Positions 1-64,000 of a stretch of 64,000 nucleotides of DNA are shown one piece after another. This stretch comes from Beijerinckiaceae bacterium (GTDB taxonomy: Bacteria > Pseudomonadota > Alphaproteobacteria > Rhizobiales > Beijerinckiaceae), in contig JAPZUD010000008.1 of assembly GCA_027533425.1 (NCBI GenBank), forward strand, positions 1 through 64,000, in the 5' to 3' direction. Below the pieces are notes generated by a model that saw only the letters and a program-made list of their open reading frames with translations, searched no databases and had not been told where the DNA came from. The position numbers were made by a program, and so were the translations under genes. Positions within the stretch are counted from its first letter, which is position 1; each line of letters opens with the position of its first letter.

Positions 1-244
1 AATCAACGTGCGCATAATGGCGGTTCGAGGTCTCGTACTCGACATGCGCCGTCGAGATCGTGATCCCGCGCGCCTTCTCTTCCGGCGCCTTGTCAATCTG
101 GTCATACGCCGTGAACGTCGCACCGCCCGTCTCGGCAAGAACCTTCGTGATCGCCGCCGTCAGCGACGTCTTGCCATGGTCAACGTGACCGATCGTCCCG
201 ATGTTGCAGTGCGGCTTCGTACGAGAAAACTTTTCCTTGGCCAT
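1..244 (-). CDS. tuf: Elongation factor Tu, N-terminal part (runs off left edge)
   Basis: EF-Tu delivers aminoacyl-tRNA to the ribosome as a GTP complex. Reading the minus strand from the ATG at 244 gives a start of [20 protein letters not shown] followed by the P-loop GHVDHGKT and the switch I stretch EEKARGITI, which is diagnostic. About 81 codons are in the window and the rest lies to the left. The ORF track misses it because the frame is open at the edge. In many bacteria tuf follows tRNA-Tyr and tRNA-Gly on the same strand; here those tRNAs are on the same strand but 18 kb and 59 kb away. Confidence 0.97.
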
Positions 245-370
245 GAGGCGTCCCTGATGTGAATGGCAGCGTTGGACCCTTCGCGCGGGCAGCCCCTCGC
301 GAACTGCCGCGCCGTTTAGGCGGGATTGGCGGCAATTTCAAGGGCGAAATTCCGCCGGGCCCGCCCCGGT

Positions 371-625
371 TCACACCATCGCAGCCAACAGGTCGCGGGC
401 GAACTTGCAGGCGATCACAATGGCGGAAACGGCGGTGGCGATAGCCGCGCGGCGGTTCATGGCCTGCGTGCGGTTGATCGCGGTGATGATGCGGTTGAGA
501 TCGAGCGCGTTGAGTTCCTCGTGCTTCGAGACCCGCCGCACGGCATTGCTGCTGGCGCGATACCAGAGCCACGCGGCGACCAGCGCGCTCACCAGGGCCA
601 GGAGGTCAAGCAGGACATTGAGCAT
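371..625 (-). CDS. Small hypothetical membrane protein
   Basis: An 84-residue protein that I do not recognise. Residues 1-22 form one hydrophobic segment (LLDLLALVSALVAAWLWY) and residues 62-80 a second one (IATAVSAIVIACKFA), with a charged, probably helical stretch between them that holds HEELNALDLNRI. This suggests a hairpin in the inner membrane. It lies between tuf (127 bp downstream) and the ferredoxin reductase (195 bp upstream), on the same strand as both. No clear ribosome binding site decides the start. Function unknown. Confidence 0.5.
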   Translation of the reverse strand: MLNVLLDLLALVSALVAAWLWYRASSNAVRRVSKHEELNALDLNRIITAINRTQAMNRRAAIATAVSAIVIACKFARDLLAAMV

Positions 626-819
626 GCGGGGCGAGGCTCACAGGCACAAGCGGATGGGCATTTGAGGCGAAAAACGATGCAGGAACGCGCCGGGCGTCAG
701 GCGTATCGGAAGGCTGCCGTTTCTGTCCAGACCCGGCATCACGCCTCGCTGCGGCACATCGTCCATCCCGGACAACCGGGACAGCCATGCAGGCGGCCGC
801 CCCTGCCCGGCCCGGCTGG

Positions 820-1992
820 TCATGCGGTCCCCGCAAGGCGTTCGGCGAGAGCCCGACGCCCGAGCAGATGCGATTTCGGATCGTTGAGTGAATCCACGGC
901 GATCAGCCGCCCGTCGCGGAAATAGCGGATGGCAAAACGCCCGGAGGCGGGATCACCCTCGGTTTCCGTCCGGTCATAGCCCTGGCTCAGCCCGGCAATC
1001 TGCAGCTTCGTGTCATACTGGTCCGACCAGAACCATGGCACCGGGTCATAGGCAGGATCTCCGCCCAGAATCGCCGTGGCCGCCACCTTCGCCTGGTCGA
1101 TGGCGTTCTGCACGCATTCGAGCCGGATGCGGCGGCCATAGAGCCGGCTGTCAAACGCGGTGACATCGCCGGCCGCGTGGATATCCGGCGCGCTTGTCCG
1201 GGCCGCACCATCGACAACAATCCCGTTCTCAACGGCGAGGCCGGCCGCAGCCGCGAGCTCCACATTCGGCACGGCACCGACAGCCACCAGCACCAGATCG
1301 GCCGGCACCACGCGGCCATCAGCCAGTTCGACACCGGCGGCACGCTCCGTCCCGCGGATCGCCGCGACACCGGTCCCCGCGAGCAGCGTGACGCCGTTCT
1401 CGCGGTGCAGTCGATCAAGACAGGCGGCGGTACCATCGGCAACGACACGGGCGAGAATGCGCGGCGCAGCCTCGATCACCGTCACGTCGAGGCCAAGTGC
1501 GCGCGCCTTGGCCGCCACTTCGAGGCCGATATAGCCCCCGCCGATAATCGCCAGCCGCAGGCCGGGCATAAAGGCGGCGCGCAGGGCGTCCACATCGGCA
1601 ATCCCGCGCAGATGGTGGATCCCCGGGAGATCAGCGCCCGGCAGCGTGATCCGGCGCGCGCGGGTGCCGGTCGCGATCAGAAGCTTCGCATAGGGATAGG
1701 CCGTTCCGGCCTCGTCTTCGACAAGCCGGGCAGCCGGATCGACCCGGACGATGCGCCGGCCGAGATGAAGGTGGACGCCACGCTCCTCGTAGAAGGCGCG
1801 CGGGCGCAGTTCGAGCCGCTCGGGCGTGATCTCACCGGTGAGATAGGCCTTTGAGAGCGGCGGCCGTTGATAGGGCAGGAAGGGCTCGTCGCCGAAAAGC
1901 GCGATCTCGCCCGTATGGCCATCGGCGCGCAGCGAGGCCACGGCCTGTGCTGCGGCCTGTCCGGCGCCCAGAATGATGATCGGTTCGGCCAT
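820..1992 (-). CDS. FAD-dependent ferredoxin/rubredoxin reductase family protein
   Basis: A 390-residue flavoprotein of the pyridine nucleotide-disulfide oxidoreductase superfamily, of the type that passes electrons from NAD(P)H to a [2Fe-2S] ferredoxin or rubredoxin (rhodocoxin or putidaredoxin reductase type). The N-terminus IIILGAGQAAAQA is the FAD dinucleotide-binding fold, followed by PYQRPPLSKAYL, a hallmark of this subfamily. A second glycine motif, IIGGGYIGLEVA, binds NAD(P)H. INAAGDVTAF-like sequence (IHAAGDVTAF) is the FAD-binding ATG/GD motif. The start at 1992 (MAEPIIIL) fits the family better than the ORF start at 2025. No ferredoxin or P450 gene lies beside it, so the partner is unknown. 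Confidence 0.85.
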   Translation of the reverse strand: MAEPIIILGAGQAAAQAVASLRADGHTGEIALFGDEPFLPYQRPPLSKAYLTGEITPERLELRPRAFYEERGVHLHLGRRIVRVDPAARLVEDEAGTAYPYAKLLIATGTRARRITLPGADLPGIHHLRGIADVDALRAAFMPGLRLAIIGGGYIGLEVAAKARALGLDVTVIEAAPRILARVVADGTAACLDRLHRENGVTLLAGTGVAAIRGTERAAGVELADGRVVPADLVLVAVGAVPNVELAAAAGLAVENGIVVDGAARTSAPDIHAAGDVTAFDSRLYGRRIRLECVQNAIDQAKVAATAILGGDPAYDPVPWFWSDQYDTKLQIAGLSQGYDRTETEGDPASGRFAIRYFRDGRLIAVDSLNDPKSHLLGRRALAERLAGTA

Positions 1993-2079
1993 TGTCCCTC
2001 GTCGTTCCGGCCCGCGGGCGGGCATCCTCGCCTGCCTAACGTGGCGACGGGCAAGCCCGGCGGCAACCCTCGGCCGGGA

Positions 2080-2910
2080 TCAGAGCGCAATCAGCGGCCG
2101 CCCGGCCAGCGCCTGCGCGAAAACCGCCAGCGTCAGCACCGCATAGACCAGCGCGGCAAGCCGGGTAAAGCCCCTCGCTCGGGCGGGAGAGATCCGCTCG
2201 CACCAGAGGCCGACCAGCGGCAGCACCTGCATCGCATGGAGGGAGAGGAAATGGGCGGGCCTGAGATCTCCCGTCACACCGGACCAGCCGAAAAACGGCA
2301 GGACAGGCGCGCCGGGCGGGTGGCTTCCGGTGAAAGGCCCGGCTCCTGCCGACATCGTGCCGGCAATGACCAGCGTGAGGATGCTGCTCGCCAGAAAGCC
2401 GAGCCAGATCCCCTCCCGCAGGGCCGGGCCAAGCCGGGCGCCCTCGTCGCGGCGGGCAATCCAGCCGATGAGTCCGATGCCGACCACCAGCGCCAGCGCA
2501 CCCCCGCCCATCACGCTGCGATACATGAAGGCGTGGAACGGTGTCGAAAGATTGAAATGCGAGGCCTCGCCCCGCGCTGCCTGCCAGAACAGATAGGCCA
2601 TCTCCGCGAGGAAGGCCGCCGCCATGACGAGGCCGGTCAGGCGGTAGACCCAGCCTTGCCGGGCCTTCGCGGTCAGGCAAGTCTCGAGGAGCGCCAGCGT
2701 CCCGAACAGCGTGGCAAAGCTGATCGCGAATTTCATCGGCTTCAGGAAAACCGGCACGCCGGCGATCTGCCTTGCCTCGAACGGTATCCAGAGCAGGCAG
2801 AGTGCCGAAAGCGCGAGCGCCAGCGCGGTCAGGGCCTGGTAGAGCGGGACCCGTTCCCGCGCTGCCAATGCGCGCGAGGCAGCCGGGGTTGAAAGCAGCA
2901 GGCTTGTCAT
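2080..2910 (-). CDS. Multi-pass membrane protein, unknown
   Basis: A 276-residue protein with about seven hydrophobic segments, starting near residues 25-45 (YQALTALALALSALCLLW) and ending near 250-268. I do not recognise a family with certainty. It begins 16 bp after the stop of the ABA4-like gene and ends 88 bp before the ferredoxin reductase, so the three may be cotranscribed from the promoter shared with the TetR gene. The short loop SHFNLSTPFHAFMYRSVMG and the histidines near residue 224 (HFLSLHAMQ) could be functional, but that is a guess. Confidence 0.7.
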   Translation of the reverse strand: MTSLLLSTPAASRALAARERVPLYQALTALALALSALCLLWIPFEARQIAGVPVFLKPMKFAISFATLFGTLALLETCLTAKARQGWVYRLTGLVMAAAFLAEMAYLFWQAARGEASHFNLSTPFHAFMYRSVMGGGALALVVGIGLIGWIARRDEGARLGPALREGIWLGFLASSILTLVIAGTMSAGAGPFTGSHPPGAPVLPFFGWSGVTGDLRPAHFLSLHAMQVLPLVGLWCERISPARARGFTRLAALVYAVLTLAVFAQALAGRPLIAL

Positions 2911-2925
2911 GGGAATTCCTCGAGG

Positions 2926-3372
2926 TCAGGCGACGGGCTTGCTGGAGGCGAGACGGGCCGGAGCCCGGAGGAAAAGTTCGGTCAGCAGCGCAAGCAGGAA
3001 GCCGATCGGACCGAAGAGGAAGACAAGAAGGAGCAACGGCGCCTGCAGCCATCGGGCCAGGCCGATAGCATCGAGGCGCCGGGCGAGGATGGCGCCGATG
3101 GCAAGGTCGAAAGCGAGGTAATGCACCCACCCGGCCAGCAGGGCCCAGTCCGAGGAGAGGAGCTGCCGGACCTCCGCCAGCGAGCCATAGCCCCCGCCAG
3201 TCGGTGCAAAAAAGGCGAGCGCCAGCCCGCCATAGAGTGCGGAAAGCAGCGCCGGGATGCCCCATGCCGGCAGGGCCTGCCAGAAGGCACCCTGCCTCGG
3301 CCCGAGGATCAGCACCGCCCAGCCGGTCAGGGCAAGGGTACCGGCATGGCCGAAAAGCAGATCCGGGGACAT
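2926..3372 (-). CDS. ABA4-like family membrane protein (DUF4281)
   Basis: A 148-residue protein with four hydrophobic segments. The sequence LAFDLAIGAILARR and the later FLFGPIGFLLALL are typical of the ABA4-like/DUF4281 family, named after a plant protein needed for neoxanthin formation. The role of bacterial members is unclear. The start was placed at 3372 (MSPDLLFGHAG); the longer ORF would run through the divergent promoter. It is transcribed away from a TetR regulator with 85 bp between the two start codons, so that regulator probably controls it. Confidence 0.75.
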   Translation of the reverse strand: MSPDLLFGHAGTLALTGWAVLILGPRQGAFWQALPAWGIPALLSALYGGLALAFFAPTGGGYGSLAEVRQLLSSDWALLAGWVHYLAFDLAIGAILARRLDAIGLARWLQAPLLLLVFLFGPIGFLLALLTELFLRAPARLASSKPVA

Positions 3373-3380
3373 TGATCTCT

Positions 3381-3457
3381 CCGCTGGAAATTTCCAATGG
3401 AAATATCTTGTAACGGATCCTCTTGCCAGTGCCAAGTGAAAAATTTACACTGGAAAC
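3381..3457. promoter_or_regulatory. Divergent promoter with operator-like palindromes
   Basis: This short gap between the ABA4-like gene and the TetR gene holds a perfect palindrome, TGGAAATTTCCA, at 3385-3396. The related half-sites TGGAAATAT (3398-3406) and ACTGGAAAC (3449-3457) follow. TetR regulators usually bind such palindromes between their own gene and a divergent target, so this is the likely autoregulatory operator. Seen: the repeats. Inferred: the binding protein. Confidence 0.5.
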
Positions 3458-4069
3458 ATGAGTGCATCTCCCTCCCCTTCCGGGGCTCGTCCGTATCACC
3501 ACGGCAACCTCAAGACGGCCCTTGTCGAAGCGGGGCTGGCCCTCCTGGAGGAGCGCGGCCTTGGCGACCTGTCCCTGCGCGAGATCGCCGCGCGGGTCGG
3601 TGTCAGCCACACCGCGCCGAAGAACCATTTCGGCAGCCTGAAAGGCCTGCTGACGGCCATCGCCGCCGAAGGCTTCCGCCGCCACGCTGCCGCGCTCGAA
3701 GCCGGGCTCAAGCCGGCGGACGGGCCGATCGAGCGGCTCCAGGCCGCTGCCGAGGGCTATGTCCGCTTTGCGCGGGAAAACCCGGCCCTATTCCGCCTGA
3801 TGTTTTCCGGAGACCTTTGCGACTTCAACGATCCGGACCTGACCGCCGCCGCCTCGGCGAGTTACGGCATACTCGCCCGGCTGGCCGGGCAGCTTGAAGC
3901 CGGCCCCGCCGATGCCGGCCACCGGCAGACCCGGATGGAAACCCTGCTCTGGAGCCTTGTCCACGGCTACGCGACATTGGCCAACGAGGGCCAGTTGGCC
4001 ACAGGGCCGGACGGCACGCAGATCCAGGGTATTGCCGACCTTTTCCGGCACTGGCCGCGCTTTGTGTAG
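3458..4069 (+). CDS. TetR/AcrR family transcriptional regulator
   Basis: A 203-residue regulator. Residues 12-60 form the DNA-binding helix-turn-helix, with LSLREIAARVGVSHTAPKNH as the recognisable core. The remainder is the ligand-binding and dimer domain, with FARENPALFRLMFSG typical of the WHG-type TetR C-terminus. It is divergent from the ABA4-like and membrane-protein genes across a palindromic gap, which suggests it represses them and itself. The inducer is unknown. phnM follows 59 bp downstream on the same strand but need not be related in function. Confidence 0.88.
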   Translation: MSASPSPSGARPYHHGNLKTALVEAGLALLEERGLGDLSLREIAARVGVSHTAPKNHFGSLKGLLTAIAAEGFRRHAAALEAGLKPADGPIERLQAAAEGYVRFARENPALFRLMFSGDLCDFNDPDLTAAASASYGILARLAGQLEAGPADAGHRQTRMETLLWSLVHGYATLANEGQLATGPDGTQIQGIADLFRHWPRFV

Positions 4070-4128
4070 CGGCTGTTACCGTCCTGTCATGAAGCAGCCC
4101 TAGGCGGAGCGCTTCAGGAGATGCAGCC

Positions 4129-5283
4129 GTGACAATTCTGATCCAGGGCGGAAGCGCCCTCCTCGAGAACGGGTTCGAGCCGACCGATCTGCTGGCCTCG
4201 CGCGAAGGGCTCTTGCTCGAGCCCCGTGGCCTTGGCGCGCGCCTGCGGTTCGACGCAGCGGGACTGCTTGTCCTGCCCGGCATGGTCGATATCCATGGGG
4301 ATGCCTTCGAGCGGCAGATCATGCCCCGGCCCGGGGTTGGCTTTCCCATCCCGATGGCCCTGCTCGATACCGATCGCCAGCTTGTCGCGAACGGCATCAC
4401 GACCGCGTGCCATGGCGTGACCTGTTCGTGGGAGCCCGGCCTGCGGGGGCAGGAGAACGCCAACGCGCTGATCGAGGCGGTCGCGCAACTGCGCCCCGAC
4501 TTGATGGCGGATACGCATGTCCATCTCCGCCACGAGACCTTCAACCTCGATGGCGAGGCCGTTCTGGCCGGATGGATCGCCGGCGGGCGCCTGCGGGTGC
4601 TGGCCTTCAACGACCATATGGAAGGCGTCGTCAAGACCACAACCGGCAAGAAGTCCAAGCTGGGCCGCATGGTCGAACGCTCTGGCCTCGACGAGGCCGC
4701 CTTCGTGGGGCTGGTCGATACACTCTGGGCCCGGCGGGAAGAGGTGGCGGATTCCGTGCGGCGAATCGCCGGTCTGGCGCGCGAAGCCGGCCTGATCATG
4801 CTCTCGCATGATGATCGCAATCCGGCCGAGCGGCAGGCCTACCGTGCCCTCGGCTGTGCCATTGCCGAGTTCCCGATGACCGAGGAGACCGCCGCGGAGG
4901 CCGTCCGCGCCGGTGAGGCGACCGTTTTCGGCGCGCCGAACGTGGTGCGGGGCGGCAGCCATACCGGGTGTCCTGCGGCCGCCGAAATGGTGGCGAAGGG
5001 CCTCGCGACCATCCTCGCCTCGGATTATTACTACCCCGCCATGGCCCAGGCGGTCTGGCGGCTTGACCAGGAGGGTATCTGCCCGCTCGCCGAGGGCTGG
5101 GCGCTTGTTTCCCGCAATCCGGCCCGGCATCTCGGCTTCACCGATCGCGGCAGCCTCGCCGAAGGCCTGCGGGCCGATCTCGTGCTGGCCGAGCCCTCCG
5201 CCCATGGGCTGCGCATCGTCGCGACTTTTGCCGGCGGCCGGCTCGCCCATTGCACGGACGCGCAACGCATCCGCGCGAATTGA
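4129..5283 (+). CDS. phnM: Alpha-D-ribose 1-methylphosphonate 5-triphosphate diphosphatase PhnM
   Basis: A 384-residue amidohydrolase-superfamily enzyme that removes pyrophosphate in the C-P lyase pathway of phosphonate breakdown. Family motifs are clear: VDIHGDAFERQIMPRPGV, then TACHGVTCSWEPG, HVHLRHE and LSHDDRN (metal-binding histidines and aspartate). The start is a GTG at 4129, preceded by CAGGAG at 4115; the nearby ATG at 4121 runs straight into a stop. No other phn gene (phnG-L, phnN) is in the window, so the pathway partners must be elsewhere, or this copy has another substrate. Confidence 0.9.
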   Translation: MTILIQGGSALLENGFEPTDLLASREGLLLEPRGLGARLRFDAAGLLVLPGMVDIHGDAFERQIMPRPGVGFPIPMALLDTDRQLVANGITTACHGVTCSWEPGLRGQENANALIEAVAQLRPDLMADTHVHLRHETFNLDGEAVLAGWIAGGRLRVLAFNDHMEGVVKTTTGKKSKLGRMVERSGLDEAAFVGLVDTLWARREEVADSVRRIAGLAREAGLIMLSHDDRNPAERQAYRALGCAIAEFPMTEETAAEAVRAGEATVFGAPNVVRGGSHTGCPAAAEMVAKGLATILASDYYYPAMAQAVWRLDQEGICPLAEGWALVSRNPARHLGFTDRGSLAEGLRADLVLAEPSAHGLRIVATFAGGRLAHCTDAQRIRAN

Positions 5284-5490
5284 CGCAGGCCGGGAACCGT
5301 TTCGCCTTTTTCGGCGCCTGCGGAGGACGGGGCGGTCGCGTTTTCCCCCTTCAGGAGAAAAGATCATGCCTTCGGGCGTGATATCGCCCACTTTGCACGT
5401 TCTTTCATATGCATTTCGAGAAAACTTCGTTCGGGCGACCCCGGCTTCTGGCTAGCCTCCCCGCATTCGCAACCGAACGAGGAGCGCTTC

Positions 5491-6513
5491 ATGACCACCC
5501 TGACTCGCCGCCACACCCTCGCTGCGGGGCTTGCCCTCGGGGCCACCCCCTTCGTCGGAGCGGCGGCCCAGGCCCGGGCCATCACGCTGCTGAATGTCTC
5601 CTATGATCCCACCCGCGAATTCTATGTCGAGTTCAACGCCGCCTTCGCGAAGAAATGGGCCGCCGAAAATCCCGGCAGCACGGTGACGATCCGCCAGTCG
5701 CATGGCGGTTCCGGCCGGCAGGCCCGCTCCGTCATCGACGGGCTGGAGGCCGATGTCGTGACGCTCGCGCTCGCCTTCGACGTGGACGCCCTGCACCAGA
5801 CGCGGAAGCTCATCCCGGCGGACTGGCAGAAGCGGCTGCCGAACAACGCGTCACCCTATACCTCGACGATCGTGTTCCTGGTCCGGAAGGGCAACCCGAA
5901 GGGCATCAAGGACTGGAACGATCTCGTCCGCCAGGGCGTGGACGTCGTGACGCCCAACCCGAAAACCTCGGGCGGCGCGCGCTGGAACTATCTCGCCGCC
6001 TGGGCCTATGCCCTGAATCAACCCGGCGGCTCGGACGCCACGGCGAAGGATTTCGTGGGCAAGCTGTTCAGGAACGTGAAGGTACTCGATTCCGGGGCGC
6101 GTGGCTCGCTCACCTCCTTCGCCGAGCGCGGCATCGGCGATGTGTTCATCTCCTGGGAGAACGAGGCCTTCCTCGCCCTGCGCGAATACGGGCCGGACAA
6201 GGTCGAGATCGTGGTGCCCTCGCTGTCGATCCTCGCGGAGCCGCCGGTTTCGGTCGTCGATCGCGTGGTCGACAGGAAGGGGACGCGCAAGGCTGCCGAG
6301 GCCTATCTCGGCCATCTCTATTCGAAGGAAGGCCAGGAAATCGCCGCCAGGCATTTCTATCGGCCGCGTGATCCGGAGGTCGCCTCCAGCTTCGCCGCCA
6401 CCTTCAAGAACGTCGAGCTGATCACCATCGACGGCGTGTTCGGCGGCTGGACCAAGGCGCAGAGCACCCATTTCAACGATGGTGGCGTGTTCGACCAGAT
6501 CTACGGGAAATGA
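5491..6513 (+). CDS. Sulfate/thiosulfate ABC transporter substrate-binding protein
   Basis: A 340-residue periplasmic protein that captures sulfate or thiosulfate for the CysTWA transporter. The first ~30 residues are an export signal ([17 protein letters not shown], with a twin arginine that could use Tat). The mature part starts [13 protein letters not shown], and [20 protein letters not shown] and [15 protein letters not shown] are the anion-binding signatures of the Sbp/CysP family. It is the first gene of the sulfate cluster, and a ~300-bp gap separates it from cysT. Whether it is Sbp or CysP cannot be decided from sequence alone. Confidence 0.92.
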
Positions 6514-6670
6514 CGCCATGCGCCGGCAAGGATTCACTTTTCCCCGTCAGGCCCGCGCCAGCAACCGAATCCTCCGCAGGGGCCGCAGAACAGAAACTGT
6601 TCGCGCGCGTTCCGGCCTAGGAAGAGGGGCGCCTGCCGGAAATCCCGGCCATACCAATTCTGGATATTCG

Positions 6671-6814
6671 ATGGTTCTCACCCGCCTTCTCGGCCTGTCC
6701 GGCCTTGTTGCCTCGAGCCTGATGATCCTGTGGATCGTCCTGTGGCCCACCGGCCCGCATCGCGCTGCCTCCGGTCCCGCTCTTGCCGGATGGCACATGC
6801 CGGTCAGGCCATGA
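6671..6814 (+). CDS. Possible 47-residue hydrophobic peptide upstream of cysT
   Basis: The 297-bp gap between the sulfate-binding protein and cysT holds one candidate small gene. From the ATG at 6671 it reads MVLTRLLGLSGLVASSLMILWIVLWP, one hydrophobic segment, and stops at 6814 so that its TGA overlaps the cysT start in an ATGA junction. That junction is what coupled translation looks like. No good ribosome binding site precedes the ATG, so it may be chance. Otherwise I see nothing in the gap. Confidence 0.22.
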   Translation: MVLTRLLGLSGLVASSLMILWIVLWPTGPHRAASGPALAGWHMPVRP

Positions 6815-7650
6815 TGGCGGCGACGGCCTCGCGCAGGGTCCTGCCCGGCTTCGGCCTGACCCTGGGCTTCACGATCCTCTATCTGTCGCTCATCGTGCTG
6901 ATCCCGCTTTCGGCGGTCTTCGTGAAGACGGCGACGCTGAGCCCCGAGCAGATCTGGGCGCAGATCAGCGCTCCGCGCGCGGTCGCCTCCTACCGGCTGA
7001 CCTTCGGCGCCTCGCTGCTGGCGGCGACGGTCAATGCCGTGTTCGGGCTGATCCTTGCCTGGATCCTCGTGCGCTATTCCTTCCCCGGCAAGAAACTGGT
7101 CGACGCGCTGATCGACCTGCCCTTCGCCCTGCCCACGGCGGTGGCCGGCATCGCGCTCGCGGCGATCTATGCGAAGAACGGCTGGATCGGCCAGTTTCTC
7201 GAGCCCCATGGCATCAAGATCGCCTTCACCCCAGCCGGCATCCTCGTCGCGCTGATCTTCATCGGCCTGCCCTTCGTCGTCCGCACCGTCCAGCCGGTTC
7301 TGCAGGATCTCGATGCCGAGTTCGAGGAAGCCGCGGCGAGCCTCGGCGCCACGCGCTGGCAGAGCGTCACGCGGGTCGTGCTTCCGGCCATCCTGCCCGC
7401 CTTGACCACCGGCTTCGCCCTCGCCTTCGCACGGGCCGTCGGGGAATATGGCTCGGTGATCTTCATCGCCGGCAACATGCCGCTCGTCTCGGAGATCACG
7501 CCGCTGATCATCATCACCAAGCTCGAGCAATATGATTATGCCGGCGCAACGGCCATCGCTACGGTGATGCTGCTCATTTCCTTCGCCCTGCTGCTGGTGA
7601 TCAACCTGCTGCAGGCCTGGTCGGCCCGGCGCGGCCGGAAGGAGGCGTGA
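6811..7650 (+). CDS. cysT: Sulfate ABC transporter permease CysT
   Basis: A 279-residue inner-membrane permease with six predicted segments. The inner-membrane loop EEAAASLGATRWQSVTRVV is the EAA motif that contacts the ATPase, and GEYGSVIFIAGNMP near the end is characteristic of CysT/CysU. The start is taken at the ATGATG at 6811; the longer ORF adds a stretch with no family similarity. It overlaps cysW, and the order binding protein, T, W, A is that of classical sulfate operons. Confidence 0.93.
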   Translation: MMAATASRRVLPGFGLTLGFTILYLSLIVLIPLSAVFVKTATLSPEQIWAQISAPRAVASYRLTFGASLLAATVNAVFGLILAWILVRYSFPGKKLVDALIDLPFALPTAVAGIALAAIYAKNGWIGQFLEPHGIKIAFTPAGILVALIFIGLPFVVRTVQPVLQDLDAEFEEAAASLGATRWQSVTRVVLPAILPALTTGFALAFARAVGEYGSVIFIAGNMPLVSEITPLIIITKLEQYDYAGATAIATVMLLISFALLLVINLLQAWSARRGRKEA

Positions 7651-8549
7651 TGGCCGGCGCAACCTCCACGCTCACAGCCAGCCAGCGCTTCGAGAGCCGC
7701 AGCGCCACGCGGGATCACGGCGTCGTCCGCGCCCTGCTGCTGGCCCTCGGCCTCGGCTTCTTCGTGCTGTTTCTCATCCTGCCGCTGGTCGTGGTCTTTG
7801 CCGAGGCCCTGCGCAAGGGCTGGGAGACCTACTGGGCCGCCCTGGTCGAGCCGGATGCCCTCTCGGCCATCCGCCTGACCCTGCTCGCGGCCGCCATCGC
7901 CGTGCCGCTGAACCTCGTCTTCGGTGTCTCGGCGGCCTGGGCCATCGCGAAATACCAGTTCCGCGGCAAGGCGCTGCTGACGACGATGATCGACCTGCCG
8001 TTCTCGGTCTCGCCGGTGATTGCCGGGCTGATCTATGTGCTGGTCTTCGGGGCGCAGGGCTGGTTCGGCCCCCTGCTCGAAGGCTACGATGTCAGGATAA
8101 TCTTCGCCGTGCCAGGCATCGTGCTGGCGACGATCTTCGTCACCTTCCCTTTCATCGCGCGCGAGCTGATCCCGCTGATGGAGGCCCAGGGCTCGGAGGA
8201 GGAAGAGGCCGCGCTCGTGCTCGGCGCCAGCGGGTGGCAAACCTTCTGGCGCGTCACCTTGCCCAATATCAAATGGGGCCTGCTCTACGGCGTCATCCTC
8301 TGCAATGCCCGCGCCATGGGTGAATTCGGCGCCGTCTCGGTGGTCTCGGGCCATATCCGCGGCATGACCAACACGATGCCGCTCCATGTCGAGATCCTCT
8401 ACAACGAGTATCAGTTCGCCGCGGCCTTCGCCGTGGCCTCGCTGCTGGCGCTCCTTGCCCTGTTCACCCTTGCGGTGAAAAGCGTGATCGAATGGCGAGC
8501 CAGCCCGACATCGACCCCCGGAACCCGGCCAGAGGAGCCCCGGACATGA
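7650..8549 (+). CDS. cysW: Sulfate ABC transporter permease CysW
   Basis: The second 299-residue permease, partner of CysT. The EAA loop reads [19 protein letters not shown], and [19 protein letters not shown] is a CysW signature. The ATG at 7650 shares one base with the cysT stop (TGATG) and is preceded by a good ribosome binding site, GGAAGGAG, so the two are probably translationally coupled. The GTG at 7647 counted by the ORF track is less likely. Confidence 0.93.
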
Positions 8550-9643
8550 GCATCCGCGTCGAGAATATCGACAAACGCTTCGGCGCCTTCACGGCCCTGA
8601 ACGATGTCACGCTGGATTTCCGTACCGGCGAGCTGACGGCCCTGCTCGGCCCGTCCGGCTGCGGCAAGACCACCCTGCTCCGCATCATTGCCGGGCTGGA
8701 AACGGCCGATTCCGGCCGCATCCTGATTGCCGGCGAGGAAACCTCGGACAAGCCGGTCCGCGAACGGCAGGTCGGCTTCGTCTTCCAGCATTATGCGCTG
8801 TTCCGGCATATGAGCGTCTTCGAGAATGTCGCCTTCGGCTTGCGCGTGAAGCCGCGGCGCGAACGCCCGGGCGAGGCCGGGATCCGCCGCCGCGTGATGG
8901 AGCTGCTCGATCTCGTCCAGCTCGCCTGGCTGGCGGACAGGATGCCGGCCCAGCTGTCCGGCGGCCAGCGCCAGCGCATCGCCCTCGCCCGCGCCCTCGC
9001 GGTGGAACCGCAGGTCCTGCTGCTGGACGAACCGTTCGGCGCCCTTGATGCGAAGGTCCGCAAGGAGCTGCGCGGCTGGCTCCGGCAATTGCACGAGACG
9101 CTGCACATCACCTCGATCTTCGTCACCCATGACCAGGAAGAGGCGCTCGAACTGGCCGATCGCGTCGTGGTGATGAACCAGGGCCGGATCGAGCAGGCCG
9201 GCCCGCCCCAGACGGTCTACGAACATCCGGCCAATGCCTTCGTCCATGGCTTTCTGGGCGCCTCGAACATCCTGCGCGGCACGATCCGCGACGGGCTGTT
9301 CCATGCCGAGGGCGCGAGCCTGCCGGCACGCAACATCCATCAATCCGGCGGCGAGGCGATCGCCTATCTCCGCCCGCATGAACTGGCCATCGCGCGCCGG
9401 CCCGATCCGGCCGGCATCCCGGCGGAGATCCGCCGCATCCTTGCCTTCGGCGCGTTGGCGCGGATCGAGCTGGTCACCCTCGCCGGACGGGTGCCGCTGG
9501 AGGTCGAACTGCCCCAGCGCGATCTCGCGGGCCTCGCCCTGAATCCGGGCGAGACGGTCCATCTCATGCCGCAGGGCGTGAACCTCTTTCCCTCGGCGGA
9601 GGCGGCAATCCTGCCAAAGCCGGTCCTCGCCAAGGCGGGATAA
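8546..9643 (+). CDS. cysA: Sulfate ABC transporter ATP-binding protein CysA
   Basis: A 365-residue ATPase that powers sulfate uptake. Walker A is GPSGCGKTT, the signature is [15 protein letters not shown], and Walker B is [11 protein letters not shown]; residues after ~240 form the regulatory TOBE-like domain. The start at 8546 ([12 protein letters not shown]) was chosen because it overlaps the cysW stop in an ATGA junction and has AGAGGAG eight bases upstream. The ORF track start at 8492 would overlap cysW by 58 bp. Confidence 0.93.
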
Positions 9644-9652
9644 ACCCCCGCC
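9634..9652. terminator. Small hairpin at the end of cysA
   Basis: GGCGGG (9634-9639) and CCCGCC (9647-9652) form a six-pair stem around the cysA stop codon. It lies between the convergent cysA and GntR genes. There is no T-run, so termination by this hairpin alone is uncertain. Confidence 0.3.
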
Positions 9653-9655
9653 GCG

Positions 9656-10354
9656 TCAGAAATGGCGCAGCCCGAACCGGGCCAGCAGCGGTACGATCTC
9701 GTCCCGCACCCGGGCGCGATGGGCGCGCGCAGCGGCGAGAGCCGTCTCCGGATCACCCGCACAGATCGCGGCGATGATCGCGCGATGCTCCGGCACGGAA
9801 CGCTCGATATTCGGGCGCAGCTGCACCATGAATACCTGCGCCCGCGCCGCCTGGCTGTTGACGGTCTTCAGGATGCTGGCGAAACGGGAATTGCCGCAGG
9901 CCTCGACCAGCAAGGTATGGAAGGCCATGTCGGCAAGGCTCCGCGCCTCGAAATCAGCAGCAACCTCCATCCGGGCCGTCTCCGCGTCCAGCCTTTCGGC
10001 AATGGCCAGACGCTCCGGTTCGGGCAACCGTGCGATCCGGGCGGCAGCGTCCCCCTCGATGGCGATGATCACGTCATAGATCTCTCGGATATCCTCGGGT
10101 GACAGGGCGCAAACGAGAATCCCTCTTTTTGGCAGGATGCGGACAAGCCCTTCTTCCTGCAGGCGGAGGCTGGCCTCATGGATCGGCGTTCGGCTCGTGC
10201 CGAACCGCAGCGCCAGTTCCTGCGCGGAAAGCTGGATACCCGGCGGGAATTCCGAGCGGACGATCGCCTCCTTGAATGCGGCATAGGCCTGTTCGACGAG
10301 GGACGGCCGGATCTCCCCCGCAGGCATCGTCCGGCGTCGCGCTGCACTGGCCAT
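9656..10354 (-). CDS. GntR family regulator, FCD (FadR) subfamily
   Basis: A 232-residue regulator. Residues ~15-80 are the winged helix, with LALRFGTSRTPIHEASLRLQ as the recognition region. Residues ~95-220 form the FCD ligand domain with its metal-binding histidines (HTLLVEACGN, PEHRAIIAAI). It is divergent from the tartrate/malate dehydrogenase, and a palindrome lies in the gap. The likely role is to control that enzyme in response to a small carboxylic acid, which is typical for FCD proteins. Confidence 0.88.
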   Translation of the reverse strand: MASAARRRTMPAGEIRPSLVEQAYAAFKEAIVRSEFPPGIQLSAQELALRFGTSRTPIHEASLRLQEEGLVRILPKRGILVCALSPEDIREIYDVIIAIEGDAAARIARLPEPERLAIAERLDAETARMEVAADFEARSLADMAFHTLLVEACGNSRFASILKTVNSQAARAQVFMVQLRPNIERSVPEHRAIIAAICAGDPETALAAARAHRARVRDEIVPLLARFGLRHF

Positions 10355-10384
10355 TCAGGATCCTCCCATCAGCATCCATATCAT

Positions 10385-10396
10385 CTTCCATGGAAG
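10385..10396. promoter_or_regulatory. Palindromic operator candidate between GntR gene and dehydrogenase gene
   Basis: CTTCCATGGAAG is a perfect 12-bp palindrome 31 bp upstream of the GntR start and 107 bp upstream of the dehydrogenase start. GntR proteins bind such short palindromes. The assignment is inferred from position. Confidence 0.4.
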
Positions 10397-10502
10397 CTGC
10401 AATGGAATATTGACAAGGCAAACCCGCAAGCGCAAACAGGGCACGGTTCCACGCCACCCCGACGCGGCGCGCGGGAGTGGAAAATCCGGCAAGGAGAAGA
10501 TC

Positions 10503-11576
10503 ATGGCACGGTCCAACACCTATCGTCTCGCGGTGATCCCCGGCGATGGCATCGGCAAGGAAGTCGTGCCCGAGGGGATCCGCGTGCTCCAGGCCGTGGC
10601 GCGGAAGCACAAGTTCTCGCTCGATCTCGACCATTTCGACTTCTCGAGCTGGGACTATTACGAGAAGCACGGCAAGATGCTGCCGGATGACTGGAAAACG
10701 CAGATCGGCAGCCATGATGCGATCTATTTCGGCGCTGTCGGCATGCCGGACAAGATCCCCGACCATATCTCGCTCTGGGGCTCGCTGCTGCTGTTCCGGC
10801 GCGAATTCGACCAGTATGTGAACCTGCGCCCGGTGAAGCTGATGCCCGGCGTCCCCTCCCCGCTGGCGAACCGCAAACCGGGCGATATCGATTTCTACGT
10901 GGTGCGCGAGAATACCGAGGGCGAATATTCCTCGGTCGGCGGCCGCATGTATCCCGGAACCGAGCGGGAAATCGTTCTGCAGCAGACCGTGATGAGCCGC
11001 ACCGGCGTCGACCGCATCCTGAAATACGCCTTCGAACTGGCCATGAAGCGGCCGCGCCGCAAGGTCACCTCGGCCACCAAGTCGAACGGCATCTTCATCG
11101 CCATGCCCTATTGGGACGAGCGCGTCGCCGAGATGAAGAAGCATTATCCGGATGTGACGCTCGACCAGTATCATATCGACATCCTGACGGCGCATTTCGT
11201 CCTGAATCCGGACCGGTTCGACGTGGTCGTCGCGTCGAATCTGTTCGGCGACATCCTCTCCGATCTCGGCCCGGCCTGCACCGGCACGATCGGGATCGCG
11301 CCTTCGGGCAACATCAATCCGAAACGGAAATTCCCCTCGCTCTTCGAGCCGGTCCACGGTTCGGCGCCGGATATTGCCGGCAAGGGCATCGCCAATCCGA
11401 TCGGGCAGATCTGGTCGGCCGCGATGATGCTCGACCATCTGGGCGAGCCGGAAGCAGCAGCGGATATCGTCCGCGCGATCGAGGCGGTGCTCGGCAAGGC
11501 GGAATATCGCACGCGTGATCTTGGCGGCACCGCCAATACGGTCGAATGCGGCAAGGCCATCGCCGACGCGATCTGA
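10503..11576 (+). CDS. Tartrate dehydrogenase / D-malate decarboxylase family enzyme
   Basis: A 357-residue NAD-dependent beta-decarboxylating dehydrogenase of the isopropylmalate dehydrogenase superfamily. IPGDGIGKEVVPEG is the N-terminal signature. RENTEGEYSSVGGR and the metal-binding ASNLFGDILSDLG are the substrate and Mn/Mg site, and EPVHGSAPDIAGKG binds NAD. The EGEYSSVGGR stretch and lack of leucine biosynthesis neighbours favour tartrate or D-malate over isopropylmalate. AAGGAGA lies just upstream of the ATG at 10503. It is probably controlled by the divergent GntR protein. Confidence 0.88.
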   Translation: MARSNTYRLAVIPGDGIGKEVVPEGIRVLQAVARKHKFSLDLDHFDFSSWDYYEKHGKMLPDDWKTQIGSHDAIYFGAVGMPDKIPDHISLWGSLLLFRREFDQYVNLRPVKLMPGVPSPLANRKPGDIDFYVVRENTEGEYSSVGGRMYPGTEREIVLQQTVMSRTGVDRILKYAFELAMKRPRRKVTSATKSNGIFIAMPYWDERVAEMKKHYPDVTLDQYHIDILTAHFVLNPDRFDVVVASNLFGDILSDLGPACTGTIGIAPSGNINPKRKFPSLFEPVHGSAPDIAGKGIANPIGQIWSAAMMLDHLGEPEAAADIVRAIEAVLGKAEYRTRDLGGTANTVECGKAIADAI

Positions 11577-11613
11577 GGGTCGGGATGGCAGGCAATCGGC
11601 CGCGACGGAAAAG

Positions 11614-11636
11614 GCCGGCGGCGTATCGCCGCCGGC
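11614..11636. terminator. Strong hairpin between convergent genes
   Basis: GCCGGCGGCG, a three-base loop TAT, and CGCCGCCGGC make a perfect ten-pair stem in the 69-bp gap between the dehydrogenase and the catalase-like gene. On the minus strand it is followed by CCTTTTCC. It probably ends transcription from both sides. Confidence 0.6.
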
Positions 11637-11645
11637 GTGCCGCGC

Positions 11646-12641
11646 TCAGAAGCGCTGCGTGATCGAGATCGCGTAGGCCGGCTGGCGCTGCGTGAACAGC
11701 GGATCATCCGTCGGCCCGGCAAGCCCGTCCGCGAGGTTGGTCGGATCGAAGATCTGGCCGTCACAGGTCTCGTTCTTTTCGAGCCCGGCAATCGTCAGCG
11801 TCGCCACCCGCACGCTCGGGCGCTTGTCCTCGTCGGGCCATGGCTGCGTGGCCGGCAGCTTCGCATCCTCGGCCGTGCCGGGAATGGCCAGCACGTCAAA
11901 GCCGGCCGGCTGCTTTGCAGCGATCCGGCCCGTCAGCTCGTCGACCAGGAAATCGGCCGGCTTCGCCTTGGCCTCGTCATCCGTCAGGCCGGCCTCGCCG
12001 CCCTGCGGCACGAGCCGGAACTTGACGATCTGCTTGGCGCCCTGCGCATTGGTGAAGGTGTAGGGATGGATGGCCCAGTAGCTGAGGCCCACCCATGAGG
12101 CGGGAACCGGGCGCCCGGCCAGGAACTTGCCCTGGTTGGTGGTCTCTGGGTTGGCCTCGGTAAAGGCCTTGATCTTCTCGGCATCCGGCTTGCCATCGGC
12201 CCCCGGCAGGCGGGCCTTGAGGAAGGCCAGCATCTGCTCGGGCGATTTCACGAAGTTCACCGGCGCATTGACCATCACGAATTCGCTCTGGCCGGGGCCG
12301 TTCGGATCAATGCGCAGCGCGAGCCCGCGATTGACCGTCTTGGTCGCGTCCGCAACCTTGGGGTTCCCTCCCCCGACCGAGAACCGGACGATGGCCGTGG
12401 ATTCCTTGGCAAAGGCCGCGGATTTCGTCAGGGCGCGCGCTTCGGCGGTGGGCGTGAACCGGGCGGTGAAGCATTGTCCCTTGGCGCCGCTCGGCCGGGC
12501 CTTCTGCTTTCCGGAAAGGGTGCGCATCGTCTCGACAATGGATTCGGTCGTCGACGGGCTCTGGGCCAAGGCCGGCAGCGCGGGCATGGCGAAGCCGAGC
12601 AGGGCAAGGGCCGGCAATCGGACAGTCTTGTGGAAAGGCAT
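11646..12641 (-). CDS. Exported catalase-family (SrpA-like) protein, distal histidine not seen
   Basis: A 331-residue protein with a signal peptide (residues 1-26, ending ALAQS) and the catalase-related fold of the small SrpA type: AIVRFSVGGGNPK, NRGLALRI and the C-terminal DPTNLADGLAGPTDDPLF all match. In ordinary catalases the stretch before the first core strand contains a catalytic His (HAKG or HARG). Here it reads PSGAKGQCF, with Gly in place of His. Peroxidase activity is therefore in doubt, although this may be a subfamily trait. It sits downstream of a cytochrome-b-like gene and an intradiol-like gene on the same strand. Confidence 0.75.
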   Translation of the reverse strand: MPFHKTVRLPALALLGFAMPALPALAQSPSTTESIVETMRTLSGKQKARPSGAKGQCFTARFTPTAEARALTKSAAFAKESTAIVRFSVGGGNPKVADATKTVNRGLALRIDPNGPGQSEFVMVNAPVNFVKSPEQMLAFLKARLPGADGKPDAEKIKAFTEANPETTNQGKFLAGRPVPASWVGLSYWAIHPYTFTNAQGAKQIVKFRLVPQGGEAGLTDDEAKAKPADFLVDELTGRIAAKQPAGFDVLAIPGTAEDAKLPATQPWPDEDKRPSVRVATLTIAGLEKNETCDGQIFDPTNLADGLAGPTDDPLFTQRQPAYAISITQRF

Positions 12642-12752
12642 CGTAGGCTCCCAAGTCTTGTTGTGGCCCGGTTTTGATACCATCGTGACGGATCAAGGCG
12701 CGGACACGGTTCCGGCATCGTGCCGTTATCCGGCAAGCCCGCCGGCCGGCGC

Positions 12753-13376
12753 TCAGGCGCGGCCGGGCCGGATGCGGCGGCGGAGCAAGGCCCAGGCGCG
12801 CAGGTCCAGCACGGCCTTCAGCGTGGCCAGCAGGGCGAACACGCACAGGGCGGCCTTCGACCATGGCTCCATCGTGCCTTCAATGAGCAGCGCATGCACC
12901 ACGCTGCCGACAACGATCACCAGCGCGAGCGCCGTATGGCCGAGGCGCCAGAAGACGGGGCCCAGGCGGAGCCGCTCGCGCAGGCCGGCCAGCAGCGCGG
13001 TGGCGAAGATCGCCCACATCGCCACGACGCCCCAGGGCGAAAACGGTGTCGGCGATTCGAAAAGCAGCGCGTCGATCACGTCCGGCGCGCTGGTGAGAAA
13101 CAACCCACCGACATGCGCCAGGATAAGCCCCACCAGAATCAGGCCCAGCCAGCGATGCACCGTGCGGCCCGGCCGCGCGGGAAGGCCCGGCAGGAGCCCT
13201 GCCGCCAGAAGCGGCTGGACGAGCAGCAGCGCCATGGCCGCGATCCCGGCAAAACCGGCAGCCGTGTAGATCGCCGGTCGCCATGCGATGAACGGACTGG
13301 TGGTCGCCAAGGCAACCGGAACCGCAATCACCAGCGCCAGAACGGCCCAGATCAGGCCGGCACGCCACGGAGGCAC
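12753..13376 (-). CDS. Cytochrome b561 / ferric-reductase-like transmembrane protein
   Basis: A 207-residue protein with about six hydrophobic segments. Histidines sit in pairs suited to haem: HRWLGLILVGLILAH in one helix pair, and RLGHTALALVIVVGSVVHA further on. This is the layout of ferric-reductase-like transmembrane (YedZ/MsrQ-like) proteins, which move electrons across the membrane. It begins 3 bp after the intradiol-like stop codon and ends 111 bp before the catalase-like start, so the three probably form an operon. The partner and acceptor are unknown. Confidence 0.7.
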   Translation of the reverse strand: MPPWRAGLIWAVLALVIAVPVALATTSPFIAWRPAIYTAAGFAGIAAMALLLVQPLLAAGLLPGLPARPGRTVHRWLGLILVGLILAHVGGLFLTSAPDVIDALLFESPTPFSPWGVVAMWAIFATALLAGLRERLRLGPVFWRLGHTALALVIVVGSVVHALLIEGTMEPWSKAALCVFALLATLKAVLDLRAWALLRRRIRPGRA

Positions 13377-13379
13377 GGG

Positions 13380-13874
13380 TCAGGCCGGCTCGAGCACGAA
13401 ATGGGCGCTGAGGCTCTTGTCCCGGGCGCTGGCCATGAGCGGGCGGAGGAAAACCGTCTTGAAACCGGCTCCCTCATAGGCAAGATGCCCGTGCGGCTGG
13501 CCGAAAATCGGGATGATCTGCGGCATCTCGAGGCGGAATGTGCCATCGGCGGCGGTCAGCGTTGCGCCGTGGCTGTGCTTGTCATCCTCGCGGCCTTCGG
13601 TCGTATGCGCCCAGATCTGGATGCGGATGCCGGAAAGCGGCGCGCCATCGCCGGCGCGGCGCACGGTGCCCGTCATCCAGAAGCCGCCACCGCCAATGCG
13701 GCTGACAATGGGCGCGCCGGGCATGTAGTTGTTCGAACCGCCCCGCATCGAGGGCGTCGGCGCAAGGCCCTGCGCGCGGGACGGCAGGATGAGGGCAGGT
13801 GCGGCGGCAAGGAAGGTGGCACCGGTCAGACCAGTTTTCAGGATGGCGCGGCGGCTCGACGGATTCGGGGTCAC
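13380..13874 (-). CDS. Exported intradiol-dioxygenase-like protein
   Basis: A 164-residue protein with a Tat signal (SSRRAILKTGLTGATFLAA). The rest resembles the beta-sandwich of intradiol ring-cleavage dioxygenases: GTVRRAGDGAPLSGIRIQIW, a histidine-rich HSHGATLTAADGTFRLEMP, and QPHGHLAYEG, which would supply iron-ligand histidines. It is shorter than catechol dioxygenases and matches the small exported relatives. The GTG at 13874 is chosen as start because AAGGAG lies eight bases upstream and the signal peptide begins right there; the ORF at 13982 adds unrelated sequence. Confidence 0.65.
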   Translation of the reverse strand: MTPNPSSRRAILKTGLTGATFLAAAPALILPSRAQGLAPTPSMRGGSNNYMPGAPIVSRIGGGGFWMTGTVRRAGDGAPLSGIRIQIWAHTTEGREDDKHSHGATLTAADGTFRLEMPQIIPIFGQPHGHLAYEGAGFKTVFLRPLMASARDKSLSAHFVLEPA

Positions 13875-14001
13875 GGCGGTCTCTCCTTCTCGGATCACGG
13901 CAGTTCGGTCTTCCGCTTCGGTCTGCCGCGTAAATAGGGCAAGCCTGCGGCAGGCAAGGGCCGCGATGGCGCGATGCGGCATCTCGGACGCGGCAATCGC
14001 G

Positions 14002-14901
14002 TCAACGTTCGGCGATCACCTGGTTCATGACCGAGCGCAATGCGCGGATGAAGCTCTCGGCATAGGTCGAGAGCGCGATATCACGGCGCTTGGCGATGTA
14101 GGTCTGGAATTCCGTCGGCTCGTCGATCCGCAGGATGCGGAGGCCGGGCATGTCGCCCTGCGCCACCGTGAACTGGTCGATCATCGCGATGCCGAGGCCC
14201 GCCTGCACGAGCGAGCAGACCGTGGTGCCGAACCGCGCCCGGATGGCAATGTCGTAATCGAGGCCGTGCCGGGCGAAGATCCGGGCCATGATCCCGCCAT
14301 AGGGGTCGTTCGGATCGATCCCGATCAGGGGGTGCTGCACCATCTCCGCCGCACTGATCACCTCGCGCTTCGCCAGCGCATGCCCCGCCGGCACGATGCA
14401 GAAGAGCTGCCCTTTCGCCAGCGGGATGAACTCGATGGCATTGTTGTCCAGCTTGTAACTCATGGCGACAAGCTCGCCCTTGCCCAGCAGGATATAGTCG
14501 ATCGCCTCCTCCAGCTTGAGGACGTTGATGTCGATGCGCAGGCTCGGAAAGGACCGGCGAAGGGCCCCGATGGCCCGGGGCACCATCACATTGCAGATGC
14601 TCGGCACCGAACCGATCTTCAGTTCGAACGGATCGCCGTTGCGCATCCGCCCGATCATGGATTGCAGGTCATCGACCCGCTTGTACACGCTGTTGACCTG
14701 TTCGAAGATGTCCTTGGCCTCGGGCGTCGGCACGAAGCGGCCCTGGCTCCGGTCGAACAGGCGCAGCCCGACACTGCGCTCGGTATATTTCATCAGACGG
14801 CTGATCCCGGGCGCGGAAACACCCAGCAGGCGCGCCGCCCCGCTGACGCTGCCGGCAACCATGACAGCCCGCAGGACCTCGATCTGTCGGAGCGTCAACA
14901 T
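14002..14901 (-). CDS. LysR family transcriptional regulator
   Basis: A 299-residue LysR protein. Residues 1-60 are the winged helix (RQIEVLRAVMVAGSVSGAAR, then LLGVSAPGISRLMKY). The remainder is the periplasmic-binding-like effector domain. It is divergent from tctC with inverted repeats in between, so it is the probable activator of the tricarboxylate transporter. Start at MLTLRQIEV (14901) rather than the ORF start at 14937. Confidence 0.88.
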   Translation of the reverse strand: MLTLRQIEVLRAVMVAGSVSGAARLLGVSAPGISRLMKYTERSVGLRLFDRSQGRFVPTPEAKDIFEQVNSVYKRVDDLQSMIGRMRNGDPFELKIGSVPSICNVMVPRAIGALRRSFPSLRIDINVLKLEEAIDYILLGKGELVAMSYKLDNNAIEFIPLAKGQLFCIVPAGHALAKREVISAAEMVQHPLIGIDPNDPYGGIMARIFARHGLDYDIAIRARFGTTVCSLVQAGLGIAMIDQFTVAQGDMPGLRILRIDEPTEFQTYIAKRRDIALSTYAESFIRALRSVMNQVIAER

Positions 14902-14934
14902 GGCAATTCCGTTCGCTTCTCCGGCCTGCGCATG

Positions 14935-14988
14935 CAAGATTGTAACATCATGTTCAAGTCAGATGCAATCTTGGTACTTGACGTTACA
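14935..14988. promoter_or_regulatory. Inverted repeats in LysR-tctC divergent promoter
   Basis: Two nested inverted repeats lie between the divergent genes: CAAGATTG (14935-14942) with CAATCTTG (14966-14973), and TGTAAC (14941-14946) with GTTACA (14983-14988). This is the kind of spaced dyad LysR tetramers bind. Which repeat is the real site is not determined. Confidence 0.45.
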
Positions 14989-15086
14989 TCCCCTTATCCC
15001 ATTAGCTGGCAGGGCGTGAGGCGGGCGGCCGCGGGTCGTCCACGCCGGAACAAGCGTGCAAGAAACTGAGTCCCTTGGGAGGGAAC

Positions 15087-16082
15087 ATGATGAAGAGAAC
15101 AGCTATCGCGGCGCTCCTCGGGCTGGGGATCGCCGGCAGCGCCATGGCGCAATCCTATCCGTCGAAGGAAATCCAGGGCATCATCCAATGGGGTGCCGGT
15201 GGCTCGACCGATGTGGTGATGCGCGCGGTGACACCGCATGCCGAAGCCGTTCTTGGCGGCAAGGTGGTGATGCAGAACGTGACCGGCGGCGTCGGCGCGA
15301 TCGCGCTCAACCGCGTGGCCGACGGGGCTGCCGATGGCTACACCCTGCTGATGGGCGCCGAGAATCCGCTGCTCTACAAGGTGATGGGCCTTGGCCAGAA
15401 GGATTATTCGGACTTCACTCCAATCAACATCATCGCACGCGGCATCCCGATCATCGTCGCGAAGCCGGATGCGCCCTTCAATACGTTCCCGGAAATGATC
15501 GCCTATATCAAGGCGAACCCGCGCGCCGTGAAATTCGGTTCGACCGGCCCCGGCGGCCTGCCCTCCGTGATCACCGCGATGATCAATGCCAAGCAGCCGA
15601 TCCAGGTGACGGCAGTCCCCTATGACGGAGACGGCCCGGCCCTCACGGCCCTGATGGGCGGCGCCATCGACGTGATGCCCGCCGTGCTCGGCGCCGCCAT
15701 CGAGAATATCCGCGCCGGCCGCATGAAGCCCATCGCGATCATGGACGTGGCGCCCAACGCCGCCCTGCCGAATGTCAAGCCGGTTGTCGAGACCAACCCC
15801 GAATTCCGGCAATACCTGCCCTGGGGCCCGTTCTTCGGCGTCTTCGTCAAGAAGGGCACGCCGGCAGACATCGTCACCAAGCTCCAGGCGGCCTACAATA
15901 CCGGCGCGAAGCACCCCGATTTCCAGAAGCTGATGGACAATCGCGGCTTCCTGATGATGAACATCGCCGGCAAGGAAGCCGATGACTTCCTCGCGAAATG
16001 GCAGTCGACCACGACCTGGCTCCTGCAGGATGCAGGTGTGACCAAGGCCTCGCCGGCCCAGTTCAACATTCCGAAGCCCTGA
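15087..16082 (+). CDS. Tripartite tricarboxylate transporter substrate-binding protein TctC
   Basis: A 331-residue periplasmic binding protein (Bug/TctC family) with a signal peptide ending SAMAQ. After cleavage it starts YPSKEIQGIIQWGAGGSTDV, the usual family opening, and later has KFGSTGPGGLPSVI, the substrate loop. Substrates in this family are di- and tricarboxylates and other organic acids; this one cannot be assigned. GGGAGGGA precedes two adjacent ATGs (15087 and 15090); spacing slightly favours the second. tctB and tctA follow. Confidence 0.9.
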   Translation: MMKRTAIAALLGLGIAGSAMAQSYPSKEIQGIIQWGAGGSTDVVMRAVTPHAEAVLGGKVVMQNVTGGVGAIALNRVADGAADGYTLLMGAENPLLYKVMGLGQKDYSDFTPINIIARGIPIIVAKPDAPFNTFPEMIAYIKANPRAVKFGSTGPGGLPSVITAMINAKQPIQVTAVPYDGDGPALTALMGGAIDVMPAVLGAAIENIRAGRMKPIAIMDVAPNAALPNVKPVVETNPEFRQYLPWGPFFGVFVKKGTPADIVTKLQAAYNTGAKHPDFQKLMDNRGFLMMNIAGKEADDFLAKWQSTTTWLLQDAGVTKASPAQFNIPKP

Positions 16083-16090
16083 CGCCTGAC

Positions 16091-16115
16091 GCGGCCGGCC
16101 CCCAGCGCCGGCCGC
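16091..16115. terminator. Hairpin between tctC and tctB
   Basis: GCGGCCGGC (16091-16099) and GCCGGCCGC (16107-16115) form a perfect nine-pair stem just after the tctC stop. There is no T-run. Such hairpins often protect the binding-protein message or partly stop transcription, which gives more binding protein than permease. Confidence 0.45.
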
Positions 16116-16143
16116 ACCTTCCCCATTTCCCGGAGGATCGACC

Positions 16144-16656
16144 ATGCGTGAAGGGCAGACCAGGCGCCCCGGCGAAGCCCTTTTCGTCGGCTTTCTGACG
16201 CTTGCCAGCCTTGGCCTGCTGATCAAGGCCTATGGCATTGCCGGCTTCGAGGCACTGAGTTCCCCCGGCGCGCTTCCCATGGCGGCCACCGCCGTGATGC
16301 TGCTGTCGGCACTCATCATCCTCCGCCAGACGATCAAGGCGCCGGCCATCAGGACGGAAACCATCCGTGAGCACATCCTCCCGGCTGCTGTCGTGGTCGC
16401 GATGGTTGCCATCACGGCCTATGCGTTCCTGCTCGAACCGCTGGGCTTCCTGATCACCTCGTTCCTTTTCCTCGCGGTGCTGATCCGCGTGCTGAGCGGG
16501 CGCAGCCTGTTCTTCTGCGTCTGGTCTTCCGCTGCGTGTGTCCTGCTGATCTATGTCGTTTTCCGCATCGTCTTCAGCGTGCTGATGCCGGAAGGCATTG
16601 TCCCGGAACGCGAGATCCTCGCCTGGCTCGGCCGGCTCTTCGGCGGAGGCCGCTGA
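16144..16656 (+). CDS. Tripartite tricarboxylate transporter small permease TctB
   Basis: A 170-residue membrane protein with about four hydrophobic segments. The sequences SPGALPMAATAVMLLSALII and LEPLGFLITSFLFLAVLIR are typical of TctB, the small subunit that works with TctA. CGGAGGATC lies upstream of the ATG. It is followed one base later by tctA. Confidence 0.88.
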   Translation: MREGQTRRPGEALFVGFLTLASLGLLIKAYGIAGFEALSSPGALPMAATAVMLLSALIILRQTIKAPAIRTETIREHILPAAVVVAMVAITAYAFLLEPLGFLITSFLFLAVLIRVLSGRSLFFCVWSSAACVLLIYVVFRIVFSVLMPEGIVPEREILAWLGRLFGGGR

Positions 16657-16657
16657 C

Positions 16658-18148
16658 ATGCAGGCTGTTTCCGCCTTCCTCATCCCCTTCCTCGATATCC
16701 AGCTGCTCGGGCTTGTCGCAGCGGGCACGTTCGCCGGCATCTATATCGGCGCGATTCCCGGCCTCTCCGTCACGATGGCGGTGTCGATCCTGATTTCCTT
16801 CACCTTCGCCTGGCCGGTCTACCCGGCCCTCGCACTGATGATCGGCATCTTCATGGGCGGGGTCTATGGCGGCTCACGCACGGCGATCCTGCTGAACATT
16901 CCCGGTGCACCGGCGGCCATCGCCACGGGGCTCGACGGCTACCCCATGGCCAAGAAGGGCGAAGCGGGCGAGGCGATCGGCATCACCACGGTCATGTCGT
17001 TCTTCGGAGGTGCGGTCGGCATCATCGTGCTGGCCGTCGCCGCGCCGATGGTCTCCGAATTCGCGCTGAAGTTCCAGCCGCGCGACTACATGCTACTCGC
17101 CGTTCTCGGCATCCTGCTGGTCGGCTCGCTCTCGGGCGAGAGCCTGATCAAGGGTATCTTCGCCGGCGCCTTCGGCATTCTCATCGGCACGGTGGGGCTC
17201 GACCCGCTGACCATCGCCGACCGGTTCACCTTCGGGTTCAGCGAATTGCGCGGCGGCATCTCCTTCGTCGCGGTCATGATCGGGATGTTCGGCATTTCCG
17301 AGGCTTTGGTGCAACTGCACGACGTGAACAAGGCAGCGGTGCGCCAGCAGATCAACCGCATCGTGCCGTCCTGGAGCACGATCACGAAATACCTGCCGCT
17401 CTCGCTGCGCTGCTCCGGGATCGGCGTGATCATCGGCGCCCTGCCCGGCACCGGCGGCGATATCGCCGCGCTCATGGCCTATGACCATGCCAAGCGCACG
17501 ACCAAGAACCCCGAAGTCCCGTTCGGCGAGGGCGCGCGCGAGGGGCTCGTCGCGCCGGAAACCGCCAACAACGCAGCGGTCGGCGGCGCCTTCATCCCCA
17601 TGATGACCCTGGGCATCCCGGGCGATGCTGTCACCGCGATCATGATCGGCGCGCTCTTCATCCACGGGCTCAACCCGGGACCGATGTTGATGATCGACAA
17701 GCCGGACATGTTCTGGTTCATCGTCGGCGCGCTGACCCTCGCCAATGTCTTCATGCTGATCTTCGGCCTGACCGGCATCCGCTTCTTCGTGAAGGTGGTG
17801 GAGACGCCCCGGAGCGTGCTCATCCCGGTCATCATCCTGCTTTCGATCGTCGGCGCCTATGCCGTGAAATCCTCGCTTGTCGACGTCTACTGGATGCTCG
17901 GCTTCGGCGTGCTCGGCTATTTCATGAAGCTCTATGGCTTCCAGCTCGGCCCGGTCATCCTCGGGGTGATCCTGTCGCGCCTGCTCGACGATAACTGGCG
18001 ACGCGCCATCATCTCCGATCAGGAAAGCCTACCGATGTTGCTCAAGGGCATCGTCACAAGCCCGCTCTCGCTCGTGCTGTTCTCCGCCGTCCTGTTCATT
18101 CTGCTCGCGCCGCTCTGGCGCAAGGTGACGGCGCGCCGGGCGGCCTGA
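16658..18148 (+). CDS. Tripartite tricarboxylate transporter large permease TctA
   Basis: A 496-residue membrane protein with about eleven hydrophobic segments. GGVYGGSRTAILLNIPGAPA near residue 75 and ALPGTGGDIAALMAYDHAK near 270 are the two conserved TctA signatures, and AAVGGAFIPMMTLGIPGDAV is a third. The start at 16658 leaves one base between it and the tctB stop. TctA uses an ion gradient, not ATP, to import the acid delivered by TctC. Confidence 0.93.
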   Translation: MQAVSAFLIPFLDIQLLGLVAAGTFAGIYIGAIPGLSVTMAVSILISFTFAWPVYPALALMIGIFMGGVYGGSRTAILLNIPGAPAAIATGLDGYPMAKKGEAGEAIGITTVMSFFGGAVGIIVLAVAAPMVSEFALKFQPRDYMLLAVLGILLVGSLSGESLIKGIFAGAFGILIGTVGLDPLTIADRFTFGFSELRGGISFVAVMIGMFGISEALVQLHDVNKAAVRQQINRIVPSWSTITKYLPLSLRCSGIGVIIGALPGTGGDIAALMAYDHAKRTTKNPEVPFGEGAREGLVAPETANNAAVGGAFIPMMTLGIPGDAVTAIMIGALFIHGLNPGPMLMIDKPDMFWFIVGALTLANVFMLIFGLTGIRFFVKVVETPRSVLIPVIILLSIVGAYAVKSSLVDVYWMLGFGVLGYFMKLYGFQLGPVILGVILSRLLDDNWRRAIISDQESLPMLLKGIVTSPLSLVLFSAVLFILLAPLWRKVTARRAA

Positions 18149-18197
18149 GGGGCGCAACGCTTCGCGAACGGCGTTCAATCATGGAGCCGAAAACAGG

Positions 18198-18536
18198 CTG
18201 GAGCGGGTGAAGGGAATCGAACCCGGATCTTCTGCCGATCCGCTCCGGGCGAAGCCCGACCGCGGATCGGAAACGGCTACGAGGGTTCGATCACGTGCTG
18301 GTAAAAAGAGCTGGAGCGGGTGAAGGGAATCGAACCCGGATCTTCTGCCGATCCGCTCCGGGCGAAGCCCGACCGCGGATCGGAAATGGCTGCGAGGGTT
18401 CGATCACGTGCCGGTAACAAGAGCTGGAGCGGGTGAAGGGAATCGAACCCGGATCTTCTGCCGATCCGCTCCGGGCGAAGCCCGACCGCGGATCGGAAAC
18501 GGCTACGAGGGTTCGATCACGTGCCGGTAACAAGAG
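18198..18536 (-). repeat. Three 113-bp tandem repeats, each ending in the tRNA-Gly 3' end
   Basis: Units start at 18198, 18311 and 18424 with an exact 113-bp period, and the fourth period start (18537) is the 3' end of the real tRNA-Gly. The units differ at only a few bases. Read on the tRNA strand, each unit ends in the last 26 bases of the tRNA (T-arm half, acceptor strand and CCA). Each also holds an inner stem GATCCGC/GCGGATC around CGGGC-TTC-GCCCG. An inverted piece (ATCGAACCC) can pair with the T-arm copy GGGTTCGAT, so every unit could fold into one long hairpin. The layout recalls the rtT repeats after E. coli tyrT. Confidence 0.9.
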
Positions 18537-18537
18537 C

Positions 18538-18611
18538 TGGAGCGGGTGAAGGGAATCGAACCCTCGTATTCAGCTTGGAAGGCTGCTGCTCTACCATTGA
18601 GCTACACCCGC
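18538..18611 (-). tRNA. tRNA-Gly (anticodon TCC)
   Basis: Reading the minus strand from 18611 gives GCGGGTGTAGCTCAATGG, a D-arm, an anticodon loop CTTCCAA with anticodon TCC, a T-loop GGTTCGATTCC, and the acceptor strand CACCCGC followed by T and an encoded CCA. The acceptor stem GCGGGTG/CACCCGC pairs fully. It is the counterpart of E. coli glyT, which sits next to tyrU and tufB; here tRNA-Tyr and tuf are on the same strand but far away. Confidence 0.96.
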
Positions 18612-18667
18612 ATCGAATGGCTAGGTAGCTGCGCCGCGCGGCGATGGCAAGGGCAGCGTTGGATCCG

Positions 18668-18781
18668 GATTCAGTTCGGGAACTCGTTCATCCGGAAATC
18701 AACTCGATCCGTCAGATACTTGGCGGCAATTCCAGAATCGAGTCGGCAAGGGCTTGAATCAATCCACGAGCGAATTGAATC
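18668..18781. other. Cluster of five GANTC sites upstream of tRNA-Gly
   Basis: GATTC at 18668 and GAATC, GAGTC, GAATC and GAATC at 18735, 18740, 18756 and 18777 fall within 114 bp of the 194-bp gap between purU and tRNA-Gly. GANTC is the site methylated by CcrM in alphaproteobacteria. No gene is visible in the gap, which should hold the tRNA promoter. A regulatory effect of methylation here is only a possibility. Confidence 0.4.
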
Positions 18782-18805
18782 ACGTTCACAGGCGGTATTC
18801 GAGCG

Positions 18806-19666
18806 TCAGCCGAACACGACCGTCCGGCTGCCATTGAGGAAAACGCGGTCCTCGAGATGGGCCAGCACCGCCTTCGCCAGCACGCGGCGCTCGATATCGC
18901 GCCCTTTCCGGACAAGGTCATCCGGCGTGTCGGCATGGCTGATCCGCTCGACATCCTGGTCGATGATCGGTCCCTCGTCGAGATCGCCGGTCACGTAATG
19001 CGCGGTCGCGCCGATCAGCTTCACGCCGCGCGCATGGGCCTGATGGTAGGGCCGCGCGCCCTTGAAGCCGGGCAGGAAGGAATGGTGGATATTGATGCAA
19101 CGGCCGGCGAGCTCGCGGGCCAGTTCGTCCGAGAGCACCTGCATGTAGCGCGCAAGCACCACCAGCTCGGCGCCGGTCGAGCGGATCAGGCTGCGGAGCG
19201 AGGCCTCCTGCGCGGCCTTGGTTTCGCGGGTCACCGGCATGTAACGGAAATCGAGGCCCTGCAGGTCGACATCGCCGAACTTCTCGCGCGGATGGTTCGA
19301 GGCCACCGCCACGATCTCCATCGGCAATTCGCCGATCTTCTTCCGGTAGATCAGGTCCGCGAGGCAATGGTCGAAGCCGGAGACCATGATCAGCACCTTG
19401 CGGCGCTCGCCCTGCGGCCGCATCGACCATTGCATGCCGAACCGCCCCGACAGCGCCTGGAACTCGCTCCGCAGACGTTGCGCGGCATCCGGCTCACCGC
19501 CCGGCGAGAAGACCACACGCATGAAGAACGTGTCGCTTTCCAGATCATCGAACTGGCGGGCATCGAGGATGTTGCAGCCGCGCTCGAACAGGAAGGTCGA
19601 GACAGCGGCCACGATGCCGGGACGATCCGGGCAGGACAGGCGGAGAACGAGCGGTTGGCTGTGCAT
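18806..19666 (-). CDS. purU: Formyltetrahydrofolate deformylase PurU
   Basis: A 286-residue cytosolic enzyme that splits 10-formyl-THF into formate and THF and so balances one-carbon pools. Residues 1-85 are an ACT-type regulatory domain ([20 protein letters not shown]). Residues 90-286 are the formyltransferase fold, with catalytic [19 protein letters not shown] and [16 protein letters not shown]. It starts 4 bp after the stop of the enoyl-CoA hydratase gene, so the two are cotranscribed. Confidence 0.95.
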
Positions 19667-19670
19667 GGGA

Positions 19671-20447
19671 TCACTCCTTCGGCTCCAGGCGGGGCGCGGC
19701 CTTTGCGAAGAAAGCCTCCAGGCTGGGCCGGAGATTGGGGTTGGTCATGATCATGCCGGCCATGAGCGCCTCGGCATAGAGGCCATCGGTGGTCGACATG
19801 TCATTGACCCGCCAGATCCCGGTGATGATGCCGAAATTCGTCAGGTCATAATGTTCCGCCGCCGCCTCGGCGATGGCCAGCGCCCGGGCTTCGGCCGTGC
19901 CGGTCTCGACGATCTCATGCGCCAGCCCGACCTCGAAACCGCGCTGCACGTCATAGGTGCGGGCGGCAATCATCATGTCGATCAGCCGCGCGGGCGTCAT
20001 GATCCGCGCGACGCGCACCGTGGCGCCACCGCCGGTATAGACCCCGCGCTGGCCCTCCGGCAGGGCGAAGAAGGTCGTGCGGTCGGCCACGCGGACATGC
20101 GTCGCCGCGGCGAGTTCGAGCCCGCCACCGACCACCGCGCCCTTGAGCGCCGAGATGACCGGGATGCTGCCGAACTGCATCCTGTCGAAAGCGCGATGCC
20201 AGTCCTGGCACATGCGCATGAATTCCACGGGCGAGCGGTTGAGTTCGTAATGCTCGCGCAGGTCGAGCCCGGCGCAGAAATGCGGCCCCTCGGCCTGAAG
20301 CACCACGGCGCGGATCGCCTTGTCGGGCCGGTCGAAGAACCGGTCGATCTGGGCGGTCGTCGCCTCGTCCAGCGCATTGCGCCGGTCCGGCCGCCGGAGG
20401 GTGAGGATCGCGACCTTGCCGCGTTGTTCGATATCGAGAGTGGCCAT
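19671..20447 (-). CDS. Enoyl-CoA hydratase/isomerase family protein
   Basis: A 258-residue crotonase-fold protein. The oxyanion-hole sequences FCAGLDL and [20 protein letters not shown] are clear, and [21 protein letters not shown] is the second active-site segment with a Glu at the usual position. The start at [10 protein letters not shown] (20447) avoids a non-homologous N-terminal extension. The substrate is not predictable. It is the first gene of a two-gene unit with purU and is divergent from an AcuI-like reductase. Confidence 0.88.
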
Positions 20448-20595
20448 GCCTAATCCCAAGCTGAAAATCCGTAAGACCGACGTCCGGGATGACAACCGCA
20501 ACCGGCCGACCTAGGACGTATTGACAAGAACCTCGGGGCCGACGGATGCGGTCCGGTCCCGCGCGCAGCCCCATAGCGGGATACGGGAGAGCTCA

Positions 20596-21588
20596 ATGTC
20601 GTTCAAGGCCCTGATCGTTGACAAGAATCCGGATGGCTCGATCCGGCAGTCCATCGAGATGCTGGACGATTCCCGCCTGCCCGCCGAGGGCGAGGTGACG
20701 GTGGATGTTGCCTGGTCGACCGTGAACTACAAGGACGGCCTCTGCCTGACCGGCGGCGGCGGCCTCGTCCGCACCTATCCGCATGTGCCCGGCATCGATT
20801 TCGCTGGCACCGTCGCCGAATCGGCCGATTCCCGCTTCCGACCCGGCGACCGGGTCGTGCTGACGGGGTGGCGTGTCGGCGAGGTCTGGTGGGGCGGCTA
20901 TGCAACGAAAGCACGCGTCAAGGCGGACTGGCTGGTCCCGCTGCCCGAGGGGCTGACCGAGCGCCGCGCCATGGCCATCGGCACCGCCGGCTTCACCGCC
21001 ATGCTGGCTGTCCAGGCACTCGAGGATCACGGCCTTGCACCCGACCAGGGCGATGTGCTCGTCACCGGCGCCGCCGGCGGCGTCGGCTCGGTGGCGGTCG
21101 CTATCCTCGCCAAGCGCGGCTACAGCGTCGCCGCTGTCACCGGCCGCCCGGAAACCGAGGGCTTCCTGCGAGATCTCGGCGCCAGCCGCATCGTGCCGCG
21201 CGCCGAACTCGCTGAAGCCCCGACGCGCCCGCTCGACAAGGAACTCTGGGCCGGCGCGATCGACAATGTCGGCGGGCCGATGCTCGCCCGCGTGCTGACG
21301 CAGATGAAATACGGCGCCTCGGTCGCGGCCGTCGGCCTGGCGGGCGGCAACTCCCTGCCGGCCACAGTCATTCCCTTCCTGCTGCGCGGGGTGAACCTGC
21401 TCGGCATCGACAGCGTGATGAAGCCCCTGCCCGGCCGGCTCGCCGCCTGGAAACGGCTGGTCACGGACCTGCCGATGGACAAGCTGGATGCCCTTACGGT
21501 CGAGGCCGGATTCGACGAGTTGCCGCGCCTCGGCCGCGAGATCCTCGCCGGTCAGGTGCGGGGCCGCGTCGTCGTGAAGATCGGCTGA
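20596..21588 (+). CDS. acuI: Zinc-independent MDR reductase, AcuI/YhdH family (acrylyl-CoA reductase)
   Basis: A 330-residue medium-chain dehydrogenase/reductase. VNYKDGLCLTGGGGLVRTYP and HVPGIDFAGTV are signatures of the YhdH/AcuI group, and VTGAAGGVGSVAVAILAKRG is the NADPH-binding fold. AcuI reduces acrylyl-CoA to propionyl-CoA with NADPH. The start at 20596 follows GGGAGA. The neighbouring divergent enoyl-CoA hydratase fits a short-chain acyl-CoA role. Confidence 0.85.
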   Translation: MSFKALIVDKNPDGSIRQSIEMLDDSRLPAEGEVTVDVAWSTVNYKDGLCLTGGGGLVRTYPHVPGIDFAGTVAESADSRFRPGDRVVLTGWRVGEVWWGGYATKARVKADWLVPLPEGLTERRAMAIGTAGFTAMLAVQALEDHGLAPDQGDVLVTGAAGGVGSVAVAILAKRGYSVAAVTGRPETEGFLRDLGASRIVPRAELAEAPTRPLDKELWAGAIDNVGGPMLARVLTQMKYGASVAAVGLAGGNSLPATVIPFLLRGVNLLGIDSVMKPLPGRLAAWKRLVTDLPMDKLDALTVEAGFDELPRLGREILAGQVRGRVVVKIG

Positions 21589-21594
21589 GCGGCG

Positions 21595-21963
21595 TCAGCG
21601 GAAGGCGATGACCAGCATGGCGAGGCCGAGCAACAGCCCTGCCATGATGGCGGAGCGGTAGGCATAGACCAGAAACGCCTCGCGCCGCGCTTCGGCAATC
21701 AGGCCGGGAGCCAGCGTTTCCGGTGGCCGGTCATCGGGCCGGAGCATGATCCAGACCTCGGTCGAGCGCCACGGTACCGCATGGGCCCGCGCCGCCTTGA
21801 GGATCAGGATGAAGCTCATCAGCAGCAGCGAGAAACCACCGAATTTGAGCGACATATCCGGCTGGTTTCCAAGCGCGAGCATCGTCGTGACGATCGCGAT
21901 CATGCCGAAGCCGCACCCGCGCATGACGGAAAGGAAGGCGAATTCCCGGACCCGCTGCTCCAC
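21595..21963 (-). CDS. Hypothetical membrane protein
   Basis: A 122-residue protein with three hydrophobic segments (about residues 15-32, 40-56 and 101-120) and a conserved-looking middle, STEVWIMLRPDDRPP. I do not recognise it, but similar small proteins are common in alphaproteobacteria. It converges with the acuI-like gene with a 6-bp gap. Confidence 0.6.
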   Translation of the reverse strand: MEQRVREFAFLSVMRGCGFGMIAIVTTMLALGNQPDMSLKFGGFSLLLMSFILILKAARAHAVPWRSTEVWIMLRPDDRPPETLAPGLIAEARREAFLVYAYRSAIMAGLLLGLAMLVIAFR

Positions 21964-22058
21964 CGACGACTCCCCGGTTCAGATGATCCGGAAAGGATAT
22001 CCGCTCGCCCCTTCTGTTCAAGACAGGGCCGGTGCCGATCACGAAGTTGTGCGGGCTT

Positions 22059-22388
22059 TCAGGTGTGGAAAAGGAGGGCCGGAATCGCGAAGAACAGCAC
22101 GAAGACCAGCCAGATCAGCATCGAGGTCGTGTCGCTCTGCTGACGCCCGGTCAGCCGCTCGAAAAGCGCGGCGGGAATGCCGGCCAGGGCGACGCTCATC
22201 ACCGAAATGAACAGCGAGGTGAAATAGAAGGTCAGCAGCGGCGACGAGACGATCAGCGTCGGCGTGAACGGCCTGAGCAGGATATAGACCGGGTCGAACC
22301 ACGGCGAGACATGCATGCCGTTGAGCAGCGAGAACCCGGCAATCCCGACAAGGATGCCGTCGCGCTGCATGATGGATTCGCGTTCCAT
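22059..22388 (-). CDS. Hypothetical membrane protein
   Basis: A 109-residue protein with three hydrophobic segments, opening MERESIMQRDGILVG and containing SPLLTFYFTSLFISVMSVAL. The start at 22388 is preceded by GAGGAGG. It begins 10 bp downstream of the YggT-family gene and is likely cotranscribed with it. No function can be named. Confidence 0.65.
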   Translation of the reverse strand: MERESIMQRDGILVGIAGFSLLNGMHVSPWFDPVYILLRPFTPTLIVSSPLLTFYFTSLFISVMSVALAGIPAALFERLTGRQQSDTTSMLIWLVFVLFFAIPALLFHT

Positions 22389-22398
22389 GGCGCCCTCC

Positions 22399-22701
22399 TC
22401 AGGTGATGCCGGTCGGCCCGACGCCGAGCAGCCGGTTGACAAGGAACAGGGCGATCCGCAGCCCGGTCAGCCAGAACAGCGACAGGACCAGCACCAGCGG
22501 CGGCGCGACCATCGCCGGCGTGACGAAGCGGACGGCCTTGACCACCGGATCGGTGATCTGGACGAAGACCTTGTAGATGACGACGTCCGGCCTGTTTGCA
22601 AACAGGAGCGACAGCACGAAGCGACCGAGCATCGTATAGGTCAGCACCGCCAGGATGTAGTTCGGCACGGTGAAGGTAAAGAAGCTGATATCGCCGCCCA
22701 T
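22399..22701 (-). CDS. YggT family membrane protein
   Basis: A 100-residue protein with two hydrophobic hairpins and the YggT-family pattern ILAVLTYTMLGRFVLSLLF, followed by ITDPVVKAVRFVTP. YggT proteins are small inner-membrane proteins tied in various bacteria to osmotic tolerance, but their biochemical role is unclear. Start at MGGDISFF. Confidence 0.7.
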   Translation of the reverse strand: MGGDISFFTFTVPNYILAVLTYTMLGRFVLSLLFANRPDVVIYKVFVQITDPVVKAVRFVTPAMVAPPLVLVLSLFWLTGLRIALFLVNRLLGVGPTGIT

Positions 22702-22819
22702 CGGCCGCCTGTCCGTTCTTCTCGAGTGAGGTGCCGCAACCTGCGATGGCCGAGGCCCGACGGTCAAGGGAAAGGGCGGGAGATCGCTCTCCCGCCCCCG
22801 GTTTTTCGGTTCACGCGCG

Positions 22820-24814
22820 TCAATGGGAAGCGACGAGACCGCTCTTTTCTTCCATCAGCGTCTTGCCGCGCGGCTTGCGGACTTCGTCGATGAAGCGCTG
22901 GAGCTCCGCGGAAGGAGCCGGCGTCATCAGCGAGACCACGATCATCACCGCAAAGCCCACCGGCAGGCCGAAGGCCGCCGCCGAGATGTTGTTGATGTTG
23001 AACCAGCCGACCTTCGAAGCCATCGGATGAGCCAGCGTGACCCAGCCATCCATCGCATTCGCAGCCGCCATCGCAACCTTGAGGTCGACGACAGGCGCCC
23101 AGGTGATCGGGTTCAGCAGCGCCGTCATGCCGAGATACTTGACCCCGAAGCCCGGGAAGTAACGCGTCACGAGCAGGTACAGCAGGGTGACACCGAAGCC
23201 GGCGAGGATGCCTGCAATGGCCCCTTGCTTGGTCGTCCGCTTCCACCAGACGCCCAGGACGAGCGCGGGGAAGAGGCCACCTGCCGCAAGGCTGAACGCC
23301 CAGGCCACCATCGCAAGGATGTCCGCCGGGCGCTGCGCCGCCGTCCACGCCGCCGCGATCGCGACGATCACCAGCAGCACGCGGCTGATGACGAGGCGCT
23401 GCTTGGTCGGCGCGTTCGGGTTGATCATCTTGTAGTAGATGTCATGCGACAGCGCGTTGGCCAGCGCGAGCAGCAGGCCATCCGCCGTGGAGAGCGCGGC
23501 GGCAAGGCCACCGGCAGCCACGAGGCCCGTGATCACGTAGGGCAGACCGGCGATTTCCGGCGTCGAGATCACGACCACGTCCGGGTTGATCCCGAAATCC
23601 TGCAGGCGGAGCACGCCGGTATGGCCAGCGAGAGCCGCACAGGAGGCCTTGACCGCTTCAGCCGAAGCCGCAGCCTTGCCGCAGATATTCACAAGGCCGA
23701 GCTTGCCCCAGCTGTAGACCCATTGCGGAAGATCCGCGATGTTCTTGCCGATCAGGGTCGAATAGACCTCGAGCTTCGAGAACGCCGCATAGGCCGGAGC
23801 CGTGAAGTACAGCAGGAAGATGAAGAGCAGCGACCAGGCCACGGACTGACGGGCTTCACGCACCGACGGGGTGGTGAAATAGCGCATCAGGACGTGCGGG
23901 AGCGAGGCCGTGCCGACCATCAGGCAGAAGATCAACCAGAAATAGTTCGCGGGCGAGTAACGCGAGAACGGCGCGGTATGCGTCGTGCTGAGCGAAGCCT
24001 GCGTCGCGAGGCCCTTCTGGACGAATTCCTGCTCGAGCTGGCTGATCGATTGCAGCGCCTGGCCATAGGAGAGCTGCGGCACCGGCACCCCGAACTTCTT
24101 CGCCGACATCCAGACCACCGGGATCAGGTAGGCGACGATCAGCACGATGTACTGGGCAACCTGGGTCCAGGTCACGGCCTTCATGCCACCGAGCATCGAG
24201 CAGACGAGAATGCCCGCCAGACCCACATAGACCGCAACCGTGAAGTCGAGGCCGATGAAGCGCTGGGCAATCAGGCCCGTGCCGAAGATCTGCGCCACCA
24301 CGTAGGTGAAGGAGCAGGCCAGCAGCACGATCACGCCGCAGAGACGCGCCATGTTGCCCCCGTAGCGGGCCGCCAGGAAGTCCGGAACGGTGTAGGCGCC
24401 GAACTTGCGCAGGAACGGCGCGATCAGCACCGCCACCAGCACATAGCCGCCGGTCCAGCCCAGAACGAAGGCGAGGCCGTCATAGCCGAGCAGGTAAAGC
24501 GAACCGGCCATGCCGATGAACGAGGCTGCCGACATCCAGTCCGCGCCAGTCGCCATGCCGTTGTAGAAGGCCGGAACGGTTCGGCCGGCAACATAATACT
24601 CGCCCACGTCCGAGGTGCGCGAGACGATGCCGATGAAGGCGTAGACGAGAATCGTCAGGCCCATGAACATGTAGCCGAGATACTTCTGGCCGACACCCAG
24701 CTGCTCGAGGATGCCCACGAGGAAGATGAAGCCGAAGAAGCCCCCGGTATAGATGGCGTAGATGCGCCCGAGATTGTTGAGGAAGCCGCCCTTGTCGGCT
24801 GATGCGTTTGCCAT
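22820..24814 (-). CDS. Sodium:solute symporter, large subunit (acetate-permease-like)
   Basis: A 664-residue transporter with about thirteen hydrophobic segments. EYYVAGRTVPAFYNGMATGADWMSAASFIG is the standard N-terminal SSS signature, and STADGLLLALANALSHDIYY is typical of ActP-like members. A ~130-residue loop around residues 260-400 (with QLEQEFVQKGLATQ and KVYST-like sequence) is longer than in ActP. The gene 10 bp upstream encodes a DUF4212 protein, the known small partner of this subgroup. Likely substrates are short organic acids such as acetate. Confidence 0.9.
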   Translation of the reverse strand: MANASADKGGFLNNLGRIYAIYTGGFFGFIFLVGILEQLGVGQKYLGYMFMGLTILVYAFIGIVSRTSDVGEYYVAGRTVPAFYNGMATGADWMSAASFIGMAGSLYLLGYDGLAFVLGWTGGYVLVAVLIAPFLRKFGAYTVPDFLAARYGGNMARLCGVIVLLACSFTYVVAQIFGTGLIAQRFIGLDFTVAVYVGLAGILVCSMLGGMKAVTWTQVAQYIVLIVAYLIPVVWMSAKKFGVPVPQLSYGQALQSISQLEQEFVQKGLATQASLSTTHTAPFSRYSPANYFWLIFCLMVGTASLPHVLMRYFTTPSVREARQSVAWSLLFIFLLYFTAPAYAAFSKLEVYSTLIGKNIADLPQWVYSWGKLGLVNICGKAAASAEAVKASCAALAGHTGVLRLQDFGINPDVVVISTPEIAGLPYVITGLVAAGGLAAALSTADGLLLALANALSHDIYYKMINPNAPTKQRLVISRVLLVIVAIAAAWTAAQRPADILAMVAWAFSLAAGGLFPALVLGVWWKRTTKQGAIAGILAGFGVTLLYLLVTRYFPGFGVKYLGMTALLNPITWAPVVDLKVAMAAANAMDGWVTLAHPMASKVGWFNINNISAAAFGLPVGFAVMIVVSLMTPAPSAELQRFIDEVRKPRGKTLMEEKSGLVASH

Positions 24815-24824
24815 TGTCCCCTCC

Positions 24825-25079
24825 TCAGTCGTCTTCGGCGACGCCGGTTTCGCGATCGATCTTGTCCTGCGCTTTCGCGAACCAGAACAGCATCGCCACG
24901 AAGACGATCAGCGAACCCTGCGCGGCCATGTAGAAGCCGAGCGGGAAGCCCGCGATGACGATCTTGTTAAGCGCTCCCACGAACATGTGGACGATAAAGC
25001 CGAAAAAGACCCACAACCCCAACATCAGGATCATGAGGGACTTTGTTCGAGCCCAATGTTGCTCGGCATTTGGCGTCAT
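24825..25079 (-). CDS. Symporter small subunit (DUF4212)
   Basis: An 84-residue protein with two transmembrane segments (LMILMLGLWVFFGFIVHMFV and GFYMAAQGSLIVFVAMLFWF), the arrangement of DUF4212 proteins encoded ahead of a sodium:solute symporter. It is separated by 10 bp from the large subunit. DUF4212 genes are almost always paired this way. Confidence 0.9.
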   Translation of the reverse strand: MTPNAEQHWARTKSLMILMLGLWVFFGFIVHMFVGALNKIVIAGFPLGFYMAAQGSLIVFVAMLFWFAKAQDKIDRETGVAEDD

Positions 25080-25571
25080 TCGCCGCCTCCCCTTGTTTCT
25101 CTTCCCTGGAACCGGCCTGCGCCGGCGCGAGAACGGGCGCGCCCCCGAAGACGCACCTGCCCGGCACTATGAATAACCTGTTAAAACGCCTCCGGCTGCC
25201 CCTACCTAGGTCTAACATCACAGAAAAATCGCAGGCCCTCGCAATGAAGCGCCGGCCGCATCCGCGGATTGTGCAGTGCAGCGAAAATGATCATACCTTT
25301 GAGCTTCAGGCTATACATCGAGAAGGCGTTCTAAGCTTGCCGAGCAGAGCGCCAATAGTGACAAGCAAGCCAACTATTGTGCAGCGCAAAATAAACTGGG
25401 CCGGATATGCGACAGCGTGCCGCAGACAGCGCCCGCGCGCCGCGCACCGATCACGAGAGTTTGTCCCTCCTAATCATCATAACATTGATAGACGCGCGCC
25501 GAATCCGCAGCCATTGTGATGCAGCACATCCTGTGCGGACGCCGGGGTCTGGGGGCCAAGGTCTGGGGGCG
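25080..25571. promoter_or_regulatory. 492-bp divergent intergenic region
   Basis: This lies between the symporter unit (minus) and the FadJ-like gene (plus). It is less GC-rich than its surroundings. I see no credible gene; the ORFs here are shadows or extensions. A clear dyad, CAATAGT (25353-25359) and ACTATTG (25373-25379), with a 13-base spacer, is a candidate operator. Both promoters are expected here. Confidence 0.45.
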
Positions 25572-27677
25572 ATGGGCGGACAGGTGCACCGAACCAACAT
25601 CGACCGGGTTGCGATCCTGGAGATCGACAACCCGCCGGTGAATGCGATGTCCCAGCCGATCCGCAGGGCATTGGCTGATCATGTCGCGCGGGCGGATTCC
25701 GAGCCCGAGATCGGTGCCATGGTGATCCTGGCCCGCGGCCGCACCTTCGTGACCGGGATCGACCTCACCGAACTCGGCCAGAAGCCGCGTGACCCCGGCA
25801 TGGCCGAGGTGGTGGACCGGATCGAGGCCGCGTCAAAGCCCGTCGTGGTCGCGTGGCACGGCACGGCCCTCGGGGCCGGCTGCGAGATCGGGCTGGCCGC
25901 GCATCGGCGCATCATGGGGCGGCAGAGCCGGGTCGGCCTGCCCGATATCCGCCTTGGCCTCGTGCCCGGCGCCGGCGGTACGCAACGCCTGCCCCGGCTG
26001 ATCGGACTGCCCGCCGCTCTGGACCTTATCGCCTCGGGCCGGGTGATCGATGCGATGGAGGCTTTCGCCCTCGGCCTCTGTGACGAGGTGACCGACGGCG
26101 ATATCCGCGAGGCCGCGCTGGCGGCGGCGCGGACCCTGATCGGCCGGATGCAGCCCCGCCTGTCCCTGCGCGCGCCCGCACCGCCGGAACCCGGCGCCTG
26201 GGAAGCCATGGTCGAGCGTGTGCGCCGCGAGGCCCGGCATCGCATTGCGCCGCTGCGCGCGATCGAACTGATCGGCCAGACGCTGACAACGCCCTATGCT
26301 ATCGGCAGTGCCGCCGAAAGGCGGGCCTTCCTCGAACTGACCGCCTCTGACCAGTCCCGCGCGTTGCGCCATCTTTTCTTTGCCGAACGGGCCCTGCGCA
26401 AACGGCCGGAATTCGCGGAGATCCGGCCCCGCGCTCTCGCGCGGATCGGCCTTGTCGGCTCGGGCTCGGCCGCTGCCGGCATCGCCGCGACCCTCGCGGA
26501 GCGTGGCCTTGCCGTCACCCTGGTCGAGACCGCCGAAGGCGGGCTGCAGGCGGCGCGGGAGCGGGTCGCGGCACTGATCGCCCGGGGCATCCGGTCCGGC
26601 CGTGTTCCGGAGGCCGCCCGGCAGGACATTGCCTCCCGCCTGTCCTTCCAGGGCGATCTCGCCGCCCTTGCCGGCTGCGACCTCGTGGTCGAGGCGATAT
26701 TTGATGATCTCGCGCTCAAGCGTGACCTGTTCGAGCGGCTCGAGGAGATCCTGCCGCCACAGACCCTGCTGGCGAGCGCCTCGCCAATGACGGATCATTC
26801 TGCCCTTGCCGGGCAACTCGCCCATCCCGGGCGCTACCTCGCCATGCATTTCCTCGCCCCGGCTCCGGCGATGCGGATCGTCGAGCTGGGCCGCACGCGG
26901 CATACGCGGCCGGAAACCCTCGCCGCGATCTTCGGCATGCTCGATCGCATCGAAAGGATGGCCATCCCCTGCCTTGCCACGGAGGGACTTGTCGGGAGCC
27001 GGATCGTGGCGCGGTTCCGGGCGCAATGCGATTTCATGCTGGAAGAAGGCGCCCTCCCCGCCGAGATCGACCGCGCCCTGGAAGCCTTCGGCCTGCCCAT
27101 CGGCCCCTTCGCCGCGCAGGATCTGGCGGGCCTCGACATTGCCTGGGCGCGGCGGAAGCGGCTGGCCGAAACCCGCCCGCAGGGCGAGCGTGACGTGCCC
27201 ATTCTCGACCAGCTCTGCGAGCGGGGGCATTTCGGCCAGAAAGTCGGCAAGGGGTGGTATCGATACCGCAACGGCCAGCGCGAGCCCGACCCGGACGTCG
27301 AGGCGCTGATCCGCGCCCATGCCGCATCGACAGGCCGGCGGCGGCAGGCCTTCACGGCGGATGCGATCCAGCTGCGGGTCCTGGCGGCCATGGTCAATGA
27401 AGGGTGCCGGATGATCGAGGCCGGCATCGTCGCCCGACCGGCGGAGATCGACCTGCTGATGGTGCATGGCCATGGCTTCCCGGCCTGGCGCGGCGGACCG
27501 ATGCAGGAAGCCGATTCGCGCGGCCTCCGCGTGATCCAGTCCGCCATCGAGGCCAGCGCGCAGCGCGATGGCGCGGGGTTCGAGGCCTGCCGCCTCGTGG
27601 CAGAACTCATCGCCTCCGGCCGATCCTTCGGCGCGCTCAATCGCCCCGTCGTGGCGGAAGTGCTTCAGCCGGCCTGA
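25572..27677 (+). CDS. Bifunctional enoyl-CoA hydratase / 3-hydroxyacyl-CoA dehydrogenase
   Basis: A 701-residue FadJ/FadB-like beta-oxidation protein. Residues 1-190 are the crotonase domain (GTALGAGCEIGLAAHRRI, then VPGAGGTQRLPRLIGLP). From ~290 comes the NAD-binding domain (RIGLVGSGSAAAGIAATLAE) with the catalytic His in LAMHFLAPAPAMRIVELG, and then the C-terminal dehydrogenase domains. In the crotonase part, the segment that usually reads PEV or PEI reads PDI, so a catalytic Glu may be Asp. No thiolase partner lies adjacent. The start at MGGQVHRTN follows GGGGGCG; the ORF track adds 55 codons of upstream sequence. Confidence 0.9.
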   Translation: MGGQVHRTNIDRVAILEIDNPPVNAMSQPIRRALADHVARADSEPEIGAMVILARGRTFVTGIDLTELGQKPRDPGMAEVVDRIEAASKPVVVAWHGTALGAGCEIGLAAHRRIMGRQSRVGLPDIRLGLVPGAGGTQRLPRLIGLPAALDLIASGRVIDAMEAFALGLCDEVTDGDIREAALAAARTLIGRMQPRLSLRAPAPPEPGAWEAMVERVRREARHRIAPLRAIELIGQTLTTPYAIGSAAERRAFLELTASDQSRALRHLFFAERALRKRPEFAEIRPRALARIGLVGSGSAAAGIAATLAERGLAVTLVETAEGGLQAARERVAALIARGIRSGRVPEAARQDIASRLSFQGDLAALAGCDLVVEAIFDDLALKRDLFERLEEILPPQTLLASASPMTDHSALAGQLAHPGRYLAMHFLAPAPAMRIVELGRTRHTRPETLAAIFGMLDRIERMAIPCLATEGLVGSRIVARFRAQCDFMLEEGALPAEIDRALEAFGLPIGPFAAQDLAGLDIAWARRKRLAETRPQGERDVPILDQLCERGHFGQKVGKGWYRYRNGQREPDPDVEALIRAHAASTGRRRQAFTADAIQLRVLAAMVNEGCRMIEAGIVARPAEIDLLMVHGHGFPAWRGGPMQEADSRGLRVIQSAIEASAQRDGAGFEACRLVAELIASGRSFGALNRPVVAEVLQPA

Positions 27678-28981
27678 CCGGCCCCCTCCGTAGTGCGAAC
27701 GAACCCGCCGGGGGCGCCGCTTCCGGAGTCGAAAAGATCACCCTGGTCAAACGCCCCGGCTCCCAGACCAAGCTGCTCGGAAAGTGAAGGAATCTTCTCC
27801 TTGAGCGCGAAGAAGCCGCGTGTCGCGTGCGGCCAGCACGCTTCGTCATAGGCCCGGCGGATCTCGATGAGCGCGATGCCTTGCCGGGCGAGGACGGGGG
27901 CGGCTTCCGCCAGCACCTCCGCCACCGGGCCGACCGGTGCATAGGCGGTGACGATCCGCGAGAGGCCATGCCGCCGCGCCCAGTCTCCGAGTGCGATCGC
28001 CGTCAGGCTCGGCAGCCGCACAGCCTCGACGCCCCAATGCCGGGCGGCACGATCGAGCCCGTCGCCAAGCGCTGCCTCGGTGAAGGCCTGCACGGCCTCC
28101 GCGACGGGCAGCGGCGAGCGCCCGTCGACAGCACTGGCACCGGCTACCGCGCGGATTCCGGCCCTGTCGAGGCCAAGGCTCTCGGGATGGAGATCCTCTT
28201 CCGTCAGGAGCAATCCGAGCGGCCCGTCCGGTGGGCCGGACATCGGGAGCCGCAGCCGCTGGGCCGCCGGCAGCGGCGGCTCCTCCAGCGCCGGCGCCTC
28301 CTTCGCGAGGCCGCGCGGCGAGAAACGCCCGCCGGTAAAGCCGGCAATGTTGTCCGGCCGGGCGAGATAGGTCTTGCCCTTGGTGTGCAGCCCGCCGACC
28401 CAGCGCCAGGAGCAGGTGTTCGAGGCCGGATCGCCGTCAAGCAGGTGCCGGATCATATAATCCGCCCCCAGTTCCCACGGCAGGCGCAGGGTGAAGATCC
28501 AGATCGAGGCGAACCACATCCGGGCATGGTTGTGGAGATAACCGGTTTCCTCCAGCTCGGCGATCCAGGCATCGAAGGCGTCGATCCCTGTCCGGCCGGC
28601 CAAAGCCGCCTGATAAGCCTTGCGGAAGCCGCCCTTCTCGCCGAGGGCCGCAACCTGTCCCGCAAGCGCCTCGCGATACCGGCGCCAGATTGCGGGACGA
28701 GTCTCCAGATGACCCTTGAAATAGGCGCGCCAGAACACTTCCTGGATGAATTTCTCGGCCGAAGCGGGCGAATGCCGGGCGAGCACGCTTTCGAGAACCT
28801 CCTGCTCGGTCACCAGCCGGTGCCGCAGATAGGGCGAGAGCACGGAGACATTGTCGCGCCGGTCGGGCCCGTAATCGCTGTTGCGGCGGGCTGCGTAATC
28901 GCGGCCGGCCGCCGGCAGGAAAGCCCGGAGGCGAAGAAGCCCGGCCGCGCGGCCGGGCTCGAAATGGCGTGAATCCGTCAT
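27665..28981 (-). CDS. Photolyase/cryptochrome-family protein with FAD domain at the N-terminus
   Basis: A 438-residue protein. Residues ~7-245 match the FAD-binding helical domain of photolyases: LSPYLRHRLVTEQEVL, FIQEVFWRAYFKGHL, TGYLHNHARMWFASIWIF and DPASNTCSWRWVGGL. In normal photolyases an alpha/beta domain comes first. Here it is missing at the N-terminus, and an alpha/beta-looking stretch follows instead (GLLLTEEDLHPESL, GLSRIVTAYAPVGPVAEVL). The protein may repair UV damage or sense light. It overlaps the end of the FadJ-like gene by 13 bp, tail to tail. Confidence 0.8.
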   Translation of the reverse strand: MTDSRHFEPGRAAGLLRLRAFLPAAGRDYAARRNSDYGPDRRDNVSVLSPYLRHRLVTEQEVLESVLARHSPASAEKFIQEVFWRAYFKGHLETRPAIWRRYREALAGQVAALGEKGGFRKAYQAALAGRTGIDAFDAWIAELEETGYLHNHARMWFASIWIFTLRLPWELGADYMIRHLLDGDPASNTCSWRWVGGLHTKGKTYLARPDNIAGFTGGRFSPRGLAKEAPALEEPPLPAAQRLRLPMSGPPDGPLGLLLTEEDLHPESLGLDRAGIRAVAGASAVDGRSPLPVAEAVQAFTEAALGDGLDRAARHWGVEAVRLPSLTAIALGDWARRHGLSRIVTAYAPVGPVAEVLAEAAPVLARQGIALIEIRRAYDEACWPHATRGFFALKEKIPSLSEQLGLGAGAFDQGDLFDSGSGAPGGFVRTTEGAGQAG

Positions 28982-29029
28982 CTTGAACTCCTGCCGGGCA
29001 TACGCGCCCGGCAGGAGGATGGATGAGGT

Positions 29030-29641
29030 TCAGGCGAGGCCTTCTGCCTTGAGCGCGGCCTGCACCGCCGGCCGGGCGGCCACCCGGCCCATGAAGGCCT
29101 TCAGCCGCGGCCGCGAATCCAGCGGGATGCCGACGAAATTCACCCAGTTCGTCACCACGAAGAGATAGGCATCCGCCACCGTGAAGGCAGCGCTGGTCAC
29201 ATGGTCGCGGCCATCGGCGAAGAGCGATTCCACGTAATCGAGATGCTTGCCCACGGCCGAACGGGCCGCGTCCTTCTCCGCATCGGAGCTGGTCGGCACG
29301 AAGAGCGGCACGAAAGCCTTGTGCAGTTCGGAGGCGACGAAGTTGAGCATTTCCTGCACCCGCGCCCGCGCCACCGTGCCCGGCTGCGGCGCGAGTTCCC
29401 GCGCCCCTTCCCGGTCGGCGAGGAACTGCACGATTGCCGCGCCCTCGGTGATCCGCGTGCCATCATCGAGCTCGAGCACTGGAACCTGCCCCTTGGCATT
29501 GATGGAATGGAAATCGCCGCCGCCGGCCAACGTCCTGGTTTTCGTGTCGACGCGCTGCAGCGTGACCGGAAGGTTCAGCTCGTTGATCACGATATGCGGC
29601 GAGAGCGAGCAGGCGCCGGGCGAGAAATAGAGTTTCATCAA
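29030..29641 (-). CDS. Glutathione S-transferase
   Basis: A 203-residue GST. The N-terminal thioredoxin-like domain starts MKLYFSPGACSLSPHIVINE, where Ser/Cys near residue 11-12 are typical of bacterial beta-class GSTs; INAKGQVPVLELDDG carries the cis-proline loop and TEGAAIVQFLAD binds glutathione. The C-terminal helical domain has FTVADAYLFVVTNW. It is divergent from the HxlR regulator with shared dyads, so it is probably under its control. Confidence 0.9.
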   Translation of the reverse strand: MMKLYFSPGACSLSPHIVINELNLPVTLQRVDTKTRTLAGGGDFHSINAKGQVPVLELDDGTRITEGAAIVQFLADREGARELAPQPGTVARARVQEMLNFVASELHKAFVPLFVPTSSDAEKDAARSAVGKHLDYVESLFADGRDHVTSAAFTVADAYLFVVTNWVNFVGIPLDSRPRLKAFMGRVAARPAVQAALKAEGLA

Positions 29642-29684
29642 CGATCTCCAAAAGAGGATGGGATGACGCTTTCCTTATCGCCTC

Positions 29685-29748
29685 TGGTTACATTGAGAAA
29701 CCCGATAACTTGTAGTAACCATCAAAATCAGGTATCCGGAAGGTAACC
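29685..29748. promoter_or_regulatory. GGTTAC/GTAACC operator repeats between GST and HxlR genes
   Basis: TGGTTAC (29685-29691) and GTAACCA (29715-29721) form an inverted repeat, and a further palindromic GGTAACC sits at 29742-29748, 11 bp before the HxlR start. HxlR regulators bind such dyads. Autoregulation and control of the GST gene are inferred. Confidence 0.5.
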
Positions 29749-29759
29749 AGGAGACCGCG

Positions 29760-30185
29760 ATGGCCCTCAGGATGCGCAAGAACAAGGTCGCGGCCCCGCT
29801 GCCCGGCTGCCCGCTCACCGCCTGCCTCTCGCTGATCGGCGGGGCCTGGACGCCCAACATCATCTGGTATCTCTCCGGCGGGCCACGCCGATTTTCGGAA
29901 CTGCGCGCCGACCTTCCGGGCATTTCCTCGAAGGTCCTCACGCAACGCCTGCGTGAACTCGAGCAGAGCGGCGTTGCGAGCCGGCAGGTGCTGCCGACCT
30001 CGCCGCCCTCGGTCGAGTACAGCCTGACCGTCTTGGGCCATGAGCTGTTGCCCGCCATCCGCTCGATTGTCGAGATCGGCCAGAAGCTGAAATCGCATCA
30101 GGAGGGCCGGCAGGCCGGATCCTGCCCGGAAGGGCAGGCCGCACCCGGAATCCGGGCTGCCGGGCCCCGCATCTCCCGCCTCTGA
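29760..30185 (+). CDS. HxlR family transcriptional regulator
   Basis: A 141-residue winged-helix protein. CPLTACLSLIGGAWTPNIIW is the typical HxlR opening with its redox-capable Cys, and ISSKVLTQRLRELEQSGVA is the recognition helix region; PPSVEYSLTVLGHEL is the wing. HxlR proteins often sense aldehydes or oxidants. It is divergent from a glutathione transferase, a common pairing. Confidence 0.9.
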   Translation: MALRMRKNKVAAPLPGCPLTACLSLIGGAWTPNIIWYLSGGPRRFSELRADLPGISSKVLTQRLRELEQSGVASRQVLPTSPPSVEYSLTVLGHELLPAIRSIVEIGQKLKSHQEGRQAGSCPEGQAAPGIRAAGPRISRL

Positions 30186-30208
30186 GACGCGGACACGAGC
30201 GCGTCTCA
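30183..30208 (+). terminator. Hairpin at the HxlR stop codon
   Basis: TGAGACGC (30183-30190) and GCGTCTCA (30201-30208) form an eight-pair stem starting at the stop codon. There is no T-run, so its strength as a terminator is uncertain. Confidence 0.4.
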
Positions 30209-30209
30209 A

Positions 30210-30290
30210 TGTATACAGCAAACGGCTGAATTTGTTCGTAACGGCTGGCTTGTCGGGCTTATTCGGATCTTTTACGATTTTCTGTATACA
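30210..30290. promoter_or_regulatory. Two TGTATACA palindromes upstream of the vanA-like gene
   Basis: TGTATACA occurs at 30210-30217 and again at 30283-30290, 73 bp apart, with the second 22 bp before the vanA-like start. Two identical perfect palindromes bracketing a promoter suggest paired operators and possibly looping. The GntR protein encoded between vanA and vanB is the obvious candidate binder. Confidence 0.55.
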
Positions 30291-30312
30291 TATTGAACAC
30301 AGGAAACGCGCC

Positions 30313-31356
30313 ATGACAGCCCCTTTCCCGCTCAACGCCTGGTATGCCGCGGCCTGGGATGTCGAGGTGAAGCGGGCCCTGCTTCCCCGGACGATCTGCG
30401 GCAGGAAGGTCGTCTTCTACCGGACCGAGGCGGGTGAACCGGTGGCCTTGGCCGATGCCTGCTGGCATCGCCTCGTTCCGCTCTCGCGCGGGCATCTGCG
30501 CGGCGACGAGGTGGTCTGCCCCTATCACGGCCTCGTCTTCAATCCGCAGGGGCGCTGCACCTTCATGCCCTCGCAGGAGACGATCAACCCCAGCGCCTGC
30601 GTCCGTTCCTACCCGGTGGTCGAGAAGCACCGCTTCCTCTGGATCTGGCCGGGCGATCCGGCCCTGGCCGACCCGGCCAAGGTGCCGGACCTGCACTGGA
30701 ACAAGGATCCGGACTGGGAGGGCGATGGCAAGCTGATCCATGCCCGCTGCGATTATCGCCTCGTGATCGACAATCTGATGGACCTGACCCACGAGACCTT
30801 CGTGCATGGCTCGTCCATCGGCAATGCCGCCGTGGCCGAGGCGCCCTTCGCAACCACGCACGGTGACAGGACCGCCACCGTGACCCGCTGGATGCGCGAT
30901 ATCGAGCCGCCGCCCTTCTGGCGCGGCCAGCTCGGGAAGCCCGGCAATGTCGACCGCTGGCAGATCATCCGGTTCGAGGCACCGGCCACGATCGTAATCG
31001 ATGTCGGCGTGGCCCCGGCCGGCACCGGCGCGCCGGAGGGCGACCGCAGCCAGGGCGTCAACGGCATGGTGCTCAACACGATCACCCCTGAAACCGACAA
31101 GACCTGCCATTATTTCTGGGCGTTCACCCGGAATTACCGCCGCCATGACCAGGCGCTGACGACCCAGCTCTGCGAGGGCGTGAGCGGCATCTTCCGCGAG
31201 GACGAGGCGATTCTCGAGGCGCAGCAGCAGGCCATCGACGAGAATCCCGGCCGCATCTTCTACAACCTCAACATCGATTCCGGCTCGATGTGGGCACGCC
31301 GCCTGATCGACCGGATGATCGCGGCGGAACAGCCGGTTCCGCAGGCGGCGGAGTGA
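30313..31356 (+). CDS. vanA: Rieske aromatic O-demethylase oxygenase (vanillate monooxygenase VanA-like)
   Basis: A 347-residue Rieske non-haem iron oxygenase. The [2Fe-2S] ligands are C50-W-H52 and C69-P-Y-H72, and the mononuclear iron site lies in DNLMDLTHETFVH. VanA removes the methyl group of vanillate to give protocatechuate plus formaldehyde; relatives act on syringate or other methoxylated acids, so the exact substrate is open. The reductase gene follows, separated from this one by a GntR gene. LigAB-like ring-cleavage genes lie 8-10 kb away. Confidence 0.85.
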   Translation: MTAPFPLNAWYAAAWDVEVKRALLPRTICGRKVVFYRTEAGEPVALADACWHRLVPLSRGHLRGDEVVCPYHGLVFNPQGRCTFMPSQETINPSACVRSYPVVEKHRFLWIWPGDPALADPAKVPDLHWNKDPDWEGDGKLIHARCDYRLVIDNLMDLTHETFVHGSSIGNAAVAEAPFATTHGDRTATVTRWMRDIEPPPFWRGQLGKPGNVDRWQIIRFEAPATIVIDVGVAPAGTGAPEGDRSQGVNGMVLNTITPETDKTCHYFWAFTRNYRRHDQALTTQLCEGVSGIFREDEAILEAQQQAIDENPGRIFYNLNIDSGSMWARRLIDRMIAAEQPVPQAAE

Positions 31357-31360
31357 GCCC

Positions 31361-32149
31361 ATGGCCGGAACCGCCCTCCCCGAAGCCGCCCCGGAAACCG
31401 CCCGCCCGCGCGAGGATCGCGGCCATTCCCAGAGCGTCCGCGCCCAGCTGGCCCTGCGCGAATTGCTGCTCTCCGGCGAGATTGCCCCGGGCTCGCGTCT
31501 GTCGGAACTGGCGATTGTCGAGCGGATCGGTGTCTCGCGGACGCCCGTCCGCGCCGCCCTCACCCATCTGGCCGAGGAAGGGCTTGTCGAACCGATCCCT
31601 TCCGGCGGTTTTGCCGCCCGGGCCTTCTCCGAGCAGGATGTCCGCGATTCCATCGAGTTGCGCGGCACGCTGGAAGGCCTTGCCGCCCGGCTCGCGGCCG
31701 AACGGGGCATCGGCGCGCTGGCCATCCAGACCCTGCGCGACCTGCTCGCCCGGCTGGACGAGGTGGTCGCCGGCCCGCTCGGCGCGCCGGATGTCTTCGA
31801 GCGCTATATCGCGCTCAATGCCGAATGGCACCGCGAGATCACCGGCCTTGCCGGCAGCCGCGTGGTCGAGCGCCAGATCGAGCGCGTCATGGCCCTGCCC
31901 TTCGCCTCGCCCAGCGCCTTCGTCATGGCCCAGGCCCAGACCGAGGAGGCACGACGCATTCTCACCCTCGCGCAGGACCAGCACCATGCCGTGGTCGAGG
32001 CGATCCTCCAGCGCGAGGGCGCCCGCGCCGAGGCGCTGATGCGCGAGCATTCCCGCCTCGCGAGCCGCAACCTCGCCCATGCCGCCCGCTCGCGGCAGGC
32101 CATGGCGCAGGTACCGGGCGGTGCGCTGATCCGCCTCCGTCCGGCCTGA
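31361..32149 (+). CDS. GntR family regulator, FCD subfamily
   Basis: A 262-residue regulator lying between the oxygenase and reductase genes, 4 bp after the former and 10 bp before the latter. The winged helix includes LAIVERIGVSRTPVRAALTH-like sequence at residues ~50-85, followed by an FCD ligand domain. The position inside the operon suggests it is the VanR-type repressor of vanAB, probably acting at the TGTATACA sites upstream. Confidence 0.88.
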   Translation: MAGTALPEAAPETARPREDRGHSQSVRAQLALRELLLSGEIAPGSRLSELAIVERIGVSRTPVRAALTHLAEEGLVEPIPSGGFAARAFSEQDVRDSIELRGTLEGLAARLAAERGIGALAIQTLRDLLARLDEVVAGPLGAPDVFERYIALNAEWHREITGLAGSRVVERQIERVMALPFASPSAFVMAQAQTEEARRILTLAQDQHHAVVEAILQREGARAEALMREHSRLASRNLAHAARSRQAMAQVPGGALIRLRPA

Positions 32150-32159
32150 GGAGGCCTGC

Positions 32160-33137
32160 ATGCGTTTTGCCGTGACCTGGCAGGAAGCTACCCTGCGCGC
32201 CGTGACCGACATCACGGCGGATATCCGCGAATTCCAGATCGTCCCCACCGGAGGCTGCCGCAACTTCCTGCCCGGCGCCCATCTCGATCTCGCCCTGACG
32301 ATCGGCGGCCTGCCGGAAACGCGCTCCTACTCGCTGGTCGGCGAGCCCGGCGGTGATCATTACCGCATCGCGGTGAAGCGGCGGCCGGACAGCCGCGGCG
32401 GCTCGGCCTATCTCTGGAGCCTGGCGCCCGGTGCGCGGCTCACCATTACCGACCCGAAAACCGCCTTCGAGCTGGAATTCGGCCGCAAAGAATACCTTCT
32501 TGTCGCCGGCGGCATCGGCATCACGCCGCTTTTCGGCATGGCCAGCCTGCTGCGCCGGCGCGGCAGCCGGGTGCGGCTGCTCTATGCGGCGCGGAAAACG
32601 GCAGACCTCGCCTATCTGGAGACGCTCCGCCCCTTGCTGGGCGAGGATCTCCTGCTCTTCGTCTCGGAGAAGGGCCAGCGGATCGATTTCCCCGCCGCCT
32701 TCGCGGAACTCGGGCCGGATGCGCTCTGCGCGCTCTGCGGCCCGATGCCGATGCTGGAGGAGGCCCGCCGCGCCTGGGCCGTCGCCGGGCGCCCGTTGGC
32801 GGATCTCCGCTGGGAGACGTTCGGCACATCCGGCCGTCTCGCCGCCGAGGATTTCACCGTGCGCCTGCCCCGGCACGATCTCGAACTCGTCGTGCCGCGC
32901 AACCGCACCCTGCTCGATGCGCTCGAAGAGGCGGGGATCGACGTGATCCATGATTGCCGCAAGGGCGAATGCGGCCTCTGCGCGATGGATGTTCTCGCCA
33001 TCGACGGCGCGATCGATCATCGCGACGTCTTCTTCTCCGATCACGAGAAGGAGGAGAACCGCCGGCTCTGCGCCTGCGTCTCCCGCGCCACCGGCACGCT
33101 CACCCTCGATACGGATTACCGGCCTGACGCTGTGTGA
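32160..33137 (+). CDS. vanB: Vanillate demethylase reductase (VanB-like)
   Basis: A 325-residue reductase that feeds electrons from NADH to the Rieske oxygenase. The flavin domain has RSYSLVGEPGG (flavin binding), the NAD domain has LLVAGGIGITPLFGMA, and the C-terminal plant-type ferredoxin domain has DCRKGECGLCAMDV and a last Cys in RLCACVS. Domain order matches phthalate dioxygenase reductase and VanB. Confidence 0.9.
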   Translation: MRFAVTWQEATLRAVTDITADIREFQIVPTGGCRNFLPGAHLDLALTIGGLPETRSYSLVGEPGGDHYRIAVKRRPDSRGGSAYLWSLAPGARLTITDPKTAFELEFGRKEYLLVAGGIGITPLFGMASLLRRRGSRVRLLYAARKTADLAYLETLRPLLGEDLLLFVSEKGQRIDFPAAFAELGPDALCALCGPMPMLEEARRAWAVAGRPLADLRWETFGTSGRLAAEDFTVRLPRHDLELVVPRNRTLLDALEEAGIDVIHDCRKGECGLCAMDVLAIDGAIDHRDVFFSDHEKEENRRLCACVSRATGTLTLDTDYRPDAV

Positions 33138-33234
33138 ATCGCGCGCAGGCGAGGTGCTTTCGCAAGCGGCAACCCGTTTTAGGGACCAGCCTTTCCTCGT
33201 GCGCGCGGCTAATGCGCCATGCCCTGTTCCAGTG

Positions 33235-33323
33235 TCGTCATGCCCGGCCTTGGGCCGGGTATCCACGACTTGGCGGCACGCAAGCCGTAGTCGTGGATGG
33301 CCGGGACAAGCCCGGCCATGACG
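33235..33323. repeat. Palindromic intergenic repeat, copy 1
   Basis: GTCATGCCCGGCCTTGGGCC begins an imperfect palindrome whose other arm ends GGCCGGGACAAGCCCGGCCATGAC, with CCACGACTT and AGTCGTGG pairing inside. A second copy is at 34525. This type of element is frequent between genes in Hyphomicrobiales. It lies in the convergent gap between vanB and the methionine-synthase-like gene, where it could end transcription in both directions. Confidence 0.75.
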
Positions 33324-33362
33324 CTGAAGGAAACGGTGCGTGAAAAGCCGCGTGACCGCCCC

Positions 33363-34466
33363 TTACGCGTCCTTCCAGACCTCGGCGGCCAGCTCGACGA
33401 TCATCTCGAGCTTCTTCCACTGCTCGTCCTCGGCCAGCGTATTGCCTTCCTCGGTCGAGGCGAAACCGCATTGCGGCGAGAGGCAGAGCTGGTCGAGCGA
33501 GACAAATTTCGACGCCTCGTCGATGCGGCGGCGAATGTCGTCCTTGGCTTCCAGCACGCCGGTCTTCGAGGTGACGAGGCCGAGCACCACATGCTTGCCC
33601 TTGGGCAGGAACCGCAGCGGCTCGAACCCGCCGGCGCGGTCCGTATCCCATTCCATGAAATAGCCATCGACCGGCATCGCGTTGAACAGCACTTCGGCCA
33701 CCGGCTCGTAGCCGCCGGAGGCGATGAAGGTCGAGCGGAAATTGCCGCGGCAGAGATGCATGGTGATGGTCAGGTCGGCTGGCTTGTTTTCCAACGCCTT
33801 GCGCACCATGCCGGCATAGATGTCCGGCTGCTTTTCCGGATCGTCGCCGCGCTGGCGCAGCATCTCGCGCTGGTTGGGATCGCAGAGATAGGCGAAGGAG
33901 ATATCGTCGAGCTGCAGGTAACGGCAGCCGGCGGCGTAGAACGCCCCCACCGCCTTGCCATAAGCGGCGCCGACATCGGCATAGAACGCATCCATCTCGT
34001 CATAGATGCCGGGATTCATCATCTTCCGGCCGCCGCGATAATGCAGCATGGACGGGCCCGGAATGGTCATTTTCGGCGTGGCGCGGGTATTCGCCTTCAG
34101 GAACGTGAAATGCTCGATCATCGGATGGCCGGAAAACCCGACCTTGCCGGTGATGCGCAGCGCCTTGGCAATGCCCACCCCGCCCTTGAAATTCATGCCG
34201 GAATCCGCCTCCACCGAGGTGACGCCGTCGAGCTGCTCGAGGAAATCGAAATGCCAGTAGGCGCGGCGGAACTCGCCATCCGTCACGCCCTTGAGGCCGA
34301 CCGCTTCCTGTTTTGCGATGAGCGCCTTGATCTCGCGATCCTCGATCGCCTTCAGGCCCTCGGCGCTCAGCGTGCCGGCCGCACGCTCCTCGCGGGCCTT
34401 CTTCAGCGCGGCCGGGCGCAGCAGGGAGCCGACCTGGTCGGCGCGGAAAGGCGGTCTGGCAGTCAT
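33363..34466 (-). CDS. Cobalamin-independent methionine synthase-like methyltransferase (MetE C-terminal family)
   Basis: A 367-residue protein resembling the catalytic half of MetE (YxjG/YxjH type). FRADQVGSLLRP opens the barrel, HLCRGN and SPQCGFAS supply the zinc ligands His, Cys and Cys, and YLQLDDISFAYLCDP is a conserved active-site strand. Such short forms transfer methyl groups to homocysteine or related thiols. It lies beside the demethylase genes and the Liv operon, so a link to methyl groups or to aromatic acids is possible but unproven. Confidence 0.85.
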   Translation of the reverse strand: MTARPPFRADQVGSLLRPAALKKAREERAAGTLSAEGLKAIEDREIKALIAKQEAVGLKGVTDGEFRRAYWHFDFLEQLDGVTSVEADSGMNFKGGVGIAKALRITGKVGFSGHPMIEHFTFLKANTRATPKMTIPGPSMLHYRGGRKMMNPGIYDEMDAFYADVGAAYGKAVGAFYAAGCRYLQLDDISFAYLCDPNQREMLRQRGDDPEKQPDIYAGMVRKALENKPADLTITMHLCRGNFRSTFIASGGYEPVAEVLFNAMPVDGYFMEWDTDRAGGFEPLRFLPKGKHVVLGLVTSKTGVLEAKDDIRRRIDEASKFVSLDQLCLSPQCGFASTEEGNTLAEDEQWKKLEMIVELAAEVWKDA

Positions 34467-34524
34467 GATATCCTCCGGAAGGTCTCAGAAACGAGTTGAA
34501 ACTCTGGTTTGCAGCTGTTGCTCG

Positions 34525-34626
34525 CCGTCATGCCCGCCCTTGGGGCGGGCATCCACGACTTGGCCCAAGACTCGGCCTTCGTGCAGCCCGAAGTCGTGGA
34601 TGGCCGGGCTGAACCCGGCCATGACG
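34525..34626. repeat. Palindromic intergenic repeat, copy 2
   Basis: A second copy of the element at 33235: GTCATGCCCGCCCTTGGGGC at one end and GGCCATGACG at the other, again with CCACGACTT and AAGTCGTGG inside. It lies between livF and the methionine-synthase-like gene. Together the two copies bracket that gene. Confidence 0.75.
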
Positions 34627-34642
34627 AAAAACACAAAACATC

Positions 34643-35377
34643 TCAATGGCCTCCACGCACACCGGCCTTCTTGCCGGTGACGCCGAGATGGGTTTCGAGC
34701 GGCGCCGGATCGGCGATCAGGCTCGCGCTGGTGGATTGATGCACGATCGCGCCGCGATCGAGGATGATCGCCGCGTCGGTCACGCCGAGGATCTTCTGGG
34801 CATGCTGCTCGACGATGATGGCCGACAGCCCCTCGTCGCGGGTGATGCGCTTCAGCGCGGCCAGCAATTCCTCGATGATGATCGGCGCGAGACCCTCGGT
34901 CGGCTCGTCGAGCAGGATGAGCCGCGGGTTGAGCACCAGCGCCCGGGCCACGGCCAGCATCTGCTGCTCGCCGCCGGAAAGCTGGTTGCCCATATTGCCG
35001 CGCCGTTCCTTCAGCCGCGGGAACAGCCGGTAGACCGCCTCCACATCCCAGGCGCCCGGTTGCGCCACGGCTGTGAGATTTTCCTCCACCGTCAGCGACT
35101 TGAAGATGTTCCGCTCCTGCGGCACCCAGCCGATCCCGCCCCGCGCCCTGAGGTCGGAGCGGAGCTTCGTGATGTCACGCCCCTCGAAGCGGATCGTCCC
35201 GCCGAGATGCCGCGTCGCCCCGATGATCGTGTTGAGCAGCGTCGTCTTGCCGGTCCCGTTGCGGCCGAGCACGGCCAGCGAACGGCCCGCCTCCAGCGTC
35301 AGGCTGACATCGTTGATCACGCGCGCCAGCCCATAGCCGGCGGAAAGCTGCGCAAGCTGGAGAAGCGGCTCAGCCAT
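34643..35377 (-). CDS. livF: Branched-chain/aromatic-acid ABC transporter ATPase LivF
   Basis: A 244-residue ATPase. Walker A is GRNGTGKTT, the signature LSGGEQQMLAVARAL, and Walker B RLILLDEPTEGLAP. The start at 35377 overlaps the end of livG by 8 bp. It is the last gene of a five-gene Liv transporter set. Liv-type systems import leucine-type amino acids but often aromatic acids; the neighbours here favour an aromatic substrate. Confidence 0.92.
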   Translation of the reverse strand: MAEPLLQLAQLSAGYGLARVINDVSLTLEAGRSLAVLGRNGTGKTTLLNTIIGATRHLGGTIRFEGRDITKLRSDLRARGGIGWVPQERNIFKSLTVEENLTAVAQPGAWDVEAVYRLFPRLKERRGNMGNQLSGGEQQMLAVARALVLNPRLILLDEPTEGLAPIIIEELLAALKRITRDEGLSAIIVEQHAQKILGVTDAAIILDRGAIVHQSTSASLIADPAPLETHLGVTGKKAGVRGGH

Positions 35378-36122
35378 CGAGGCTCTCCCCGAGATAGACC
35401 GCCCGGACACGCGGATCATTGGCAATTTCCGACACGGTCCCCTCGGTGAAGAGCGCACCGTTCACCAGCACCGAGATCCGCTCGGCAAAGGAGAAAACGA
35501 GGTCCATGTCATGCTCGATCAGCAGGACGGAGACATCGCGCGGCAGGGCCGCGACCGTGGCGAGCAGGTCATGCCGCTCGGCCTCCGGCACGCCGGCCGC
35601 GGGCTCGTCGAGCAGCAGCACGCGCGGCTGGCAGGCAAAGGCCAGCGCGATTTCCAGCAGGCGCTGCTTGCCATAGGGCAGGCTCGAGGTACGCTCCTCG
35701 AGCACATCGACCAGCTTGAACCGGGTGGCGATCTCGACGATCTCGTCGATCACGGCCGCTTTCGACCCGGCCGGGCGCCAGAATTCATAGCCATGGCCCA
35801 TCCGCTCGGACACCGCGACGCCGAGGGTTTCCAGCGGCGTCATCCCCGCGAAGAGCTGGTTGATCTGGAAGGTCCGGACCAGCCCGCGCTTGACGCGCCG
35901 CTCCGGCGCCATGGCGGAGATATCCTCGCCATGCAGGCGGATTGTCCCCGCGCTCGGCTGGAGCACACCGGTCAGCAGGTTGACGAAGGTCGTCTTGCCG
36001 GCGCCGTTCGGCCCGATCAGGGCATGGCGGGCCCCGGGTTCGAGCCGGAAGCTGACATTGTCGGTCGCGACAATGCCGCCGAACCGCTTCTCCAGGCCGA
36101 CAGTCTCGAGGGCGGCGCTCAT
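35370..36122 (-). CDS. livG: ABC transporter ATPase LivG
   Basis: A 250-residue ATPase, partner of LivF. Walker A is GPNGAGKTT, and Walker B is RVLLLDEPAAGVPEAE. The helical insert before the signature (PYGKQRLLEIA) is usual for LivG. The start at 36122 (MSAALETVGLEKRF) leaves one base after the livM stop; the alternative at 36140 would overlap livM. Confidence 0.92.
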   Translation of the reverse strand: MSAALETVGLEKRFGGIVATDNVSFRLEPGARHALIGPNGAGKTTFVNLLTGVLQPSAGTIRLHGEDISAMAPERRVKRGLVRTFQINQLFAGMTPLETLGVAVSERMGHGYEFWRPAGSKAAVIDEIVEIATRFKLVDVLEERTSSLPYGKQRLLEIALAFACQPRVLLLDEPAAGVPEAERHDLLATVAALPRDVSVLLIEHDMDLVFSFAERISVLVNGALFTEGTVSEIANDPRVRAVYLGESLDG

Positions 36123-36123
36123 C

Positions 36124-37146
36124 TCAATGCCCCCCGACAATCGTGCGCGGCCGCGGCTCGGGCTTGCCCCGCAGCCGTGCCCAGAGCACGGCGGCCTGAT
36201 GGTTCATCCGCTCCCGCCCGATCAGCACGAGGATGACCAGGATCAGCCCGATCCAGAAGGTCCAGTATTGCGGCGTCCAGTTCGAGATCACGTCCTGCAG
36301 GACCTTGAATACGATCGCCCCGGCAAAGCCGCCATAGAGATAGCCCGTGCCGCCGATCACCAGCATCAGCAGCACATCGGCCGAGCGATGCAGCGCGATC
36401 ACGTCGAGCGAGACGAATTGCGTCGTCTGCGCCAGCAGCGCCCCCGCCGCGCCGGCATAGGCGGCGGCGAGCGTATAGACCGCGATCAACCGCCGGTTGA
36501 CGGGGATGCCGATCGCCCGCGCCCGCAGCGGGTTGTCGCGGATCGTCCGCAGCGACAGGCCGAAGGGCGAGACGACGATCCGCCGCGCCAGCAGGAACAG
36601 CAGGAACGTGACGACCAGCGAATAGACATAGGCCGTGCGGCCATAGAGGTCGAACTCGAACAGGCCGAGCACGGGGCCCATCATCACGCCCTGCAGGCCA
36701 TCCGCCCCGCCGGTCAGCCAGGTCATCTTGTTGGCGATCTCGCCGAGGACGAGGGCGACCCCGAGCGTCACCATCAGCCGGGCAAGATCCACCCCGCGCA
36801 AAACGAGGAAGCTGGTGATGAAACCCAGCGCGCCGGAGGCCAGCATGGCAAGGACCAGCCCGGTCAGCGGATCACCGATCACCAGGATGGCGAAGATCCC
36901 GGCGAAATAGGCGCCGAAGCCGAAAAAGGCGGCATGGCCGAGCGAGGCGATCCCGGCATAGCCGAGGATCAGGTCGAGCGACATCGCGAACAGTGCCGTG
37001 ATGATGATCTCGTTGAGGATCAGGTGATGGCTCGGCAGCAGCCAGATCGCACCGAAGGCCACCAGCCAGAACGCACATTCCAGCGGCTTCCAGCGGCTCG
37101 TCTCGGCGAGATGGCGCGTGGCGGTATCGATGGGAGTTCCCTGCAT
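36124..37146 (-). CDS. livM: ABC transporter permease LivM
   Basis: A 340-residue permease with about ten hydrophobic segments. LGYAGIASLGHAAFFGFGAY and the cytoplasmic RTIRDNPLRARAIGI are LivM signatures. It pairs with LivH to form the membrane channel. Confidence 0.92.
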   Translation of the reverse strand: MQGTPIDTATRHLAETSRWKPLECAFWLVAFGAIWLLPSHHLILNEIIITALFAMSLDLILGYAGIASLGHAAFFGFGAYFAGIFAILVIGDPLTGLVLAMLASGALGFITSFLVLRGVDLARLMVTLGVALVLGEIANKMTWLTGGADGLQGVMMGPVLGLFEFDLYGRTAYVYSLVVTFLLFLLARRIVVSPFGLSLRTIRDNPLRARAIGIPVNRRLIAVYTLAAAYAGAAGALLAQTTQFVSLDVIALHRSADVLLMLVIGGTGYLYGGFAGAIVFKVLQDVISNWTPQYWTFWIGLILVILVLIGRERMNHQAAVLWARLRGKPEPRPRTIVGGH

Positions 37147-37159
37147 CGGCTCGGTTCCG

Positions 37160-38014
37160 TTATCGGGCTTTGACGAACAGCCCTTGCGGGCGGAAGACCA
37201 GCACCACGATCATCACGGTGTAGATCACGAAGGCGCCGAGGCTCGGCACGTAGTATTTGCCGGCCACATCGGCGATGCCGAGCAGCAGCGAGGCGAAGAA
37301 AGGCCCCGTCAGGCTGCTGGTGCCGCCCACCGTGACCACAATCATGAAATAGATCAGGAATTTCAGCGGGAAGGTCGGGTCGAGCCCGAGGATCTCCGCG
37401 CCGAGCGCGCCCCCCAGCCCGGCAAGGCCAGAGCCGAAGGCAAAGGTCACGGCGAAGACCAGAGCGGTGTTGATGCCGAGGCCGCGCGCAACCCGCGGAT
37501 CATCCACCGCGGCCCGGAGCTGCGAGCCGAACCGGGTTCGCGTCAGGATGAGCTGGAGAGCCACCACCAGCACCCCGCAGACCGCGATGATGAAGCTGCG
37601 ATAGAGCCCGATCTGCACACCGAATACATCCACGCGGCCGCGCAGCCAGGTGGGCAGCTGGATCAGCTGTGGCTGCGAGCCCATCACGTAATCCACCGCT
37701 GCGATGGCCATGAAGACGAGCCCGATCGTAAAGAGCACCTGGTCGAGATGATTGCGGGTGTAGAGCCGCTGGTAGAGCGTCCGCTCCAGCACGAGGCCGA
37801 GCAGGGCCGGCACGAGGAAGGCGAATGGCAGCGTGAGCAGGAACGGCACGCCGAGCCGGTTCATCAGGATCGCGGTGACATAGCCCCCGACCATGGCAAA
37901 GACGCCATGCGCCAGATTGACGAAATTCATCAGGCCGAGCGTGATCGACAGGCCGCAGGCCAGGACGAACAGCACCATGCCGTAGGCAATGCCGTCAAAC
38001 AGGATGGTCAGCAC
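37160..38014 (-). CDS. livH: ABC transporter permease LivH
   Basis: A 284-residue permease with about eight hydrophobic segments. LGLMNFVNLAHGVFAMVGGY and RAAVDDPRVARGLGINT are LivH signatures. It begins 102 bp after the binding-protein gene and ends 13 bp before livM. Confidence 0.92.
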   Translation of the reverse strand: MLTILFDGIAYGMVLFVLACGLSITLGLMNFVNLAHGVFAMVGGYVTAILMNRLGVPFLLTLPFAFLVPALLGLVLERTLYQRLYTRNHLDQVLFTIGLVFMAIAAVDYVMGSQPQLIQLPTWLRGRVDVFGVQIGLYRSFIIAVCGVLVVALQLILTRTRFGSQLRAAVDDPRVARGLGINTALVFAVTFAFGSGLAGLGGALGAEILGLDPTFPLKFLIYFMIVVTVGGTSSLTGPFFASLLLGIADVAGKYYVPSLGAFVIYTVMIVVLVFRPQGLFVKAR

Positions 38015-38116
38015 GGAAGATCCCCCGGGAGGCGCAGGAACCAGGCGCCCCTGAGGCGCCCTGAAGGCAAGGAACCCGGCGCCACGCGGGCGCCCGGCAT
38101 GGACAGACAGTCCGGC

Positions 38117-39283
38117 TTACTTGGCCTTTGACGGATCCTTGACGTTCGGGATGGTGGCGAACTCGATGTTGAAGAGCTCGTTGCCGACCTTCTCGACCTT
38201 GCGGATATAGACATTCTGGATGATGTCGCGCGTGTCCTTGTCGATCGACATCGGACCGCGCGGGCTGTTCCAGGCCAGGCCCTTCATGGCCTCGACAAGG
38301 GCTTCGCCGCCGGCGCCATTGGTCTTCTTCAGGCCTTCATAGAGGGCATGCATGCCGTCATAGCCGCCAACGGCCATGAAGTTCGGGCGCAGGCCGTTAT
38401 TGGCCTTCCTGAAGGCCTCGACGAAGGCCTTGTTTTCCGGGCTGTCATGGGCGGCAGAGTAATGATGCGCCGTCACCACGCCGAGGGCGACATCGCCGAT
38501 CGTGTTGAGGATGTCATCATCCGTCACGTCGCCGGTGCCGATCAGCCTGATGCCGCTCTTGTCGAGGCCGCGCTCGACGAACTGCTTCATGAATTGCGAG
38601 CCGACGCCCGACGGCACGAAGACCAGCAGCGCATCCGGCTTGGAATCCGCCACTTTCTGCAGGAAGGGCGAGAAATCCGGGTTGGCCAGCGGCACGCGGA
38701 GATTTTCCACCTGGCCGCCATTGGCCTTGAACACATCCGAGAACCACTTCTCGACATCATGGCCCGGGCCGTAATCCGTCACCACGGTGACGACACGCTT
38801 CATGCCCTGCTTGGCCACCCATTCGCCGAACGGGCCGGCAATCTGCGGCACGACCTGGCTGGTGCGGACGATGAAGGGGGAACGCTCGGTGATGATCCCG
38901 GTGGCGGCTGCCATGACGACCATCGGCGTCTTGGACTGCGTGGCGAGCGGCGCCGTGGCCAAAGCCAGCGGCGTCAGGCCGAAGCCGGCAATCGCCGTCA
39001 CCTTGTCATTGACGATGAGTTCCTGCGCGATCCGGCGCGTGACATCGGCGACGCCGGTATCATCCTTGATGATCAGCTCGACCTTCCTGCCGGCAATCGT
39101 CGTGCCCTTCTGCGCCATGTAGAGCTGGGCCGCCGCGGCAATCTGCTTGCCGGTCGAGGTAAAGGGGCCGGTCATCGGCAGGATCAGCCCGATCTTGATC
39201 GCATCCTGCGCCAGGGCCGTGCCCGCCGTCAGCGCGAGGCCGATTGCCAGCGCGCCTGCCTTCAGGAAATTCCGTCTGCTCAT
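38117..39283 (-). CDS. ABC transporter substrate-binding protein, Liv family
   Basis: A 388-residue periplasmic protein with an export signal starting MSRRNFLKAGALAIGLAL (twin arginine, Tat-like) and ending ALAQ. The mature start IKIGLILPMTGPFTSTGKQI is the type I binding-protein fold. The ligand is unknown; the neighbouring ligAB and vanAB genes suggest an aromatic acid. The gene follows a YciI-like gene and precedes the permeases. Confidence 0.9.
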   Translation of the reverse strand: MSRRNFLKAGALAIGLALTAGTALAQDAIKIGLILPMTGPFTSTGKQIAAAAQLYMAQKGTTIAGRKVELIIKDDTGVADVTRRIAQELIVNDKVTAIAGFGLTPLALATAPLATQSKTPMVVMAAATGIITERSPFIVRTSQVVPQIAGPFGEWVAKQGMKRVVTVVTDYGPGHDVEKWFSDVFKANGGQVENLRVPLANPDFSPFLQKVADSKPDALLVFVPSGVGSQFMKQFVERGLDKSGIRLIGTGDVTDDDILNTIGDVALGVVTAHHYSAAHDSPENKAFVEAFRKANNGLRPNFMAVGGYDGMHALYEGLKKTNGAGGEALVEAMKGLAWNSPRGPMSIDKDTRDIIQNVYIRKVEKVGNELFNIEFATIPNVKDPSKAK

Positions 39284-39349
39284 GGTATCCTCCCTTGGAA
39301 TGTCTCTGCCCGGCACCGGTTTCGCCCGGCGCCGGATTGTCCCGGATCA

Positions 39350-39679
39350 TCAGCCGCTTGCGGCATTTACCGGCGTCATCGGATCGATCCGGTGCGCCTG
39401 GAAAGTCGTGGCCAGGGCCGTCACGGCAATATCCGCGACGATCCCGGCCTGGGCATAGGGGTCCGCCTCGGCAAAGGCGATGACATCCTCGCGGCTCCGC
39501 GCCTCGATGACGCCGAAATTCCCGAGCGGCGATTGCCCGTCATCGGCCGTCAGCGCCGAGCCGATCAGCACGCGCACCCGGCCCCCCCCGCTCTGCACAT
39601 GGGCACGATGCCGGTCGCGGATCGCGGCGCGCTCGGCTTCCTTGCCCGGATGATGGCGGCAGATCATCAGCCAATGCAT
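39350..39679 (-). CDS. YciI-like protein
   Basis: A 109-residue protein of the YciI fold. HWLMICRHHPGKEAERAAIR, with the conserved histidines, and the C-terminal EADPYAQAGI match the family. Many YciI proteins sit in degradation pathways and resemble muconolactone isomerase. The start at 39679 lies one base after the ligB stop, which shows cotranscription. A step in ring-cleavage product processing is plausible. Confidence 0.75.
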   Translation of the reverse strand: MHWLMICRHHPGKEAERAAIRDRHRAHVQSGGGRVRVLIGSALTADDGQSPLGNFGVIEARSREDVIAFAEADPYAQAGIVADIAVTALATTFQAHRIDPMTPVNAASG

Positions 39680-39680
39680 G

Positions 39681-40529
39681 TCACGCCGCCCTGTTCTCGA
39701 GCACCAGCATGCCGGCACCGGTCATCGAGGCCGGCACGTAGTAATGGCTGTGTTTCACCACCACTTCCGGGTCCATGGCCCCGCGCATGACGAGCCACAT
39801 CATCAGCTCCGCGCCCTCGCTGCCGAAAAGCCGGACATAATCCTCGCGGCTCAGCGCCGCCAGTCGGCCCGGATTGGCCGCGATATCGCGCAGGAACTCC
39901 CGGTCTGCCTCCGGATTGGTGAAGCCGGCCCGCGCCCCCTGCAACTGGTGCGATAGGCCGCCCGTGCCGATCACCACGACGCGCTCGTCACCGGGGAAGC
40001 TCTCGATCGCCCGGCGCAGCACCTGCCCGAGTTCGTAGCAGCGGCTGGGCAGCGGGATCGGATACTGGATCACATTGACGAAGACCGGCACGACCCTGAC
40101 CGGCCAGGCCGTCTCCGGCTTGCCGAAGAACAGCTCCATCGGCACCTGGAGGCCGTGATCGACCTCGATTTCCTGCACGATCATCGGATCGAAGCGATTC
40201 TCGACCATCCGGTCGACAACGTGCCAGCCGAGATCGGCATGGCCCTCGAAAGAGGGAATCGCGCGCGGGCCCCAGCCCTCGTCGATCGGATCATAGCGCT
40301 CGGCGCAGCCGATCGCGAAGGTCGGCACCTTGTCGAGAAAGAAGGAATTGCCGTGGTCGTTGAACACGACCACCGCGACATCGGGCCTGTTCGCCGCCAC
40401 CCAGTCGCGGCCGGGCCCGATCCCGTCGAAGAAGGGCTTCCAGTCATCGGTCTGGGTCAGGCCCTTGTCCATCGCCGCGCCGATCGACGGCACATGCGAG
40501 GAACCGAGCCCTCCGATCAGCGTTGCCAT
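39681..40529 (-). CDS. ligB: Extradiol ring-cleavage dioxygenase catalytic subunit (LigB type)
   Basis: A 282-residue class III extradiol dioxygenase. The iron ligands are in SSHVPSIG (His12), FNDHGNSF (His59) and a Glu in the region SEGAELMMW; the catalytic base is in GTGGLSHQLQG. LigB with LigA opens protocatechuate at the 4,5 position; relatives act on gallate or 3-O-methylgallate. It follows ligA by 18 bp. Confidence 0.85.
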   Translation of the reverse strand: MATLIGGLGSSHVPSIGAAMDKGLTQTDDWKPFFDGIGPGRDWVAANRPDVAVVVFNDHGNSFFLDKVPTFAIGCAERYDPIDEGWGPRAIPSFEGHADLGWHVVDRMVENRFDPMIVQEIEVDHGLQVPMELFFGKPETAWPVRVVPVFVNVIQYPIPLPSRCYELGQVLRRAIESFPGDERVVVIGTGGLSHQLQGARAGFTNPEADREFLRDIAANPGRLAALSREDYVRLFGSEGAELMMWLVMRGAMDPEVVVKHSHYYVPASMTGAGMLVLENRAA

Positions 40530-40547
40530 GATCGAGCTCCCGTCATG

Positions 40548-40898
40548 TTACTGGCTTCCCGCCGGCTTCTTGCCCAGCCTGTCGCGCAGGAAACTCTCGT
40601 GATCCATGCCGGCCTGATGGGCACCGATCTCGGTCATCCGGGCCGGCGAGATCGCCGAAATCTTGAGGATATAGAAGACGTTGCCGCCCAGCCGAACCAT
40701 CTCCTGCCAGTTCCGCGTCCGCACGGCCTGCTTCTCCTCGGCAGAAAGGCCGAACCGGTCGAGATAGGCCTCCTCATCGGCGCGGAACGCGTCGCGATTG
40801 GCCGGATCGACCAGCCCCATCGCCATCTTGTTGAGGCGATAGCCCCGGCGCTGGCGCGACCGGTCGAAAAGCGGGGTATCGGGAATGCGGTCTTCCAT
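40548..40898 (-). CDS. ligA: Extradiol dioxygenase small subunit (LigA type)
   Basis: A 116-residue helical protein. LNKMAMGLVDPANRDAF and GGNVFYILKISAI are typical of the LigA alpha subunit, which covers the LigB active site. The ATG at 40898 shares one base with the stop codon of the upstream hydrolase (TGATG), so the two are coupled; the GTG one codon earlier is less likely. Confidence 0.88.
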   Translation of the reverse strand: MEDRIPDTPLFDRSRQRRGYRLNKMAMGLVDPANRDAFRADEEAYLDRFGLSAEEKQAVRTRNWQEMVRLGGNVFYILKISAISPARMTEIGAHQAGMDHESFLRDRLGKKPAGSQ

Positions 40899-41611
40899 CA
40901 CGCCGCCTCCGCCCGCTCGAAGCCGAACCAGTCCAGCAGCGCCCGCGTCACCGCCTCGGGCCGCTCGACCGACACGAAATGCCCGGCTTCCTCGATCACC
41001 GCGAGCTGCGCACCCGGAATGGCCGCCGCCATCTCTTCGTGCTGCGCCAGGGTGCTCCAGCGATCCTGCCGCCCGACCATGACGAGGACCGGGCAGCGGA
41101 TCGCGGGCAGGACAGGCCGCGCATCCGGGCGGGTCAGCAGCGCATGGATCTGGCGCTCGTGCTGCGCCGGCGTCGCCCGCTCGACCATCGCCGTCAGCGG
41201 CGCGATCAGCGTCGGGTCCTGCTCGCGATCGATATGGAGCATCGGCGGCAGCCAGCGCGCCGCAAGCGCTGCCATCCCCTCCCCATAGGCGAGATCGACC
41301 AATGGCTTGCGCATCTCGGGCTCGTTTTCGCGAGCAGCTGTCGCACCGGTATCCATCAGGCAGAGGCGCTTGACGCGCTCCGGCTGGAGGCGGATCGCCT
41401 GCAGCGCTGCGCGCCCGCCCATCGAGAAGCCGACGAGGGAAACCGGCCCGTCGAACAGACCGAGCGCCAGCCGGGCCATGCCCTCGATCGAGTCCTGGCC
41501 GAGGAAATCGGCAACCTTCACATCGGCATGTCGGGACAGGGCTGCGATCTGGTGCGTGAAGACGCTGCCATCACAGAGGAGCCCCGGCATGAACACGATC
41601 TGTTCGCGCAT
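40898..41611 (-). CDS. Alpha/beta hydrolase
   Basis: A 237-residue hydrolase. VSLVGFSMGGRAALQAIRL contains the nucleophile Ser (GFSMGG), DRWSTLAQHE carries the likely acid, and EEAGHFVSVERPEAV the catalytic His. It is the first gene of the operon with ligA, ligB and yciI. It might split an ester or lactone to release an aromatic acid, or act on the ring-opened product; the sequence does not decide. Confidence 0.85.
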   Translation of the reverse strand: MREQIVFMPGLLCDGSVFTHQIAALSRHADVKVADFLGQDSIEGMARLALGLFDGPVSLVGFSMGGRAALQAIRLQPERVKRLCLMDTGATAARENEPEMRKPLVDLAYGEGMAALAARWLPPMLHIDREQDPTLIAPLTAMVERATPAQHERQIHALLTRPDARPVLPAIRCPVLVMVGRQDRWSTLAQHEEMAAAIPGAQLAVIEEAGHFVSVERPEAVTRALLDWFGFERAEAA

Positions 41612-41696
41612 TTCCGTCCCGTTGGTTCCGGCCGGTCATTCGCCGGCCTTGTTGCTTCTGCCGTGCCGGGCCTCCCCGGACAAGGAACGCCCCCCG

Positions 41697-41798
41697 GAGA
41701 AGGGTGCCCCTCGGAATGTCGAGCCGCCCGGCCGTGCTGGCAAGGCCTCGCCCTGCCCGGGCGACCCGGATCAGGCCTTCCAGCCCGTCCAGCCGCAT
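41697..41798 (-). pseudogene. Possible remnant of a LysR regulator N-terminus
   Basis: In the 302-bp gap between the hydrolase and the intact LysR gene, the minus strand reads MRLDGLEGLIRVARAGR followed by LDIPRGTLL. This matches the first ~35 residues of a LysR helix-turn-helix (MRLDxLxxLIxVAxxG...LxxxxxTLSR). After that the similarity stops in all frames I checked. It is probably the stub of a lost regulator of the lig operon; a chance match cannot be excluded. I see nothing else in this gap. Confidence 0.35.
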
Positions 41799-41913
41799 TT
41801 GTTCGCAGGGAGAACCGGCCGCCGGGCTGCGACGGACCGGCAAGGCTCCGCCCACCCTGCCCGCCATTCCTGCGGGCAAGTGTTCAATGAATCCAGTGAT
41901 TGTTTTGTAGGCT

Positions 41914-42846
41914 TTAGTGAATCTCATGCACGAGCGTCGGTGCGGCAGCCTCGCCTTCGCGCCGGAACCTCTGGGCAACCAGCTTCAGCAGATGTTCCCC
42001 CGCCGGCGAGAGCGGGTTGGCCCGGTTGCTGACGACGCCGACAATCCGCGAGACGCCGGGATTGACGATCGGCACTGCCTTGAGGCCCGGCGCACCGGCA
42101 AGATCGATCGCCAGCCGCGGCACCACGGTCAGCGCCACGCCGGCGGTCACGAGGCTGACGGCCGTGGCCACATGCTGGACTTCGTAGCGCCAGGTCATGA
42201 ATTCCCGCCGCGAGCCGAGCGCATCATCGATGATCGCCCGGTTCGCCGCCTGCGGGCTGATCCGAACCAGTGGCACGCCCTCAAGTTCGGCCCAGCTGAC
42301 CTGCGGCCGCGTCGCCAGCGGATGGCTCGCCTGGCAGAGCAGCACATAGGGCTCGCGCAGCAGCGGCCGCATGTCGAGATCCCAGCGATTGGCCGAGATA
42401 ATGGTGATGCCGAATTCCGCCTCGCCCTTCTGGACGAAATCCGCGATCTGCCCGGCCGCAGCATCCTGGATATGCACCGTGATATCCGGATAGGTGGCCG
42501 AGAATTCCAGCAGGATCGGCGGCAGGTAATAGGTCGCGATGGTCGGCAGGCAGCCGATGGTCAGCCGGGCCTGCCGCTCGCGCCCCTGCCGGCGCAGGGC
42601 ATCATAGGAAGCGGAAAGCGCATCGATCATCTGGCGGGCGCGCGGCAGCAATTCGAGGCCTGCCGGGGTCAGCGTCACCTGTCGCGTCGTACGGGTGAAG
42701 AGCTTGACGCCGAGATCATCCTCGAGCTTGCGCATCCGGTGCGACAGGGCGGTCTGCGACAGGTTGAGATGCGCGGCGGCACCATGGAAGCTGCCGCGCT
42801 CGGCAATGGACAGGAAGGCTTCCAGCCCGAGAAAGTCGATCCGCAT
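41914..42846 (-). CDS. LysR family transcriptional regulator
   Basis: A 310-residue LysR protein. AAAHLNLSQTALSHRMRKLE is the recognition region and GVKLFTRTTRQVTLTPAG the wing; from residue 95 (TIGCLPTIATYYLPPIL) comes the effector domain. It is encoded on the same strand as the lig-liv operon and could regulate it, or stand alone. No divergent partner is apparent. Confidence 0.88.
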   Translation of the reverse strand: MRIDFLGLEAFLSIAERGSFHGAAAHLNLSQTALSHRMRKLEDDLGVKLFTRTTRQVTLTPAGLELLPRARQMIDALSASYDALRRQGRERQARLTIGCLPTIATYYLPPILLEFSATYPDITVHIQDAAAGQIADFVQKGEAEFGITIISANRWDLDMRPLLREPYVLLCQASHPLATRPQVSWAELEGVPLVRISPQAANRAIIDDALGSRREFMTWRYEVQHVATAVSLVTAGVALTVVPRLAIDLAGAPGLKAVPIVNPGVSRIVGVVSNRANPLSPAGEHLLKLVAQRFRREGEAAAPTLVHEIH

Positions 42847-42918
42847 GAGAGCTGGCCCTTCTGACGCCTGATTGCTGAAATCAGTGCATCAGTTCGATCC
42901 GGCGATCAATGCCCGCAA

Positions 42919-43632
42919 TCAGGGCAGCGGCAGGCTGCCCTGGTCCTCGAAATAGGCCGGATGGGCAGCGGCCAGCCGCGGGATGGCCGAGAGGATCTCG
43001 CGCACATGGAGCCGCATCGCGGCCTCGGCCGCGACCGGGTCTCGCGCCCACAGAGCCGCGACGATCTGGCGATGCTGCTCGATCAGCACCGGGAAAGGCG
43101 AAGCCTCGGGCAGGCTGAGATGGCGCACGCGGTCAGTCTGGGTGCGGGCAGCCTCGACCACGCGGACGGCATAGTCGCAATCGAGGCAATCCGCGATGGC
43201 GCGATGGAAGGCTTCATCCAGTTCTGTGAAGGCGACGTTGTCGAGGCGGTTGGCCGCCTGCATCTGGCCGTCGATCAGCCCGGAGAGACGGTCGAGCCCG
43301 GCAGAATCGATCCGGGTCGCGGCCTCGCGGACGACGGCGCATTCGATCGCCTCGCGCACGAAGCGGGCATTGAGCACTTCCTTGACCGAGATCTTCGTCA
43401 CATAGGTGCCGCGGCTCGGCAGGACCTGCACCAGCCCCGCCTCTGCCAGCTTGATGAAGGCTTCGCGCACCGGCTGCCGGCTGACGCCGTAGAGCAGCGC
43501 GATCTCCTTTTCCGACAGCGGCTGCCCCGGTTCGAGCTTCAACTCGATGATCGCCTGACGCAGGCGGTTGATGATCTGCGGCACGATCGGCTCGGCGAGC
43601 CGGAGCGCGGCACTCTCGTTCAATCCTGGCAT
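42919..43632 (-). CDS. GntR family regulator, FCD subfamily
   Basis: A 237-residue regulator divergent from the TRAP transporter. The winged helix contains IALLYGVSRQPVREAFIKLA and the FCD domain DEAFHRAIADCLDCDYAV with metal-binding His. Its position next to a TRAP transporter and uxuA suggests it controls hexuronate or mannonate use, as UxuR/ExuR-type GntR proteins do. Start at MPGLNESAAL. Confidence 0.9.
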   Translation of the reverse strand: MPGLNESAALRLAEPIVPQIINRLRQAIIELKLEPGQPLSEKEIALLYGVSRQPVREAFIKLAEAGLVQVLPSRGTYVTKISVKEVLNARFVREAIECAVVREAATRIDSAGLDRLSGLIDGQMQAANRLDNVAFTELDEAFHRAIADCLDCDYAVRVVEAARTQTDRVRHLSLPEASPFPVLIEQHRQIVAALWARDPVAAEAAMRLHVREILSAIPRLAAAHPAYFEDQGSLPLP

Positions 43633-43695
43633 CGCTTCCCTCTCCCGCCCGGGCACATAGCGCGGCCACTTGCGAATGACCACAGGATGTGCACT

Positions 43696-43716
43696 ATACC
43701 GGTATGGTGCCATACC
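43696..43716. promoter_or_regulatory. Operator-like palindrome upstream of the TRAP operon
   Basis: GGTATGG-TG-CCATACC (43701-43716) is a perfect 7-bp dyad with a 2-bp centre, and ATACCGGTAT (43696-43705) overlaps it. It lies 53 bp before the dctP start and 64 bp before the GntR start. This is a typical GntR operator position. Confidence 0.6.
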
Positions 43717-43768
43717 TCAAGCACGAAGGTGCAGGGTGGGACAACCAGCAAACGGGAAGGAAAACACC

Positions 43769-44767
43769 ATGGTGAAGGCAGAAGGTTCCACCTTTTCGCG
43801 CCGCGGCACCGTTGCCCTGGCGGCGGCGACCCTCGCATTTCTCGGGCTGACGGCCACGGCCTCAGCCCAGCATCAGCTCAATATCAACACCGCCCTCTCG
43901 ACCGAGGACCCGATCTACAAGGGCCTCGAGCGCATGCGCGACAAGGTGGCGGAACGCTCGAAGGGCACGCTGACCATCCGCATCTTCCCGGGCTCGCAGC
44001 TCGGCAAGGACGAGGATGTGCTTGAACAGGCCCGGGCCGGCGCGAATGTCGCCGTCGTGGTCGATGGCGGCCGCCTTGCCGTCTTCGTCAAGGAATTCGG
44101 CATCCTGAGCGCGCCCTATCTCGCCTCCGGCTTCGACGGCATCCGCAAGGTCGTCACCTCGCCGCTTTTCGCCGAATGGGAAGCCAAGCTGAAGGCCACA
44201 TCCGGCCACCAGATCCTCTCGTTCAACTGGTGGCAGGGTGACCGCCATCTGCTGACCAACAAGCCGATCAAGGTCCCGGCCGATCTGGCCGGCATCCGCA
44301 TGCGCACCCCGGGCGCGCCGGTCTGGATGGAGACGATCCGCGCGATGGGCGCCACCCCGACCGCGATGGGCTGGGGTGAAGTCTACCCGGCCCTCCAGCA
44401 GAAGGTGATCGATGCGGCGGAAGCCCAGCATCCGGCCACGCATGGCGCCCGGCTCTATGAAGTGACGAAACACCTCACCAAAACGAGCCATTTCAACCTG
44501 ATCACCGGCATCGTGACCAGCGGTGCCTGGTTCGACAAGCTGCCCGCCGACCTGCAGAAGATCCTGCGTGAGGAATCCCTCGCCGCCGGTGATTTCGCCT
44601 CGCGCGCGACGGAGGAATCGCTCTCGAAGTTCGAGGCCGAGTTCAAGGCGAAGGGCATGACGGTGGCCGAAGTCGACCGCACACCCTTCATCGAGGCCAC
44701 CAAGGGTGTCTATGACAAGCTCGGCTACGGCGAACTCCGTACCAAGGTCGAGGCCTTGCTGAAGTAA
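43769..44767 (+). CDS. TRAP transporter substrate-binding protein DctP
   Basis: A 332-residue periplasmic protein with a signal peptide (FSRRGTVALAAATLAFLGL, ending ASAQ). ERSKGTLTIRIFPGSQLGKD is the DctP signature, and LAGIRMRTPGAPVWMETI carries the arginine that grips the carboxylate of the ligand. The neighbour uxuA points to a sugar acid as substrate. AACGGGAAGGAAA precedes the ATG at 43769. Confidence 0.92.
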   Translation: MVKAEGSTFSRRGTVALAAATLAFLGLTATASAQHQLNINTALSTEDPIYKGLERMRDKVAERSKGTLTIRIFPGSQLGKDEDVLEQARAGANVAVVVDGGRLAVFVKEFGILSAPYLASGFDGIRKVVTSPLFAEWEAKLKATSGHQILSFNWWQGDRHLLTNKPIKVPADLAGIRMRTPGAPVWMETIRAMGATPTAMGWGEVYPALQQKVIDAAEAQHPATHGARLYEVTKHLTKTSHFNLITGIVTSGAWFDKLPADLQKILREESLAAGDFASRATEESLSKFEAEFKAKGMTVAEVDRTPFIEATKGVYDKLGYGELRTKVEALLK

Positions 44768-44775
44768 GGCCGACT

Positions 44776-44809
44776 GGGCCGGGCAGCCTTCGCCGTCCGG
44801 CCCGTTTTC
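44776..44809 (+). terminator. Hairpin between dctP and dctQ
   Basis: GGGCCGG (44776-44782) pairs with CCGGCCC (44797-44803), followed by GTTTTC. It lies directly after dctP in the 93-bp gap before dctQ and probably stops part of the transcripts or shields the dctP message, as after tctC in this window. Confidence 0.5.
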
Positions 44810-44860
44810 TCATCGTACCGGAAGGACGGGGACCTGCGGGTCCACGTGAAGGGGGGCATC

Positions 44861-45373
44861 ATGCCGGCATGGTATGTGCGACTGGAAGACATCGTCTCGA
44901 AATTCCTGCTGGCCGCGATCACCGTGCTGGTGCTGATCGCGGCCCTGTCCCGCACGATCGGCCATCCGGTCATCTGGTCGGATGACATGGCGCAGTTGCT
45001 CTTCGTCTGGCTCTGCGTGTTCGGAGCCACCCGCGCGATGCGGCTCAAGGCGCATATGGCGGTCGACTATGCCGTGAAATGGCTGCCCCGCACGCCGCGC
45101 TGGATGCTCGAACTGTTCAATGCCGCCCTGATCCTCGGCTTCCTGATCACTCTCGCGGTATCCGGCTACAAGCTGACCATGCTGAACTGGCAGCGCGTGT
45201 ATGGCGACAGCGGCATTTCCTATGCCTGGGTCACGATCGCCATTCCCGTTGGCAGCTTCCTGATGAGCGTCGAGATCATCATCCATGCCGTCCGCTCGTT
45301 CCGCGACCGGTCCTTCGTCTTCTTCCCGGAAAAGCCGAACGATCTCGAACGCGCGCACAGCCAGCTCGGATAA
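44861..45373 (+). CDS. TRAP transporter small permease DctQ
   Basis: A 170-residue protein with four hydrophobic segments. VIWSDDMAQLLFVWLCVFGATRAM is the DctQ core. The ATG at 44861 is preceded by GAAGGGGGG; the GTG at 44846 lies within that site and is unlikely to be the start. Confidence 0.9.
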   Translation: MPAWYVRLEDIVSKFLLAAITVLVLIAALSRTIGHPVIWSDDMAQLLFVWLCVFGATRAMRLKAHMAVDYAVKWLPRTPRWMLELFNAALILGFLITLAVSGYKLTMLNWQRVYGDSGISYAWVTIAIPVGSFLMSVEIIIHAVRSFRDRSFVFFPEKPNDLERAHSQLG

Positions 45374-45378
45374 CGGCC

Positions 45379-46656
45379 ATGCTGCTCATCACATTCCTGT
45401 TCTTCATGCTGATGTTCCTCGGCATGCCGGTCTCGCTGGCGATCGGCATTTCCGGCTTCAGCTTCTTCCTGCTCAGCGGCACCGTACCGGTCAGCATCGC
45501 CGTGCAGCAGATCGCGACCCAGTCGCAGAGCTTCCCGCTGCTGGCCGTGCCCTTCTTCGTGCTGGCCGGCCACATGATGAACAAGACCGGCATCACCCAC
45601 CGCCTGATCGCCTGTTCGAACGTGCTGGTCAGCTGGATGTCTGGCGGGCTGGCTCAGGTCTGCATCCTGCTCTCGACCATGATGGGCGGGATTTCCGGCT
45701 CCGCCGTCGCCGATGCCGCGATGGAAGCCCGCATGCTCGGCCCGGAAATGATCCGCCGCGGCTATTCCAAGGGCTTCACCTGTTCGGTCATCGCGGTTGG
45801 CTCGCTGATCACCGCCACCATCCCGCCCAGCCTCGGGCTGATCCTCTATGGCTATATCGGCAATGTCTCGATCGGCCGGCTTTTCCTCGCCGGGGTCATT
45901 CCAGGCCTGCTGATGATGGTCGGGCTGATGACCGTGGTCTGGTACATCTCCCGCAAGCGGGGCTACCAGCCCGCAGCGGCGGAACGGCCGAAAGCCCGCG
46001 AGGTCTGGCGCGCGGTCGTCGATGCGAAATGGGCCTTGCTCTTTCCCGTCGCCTTGCTGGTCGGAATCCGCGCGGGGGTCTTCACCCCGTCCGAGATCGG
46101 TGCCTTTGCCGTATTCTATGCCGTGGTGGTCGGCGCCTTCCTGCACCGGGAATTGACCTGGCAGCGTTTCGAGGAAGCCCTGTCCGAAGGCGTGCTCGAT
46201 GTCGGGATCATCATGTTCGTGATCCTGATGTCCGGCCCGCTCGGCTATGCCATCATCTTCGAGCAGACGCCGCAGGCCATGGCGCAATGGATGCTCGGCC
46301 TGTCGAACAACCCCACAGTGATCGTCCTGCTCATCCTGCTGCTGCTGCTGATCCTCGGCACCGCGCTGGAAAGCACGGTCATGGTGCTGCTGCTGACGCC
46401 GATCTTCGTGCCGATCATCACCAAGCTCGGCGTCGATCCGGTGCATTTCGGCATCGTCATGATGTCGGTCGTAACCCTCGGCTCGATGACGCCGCCGGTC
46501 GGGCCCTGCATGTTCGCCTGCTGCTCCATCCTCGATACGTCGATGGAGGAATACACGGTCGAGAGCCTGCCATTCCTCGCCATGATCTGCTTCGTGATCA
46601 TGCTGCTCGTCCTGATGCCGGGCATCGTGCTGTTCCTGCCCAACCTCTTGATGTGA
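45379..46656 (+). CDS. TRAP transporter large permease DctM
   Basis: A 425-residue permease with about twelve hydrophobic segments. LGMPVSLAIGISGFSFFLL near the start, GISGSAVADAAMEARML, and LGSMTPPVGPCMFACCSI near the end are DctM signatures. It begins 5 bp after the dctQ stop. DctQM imports the acid delivered by DctP using a sodium gradient. Confidence 0.93.
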   Translation: MLLITFLFFMLMFLGMPVSLAIGISGFSFFLLSGTVPVSIAVQQIATQSQSFPLLAVPFFVLAGHMMNKTGITHRLIACSNVLVSWMSGGLAQVCILLSTMMGGISGSAVADAAMEARMLGPEMIRRGYSKGFTCSVIAVGSLITATIPPSLGLILYGYIGNVSIGRLFLAGVIPGLLMMVGLMTVVWYISRKRGYQPAAAERPKAREVWRAVVDAKWALLFPVALLVGIRAGVFTPSEIGAFAVFYAVVVGAFLHRELTWQRFEEALSEGVLDVGIIMFVILMSGPLGYAIIFEQTPQAMAQWMLGLSNNPTVIVLLILLLLLILGTALESTVMVLLLTPIFVPIITKLGVDPVHFGIVMMSVVTLGSMTPPVGPCMFACCSILDTSMEEYTVESLPFLAMICFVIMLLVLMPGIVLFLPNLLM

Positions 46657-46672
46657 CGGGAGGATCGACACG

Positions 46673-47866
46673 ATGCTGCAAAGCTGGCGATGGTTCGGTC
46701 CGGGCGATGCCGTCTCTCTTGCCGCCGCACGGCAGGCAGGAGCGACGGGCATCGTCACGTCGTTGCACCAGATCCCCTATGGCGAGGTCTGGAAGCCGGA
46801 GGACATTGCGAAACGGCAGGCGGAGATTGCCGCGCCCGGCTTCGGCCTGCATTGGGCCGTCGTCGAAAGCCTGCCGGTCCATGAACGAATCCGGATCGGC
46901 GAGGGCCCGCTCGAACCGCTGTTTGCGGCCTACCGGGATTCGCTGAGGAACCTCGCCGCGGCCGGCATCCGCACGATCTGCTACAATTTCATGCCGGTGC
47001 TGGACTGGACCCGCACCCAGATGGATGCCGAATTGCCCGGCGGCGCCCGGGCGCTCCGCTTCAACCTGCATGAATATGTCGCCTTCGACTGGCTGATGCT
47101 CCAGCGCCCCGGCGCGGAAGACGGCTACAGCGCCGATGTGCTCGCCCGCGCGAAAGCCTGGCATGACGCGGCCTCGGAAAGCGACAAGGCCCGCCTGCTG
47201 GCCAATATCATGGCGGGCTTGCCGGGCGCCTATGACCGCTACGACATTCCCGGCCTGCGCGTGATGCTCGACCGCTATCGCGGCATCGGCCATGGCGACC
47301 TGCAGGGCAACCTGCGCCGCTTCCTCGAGGCGGTGGTGCCGGCGGCGGAAGATCTCGGCCTGCGGCTCTGCATCCACCCGGATGATCCGCCCCGACCGGT
47401 CTTCGGCCTGCCCCGGATCGTCTCCTGCGAGCAGGATCTGGCCGACATCCTCGCCATGGTCGGGGCCCCGGCCAATGGCCTGACGCTCTGCTCCGGCTCG
47501 CTGGGTGCCAACCCGGCCAATGACGTGCCGGCTATCGCCCGGCGTTTCGCCGGGCGGATCTGGTTTGCGCATCTGCGCAATGTCGCGAAGGATCCGGACG
47601 GCTCCTTCATGGAGGCCGAACATCTGGGCGGCGATACCGACATGGTCGAGCTGGTCGCCGTGCTGCTTGATGAGGAGGCCCGCAGGCGCGGGGCCGGCGA
47701 GGATTTCGCCGAGATCCCGATGCGCCCCGATCATGGCCACGAAATCCTCGACGATATCGGACGGGCCAGCCATCCCGGCTACCCGTTCATCGGCCGGCTC
47801 CGCGGCCTCGCGGAGCTGCGCGGCGTGATGACCGCCCTGTCCCATGCGCGGGGGCGGACGGGCTGA
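46673..47866 (+). CDS. uxuA: Mannonate dehydratase UxuA
   Basis: A 397-residue enzyme, close to the usual length, that dehydrates D-mannonate to 2-keto-3-deoxygluconate in glucuronate breakdown. SWRWFGPGDAVSLAAARQAG is the N-terminal signature, CYNFMPVLDWTRTQ a conserved barrel strand, CIHPDDPPRPVFGLPRI holds metal ligands and FAHLRNVAKD the catalytic loop. It follows dctM after a GGGAGG site. The rest of the pathway (uxaC, uxuB, kdgK) is not in the window. Confidence 0.94.
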   Translation: MLQSWRWFGPGDAVSLAAARQAGATGIVTSLHQIPYGEVWKPEDIAKRQAEIAAPGFGLHWAVVESLPVHERIRIGEGPLEPLFAAYRDSLRNLAAAGIRTICYNFMPVLDWTRTQMDAELPGGARALRFNLHEYVAFDWLMLQRPGAEDGYSADVLARAKAWHDAASESDKARLLANIMAGLPGAYDRYDIPGLRVMLDRYRGIGHGDLQGNLRRFLEAVVPAAEDLGLRLCIHPDDPPRPVFGLPRIVSCEQDLADILAMVGAPANGLTLCSGSLGANPANDVPAIARRFAGRIWFAHLRNVAKDPDGSFMEAEHLGGDTDMVELVAVLLDEEARRRGAGEDFAEIPMRPDHGHEILDDIGRASHPGYPFIGRLRGLAELRGVMTALSHARGRTG

Positions 47867-47933
47867 AGGCGGCATCATGCGGGCTTGACCCGGCCATCCG
47901 GTTGGCGCGAAAGCAGGGGGCAACGCCGACCGG

Positions 47934-48893
47934 ATGGACCCGCCGATGCCCGCAAGCCCCGCCCCGCGCCTGCCCTTTCTCGACAAGGCCCGCGGCATCG
48001 CCCTCGCGGCGATGGTGGTCTACCATTTCGTCTGGGATCTCTCCTTTCTCGGCCTGATCGATCCGGCCATCCGCGATTCCCTGCTCTGGAGCAGCTTCGC
48101 CCGCGTCATCGCCGCGAGCTTCCTCGTTCTCGCCGGGATCGGGCTGGTCCTTGCCCATGGGCAAGGGCTCGACCGGGCGAAGTTCCTCCGCCGGCTCGCG
48201 CTGGTCGCGGGCGCGGCCCTGCTCGTCACGGCAGGAACCTGGCTGGTCTTCCCCGACGCCTTCGTGTTTTTCGGCATCCTCCATGCCATCGCGCTCGGAA
48301 GCGTGCTGGCCCTGCCCTTCCTGGGGCGGCCGGTCTGGCTGACGCTGCTGGCGGCGGGAGCGGTCTGGCTGCTGCCCTTCCTCATCCAGAATCCGGCGAT
48401 GGCCGCGCCAGCCCTGATCTGGATCGGCCTCGGCGACCGCCTGCCGAATTCGACCGATTTCGTGCCTGTTTTTCCGTGGTTCGGCTTCATGCTGCTCGGC
48501 GTCGCGGTCGGCCGCCTTGTCGACTGGTCACGCCTTTCCGGACCGGAACCGGCGACCCGCCCCGGTCGCCTGCTCGTCACGGCCGGCCGCCGCAGCCTGC
48601 TGGTCTATCTCGTGCACCAGCCCCTGCTGCTCGGCATGCTGTGGCTGGTGGCGTTGATCGTGGTGCAGCGCCCCGACCCGGAGGCGCGGCCCTTCCTCGC
48701 TGCCTGCCATGCCCAGTGCGGAGCGAATGGCGGCGATGCGCCTACCTGCACCCGCCTCTGCCGCTGCGCGCTCGAGGCCACCCGCGAGGAAGGCCTGTGG
48801 ACCAGCCTGATGCGGGACCAGCTCAACGAGAACCAACGCATCCGCGTCGAGGCGATCAGCAAGCGCTGCGCCGAGAAGGCCAGCCTGCGCTGA
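47934..48893 (+). CDS. Heparan-alpha-glucosaminide N-acetyltransferase-like membrane protein (DUF1624)
   Basis: A 319-residue protein with about seven hydrophobic segments. RGIALAAMVVYHFVWDLSFL and FVPVFPWFGFMLLGVAVGR match the DUF1624/HGSNAT-like acyltransferase family; the histidine in YHFVWD is a candidate catalytic residue. The last ~65 residues are soluble and cysteine-rich (CHAQC, CTRLCRC, KRCAEK), unlike the rest. An alternative start is M5 at 47946. The substrate is unknown. Confidence 0.75.
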   Translation: MDPPMPASPAPRLPFLDKARGIALAAMVVYHFVWDLSFLGLIDPAIRDSLLWSSFARVIAASFLVLAGIGLVLAHGQGLDRAKFLRRLALVAGAALLVTAGTWLVFPDAFVFFGILHAIALGSVLALPFLGRPVWLTLLAAGAVWLLPFLIQNPAMAAPALIWIGLGDRLPNSTDFVPVFPWFGFMLLGVAVGRLVDWSRLSGPEPATRPGRLLVTAGRRSLLVYLVHQPLLLGMLWLVALIVVQRPDPEARPFLAACHAQCGANGGDAPTCTRLCRCALEATREEGLWTSLMRDQLNENQRIRVEAISKRCAEKASLR

Positions 48894-48963
48894 GGTTTTG
48901 GATTCCGTGTCGTTCGCGGCATAGTGGCGGGGCAGGCGCGGCATCGCGCGGACGGAAGGGACG

Positions 48964-49890
48964 ATGAATTTCCAGCAATTGCGGATCATCCGCGAAACCG
49001 TGCGCCGCCAGTTCAACCTGACCGAGGTCGCCCATCATCTCGCCACCTCGCAATCCGGCGTATCGAAGCATATCAAGGACCTCGAGGATGAACTCGGCGT
49101 CGCGCTCTTTGTCCGCCGTGGCAAGCGCCTTCTCGACCTGACCGAGCCCGGCCGCGAGATCGTGGCGATGGCGGAGCGCATCCTGACCGATGCCGGCAAC
49201 ATCAAACGCATCGCCGAGCAGATGGCGCAGGCCGATCACGGCCAGCTCACCATCGCCACCACGCATATGCAGGCGCGCTATGCGCTTCCCCGCGTCGTTG
49301 CTGCCTTCCGCGCCCAGTTCCCGAATGTGCAGCTGGTGCTGCACCAGTCGAGCCCGCCGGAAATCGCGGCCATGCTGGTTGAAGGCCGCGCCGATATCGG
49401 CATCGCGACGGAGATGATCGGCCGCGTGCCGGAACTGGTCGCCTTTCCCTATTACCGCTGGCACCATGCCGTTGTGGTGCCGAAGGGCCATCCGCTGGAA
49501 ACAGCCGGCCCGCTCAGCCTCGCCGCCATCGCCGCCTACCCGGTTATCACCTATCATCAGGGCTTTACCGGACGCCCGGCCATTGACCGCGCTTTCGAGG
49601 CTGCGGGCGAGCAACCCTCGATCGTCATGGAAGCCATCGATGCCGATGTCATCAAGGCCTATGTCGAGCTGGGCCTCGGAATCGGCATCATCGCGGCGCA
49701 GGTCTTCGAACCCGCGCGCGATACCGGCCTCGCCTTGCTCGACAGCGGTACCCTTTTCGAGGAAATGACCTCTCATATCGCCGTCAAACGCGGCAGGTTC
49801 CTGCGCGGCTTCGCCTATCGCTTCATGGAGGCCTGCGACCCGGCATTGACCGAAGCCGTGATCCGCGCCGGCACGGAGCCGGGGCGCTGA
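48964..49890 (+). CDS. CysB-like LysR family regulator
   Basis: A 308-residue LysR protein of the CysB/Cbl branch. MNFQQLRIIRETVRRQFNLT and HLATSQSGVSKHIKDLEDEL are characteristic, and TIATTHMQARYALPRVVAAF plus YPVITYHQGFTGR form the effector site that in CysB recognises O- or N-acetylserine or sulfate. It probably controls sulfur assimilation, perhaps including the cysTWA genes at 5.5-9.6 kb, 40 kb away. It lies just left of the integrated element. Confidence 0.88.
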   Translation: MNFQQLRIIRETVRRQFNLTEVAHHLATSQSGVSKHIKDLEDELGVALFVRRGKRLLDLTEPGREIVAMAERILTDAGNIKRIAEQMAQADHGQLTIATTHMQARYALPRVVAAFRAQFPNVQLVLHQSSPPEIAAMLVEGRADIGIATEMIGRVPELVAFPYYRWHHAVVVPKGHPLETAGPLSLAAIAAYPVITYHQGFTGRPAIDRAFEAAGEQPSIVMEAIDADVIKAYVELGLGIGIIAAQVFEPARDTGLALLDSGTLFEEMTSHIAVKRGRFLRGFAYRFMEACDPALTEAVIRAGTEPGR

Positions 49891-49963
49891 CCGGTATCGG
49901 CCGGCATGCCGCGCGGCGATCCCGGCGAATGGCGGCGATGTCAGGACAATCAGACAGAGGGGA

Positions 49964-49982
49964 GTGGTGGGGGAAGCAGGAC
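49964..49982. repeat. Left attachment-site repeat
   Basis: GTGGTGGGGGAAGCAGGAC matches bases 59485-59503 exactly, including the CCA end and acceptor strand of tRNA-Tyr. This copy is a fragment without the rest of a tRNA, as expected for the distal attachment site. Confidence 0.85.
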
Positions 49983-50045
49983 CCTGTTGAGCACCCCCTT
50001 CAAGCGTATGATATCAAACGATTTCAATATCTTACTAGCTTGTTT

Positions 50046-50068
50046 GGGGTACGCAAATGGGGTACGCA
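50046..50068. repeat. Paired GGGGTACGCA sites, left end
   Basis: GGGGTACGCA occurs at 50046 and 50059, followed by a partial third copy GGGGAC. The same arrangement with the same spacing and orientation is at 59401 and 59414. They lie just before the integrase start and are likely integrase arm-type binding sites. Confidence 0.7.
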
Positions 50069-50089
50069 ACGGGGACTCGGAGGTGATTC

Positions 50090-51433
50090 ATGCCCCGCAA
50101 AGCCCAGTTCCTCGAACTCCATCGCGGGCAATATCGCGTTGTCGTCTCAGTGCCGCGCGACCTCCATTCGCAGCTCGGCACCAAGCTTAAGCGGTCTCTT
50201 GGAACCGATAGCCTCACCACCGCTGACGCCTTGAAATGGTCCGTCGTTACCGAGCTGAAGCGCCAGATTGAGGAGGCCCGGAGAGGCGGCAACGCCGATC
50301 CTCTTCGCAAAGAGGCCACGCAATACCGCGAGGCTCTCACCAAAGCCCGCACCGAGAACGAGATCGACGCGCTGCGATATGCCCTCGCGATCCGGGCTGA
50401 ACAGATTGCCGGTAAGCCGGTTGAGGTTGAAGCGGTTGGGAATGAGGAGCATCCGGTATTCGATCCGCAACGAGCCCAGCAAGCCAAGCAGTTCGCAGAT
50501 ATGGCACAGGGCCTCGCGACGCCGCTTGATGCCTATCTAAGCGCCTTCCATGCTGAGAACCTTCGTTCGGCTGGCGTCAAGGCAGATGATCTCCGCGCCT
50601 TGGAGATGCTAGCAGAATGGTGCCGCAAGGCTGCCATCCCCCCCTTTGTCGAGGCCATAGAGCCGCGTACGGCGGGGCGCTTTGTCAGCGAGGCCCTGTT
50701 CCCCGGCAAGGCGCGAAAGACCGTGAACAAGTATGTCTCCTCGCTCTCGGCCTATTGGCGTTGGATGATCAAGAAGGGCTACCTTGAGGCCAACCCGTGG
50801 CGCGAGAAGTCGCTACCCAAGGCCCGGCAGGCGGAAGACGAGGCCGAACGCGCCTTCACCGATGAGGAAGTCCTGAAGCTCCTCAATGGCAAGCCTACGG
50901 GCTATCTCGGCCCGCTCATGAAAATCGCCGCGCTCACCGGGGCGAGGATCGACGCGATTGCCAGCCTCAAGGTACGGGATATGCGAGATGGCATGTTCCG
51001 CTTCAAGCCCCAGAAGCGCGAGACTGGCCACCGGCTCGTGCCGATCCATTCCACCCTCAGGGCAACCATCGAGGAACTCACGAAGGACAAGGGCGATGAG
51101 GATGACCTCTTCCCCGAGCTTCCGCCCCCACCCGCCGGCTCAGAGCGGCATCGCTCCAACCCCGCTGTGCAGCGATTTGGAACCTATCGGAAGAGCCTGG
51201 GGATTGATGACCGGGTGGCCGGCAAGCGCAGCTCGCGGGTAACCTTCCACTCCTTCCGCCGCTGGTTCATCACCAAGGCCGAGCAAGCCGGCATCGCCCC
51301 GCATATCATCGCCAGCGTTGTGGGCCACAAGCGGCAGGGCATGACCCTCGGGCTCTATTCAGGGGGACCATCGCGGGAGCAGCTCACAGAATGCGTCGAG
51401 GCGGTGAAGTTGCCGGAGGGCGTGAAGCTCTAG
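50090..51433 (+). CDS. Tyrosine-type site-specific integrase
   Basis: A 447-residue phage-type integrase. The N-terminal part (FLELHRGQYRVVVSVPRDLH) is the arm-binding-like domain often seen in alphaproteobacterial phage integrases. The catalytic domain shows the Arg in ALTGARIDAIASLKV, HSFRRWFITKA (His and Arg), VVGHKRQGMTLGLY with the His and the nucleophile Tyr. A strong site, GGAGG, lies six bases before the ATG. It recombines the 19-bp sequence at tRNA-Tyr. GC content is like the chromosome. Confidence 0.94.
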   Translation: MPRKAQFLELHRGQYRVVVSVPRDLHSQLGTKLKRSLGTDSLTTADALKWSVVTELKRQIEEARRGGNADPLRKEATQYREALTKARTENEIDALRYALAIRAEQIAGKPVEVEAVGNEEHPVFDPQRAQQAKQFADMAQGLATPLDAYLSAFHAENLRSAGVKADDLRALEMLAEWCRKAAIPPFVEAIEPRTAGRFVSEALFPGKARKTVNKYVSSLSAYWRWMIKKGYLEANPWREKSLPKARQAEDEAERAFTDEEVLKLLNGKPTGYLGPLMKIAALTGARIDAIASLKVRDMRDGMFRFKPQKRETGHRLVPIHSTLRATIEELTKDKGDEDDLFPELPPPPAGSERHRSNPAVQRFGTYRKSLGIDDRVAGKRSSRVTFHSFRRWFITKAEQAGIAPHIIASVVGHKRQGMTLGLYSGGPSREQLTECVEAVKLPEGVKL

Positions 51434-51665
51434 GGGGCAGGACCTTTCGGGAGGGGTCACGCATGCGAGAGGCCTCCCACGTGCCAACGGCGGCGGATTT
51501 CCCCCCATGCAAGCCGAGCCGCATGAGCTAAAAGTTTGATACGTAACTGCGAGCGACCAATGTTAGTTGCGACAATTGCCAATGTAGGCGAATTATACAG
51601 GCTTATGCAATCCGTTTTTGCCCCGTTGGACTTGTTACCGGCCGATAGAAATCCGATTCTGACGA

Positions 51666-52544
51666 CTAGGAAAATGCGGTTTTTTGATTGTCCAAATGTG
51701 AAAAAAGATTTGGCAACATTCCTGATCTGGCCCCCTTTATTGTTTCGCTAATAGCAAGCCTCATAAATATTTCATAATCAGGTGCTTTTACTTTTATAAT
51801 TTTTAGCGCTGCCTTGAACGCATGAAATAGGGCTCGACTTATTAATTTACCAAAGCATACTTCTGTCACTTCTTGTGGCTTTACAGCGACCACCCTTTTG
51901 GGCCCACGTTTATACCCGATAGTCAATAGCCGCTGTGCAAGCATCGCATGATTAGGCTTTGGAGGATCATTCATATCGATAACAGATAAGGGCCTCTGGC
52001 GATCGAACAAAGCAAGCTTTCCACGAGCACAGCAACTGATATCGATCTCAGTCCACCTTTGAAGCCAACTCGCCAACAATGAAGTCCGTTGACGAAAATC
52101 GTTAAAGGCGGCAGTCCCGGAAGCTCCGTTCCCAGCCAACGACTGGAAGAGGTTCTCCAAAACTGGAAAACTCATCACATCGTTCTCCCAGCTGTACCCC
52201 ATAGTATAAACCACTCTCGGTCCACCGTATTGCTTACCCAATACACGATCATAATCAGAGTCCATACATATCGAAATACTCTTAATATTGTTATTTTTAA
52301 CGTCTTCTGCGATGAGTTTAAGCGTATTTTTGTTTCCAACTGACTTAACGTGATAAATTTTATTGTTATAAAATGCATTTATAACAGACTCCCAATACAA
52401 TGAATCAAGTGTACCATCATTTTGTGTCATCGAAATTGCCTGTTGATAGCCTAAAGATGTTCCTCCCTCGCAAAAAACGACAACATCTGCCTTGTAGAAA
52501 ATATTCAAGCTGTGAAGGGAACTAGTTGATCGCCGCAAATTCAT
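51666..52544 (-). CDS. DUF4435/TOPRIM-like protein, AriB-like subunit of a PARIS-type defence system
   Basis: A 292-residue protein, AT-rich compared with its neighbours. VVFCEGG places a Glu at residue 26, and MDSDYDR places acidic residues at 95, 97 and 99: the Glu plus DxD pattern of a TOPRIM nuclease fold. GYSWENDVM follows, as in DUF4435. In PARIS, the AriB effector is held by the ATPase AriA and released when a phage anti-restriction protein is sensed, after which it shuts the cell down, for example by cutting a tRNA. Its start overlaps the ATPase stop in an ATGA junction. The assignment is by recognition, not search. Confidence 0.78.
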   Translation of the reverse strand: MNLRRSTSSLHSLNIFYKADVVVFCEGGTSLGYQQAISMTQNDGTLDSLYWESVINAFYNNKIYHVKSVGNKNTLKLIAEDVKNNNIKSISICMDSDYDRVLGKQYGGPRVVYTMGYSWENDVMSFPVLENLFQSLAGNGASGTAAFNDFRQRTSLLASWLQRWTEIDISCCARGKLALFDRQRPLSVIDMNDPPKPNHAMLAQRLLTIGYKRGPKRVVAVKPQEVTEVCFGKLISRALFHAFKAALKIIKVKAPDYEIFMRLAISETIKGARSGMLPNLFSHLDNQKTAFS

Positions 52545-53827
52545 TTTACGAGCGACTCCATATCGATTGCCTTATCTGAGAGCAATCCAACGATATCAGG
52601 AGAATGGGTTGCTGCAATGATTTGTGCATTCGGATTGAGCGCACGAAGACTGCCAACAAGGCGCTCTTGCCACAGAACGTGCAAAGATAGCTCAGGTTCA
52701 TCTGCAATAAATATCGCAGGCATCTCGCGCTGCAACAAAGCCTCGCTCATCAGAATTAAAAGCTGTTTTTCTCCGCTCGAAAGCATTTGCGGCGTAAGCG
52801 CTTTTCCGCTTCGTGAAACGAAAATCATTTCATTGCTCTCAGAGAAAGTCATTTTCTTTCTTTGAAAAAGACTATCTGCGATTTCTTGAAAACGATCTTT
52901 TTGACTGAATATAATTTTAATCTTTTTCTGGAGCTCTTCCCAACGATTTACAACATCTTCGATTCTATAGAGTCCCATTCGAAAAATAAGGGACTCATAG
53001 GTAAAGCCACCCCCTGACGAATTCTTTGATTCTTGAATGTATTTTTTTGCCCGATCAGAAAAATCTGACAAAAGTGTCTTTGTATCCCTCTTCACGTTCA
53101 GCTCATCAAATATTTTTGTAAGCTCTTCAGCATACTGAGGGACAAGACTCATCCTATCATCGTCAAATATGTCAATATGATCTGAACTGTCGATAAGAGA
53201 TACGAAAAGATTTTCCTGAAAAGCTCTTATTTCATCGTCTTTTTGCCGAGAAAGCGTAGCAAAATATCTGACTAATTCATTTGATAAAGACTCTAGCTTA
53301 TATTCGACCGAAGATTCGTACGCCCTGTCGTCGCGCATTCTATCACTAGGATGCGCTCGTTGAACAGAAAGCCATTTTACAGATACTAGATCATTTAATA
53401 CTGGTAATAATCCGGTTTGAAATCGCCGGTAGTAGTCTAAAATTCGAGGATCATGACGACTTCGTCTTATCATCATCTGTTCCTCGCTATCTTCTAGCGA
53501 AAACTTCATTTCCTTTGGGTTTCGGCCACCCATGCTGATACGATAGTCGATTAAATCGAATGGCCGATCTTTCATGCTCTTCTTTGTGACAATAATTGTT
53601 GGCTTTTCGCCTTTCTTATTCGAGTTTAGATTTATCGTGGCACGACGAAAGGGCATCCGATCAAGCGTCTTAAAGTCAGCAGTTAAGGCAGCGGCCAATA
53701 GATTTATGAATGTTGTTTTTCCTGTGCCATTTTGTCCAATGAAAAAATTCACATTCTGATCTAATTCTACATTGAAATCGTAGCTATCCCAGAATCCTTC
53801 GATCGATACATTTGAAATTAGATGCAT
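52541..53827 (-). CDS. SMC/ABC-like ATPase, AriA-like subunit of a PARIS-type defence system
   Basis: A 428-residue AAA_15/AAA_21-type ATPase. FIGQNGTGKTTFINLLAAAL is Walker A, MLSSGEKQLLILMSEAL the signature, AIFIADEPELSLHVLW Walker B, and AATHSPDIVGLL the switch His. The middle (residues ~150-330) is long and helical, as in the coiled insert of such proteins. With the following DUF4435 gene it forms the two-gene layout of PARIS. OLD-like or Septu-like ATPases are less likely because the partner is DUF4435, not HNH. The region is AT-rich, a sign of separate origin. Confidence 0.8.
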   Translation of the reverse strand: MHLISNVSIEGFWDSYDFNVELDQNVNFFIGQNGTGKTTFINLLAAALTADFKTLDRMPFRRATINLNSNKKGEKPTIIVTKKSMKDRPFDLIDYRISMGGRNPKEMKFSLEDSEEQMMIRRSRHDPRILDYYRRFQTGLLPVLNDLVSVKWLSVQRAHPSDRMRDDRAYESSVEYKLESLSNELVRYFATLSRQKDDEIRAFQENLFVSLIDSSDHIDIFDDDRMSLVPQYAEELTKIFDELNVKRDTKTLLSDFSDRAKKYIQESKNSSGGGFTYESLIFRMGLYRIEDVVNRWEELQKKIKIIFSQKDRFQEIADSLFQRKKMTFSESNEMIFVSRSGKALTPQMLSSGEKQLLILMSEALLQREMPAIFIADEPELSLHVLWQERLVGSLRALNPNAQIIAATHSPDIVGLLSDKAIDMESLVK

Positions 53828-54119
53828 GGGTGATTCCGGTGATGGTTATCAAGCTTCAGGAGATTCACAATAAACGCTCCAAGGGGAACATTAAAGTGCT
53901 TACTTTTGGAGAGCGCACCCATTGAGTCGGCCAGCAGAAGCCCAAAGTCTCACTTTGGCAAAAGAACGCTCTTCAAATGTCGTATTCATTTTAGGTATGC
54001 CCCAAGCAGACCGCGCGGGGCCTGCCAAAAGCCGGTCTGAAAATATCACCTTGACCACCCATAGCATATCGAATTAGAAGACCTACCCGTTGCAGACTCG
54101 CTGCTTTGGAGCCCCAGCC
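53828..54119. promoter_or_regulatory. Gap between ATPase and serine recombinase genes
   Basis: This 292-bp gap separates divergent genes and should hold both promoters. CCAAAG (53942-53947) and CTTTGG (53953-53958) form a short inverted repeat. I see no gene. Base composition changes here from AT-rich on the left to GC-rich on the right. Confidence 0.35.
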
Positions 54120-54761
54120 ATGTCGATCATGCTAGCCCGTGCCTACCTCAGAGCCTCCACCGATGAGCAGGATGCTCTGAGAGCCCGCGAGGACCTTGAG
54201 GTCTTCGCCAAGGAGCGGGGCCTTCCCATCGCCGGCTTCTATGTTGAGAACGAGAGCGGGGCCTCCTTGCAGCGCCCCGAGCTATTCCGCCTCCTCTCCG
54301 ATAGCCGCCCCGGTGATGTGCTTCTCGTGGAACAGGTTGACCGGTTATCGCGCCTCAATGCGGCAGACTGGGAGCGGCTCAAGGCGGAGATCACGAAGCG
54401 GCGGCTCCGGGTGGTCGCGCTGGACCTGCCCACCTCCCATATGCTCGCCAAGGCGGATCCCGATGATTTCACCGCCCGGACATTCGACGCGATCAATGCG
54501 ATGCTCCTTGATGTCCTCGCGGCAGTCGCACGGAAAGATTACGAGGACCGGCGGCGGCGGCAGGCCCAAGGCATTGCCCGCGTGAAGGCCCAACAGCCTG
54601 AGAAGTACCGGGGGCGGCCTGAGAAGAAGGAGCTTCACAATAAGGTGCGGCGAGCTTTGGAGGCCGGCCTCTCATGGGCCGGCGTGATGGACCTTACCGA
54701 TGCTTCCCGCGCTACCGTGGCGAAGGTGGCCGCGAGGATGAAGCAGGGCAACTATCCGTGA
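54120..54761 (+). CDS. Serine recombinase (resolvase/invertase family)
   Basis: A 213-residue recombinase. The catalytic Ser is in AYLRASTDEQDALRAREDLE, and VEQVDRLSRLNAADWERLK is the conserved helix-E region. Residues ~175-213 hold a short helix-turn-helix (ALEAGLSWAGVMDLTDASRA) for DNA binding. Such proteins resolve multimers or invert segments; here it could act on the circular form of the element. Start at MSIMLARAYLR, eight bases after TTTGGAG. Confidence 0.9.
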   Translation: MSIMLARAYLRASTDEQDALRAREDLEVFAKERGLPIAGFYVENESGASLQRPELFRLLSDSRPGDVLLVEQVDRLSRLNAADWERLKAEITKRRLRVVALDLPTSHMLAKADPDDFTARTFDAINAMLLDVLAAVARKDYEDRRRRQAQGIARVKAQQPEKYRGRPEKKELHNKVRRALEAGLSWAGVMDLTDASRATVAKVAARMKQGNYP

Positions 54762-54767
54762 CGGATA

Positions 54768-55304
54768 TCACGGGTCCTTAGGGTCCCGGATGTATTGACG
54801 CACATCGTTGCCCGCATTGAGTCGGTTCGCTAGTTGGATGCAGACTGGGAGCTGCCCGCATGCACGGAACGCTGCCCGTTCTGCATCTGCCCGAGATTGA
54901 TCAGGCGGGTTCGCATGTCTCCAGTACCACCCGCCAGCAAAGGCTATGCCCGCAACAATAATCGGCATGAAGGCTCTTGCCTGTAGGCGAAGCCACCGCT
55001 CCCGCTTTCGACCATTGTCACCTTGAAAGCTGACTTGAAGCGCTATCGCGGCTGCAAGCACAATAGCCAGAAAGCCCACAAGCGCTGCGCCATTCGGCCA
55101 ACCCTGCTCACGAGCTAGCGGGCCTCCAACGAAAACAAGGACAAAGAGCAGCCCGAGCAGAATCAGGCCCTGCAAAGCATAGAAGGCCATCAAATCGAAT
55201 AGGTCGCGAAACGCCCTGACGCGCGGATCAAATGCGTTGTTCTCTTTGAGCTCCTCAAGGTCTTCCGCGAATGCTCGCGCCTTCGGTGACTGGAAGGATT
55301 CCAT
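54768..55304 (-). CDS. Hypothetical membrane protein
   Basis: A 178-residue protein with three hydrophobic segments (about residues 40-60, 72-92 and 112-127) and a C-terminal soluble part containing two cysteines, FRACGQLPVCIQLANRL, that could form a disulfide. The N-terminus is charged (EDLEELKENNAFDPRVRAF). I do not recognise it. It converges with the serine recombinase gene with a 6-bp gap. Confidence 0.6.
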   Translation of the reverse strand: MESFQSPKARAFAEDLEELKENNAFDPRVRAFRDLFDLMAFYALQGLILLGLLFVLVFVGGPLAREQGWPNGAALVGFLAIVLAAAIALQVSFQGDNGRKRERWLRLQARAFMPIIVAGIAFAGGWYWRHANPPDQSRADAERAAFRACGQLPVCIQLANRLNAGNDVRQYIRDPKDP

Positions 55305-55773
55305 GCCGCACTCCCTGAGGCGCTACCTGCGAGTGCCCTCGCAAGCCTGCCTCCAAGACCCGCCAAGTCGGGGAGTTGGAAAACCGAACCCAGTCGGTCC
55401 CTGCGGCCTTTAGTTCGGAGAACCTGGACATACGCCACAGGCTCCCCGACCGCATGGTCGAGGATCGGCACCATCCCGGATGGCACCAGTCCGCTGGGTT
55501 CAGGGTTTCCACGCCCCGGAGCGCCGCGTCTGCGCTCTGCGCTCTGCGTTAAAACTAGCGGCTCAAGGCTTCGGTGCCAAGCCCATAGCCCGGTCAGTAG
55601 GGCTTGAGCGGGGGGCTGCGAGGATAGGAACGAATGTGCCTATCTGGCGAGCTTCTCCACTTTTATGACCACCCCCAATCGCCGTATTTTTGACATCTTG
55701 ATGTGCTTTTAATCGGATCGTAGCTGCCGCGATTGTGCGGTTGCAACGCCTACAACCCAATAAAGGAAACCGA
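55305..55773. other. 469-bp stretch without a convincing gene
   Basis: Short minus-strand ORFs cross this region but none shows a family match or a good start. A small tandem repeat TCTGCGC, TCTGCGC, TCTGCGT lies at 55529-55549. The right part (after ~55650) becomes AT-richer and probably holds the promoter for the next gene. Confidence 0.4.
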
Positions 55774-56478
55774 GTGGTAGCATCATATGCCTTCCAACCC
55801 CAAGATACCCGCAAGCACATTATTGACGTTGTACTTCAATACATTTTCGATCCAAACGACAAACAAGCACTAGCGCAAATAATTCAATTCTCGCCGTACG
55901 GAGCGTATGCTCCAATTATTGAACGCATGGCAAACGGAAATCTTCCATCAATTGCATTTATAATGCGCGACAAGCAGGGAATCGAGCGCAGGATTCGTAT
56001 GACGCCCATGCTTTACTGCTTTGTGATTATCGCCGATGCACTCGGGCATACTCTGCATATCAACCGGCGTGCGCGTGAGAGCCACTCCTACCTGCGGCTG
56101 GTGCCAGCACGAACGCCGGGCAACGTGAAATCCGCGCAACTCTCCGAGGGCAAAACGGTGCCCCTGCCTGATGAACGGATGCCCTTCAACTTTGACATGC
56201 AGCGCATTCTCTACGGAGCGGGGCAGCAACAGCGCGTTTACCCCAAGTCTGATGACCGCTTCGATCTCACGTATGAAAATTGGACCATGAAGGGCGGCAG
56301 CGCAAAAACAGATCAAGCGAGTTTGGTCTTGGCCTTGCTGACGCATCCCGCAGGATGGACATCGCCATTTGGCGGGACTCCAGTGGAACAGGAAGCCGCA
56401 TGCAAGGCGGTTCTTTTCGAGACCCTAAAGGCTCTCGAAAGCGAACGCGAAGTCTTTCTCAAGGCCCGCGCCACATGA
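55774..56478 (+). CDS. Hypothetical protein of the integrated element
   Basis: A 234-residue protein that I do not recognise. It is mixed alpha/beta in appearance, with HIIDVVLQYIFDPNDKQAL near the start and a hydrophobic ALVLALLTHPAGW near the end. The GTG at 55774 (VVASYAFQPQDT) is a plausible start because AAAGGAAA lies just before; the ORF track starts 13 codons earlier. Its stop overlaps the next gene in an ATGA junction, so the two are translationally coupled and probably work together. Confidence 0.6.
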   Translation: MVASYAFQPQDTRKHIIDVVLQYIFDPNDKQALAQIIQFSPYGAYAPIIERMANGNLPSIAFIMRDKQGIERRIRMTPMLYCFVIIADALGHTLHINRRARESHSYLRLVPARTPGNVKSAQLSEGKTVPLPDERMPFNFDMQRILYGAGQQQRVYPKSDDRFDLTYENWTMKGGSAKTDQASLVLALLTHPAGWTSPFGGTPVEQEAACKAVLFETLKALESEREVFLKARAT

Positions 56479-57224
56479 TCTACCCGCCCCAATCTCGGGC
56501 CGAACAGCGAGAACTCCGCCGCAAGGCGGGGTTCACCTCTCGCGTTTCGATCCCGAATGAGAATGCTCTCAGGGTCTGTTCGATTCCGGGGTGCGGCAAG
56601 CCGCCTCAAGCACGGGCGGGGCGTGGCCTAAGCCTAACCCATTGCCGCCTGCATATTCAGCGCCGCAATCGCCACGGTAGCTTTTGGAAGGGCACTCTCT
56701 CCGCTGCGGCCCTTAAGCCCTACCGCCATGCCGCCGAGAGCTACCTCAAGGCCAACCTGTCGGACTTCTGGGTCTCCCATGCCCTGCTTGCGATACAGGG
56801 GCTGCTGGAAGGGGCGGGGCCGGTTGAGCGCGTGGTGGACTTGAAGCGCATGAAGCCCGACCGGAAAGCACGGGCCGCGTTCGCCCGAATGCGCCGCGCA
56901 GGCGTGCCGCCGCTGCGCCTTCTGGTGGACCATCTGGCGATCACAGGCGCGGTGCAGGAAGACCCTATCCGCCCCGGAGGCGAACCCGGCTTTTACTTGC
57001 AGACCCAGTTAGGCAAGGCCGCGCTTCGCAAGGCATCCGGCTATCACTCGGTTTACGGCCCGGACAGCCGATACGATGTTTACCCCCGGAGTGCAGGCCA
57101 ATTCCTCCGTATTATCGGGCGTAAGCTAGACAAAGCCTGCGAGCATGTTGCCCATCGTCATCTTGAGGCTGTTCTAGCGCTCAAGGCCAAACGCGTAAGG
57201 GGAGCAAACAATGGCGTTATCTGA
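56475..57224 (+). CDS. Hypothetical protein with an N-terminal zinc-finger-like motif
   Basis: A 249-residue basic protein. Residues 35-60 contain C35-x4-C40 and then H56, C57 and H60 (CSIPGC and THCRLH), a likely zinc-binding site like the small CxxPGC fingers of phage proteins. The rest is helical and basic, which suggests nucleic-acid binding. The start at 56475 overlaps the previous stop. It is followed 27 bp later by the polymerase-like gene, so a replication role is plausible but not shown. Confidence 0.65.
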   Translation: MIYPPQSRAEQRELRRKAGFTSRVSIPNENALRVCSIPGCGKPPQARAGRGLSLTHCRLHIQRRNRHGSFWKGTLSAAALKPYRHAAESYLKANLSDFWVSHALLAIQGLLEGAGPVERVVDLKRMKPDRKARAAFARMRRAGVPPLRLLVDHLAITGAVQEDPIRPGGEPGFYLQTQLGKAALRKASGYHSVYGPDSRYDVYPRSAGQFLRIIGRKLDKACEHVAHRHLEAVLALKAKRVRGANNGVI

Positions 57225-57251
57225 CGATCAAAAAAGCCTTCGGTCAAAAAG

Positions 57252-58562
57252 ATGCGTGATCTAGTGATGGTGGAGCGGGACGCACAGGTTGAGCGCTCAA
57301 AGCGAATGCTGGACCCTTATCTCACGACGAGCCATGGCGTGATTACGGTGCTGGTTGACAACATCATGTATGACTACCAGCGAAATGCGCCCGCTCGCCA
57401 ACGGAAGATGAAGCAGGCCGATAGGCTCAATCTGGAGGCAATGCTCACGACAGTCCTTGCCAATCTTGCCTTGGCTGTTGCGGAAGGGGTTGATCCGCCG
57501 ACCATCGGAGTCAGCCTTAAAGCTGCCAAGCGCAAGCTGACCCGATATGATCGTTACGGGTTTACAGGTCTCCCTCGCGTGCTCGGCCTTATCGGTGGGT
57601 CGGGCGGACTTCTGAGCCTAGAACGGTCTAGCCGGAAAGGCGTTGCAAGCGCAGTTACGGCCGCTCCCGACTTCAAGGCCACGCTAGCCCGTTTCAAGTT
57701 CAAGCCAGAGCACTTCGAGGTTGCAGAGGGGCGGGAAACCATATGGCTAAGCCGCCTTACCCGCGACTATGTGAGCGGGACCGAACAGCGAGAAATGATC
57801 GACTACAAGGATACCGAGGAGACGAACCGCTTTCGCGGAGAGGTGGTTCGCATCAACGAGGCGCTGCGAAAGGCGGACATTGCGCTTGCCCCCGAGGATG
57901 GCCAGACCGTTATCACCTCGCTCCGCTTCCTTCACCGCAGCTTTAACCTCCAGCCGGATGCAAAGGAGGGCACAGAGAGGTTTGACCTTGGCGGTCGCCT
58001 TTTCGGAGGCTGGTGGATGAATCTCCCAAAGGAGCGCCGTCACCTGATCCGAATTTCCGGAGAACCCGTTGCGGACTTGGATTTTGCCTCGATGTTCCTC
58101 CGGCTAGCCTTCCTTGAGGTCGGGCAGCGGCCACCCGAAAGCGATCTGTACGCCGACATTCCAGGACTTAGGGAAGCCCGATGGCGGGCGGGAGTGAAGA
58201 AGGTGGTCCTTGCCATGCTGTTCCGAACGTCGCCCCTCACGCGCCTCCCAAAAGATGCCAAGGGCCTATTGCCTCCACGCATGTCTGGCGAGCAGGCTCG
58301 TTCCGCGATCCTCAAAGCCTTTCCAGCGCTCGAATCGATCTTTGAGACGGGAGCCGGATTGCGGCTCATGTTCTCGGAGTCGCAAATCCTTATTGCTGCC
58401 TTGCTCGATTTGGTGGACCAGAATGTGCCCGCGCTGCCAATGCACGACGGCTTGATGGTGCCAATCTCGAAGGTGAGCGTGGCCGCTCGCGCGATGCAGG
58501 ACGCGGCCGAGAAAACTGTTGGCTTCCGCCTACCGATCAGTCTGAAAGCGATGTACGCTTGA
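57252..58562 (+). CDS. Family A DNA polymerase-like protein
   Basis: A 436-residue protein in which I can see the palm motifs of Pol I-type polymerases. Motif A is DFASMFLR (277-284), matching the DYSQIELR pattern; motif B is RAGVK (R312, K316), matching RxxxK; motif C is LPMHDG (H398, D399), matching VHDE. Spacing and order are right. There is no 3'-5' exonuclease domain, and residues 1-270 are unfamiliar (YGFTGLPRVLGLIGG). It is much shorter than Pol I. It may replicate or repair the element; similar unnamed proteins occur on other rhizobial-type elements. The start is unsure, since no ribosome binding site is visible. Confidence 0.65.
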   Translation: MRDLVMVERDAQVERSKRMLDPYLTTSHGVITVLVDNIMYDYQRNAPARQRKMKQADRLNLEAMLTTVLANLALAVAEGVDPPTIGVSLKAAKRKLTRYDRYGFTGLPRVLGLIGGSGGLLSLERSSRKGVASAVTAAPDFKATLARFKFKPEHFEVAEGRETIWLSRLTRDYVSGTEQREMIDYKDTEETNRFRGEVVRINEALRKADIALAPEDGQTVITSLRFLHRSFNLQPDAKEGTERFDLGGRLFGGWWMNLPKERRHLIRISGEPVADLDFASMFLRLAFLEVGQRPPESDLYADIPGLREARWRAGVKKVVLAMLFRTSPLTRLPKDAKGLLPPRMSGEQARSAILKAFPALESIFETGAGLRLMFSESQILIAALLDLVDQNVPALPMHDGLMVPISKVSVAARAMQDAAEKTVGFRLPISLKAMYA

Positions 58563-58841
58563 GCAGGAACGTTACGCGCCACCTAAGGGCGTACGGGGGG
58601 CGCTAGGTCCGGCGTCTGGATTGCCCCCTCCTCCCCGGTCACTTTGAGCACCAGCCTCAAGCCTCCCTTGGTGCCCCAGCCTCAGGTCCCTGCCCAGACA
58701 TGAAGGGGGCAAAAGGGCGAGCAAGGAGAGTGCTCCATAGGACCGACTAGGAACCACTAGGCCACCTCATGCCCCATGAAGTTCCACCCCGAGGCTGGAC
58801 AGGGGATAGGGGGACCTGCCCTAGCCCTGCGCACTCAAGGA
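58563..58841. other. GC-rich gap after the polymerase-like gene
   Basis: This 279-bp stretch has no credible coding frame and no clear terminator. I see nothing definite in it. Confidence 0.3.
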
Positions 58842-59288
58842 CTATCCGTTGTCATGCCCCATCAGGACCGCCTCACCTCCATGATCGAGCATCGCGGCAA
58901 CCCCACGAGAGAAGGCCTCAAGGTCAGCATAGGTAGTCAGGAAGGCAAGGGAGGCCCTCAGCGGCAAGTCGGACAGGCCACTCGCCAGAGCAGTATGGGC
59001 AAGCTCAACGTCCACCCTCAGGCTCCCCAGACGGCCAAAGGCGGAGATGGATAGACCAAGGCAGACGGAAACCGGGGACTCCTCAGCGCCAAGACCCTCG
59101 CCTCCCCTGAGGACAATGCGGTCACCTTGCGGAATGGGATAAAGGCCAAGCTCACGGGCGAACTCCTCCAGAACGCTCCGATTGAACCAAGCCGCCCCAT
59201 GGCCCCGAAAGCCCTGGCCTTCAGCTATCGCTGCGAGCTCTCCATGATGTTGATCATCCGGTTTGTAGGTCAGGCGGAGATGAAACAT
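58842..59288 (-). CDS. Hypothetical protein of the integrated element
   Basis: A 148-residue protein that I do not recognise. It opens MFHLRLTYKPDDQHHGELAA and contains AAWFNRSVLEEFARELGLYP, with a TAGGAG site ten bases before the ATG at 59288. The pattern looks like a real coding region on the minus strand. It is the last gene before the right end of the element. Confidence 0.5.
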   Translation of the reverse strand: MFHLRLTYKPDDQHHGELAAIAEGQGFRGHGAAWFNRSVLEEFARELGLYPIPQGDRIVLRGGEGLGAEESPVSVCLGLSISAFGRLGSLRVDVELAHTALASGLSDLPLRASLAFLTTYADLEAFSRGVAAMLDHGGEAVLMGHDNG

Positions 59289-59400
59289 GGTCCTAGGGCT
59301 CCTACCGGGACAACAAGGCTTTGATGCGCCCCTTGAAGAGAGTGCAGTGGGCTCGGGAACGATGCCAGTTAAGGGAATGCGATGGAGCGGACAAGACAGC

Positions 59401-59423
59401 GGGGTACGCAGCTGGGGTACGCA
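59401..59423. repeat. Paired GGGGTACGCA sites, right end
   Basis: GGGGTACGCA at 59401 and 59414, then ATGGGGAC, repeats the arrangement at 50046-50068. These are the probable arm sites of the integrase at the other end of the element. Confidence 0.7.
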
Positions 59424-59484
59424 ATGGGGACGCAGAGGCCAAAAACTGGCCTCTAAGTCATTGAAAAATATGGATGAAAAGAAG

Positions 59485-59503
59485 GTGGTGGGGGAAGCAG
59501 GAC
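59485..59503. repeat. Right attachment-site repeat (tRNA-Tyr 3' end)
   Basis: The second copy of GTGGTGGGGGAAGCAGGAC, lying within the acceptor and T-arm end of tRNA-Tyr and including its CCA. Because the tRNA remains complete, integration restored the gene. Confidence 0.85.
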
Positions 59504-59570
59504 TCGAACCTGCGAAGGCTTAGCCAGCGGATTTACAGTCCGCCCCCTTTGCCGCTCGGGACATTCCCCC
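59486..59570 (-). tRNA. tRNA-Tyr (anticodon GTA)
   Basis: Read from 59570, the minus strand gives GGGGGAATGTCCCGAGCGGC, an anticodon loop CTGTAAA with anticodon GTA, a long variable arm (GGCTAAGCC), the T-arm GCAGGTTCGAGTCCTGC and acceptor TTCCCCC, then A and CCA. The long variable arm is typical of bacterial tRNA-Tyr. It is 85 nt long with an encoded CCA. The integrated element lies at its 3' side. Confidence 0.97.
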
Positions 59571-59818
59571 ACGAACGCGGTACCTCGGTTTCCCGAGCGC
59601 GAGGCCGCGTTATGATCAAGCCGTCCCGGTGTGTCAACGGAAGAAAGCAGCCGGTGGCCGAGAAATTTGGCGGATGAAACGCGGGGCAGGAGCGGAATGC
59701 CGGAACGAACGGCCCGGCCGGGCAGGTCCCCGCAAGCGGAACAATCGACAAGTCGGCGGCAAACGCCTATCCCGGCAGGCCTCACGCTGAATCCGGGGCC
59801 ACCCGGGAAGGAAAGAAC

Positions 59819-60676
59819 ATGAAATCGCCCTATCGGCGCTCTGGCCAGAAGGATGGCGGCCAACGCCCCCTCCCCGCAACCGGTCCGGATGACGCAGCCC
59901 CGAAGCGCTTCAAGGACAAGTCGCGCTTCGCGCCAAAGCCGAAGAAGGAAAAGCCGAAGCCGCCCGAGGATTGCGACGTGCTCTATGGCATTCACAGCGT
60001 CCATGAGGCCCTGGCCAACCCGGCCCGCAAGCATCATCGCCTGCTTGCCACGGAGAACGGCCTCCTGCGCCTCAGCGAGGATCTGACGCTGCCGATCCAG
60101 GCCGAAGTGGTGAAACCGGACGCGATCAACGCGCTGCTCCCGGCCGATGCCGTGCATCAGGGCGTCTATCTCGAGACCTTCCGGCTGCCGCTGATGCGGC
60201 TCGAGGCCGTCCCGCAGGACAGGATCATCGTGGCGCTCGACCAGGTCACCGATCCGCATAACGTCGGCGCGATCCTGCGCAGCGCCGCGGCCTTCGGCGT
60301 GGGCGCCCTCCTCACCACCTTCCGGAACAGCCCCGAAGTCAGCGGCGTCCTCGCCAAGGCGGCTTCCGGCGCGCTGGAGCATGTGCCCATCGTCGGCGTC
60401 ACCAATCTCGGCAGGGCCCTCGCAAGCCTGCAGGAGGAAGGATTCCTGCTGGTCGGTCTTGATTCCGAGGCCACGGAAGAATTCCATGACCTGCCACTCC
60501 GCATGCCGCTGGTCCTCGTGCTCGGCGCCGAAGGCAAGGGCCTGCGCCAGTCGACGCGCGCGCTCTGCAACCACCTGGCCCGGCTGGAACTGCCCGGCGC
60601 GATCCGCAGCCTCAATGTCTCGAATGCCGCGGCGATCAGTCTCTATGCCGTCTCGCGCGGGCTGAAGGGCGGCTGA
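59819..60676 (+). CDS. rlmB: 23S rRNA 2'-O-ribose methyltransferase RlmB (TrmH/SpoU family)
   Basis: A 285-residue methyltransferase that modifies 23S rRNA guanosine 2251. Residues ~1-50 are a basic, lysine-rich tail, and YGIHSVHEALANPARK opens the RNA-binding domain. The knotted SPOUT domain has the three motifs: DPHNVGAILRSAAAFGVGAL, LVLGAEGKGLR and SLNVSNAAAISLY, which form the SAM site. It is divergent from tRNA-Tyr, an arrangement common in alphaproteobacteria near tuf. Confidence 0.92.
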   Translation: MKSPYRRSGQKDGGQRPLPATGPDDAAPKRFKDKSRFAPKPKKEKPKPPEDCDVLYGIHSVHEALANPARKHHRLLATENGLLRLSEDLTLPIQAEVVKPDAINALLPADAVHQGVYLETFRLPLMRLEAVPQDRIIVALDQVTDPHNVGAILRSAAAFGVGALLTTFRNSPEVSGVLAKAASGALEHVPIVGVTNLGRALASLQEEGFLLVGLDSEATEEFHDLPLRMPLVLVLGAEGKGLRQSTRALCNHLARLELPGAIRSLNVSNAAAISLYAVSRGLKGG

Positions 60677-60724
60677 GCCCGCCCCTTCCCGGCCCGCACC
60701 CGGCTGATTGGCCCCGTCTCTGAC

Positions 60725-60752
60725 AAAAAAGCCCCGCCGTCTCCGGCGGGGC
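60725..60752 (-). terminator. Rho-independent terminator of the MFS gene
   Basis: On the minus strand GCCCCGCCGG and CGGCGGGGC form a strong stem followed by TTTTTT (the AAAAAA at 60725-60730 on the plus strand). It lies 48 bp downstream of the MFS stop and is oriented for it. Confidence 0.85.
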
Positions 60753-60799
60753 TCCAGGGAAGGTTGTCGGGAGGGACAACCTTTGGGGCTGTTGGACCC

Positions 60800-62479
60800 T
60801 TAGCGGTTCTCGACCGTGTAGATGTCCCGGTCCTTCGTTTCCTTCACGAAGAACAGGCCGATCACGAAGGTGCCGAGCGCCACAACCACCGGATACCAGA
60901 GGCCGTAATAGATATCGCCGGTCGCCGCGACCATCGCGAAGGAGGTCGGAGGCAGGAAGCCGCCGAACCAGCCATTGCCGATATGGTAGGGCAGCGACAT
61001 CGCGGTATAGCGGATGCGGGTCGGGAAGAACTCGACCAGGGCCGCCGCGATCGGGCCGTAAACCGCCGTCACGTAGAGGACCATGACGGTCAGGATCGCG
61101 ATCACGCTCCACGCCTGCATGGTGGCCGGGATAACGCCATTCAGCTTGACGATCGACGGATCGCCGGCCTTCGGATAGCCCGCCTCGACCGCCGCCGCCG
61201 TAAAGGCCGCGATATTGGCCGGGATGGCGGCGGCAATCGCCACATCCTTGCCCGCCATCACGACCTTGGCCGTGGTGCCGGCCGGGGCCGGGGTGAAGTC
61301 ATACTTCACGGCGGCGCGGGCCAGGGCCACGCGGGCCACGTCGCACGGCGCGGTGAAGGTGCGGATGCCGACCGGGTCGATCACGTTGCCGCAGGTGGCA
61401 GGATCGGCAACGACCTGCACCTTGATGGTCTTGATCGCCTGGTCGAGCTTCGGGTTGGCCACCTGCGTCATCGCCTGGAAAAGCGGGAAGAAGGTGAGCG
61501 CCGCCACGAGGCAGCCGCCGAGAATGACCGGCTTGCGGCCGATCCTGTCCGACAGCGAGCCGAAGAAGATGAAGCCGCCGGTGCCGAGGATGAGCGACCA
61601 GGCCACCAGCACGTTGGCCGTGAACAGGTCAACCTTGAGGATGCTCTGCAGGAAGAACAGGGCGTAGAACTGGCCAGTATACCAGACCACGGCCTGGCCG
61701 GCGACGAGGCCGAGCAGGGCGATGATCACGACCTTGAGGTTTTTCCACTCCCCGAAGGCTTCCGAGAGCGGTGCCTTGGACTGCGTGCCTTCTTCCTTCA
61801 TCTTCTTGAAGGCCGGGCTTTCCTGCATCTGCAGGCGGATCCAGACCGAGATGGCGAGCAGGAAGATCGAGCCGAGGAACGGAATGCGCCAGCCGTAATC
61901 GGCGAAGTCCTTCTCGCCCAGATACAGGCGCAGCGACAGGATCACGACCAGCGAGAGCAGCAGGCCGAGCGTCGCCGTGGTCTGGATCCACGAGGTGTAG
62001 AACCCGCGCCGGCCCACCGGGGCATGTTCGGCCACATACACGGCCGCACCGCCATATTCACCGCCGAGCGCCAGGCCCTGCAGCATGCGCAGGATGATGA
62101 GGATGACCGGGGCCACCCAGCCGATCGTCGAATAGGACGGCAGCAGGCCGACTGCGAAGGTCGAGATGCCCATGATCAGGATGGTGACAAGGAAGGTCTG
62201 CTTGCGGCCGATCAGGTCGCCGAGACGACCGAAGAACAGCGCGCCGAACGGACGCACGAGGAAGCCCGCCGCGAAGGCCAGCAGCGCGAAGACGTTCCGG
62301 GTCGACTGGTCGAAGGACGAGAAGAACTGCGCCCCGATCATCACGGCCAGCGCGCCGTAAAGGTAGAAATCATACCATTCGAAAACGGTACCCAGCGAAG
62401 AGGCCAGGATGACCTTCTTCTCTTCTTTCGTCATCGGTCGGACGTCGCGACCGGCCTGGACGGCTTGTGCCTGTGCCAT
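60800..62479 (-). CDS. MFS transporter, metabolite:H+ symporter (MHS) family
   Basis: A 559-residue transporter with twelve expected helices. GTVFEWYDFYLYGALAVMIG, GRLGDLIGRKQTF and ALGGEYGGAAVYVAEHAP are MHS-family signatures. A soluble insert of roughly 110 residues between helices in the second half (from NPKLDQAIKTIKV to VKLNGVIPATMQAW) carries two cysteines (DPATCGNV and TAPCDV) and is not present in short MHS proteins such as ProP. Substrate is probably an organic acid or betaine-type solute. The start was taken at MAQAQAVQAG. Confidence 0.9.
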   Translation of the reverse strand: MAQAQAVQAGRDVRPMTKEEKKVILASSLGTVFEWYDFYLYGALAVMIGAQFFSSFDQSTRNVFALLAFAAGFLVRPFGALFFGRLGDLIGRKQTFLVTILIMGISTFAVGLLPSYSTIGWVAPVILIILRMLQGLALGGEYGGAAVYVAEHAPVGRRGFYTSWIQTTATLGLLLSLVVILSLRLYLGEKDFADYGWRIPFLGSIFLLAISVWIRLQMQESPAFKKMKEEGTQSKAPLSEAFGEWKNLKVVIIALLGLVAGQAVVWYTGQFYALFFLQSILKVDLFTANVLVAWSLILGTGGFIFFGSLSDRIGRKPVILGGCLVAALTFFPLFQAMTQVANPKLDQAIKTIKVQVVADPATCGNVIDPVGIRTFTAPCDVARVALARAAVKYDFTPAPAGTTAKVVMAGKDVAIAAAIPANIAAFTAAAVEAGYPKAGDPSIVKLNGVIPATMQAWSVIAILTVMVLYVTAVYGPIAAALVEFFPTRIRYTAMSLPYHIGNGWFGGFLPPTSFAMVAATGDIYYGLWYPVVVALGTFVIGLFFVKETKDRDIYTVENR

Positions 62480-62839
62480 GGGCGTTCTCCTGAACTTGTG
62501 CGGCATCGAATTCAGGACCGGACAGACAAAAAGCCGCCCTGCCCCGGACGAGCCGGAGTTGGCGGGGTCTTGCTGGTGCAGGCGACCCGGTTCGATGTTG
62601 TCATTGAAGCGGCGGCATGCGCCCCCACTGCGCCGTGTGTAGGCTTCACGAGGCCTTAACCCCAGCGCGCAATTCGGCTGATAGACCAAGGTCGGGAGTC
62701 TTTCGTCGGAACCGGCGGCGGGCCGGGCCTCCGCGATACAGAGGCACAGCGCGGAGGGCCCTTGCCGGCGATCGCCATTCGCGACCATGCACGCAAAGAC
62801 ATTGCCAGCGCCGGCCAAATCGGGAATAGGAAAAGCCGC
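62480..62839. other. Gap between MFS gene and tRNA-Thr
   Basis: This 360-bp gap lies between divergent transcription units and should contain the MFS and tRNA-Thr promoters. The ORFs here show no family resemblance. I see no gene. Confidence 0.4.
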
Positions 62840-62914
<75 letters not shown>

Positions 62915-62921
62915 AACTCTC

Positions 62922-62997
62922 GTCCGCAGACGTCCTCTGCCGACCGTAAACATCTGAAAAACCGATATAAATCAATGATTATGTGTCCGCAGACGTC
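62922..62997. repeat. Direct repeats GTCCGCAGACGTC downstream of tRNA-Thr
   Basis: GTCCGCAGACGTC occurs at 62922-62934 and 62985-62997, 63 bp apart, and the second copy extends into GCAGACGTCTGC, a palindrome. They lie between the tRNA and the integrase, so they could bind an excisionase or integrase. Function inferred only from position. Confidence 0.55.
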
Positions 62998-63037
62998 TGC
63001 GGGCGTCCATTTCCGTGCGCTTGAAGCCAACAGATTT

Positions 63038-63102
63038 GTTGGTATCGTCGTTGGTATCGGAGCCCATACCAACAGGGCGATACCAACAAACGGATACCAA
63101 CA
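63038..63102. repeat. Five TTGGTAT/ATACCAA sites before the integrase
   Basis: GTTGGTATCG occurs at 63038 and 63050; ATACCAACA occurs three times in the opposite orientation, from 63066, 63080 and 63094. The last touches the integrase start codon. Such clusters are arm sites of P4-type integrases and can also let the integrase repress its own promoter. Confidence 0.65.
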
Positions 63103-64000
63103 TGGCGCTGACCGACGTCGAAATTCGTTCCGCCAAACCGAGAGATTCGATCTACAAGCTGTCCGACGCCCAGGGCCTTCAGCTTTGGGTGATGCCGAAC
63201 GGGTCGAAACTTTGGCGATTGGCTTACCGGTTTGGAGGCAAGCAGAAGCCTCTTGCCATCGGCACTTATCCGGCAGTCAGCCTTTTCGAGGCCCGCAAGA
63301 AGCGCGACGAGGCCAAAGCGCTGTTGGCCTCGGGAGTGGACCCAGGCCAACAGAAGAAGCTCGACAAGCTCACCAAGGCCATCAGCACCGCGACCACCTT
63401 CCAAGCCGTGGCGGAGGAATTCATCGACAAGAAGATCCGCGAGCGAAAGGCGGACACGACCATCTCGAAAAACCGCTACTACCTCGAACTGGCCTATCCG
63501 TTTATCGGCACGCGCCCCGTTGCGGAGATCAAGGCGGCAGAGGTGCTGGCTGTCCTGAAGCATCTGGAGCGGCGCGGCACGCTGGAAACTGCCAAGCGCG
63601 TGCGGGCGACCATCGGCGCCGTGATCCGCTATGCCATTGCCACCACCCGGGCGGAGAGCGACCCCACCACCGCGCTTGCCGGCGCCATCGTCGCGCCTCA
63701 CGTCAAGCACCGCGCCGCGATCCTCGATCCGGTGGCCTTCGGAGGCCTGCTGCGGGCGATTGATTCCTACGATGGGCAACCGACCACCAAGGCAGCCCTC
63801 AACCTCCTGGCGCTTCTTTTCCCCCGACCGGGAGAACTCCGGCAGGCAAGCTGGCGGGAATTTGACCTTCGGAACCGGATCTGGATCATCCCGGCTGCCC
63901 GGACCAAGATGCGACGCGAGCATGAGGTGCCGCTGCCCCGGCAGGCGGTTGAAATCCTCGAATCGCTCCGCCTGATCGTCGGCCGGAGTGAATTGCTGTT
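63102..64000 (+). CDS. P4-type tyrosine integrase, N-terminal part (runs off right edge)
   Basis: From the ATG at 63102 an open frame runs to the window end, about 299 codons; the ORF track omits it because it has no stop here. MALTDVEIRSAKPRDSIYKL and LQLWVMPNGSKLWRLAYRF are the DUF4102 arm-binding domain of P4 integrases. GTYPAVSLFEARKKRDEAKA follows, then the core-binding domain, and LFPRPGELRQASWREFD carries the first catalytic Arg. The remaining catalytic residues lie outside the window. It marks a second element inserted at tRNA-Thr. Confidence 0.93.
   Translation, partial: MALTDVEIRSAKPRDSIYKLSDAQGLQLWVMPNGSKLWRLAYRFGGKQKPLAIGTYPAVSLFEARKKRDEAKALLASGVDPGQQKKLDKLTKAISTATTFQAVAEEFIDKKIRERKADTTISKNRYYLELAYPFIGTRPVAEIKAAEVLAVLKHLERRGTLETAKRVRATIGAVIRYAIATTRAESDPTTALAGAIVAPHVKHRAAILDPVAFGGLLRAIDSYDGQPTTKAALNLLALLFPRPGELRQASWREFDLRNRIWIIPAARTKMRREHEVPLPRQAVEILESLRLIVGRSELL

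Follow-up and report, generated by a model that had tools for sequence, protein, structure and literature searches.

The window, i.e., the whole 64,000-nucleotide stretch of DNA analysed here, contains a 9,521-bp integrative element that encodes a minimal polymerase of 436 residues with a predicted family-A (Pol I-type) fold. This protein is probably, together with the product of an adjacent gene (P249), a primase-polymerase of the TV-Pol/divPolA2 type that replicates the excised element. The class itself is already described, as the minimal family-A polymerases of mobile elements and phages (TV-Pol, divPolA2, and CcPol-MP). The additions made here are the hint of a winged helix at the N-terminus, the pairing with a partner gene, and the link of divPolA2 to defence-carrying integrative elements.

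The integrative element and its contents

Direct repeats of 19 bp, starting at 49964 and 59485, bound the element; the second is the 3' end of a tRNA-Tyr gene. This agrees with the 9.5-kb element of the original prediction. A genome of the same genus (sister species) has the flanks joined with one att copy (94% identity over 372 bp), so the element ends are exact. The features are as follows (strand in parentheses where there is one).

49964-49982: attL, 19-bp core GTGGTGGGGGAAGCAGGAC, identical to the copy at 59485-59503
50046-50083 and 59401-59438: 38-nt direct repeats (87% identity), immediately within the two element ends
50090-51433 (+): tyrosine integrase, 447 aa (PF00589, E 8e-11; PF20172, E 1e-8)
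51666-52544 (-): AriB-like protein of PARIS defence, 292 aa (PADLOC AriB, E 3e-9)
52541-53827 (-): AriA-like ATPase of PARIS defence, 428 aa (PADLOC AriA, E 6e-38; PF13304, E 1e-21)
54090-54761 (+): serine resolvase/invertase, 223 aa (PF00239, E 3e-20); the true start may be downstream
54768-55304 (-): putative membrane protein, 178 aa; ORF with no family match
55327-55540: conserved structured non-coding element, 92.5% identity to the copy in a Methylocystis MAG (L002)
55735-56478 (+): 247-aa protein; ORF whose stop overlaps the P249 start
56475-57224 (+): conserved partner P249, with a Cx4C...Cx2H...RHGS zinc-finger-like N-terminus and an all-helical domain
57252-58562 (+): minimal family-A polymerase (predicted), 436 aa, with a winged-helix-like N-terminus, palm and fingers; R249, D277, R312/K316, D399
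59485-59503: attR, 19-bp core, the 3' end of tRNA-Tyr (59486-59570, minus strand)

The 38-nt repeats, which contain an internal doubling of GGGGTACGCA, are possible integrase arm sites. No helicase was found among the ORFs and Pfam matches of the 9,521 bp, and there is no recognisable origin. Both genes of a predicted PARIS system, AriA and AriB, are present; the pair (51666-53827, minus strand) has about 40% GC versus 65% for the genome and is cargo of the element.

Other elements were seen at the same tRNA-Tyr. In a Beijerinckiaceae MAG (L001, 6205-8973), a decayed element has a frameshifted integrase, a P249 fragment and an intact polymerase ORF. At G209:C157:29569-46390, the flanks of the site are about 16.5 kb apart with an extra att-like copy between them at 33602, a layout indicating use of the site by further elements, perhaps arranged in tandem.

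The non-coding element at 55327-55540 is more conserved relative to the Methylocystis MAG than is the polymerase gene, and it is located upstream of the polymerase both there and in N. galegae. Copies occur in 217 plasmid records from Agrobacterium, Rhizobium, Methylobacterium and other genera; there was no Rfam match, and no gene is listed under the copies in the plasmid records opened. A long stem (GGGGAGTTGGAAA / TTTCCACGCCCC) is common to twelve copies, two of which show compensatory changes. Genes of ParB or toprim type follow some copies; other copies are found between traM and traH. The element is perhaps a single-strand promoter, an origin or an RNA. As a candidate origin partner of the polymerase it was rejected as unspecific (217 plasmid records versus 4 with a polymerase match).

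The polymerase and its partner

The polymerase ORF begins with ATG, spans exactly 57252-58562 and encodes the 436 residues expected. Motifs follow the family-A order, i.e., GR (R249), motif A (D277 within VADLDFASMFLR), motif B (R312xxxK316, RAGVK) and motif C (H398-D399 within LPMHDG). Motifs A, B and C with both catalytic aspartates had been recognized in the original prediction, which treated the N-terminal 270 residues as unfamiliar. The GR (DX2GR-like) motif at 245-249 had been missed; with it included, the start of the family-A core shifts from residue 270 to about 215. Among 34 aligned homologues, G248, R249, R263, D277, R312, K316, S377 and D399 are invariant, and H398 is kept in 33; conservation of the two aspartates, proposed earlier as a check, is thus complete. 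Judged at the sequence level, this agreement is far more than a chance likeness of three short strings. Motif C is HDS in the phage members. The steric-gate position (Glu in Pol I) is occupied by F in our protein, by H in most phage members and by a bulky residue (F/Y/H) in most of the family, so sugar selectivity is uncertain. The dN/dS ratio is approximately 0.09-0.11 (about 0.09 against the homologue in the Methylocystis MAG, which is 82% identical), indicating purifying selection.

Single-sequence searches with the polymerase against Pfam, NCBIfam, PADLOC and PDB gave empty or spurious results. Pfam DNA_pol_A (PF00476), suggested earlier as a check, matched neither the polymerase nor any of 17 homologues above the gathering cut-off. 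The protein does match phrog_4756 in PHROG (E 2e-16), a family of unknown function. No exonuclease domain was detected in the 436 residues, as had been noted.

An AlphaFold2 model built with 12 homologues had a pLDDT of 81 and a pTM of 0.81, with pLDDT above 90 across most of the catalytic part. All 50 matches listed by Foldseek against PDB were DNA polymerases of family A (Pol I type), with a best E of 8e-5 and a probability of ~1; this bears out the structural part of the original prediction. Against viral models, the best matches (E ~1e-18) were about 430 aa long. Several come from tailed phages, and one, from Rheinheimera phage Barba31A, is named DNA polymerase. The predicted fold has the features of the family-A superfamily, i.e., palm and fingers, the two catalytic Asp, the GR motif and the RxxxK helix.

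In profile comparisons (hhalign), residues 226-433 align with Pol I, with GR, NLP/NIP, motif A, RxxxK and motif C in register. The comparison set comprised 17 Pol I sequences of low diversity, against which the probability was low (6%) and the score, 32.1, only modestly above decoys: the reversed profile scored 17.6, and none of 20 shuffled profiles exceeded 27.0. With phage RNA polymerases, the alignment is confined to the motif C segment (score 38.9, shuffled decoys at most 23.6; P 8e-4). From the matches to both, we conclude that the polymerase is related to both branches, a kinship already stated for TV-Pols (Iyer 2008, PMC2579912).

In the N-terminal domain, residues 55-137 of the model have the secondary-structure order H-E-H-H-E-E. 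When a profile of these residues was compared with PDB, winged-helix proteins came out on top, namely SarA (4 entries), TFE, MarR (3), Fur and SlyA, with a best E-value of only 0.02. We read this consistent pattern as a hint, short of proof, of a winged-helix-like domain of DNA-binding type. Yutin et al. 2024 (PMC11348598) saw no similarity for the N-terminal domain of divPolA2, and the winged helix is suggested here as an addition at the strength of a hint. A long helix (189-207) lies ahead of the core, with no clear helix pair of the kind seen in a two-helix coiled-coil thumb.

Homologues include those of the Methylocystis MAG (82%) and the Beijerinckiaceae MAG (67%). The polymerase was found in 18 of the 199 genomes sampled from the order and in 22 of 289 genomes (20 of 223 genera) of the class; homologues are also found on prophage-like contigs and in large Vibrio and Aeromonas phages. 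The tree has three branches. Large phages make up one and short contigs bearing capsid and portal genes another; the polymerase of the window falls in the third, that of integrative elements. Most loci examined have a serine resolvase of one family near the polymerase, and tyrosine integrases are common. Defence cargo varies by element, with PARIS in the window, type I restriction in some elements and MmeI-like type IIG in others.

Several related loci deserve mention. Five contigs of 10-23 kb (L027, L028, L029, L037 and L038) encode capsid and/or portal proteins along with a short polymerase of this family, and resemble capsid-forming satellites or small prophages. The record note of an Aeromonas phage homologue (L122, 354-1658) names Vibrio phage ICP1 TUST1-2_00505 as a match; ICP1, the host phage of PLE satellites, may therefore carry a divPolA2. 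Two equal-scoring polymerase copies located 9 kb apart (G323:C14:8284-9234 and 17233-18183) are perhaps a recent duplication.

The P249 gene starts at 56475, in an ATGA overlap with the stop of the gene before it. Its profile matches 14 of 199 genomes, 11 of which are among the 18 polymerase carriers (about 1.3 shared genomes would be expected if the two were independent). In all 11, P249 and polymerase genes are adjacent, on the same strand and no more than 0.85 kb apart. The Cx4C...Cx2H...RHGS motif is present in most P249 members, and a diverged partner with the same zinc-finger-like start occupies the same place in a further branch (hhalign P 2e-6). The AF2 model, from three aligned sequences, is all-helical with a pLDDT of 67, one model of five being confident, and had no PDB fold match at E <0.001. 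On these grounds, i.e., an all-helical prediction and no such match, P249 was rejected as a match to the OB-fold protein MP. Also considered was a three-gene operon with the gene at 55735-56478 as a conserved third part; the 247-aa protein has a diverged homologue in the Methylocystis MAG (24% over 180 aa, E 3e-8), and the idea was rejected outside that MAG.

Proposed function and alternatives

In the mechanism that we propose, the integrase would excise the element as a circle, the polymerase and its operon partner P249 would start and extend DNA synthesis on it, and the serine resolvase would resolve multimers. The polymerase would be catalytically competent, with palm and fingers, metal-binding D277/D399, template-contacting R249 and the RxxxK helix, while its winged-helix-like domain would stand in for the exonuclease and the classical thumb. 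The product would be DNA rather than RNA, considering the bulky steric-gate residue and the DNA polymerases that are the nearest folds of the model. Initiation may be primer-independent, by analogy with CcPol-MP and given that the element has no other primase, and replication of the element is a plausible purpose. Tentatively, and with less conviction, we suggest a division of labour in which the winged helix recognises the origin of the element and the zinc-finger/helical P249 supplies de novo priming, giving a two-protein primase-polymerase whose partner is unrelated to that of CcPol-MP. If true, a small element with defence cargo would need neither a helicase of its own nor a DnaG/AEP primase to replicate.

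Some observations speak against replication. The polymerase ORF of the Beijerinckiaceae MAG is intact while the integrase and P249 have decayed, the element of the window has no helicase or recognisable origin, and divPolA2 of tailed phages occurs beside a regular DNA polymerase (PMC11348598). Because there is no element helicase and a regular polymerase coexists in phages, repair or RNA synthesis should be weighed as well. A T7-type single-subunit RNA polymerase or RNA primase, transcribing or priming the element with the winged helix bound to a promoter or origin, would accord with the motif C match to the phage RNA polymerase profile and the HDS motif C of phage members, and Yutin et al. 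(PMC11348598) raised the RNA polymerase option for divPolA2. We consider it unlikely given that every one of the 50 listed PDB fold matches is a DNA polymerase and that no T7-type N-terminal domain is present. In addition, most members have F/Y/H at the steric-gate position, where T7 RNA polymerase has Gly.

We are similarly doubtful of an accessory role in anti-phage defence or DNA repair, e.g., gap filling or a sensor tied to the neighbouring defence genes. Elements with the polymerase do have defence genes (PARIS, or restriction systems of type I or type IIG), and phages keep divPolA2 beside a normal polymerase; however, the defence cargo changes between elements while the polymerase, partner and resolvase stay, and no PADLOC model matches the polymerase or P249. 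Such elements also decay, as in the Beijerinckiaceae MAG, but it is very improbable that the gene is a functionless remnant in this genome, with its intact ORF, dN/dS of about 0.1, intact integrase and partner, and both att sites.

Comparison with known systems

A minimal polymerase on such an element had been called unusual, which was overstated, as TV-Pol, divPolA2 and CcPol-MP were already described. TV-Pols, which have a minimal core and no nuclease, were predicted to be primase-polymerases in 2008, and their neighbourhoods include a gamma-delta resolvase, an integrase, an adjacent stand-alone all-helical protein and restriction-rich islands (Iyer, Abhiman and Aravind 2008, PMC2579912). 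Our polymerase resembles them in R249 (template Arg), D277, D399, D298 (fingers Asp), R312/K316 and the lack of a nuclease domain, and the element in its resolvase, integrase and adjacent predicted all-helical protein, the match to TV-Pol being one by description. It differs in that the thumb of the model has no clear coiled coil and the element has no D5 helicase. A search for TV-Pol members with the polymerase profile found none in Microcystis phage LMM01 or in four plasmids from species listed for TV-Pol. To our knowledge, only the SCCmec branch of the TV-Pol class has been assayed so far.

That branch, CcPol-MP, has been shown to prime de novo (Bebel 2020, PMC7581432; Rice 2023, PMC10061031). 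In both systems, the polymerase and a small partner are encoded in a single operon, on an integrative element that carries defence genes and site-specific recombinases. However, CcPol is close to Pol I, whereas our polymerase is too divergent for Pfam, and MP, an OB-fold SSB, has its gene between those of the polymerase and the helicase, whereas the element here has a predicted zinc-finger/all-helical partner and no helicase and thus falls outside the PolA-SSB arrangement. Since P249, unlike MP, is no OB-fold SSB, the comparison with CcPol-MP goes no further than analogy. With respect to bacterial DNA polymerase I, the palm and fingers fold and the catalytic motifs are shared, but our protein has neither the 5' nuclease nor the 3'-5' exonuclease, has a different N-terminus and is about half the size.

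A further counterpart is divPolA2, found in tailed phages of 80-145 kb beside a regular DNA polymerase; it was not regarded there as the replicative enzyme, and an RNA polymerase option was raised (Yutin et al. 2024, PMC11348598). The polymerase is, by profile match, homologous to divPolA2 (representative AUR84708, E 4e-24; match at MG592441 25493-26305, AUR84708 being 25469-26761). Both have about 430 aa, a predicted active palm, an N-terminal globular domain, no exonuclease and no classical thumb, but the polymerase of the window belongs to a separate integrative-element branch and has the partner P249. These data tie the phage divPolA2 to defence-carrying integrative elements, found in some 8-9% of the genomes sampled in the order and the class, and propose roles for the divPolA2-type N-terminal domain and the adjacent gene. 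With partner, polymerase, known ends and an empty site, the locus is a compact and apparently intact test case for a branch without an OB-fold partner.
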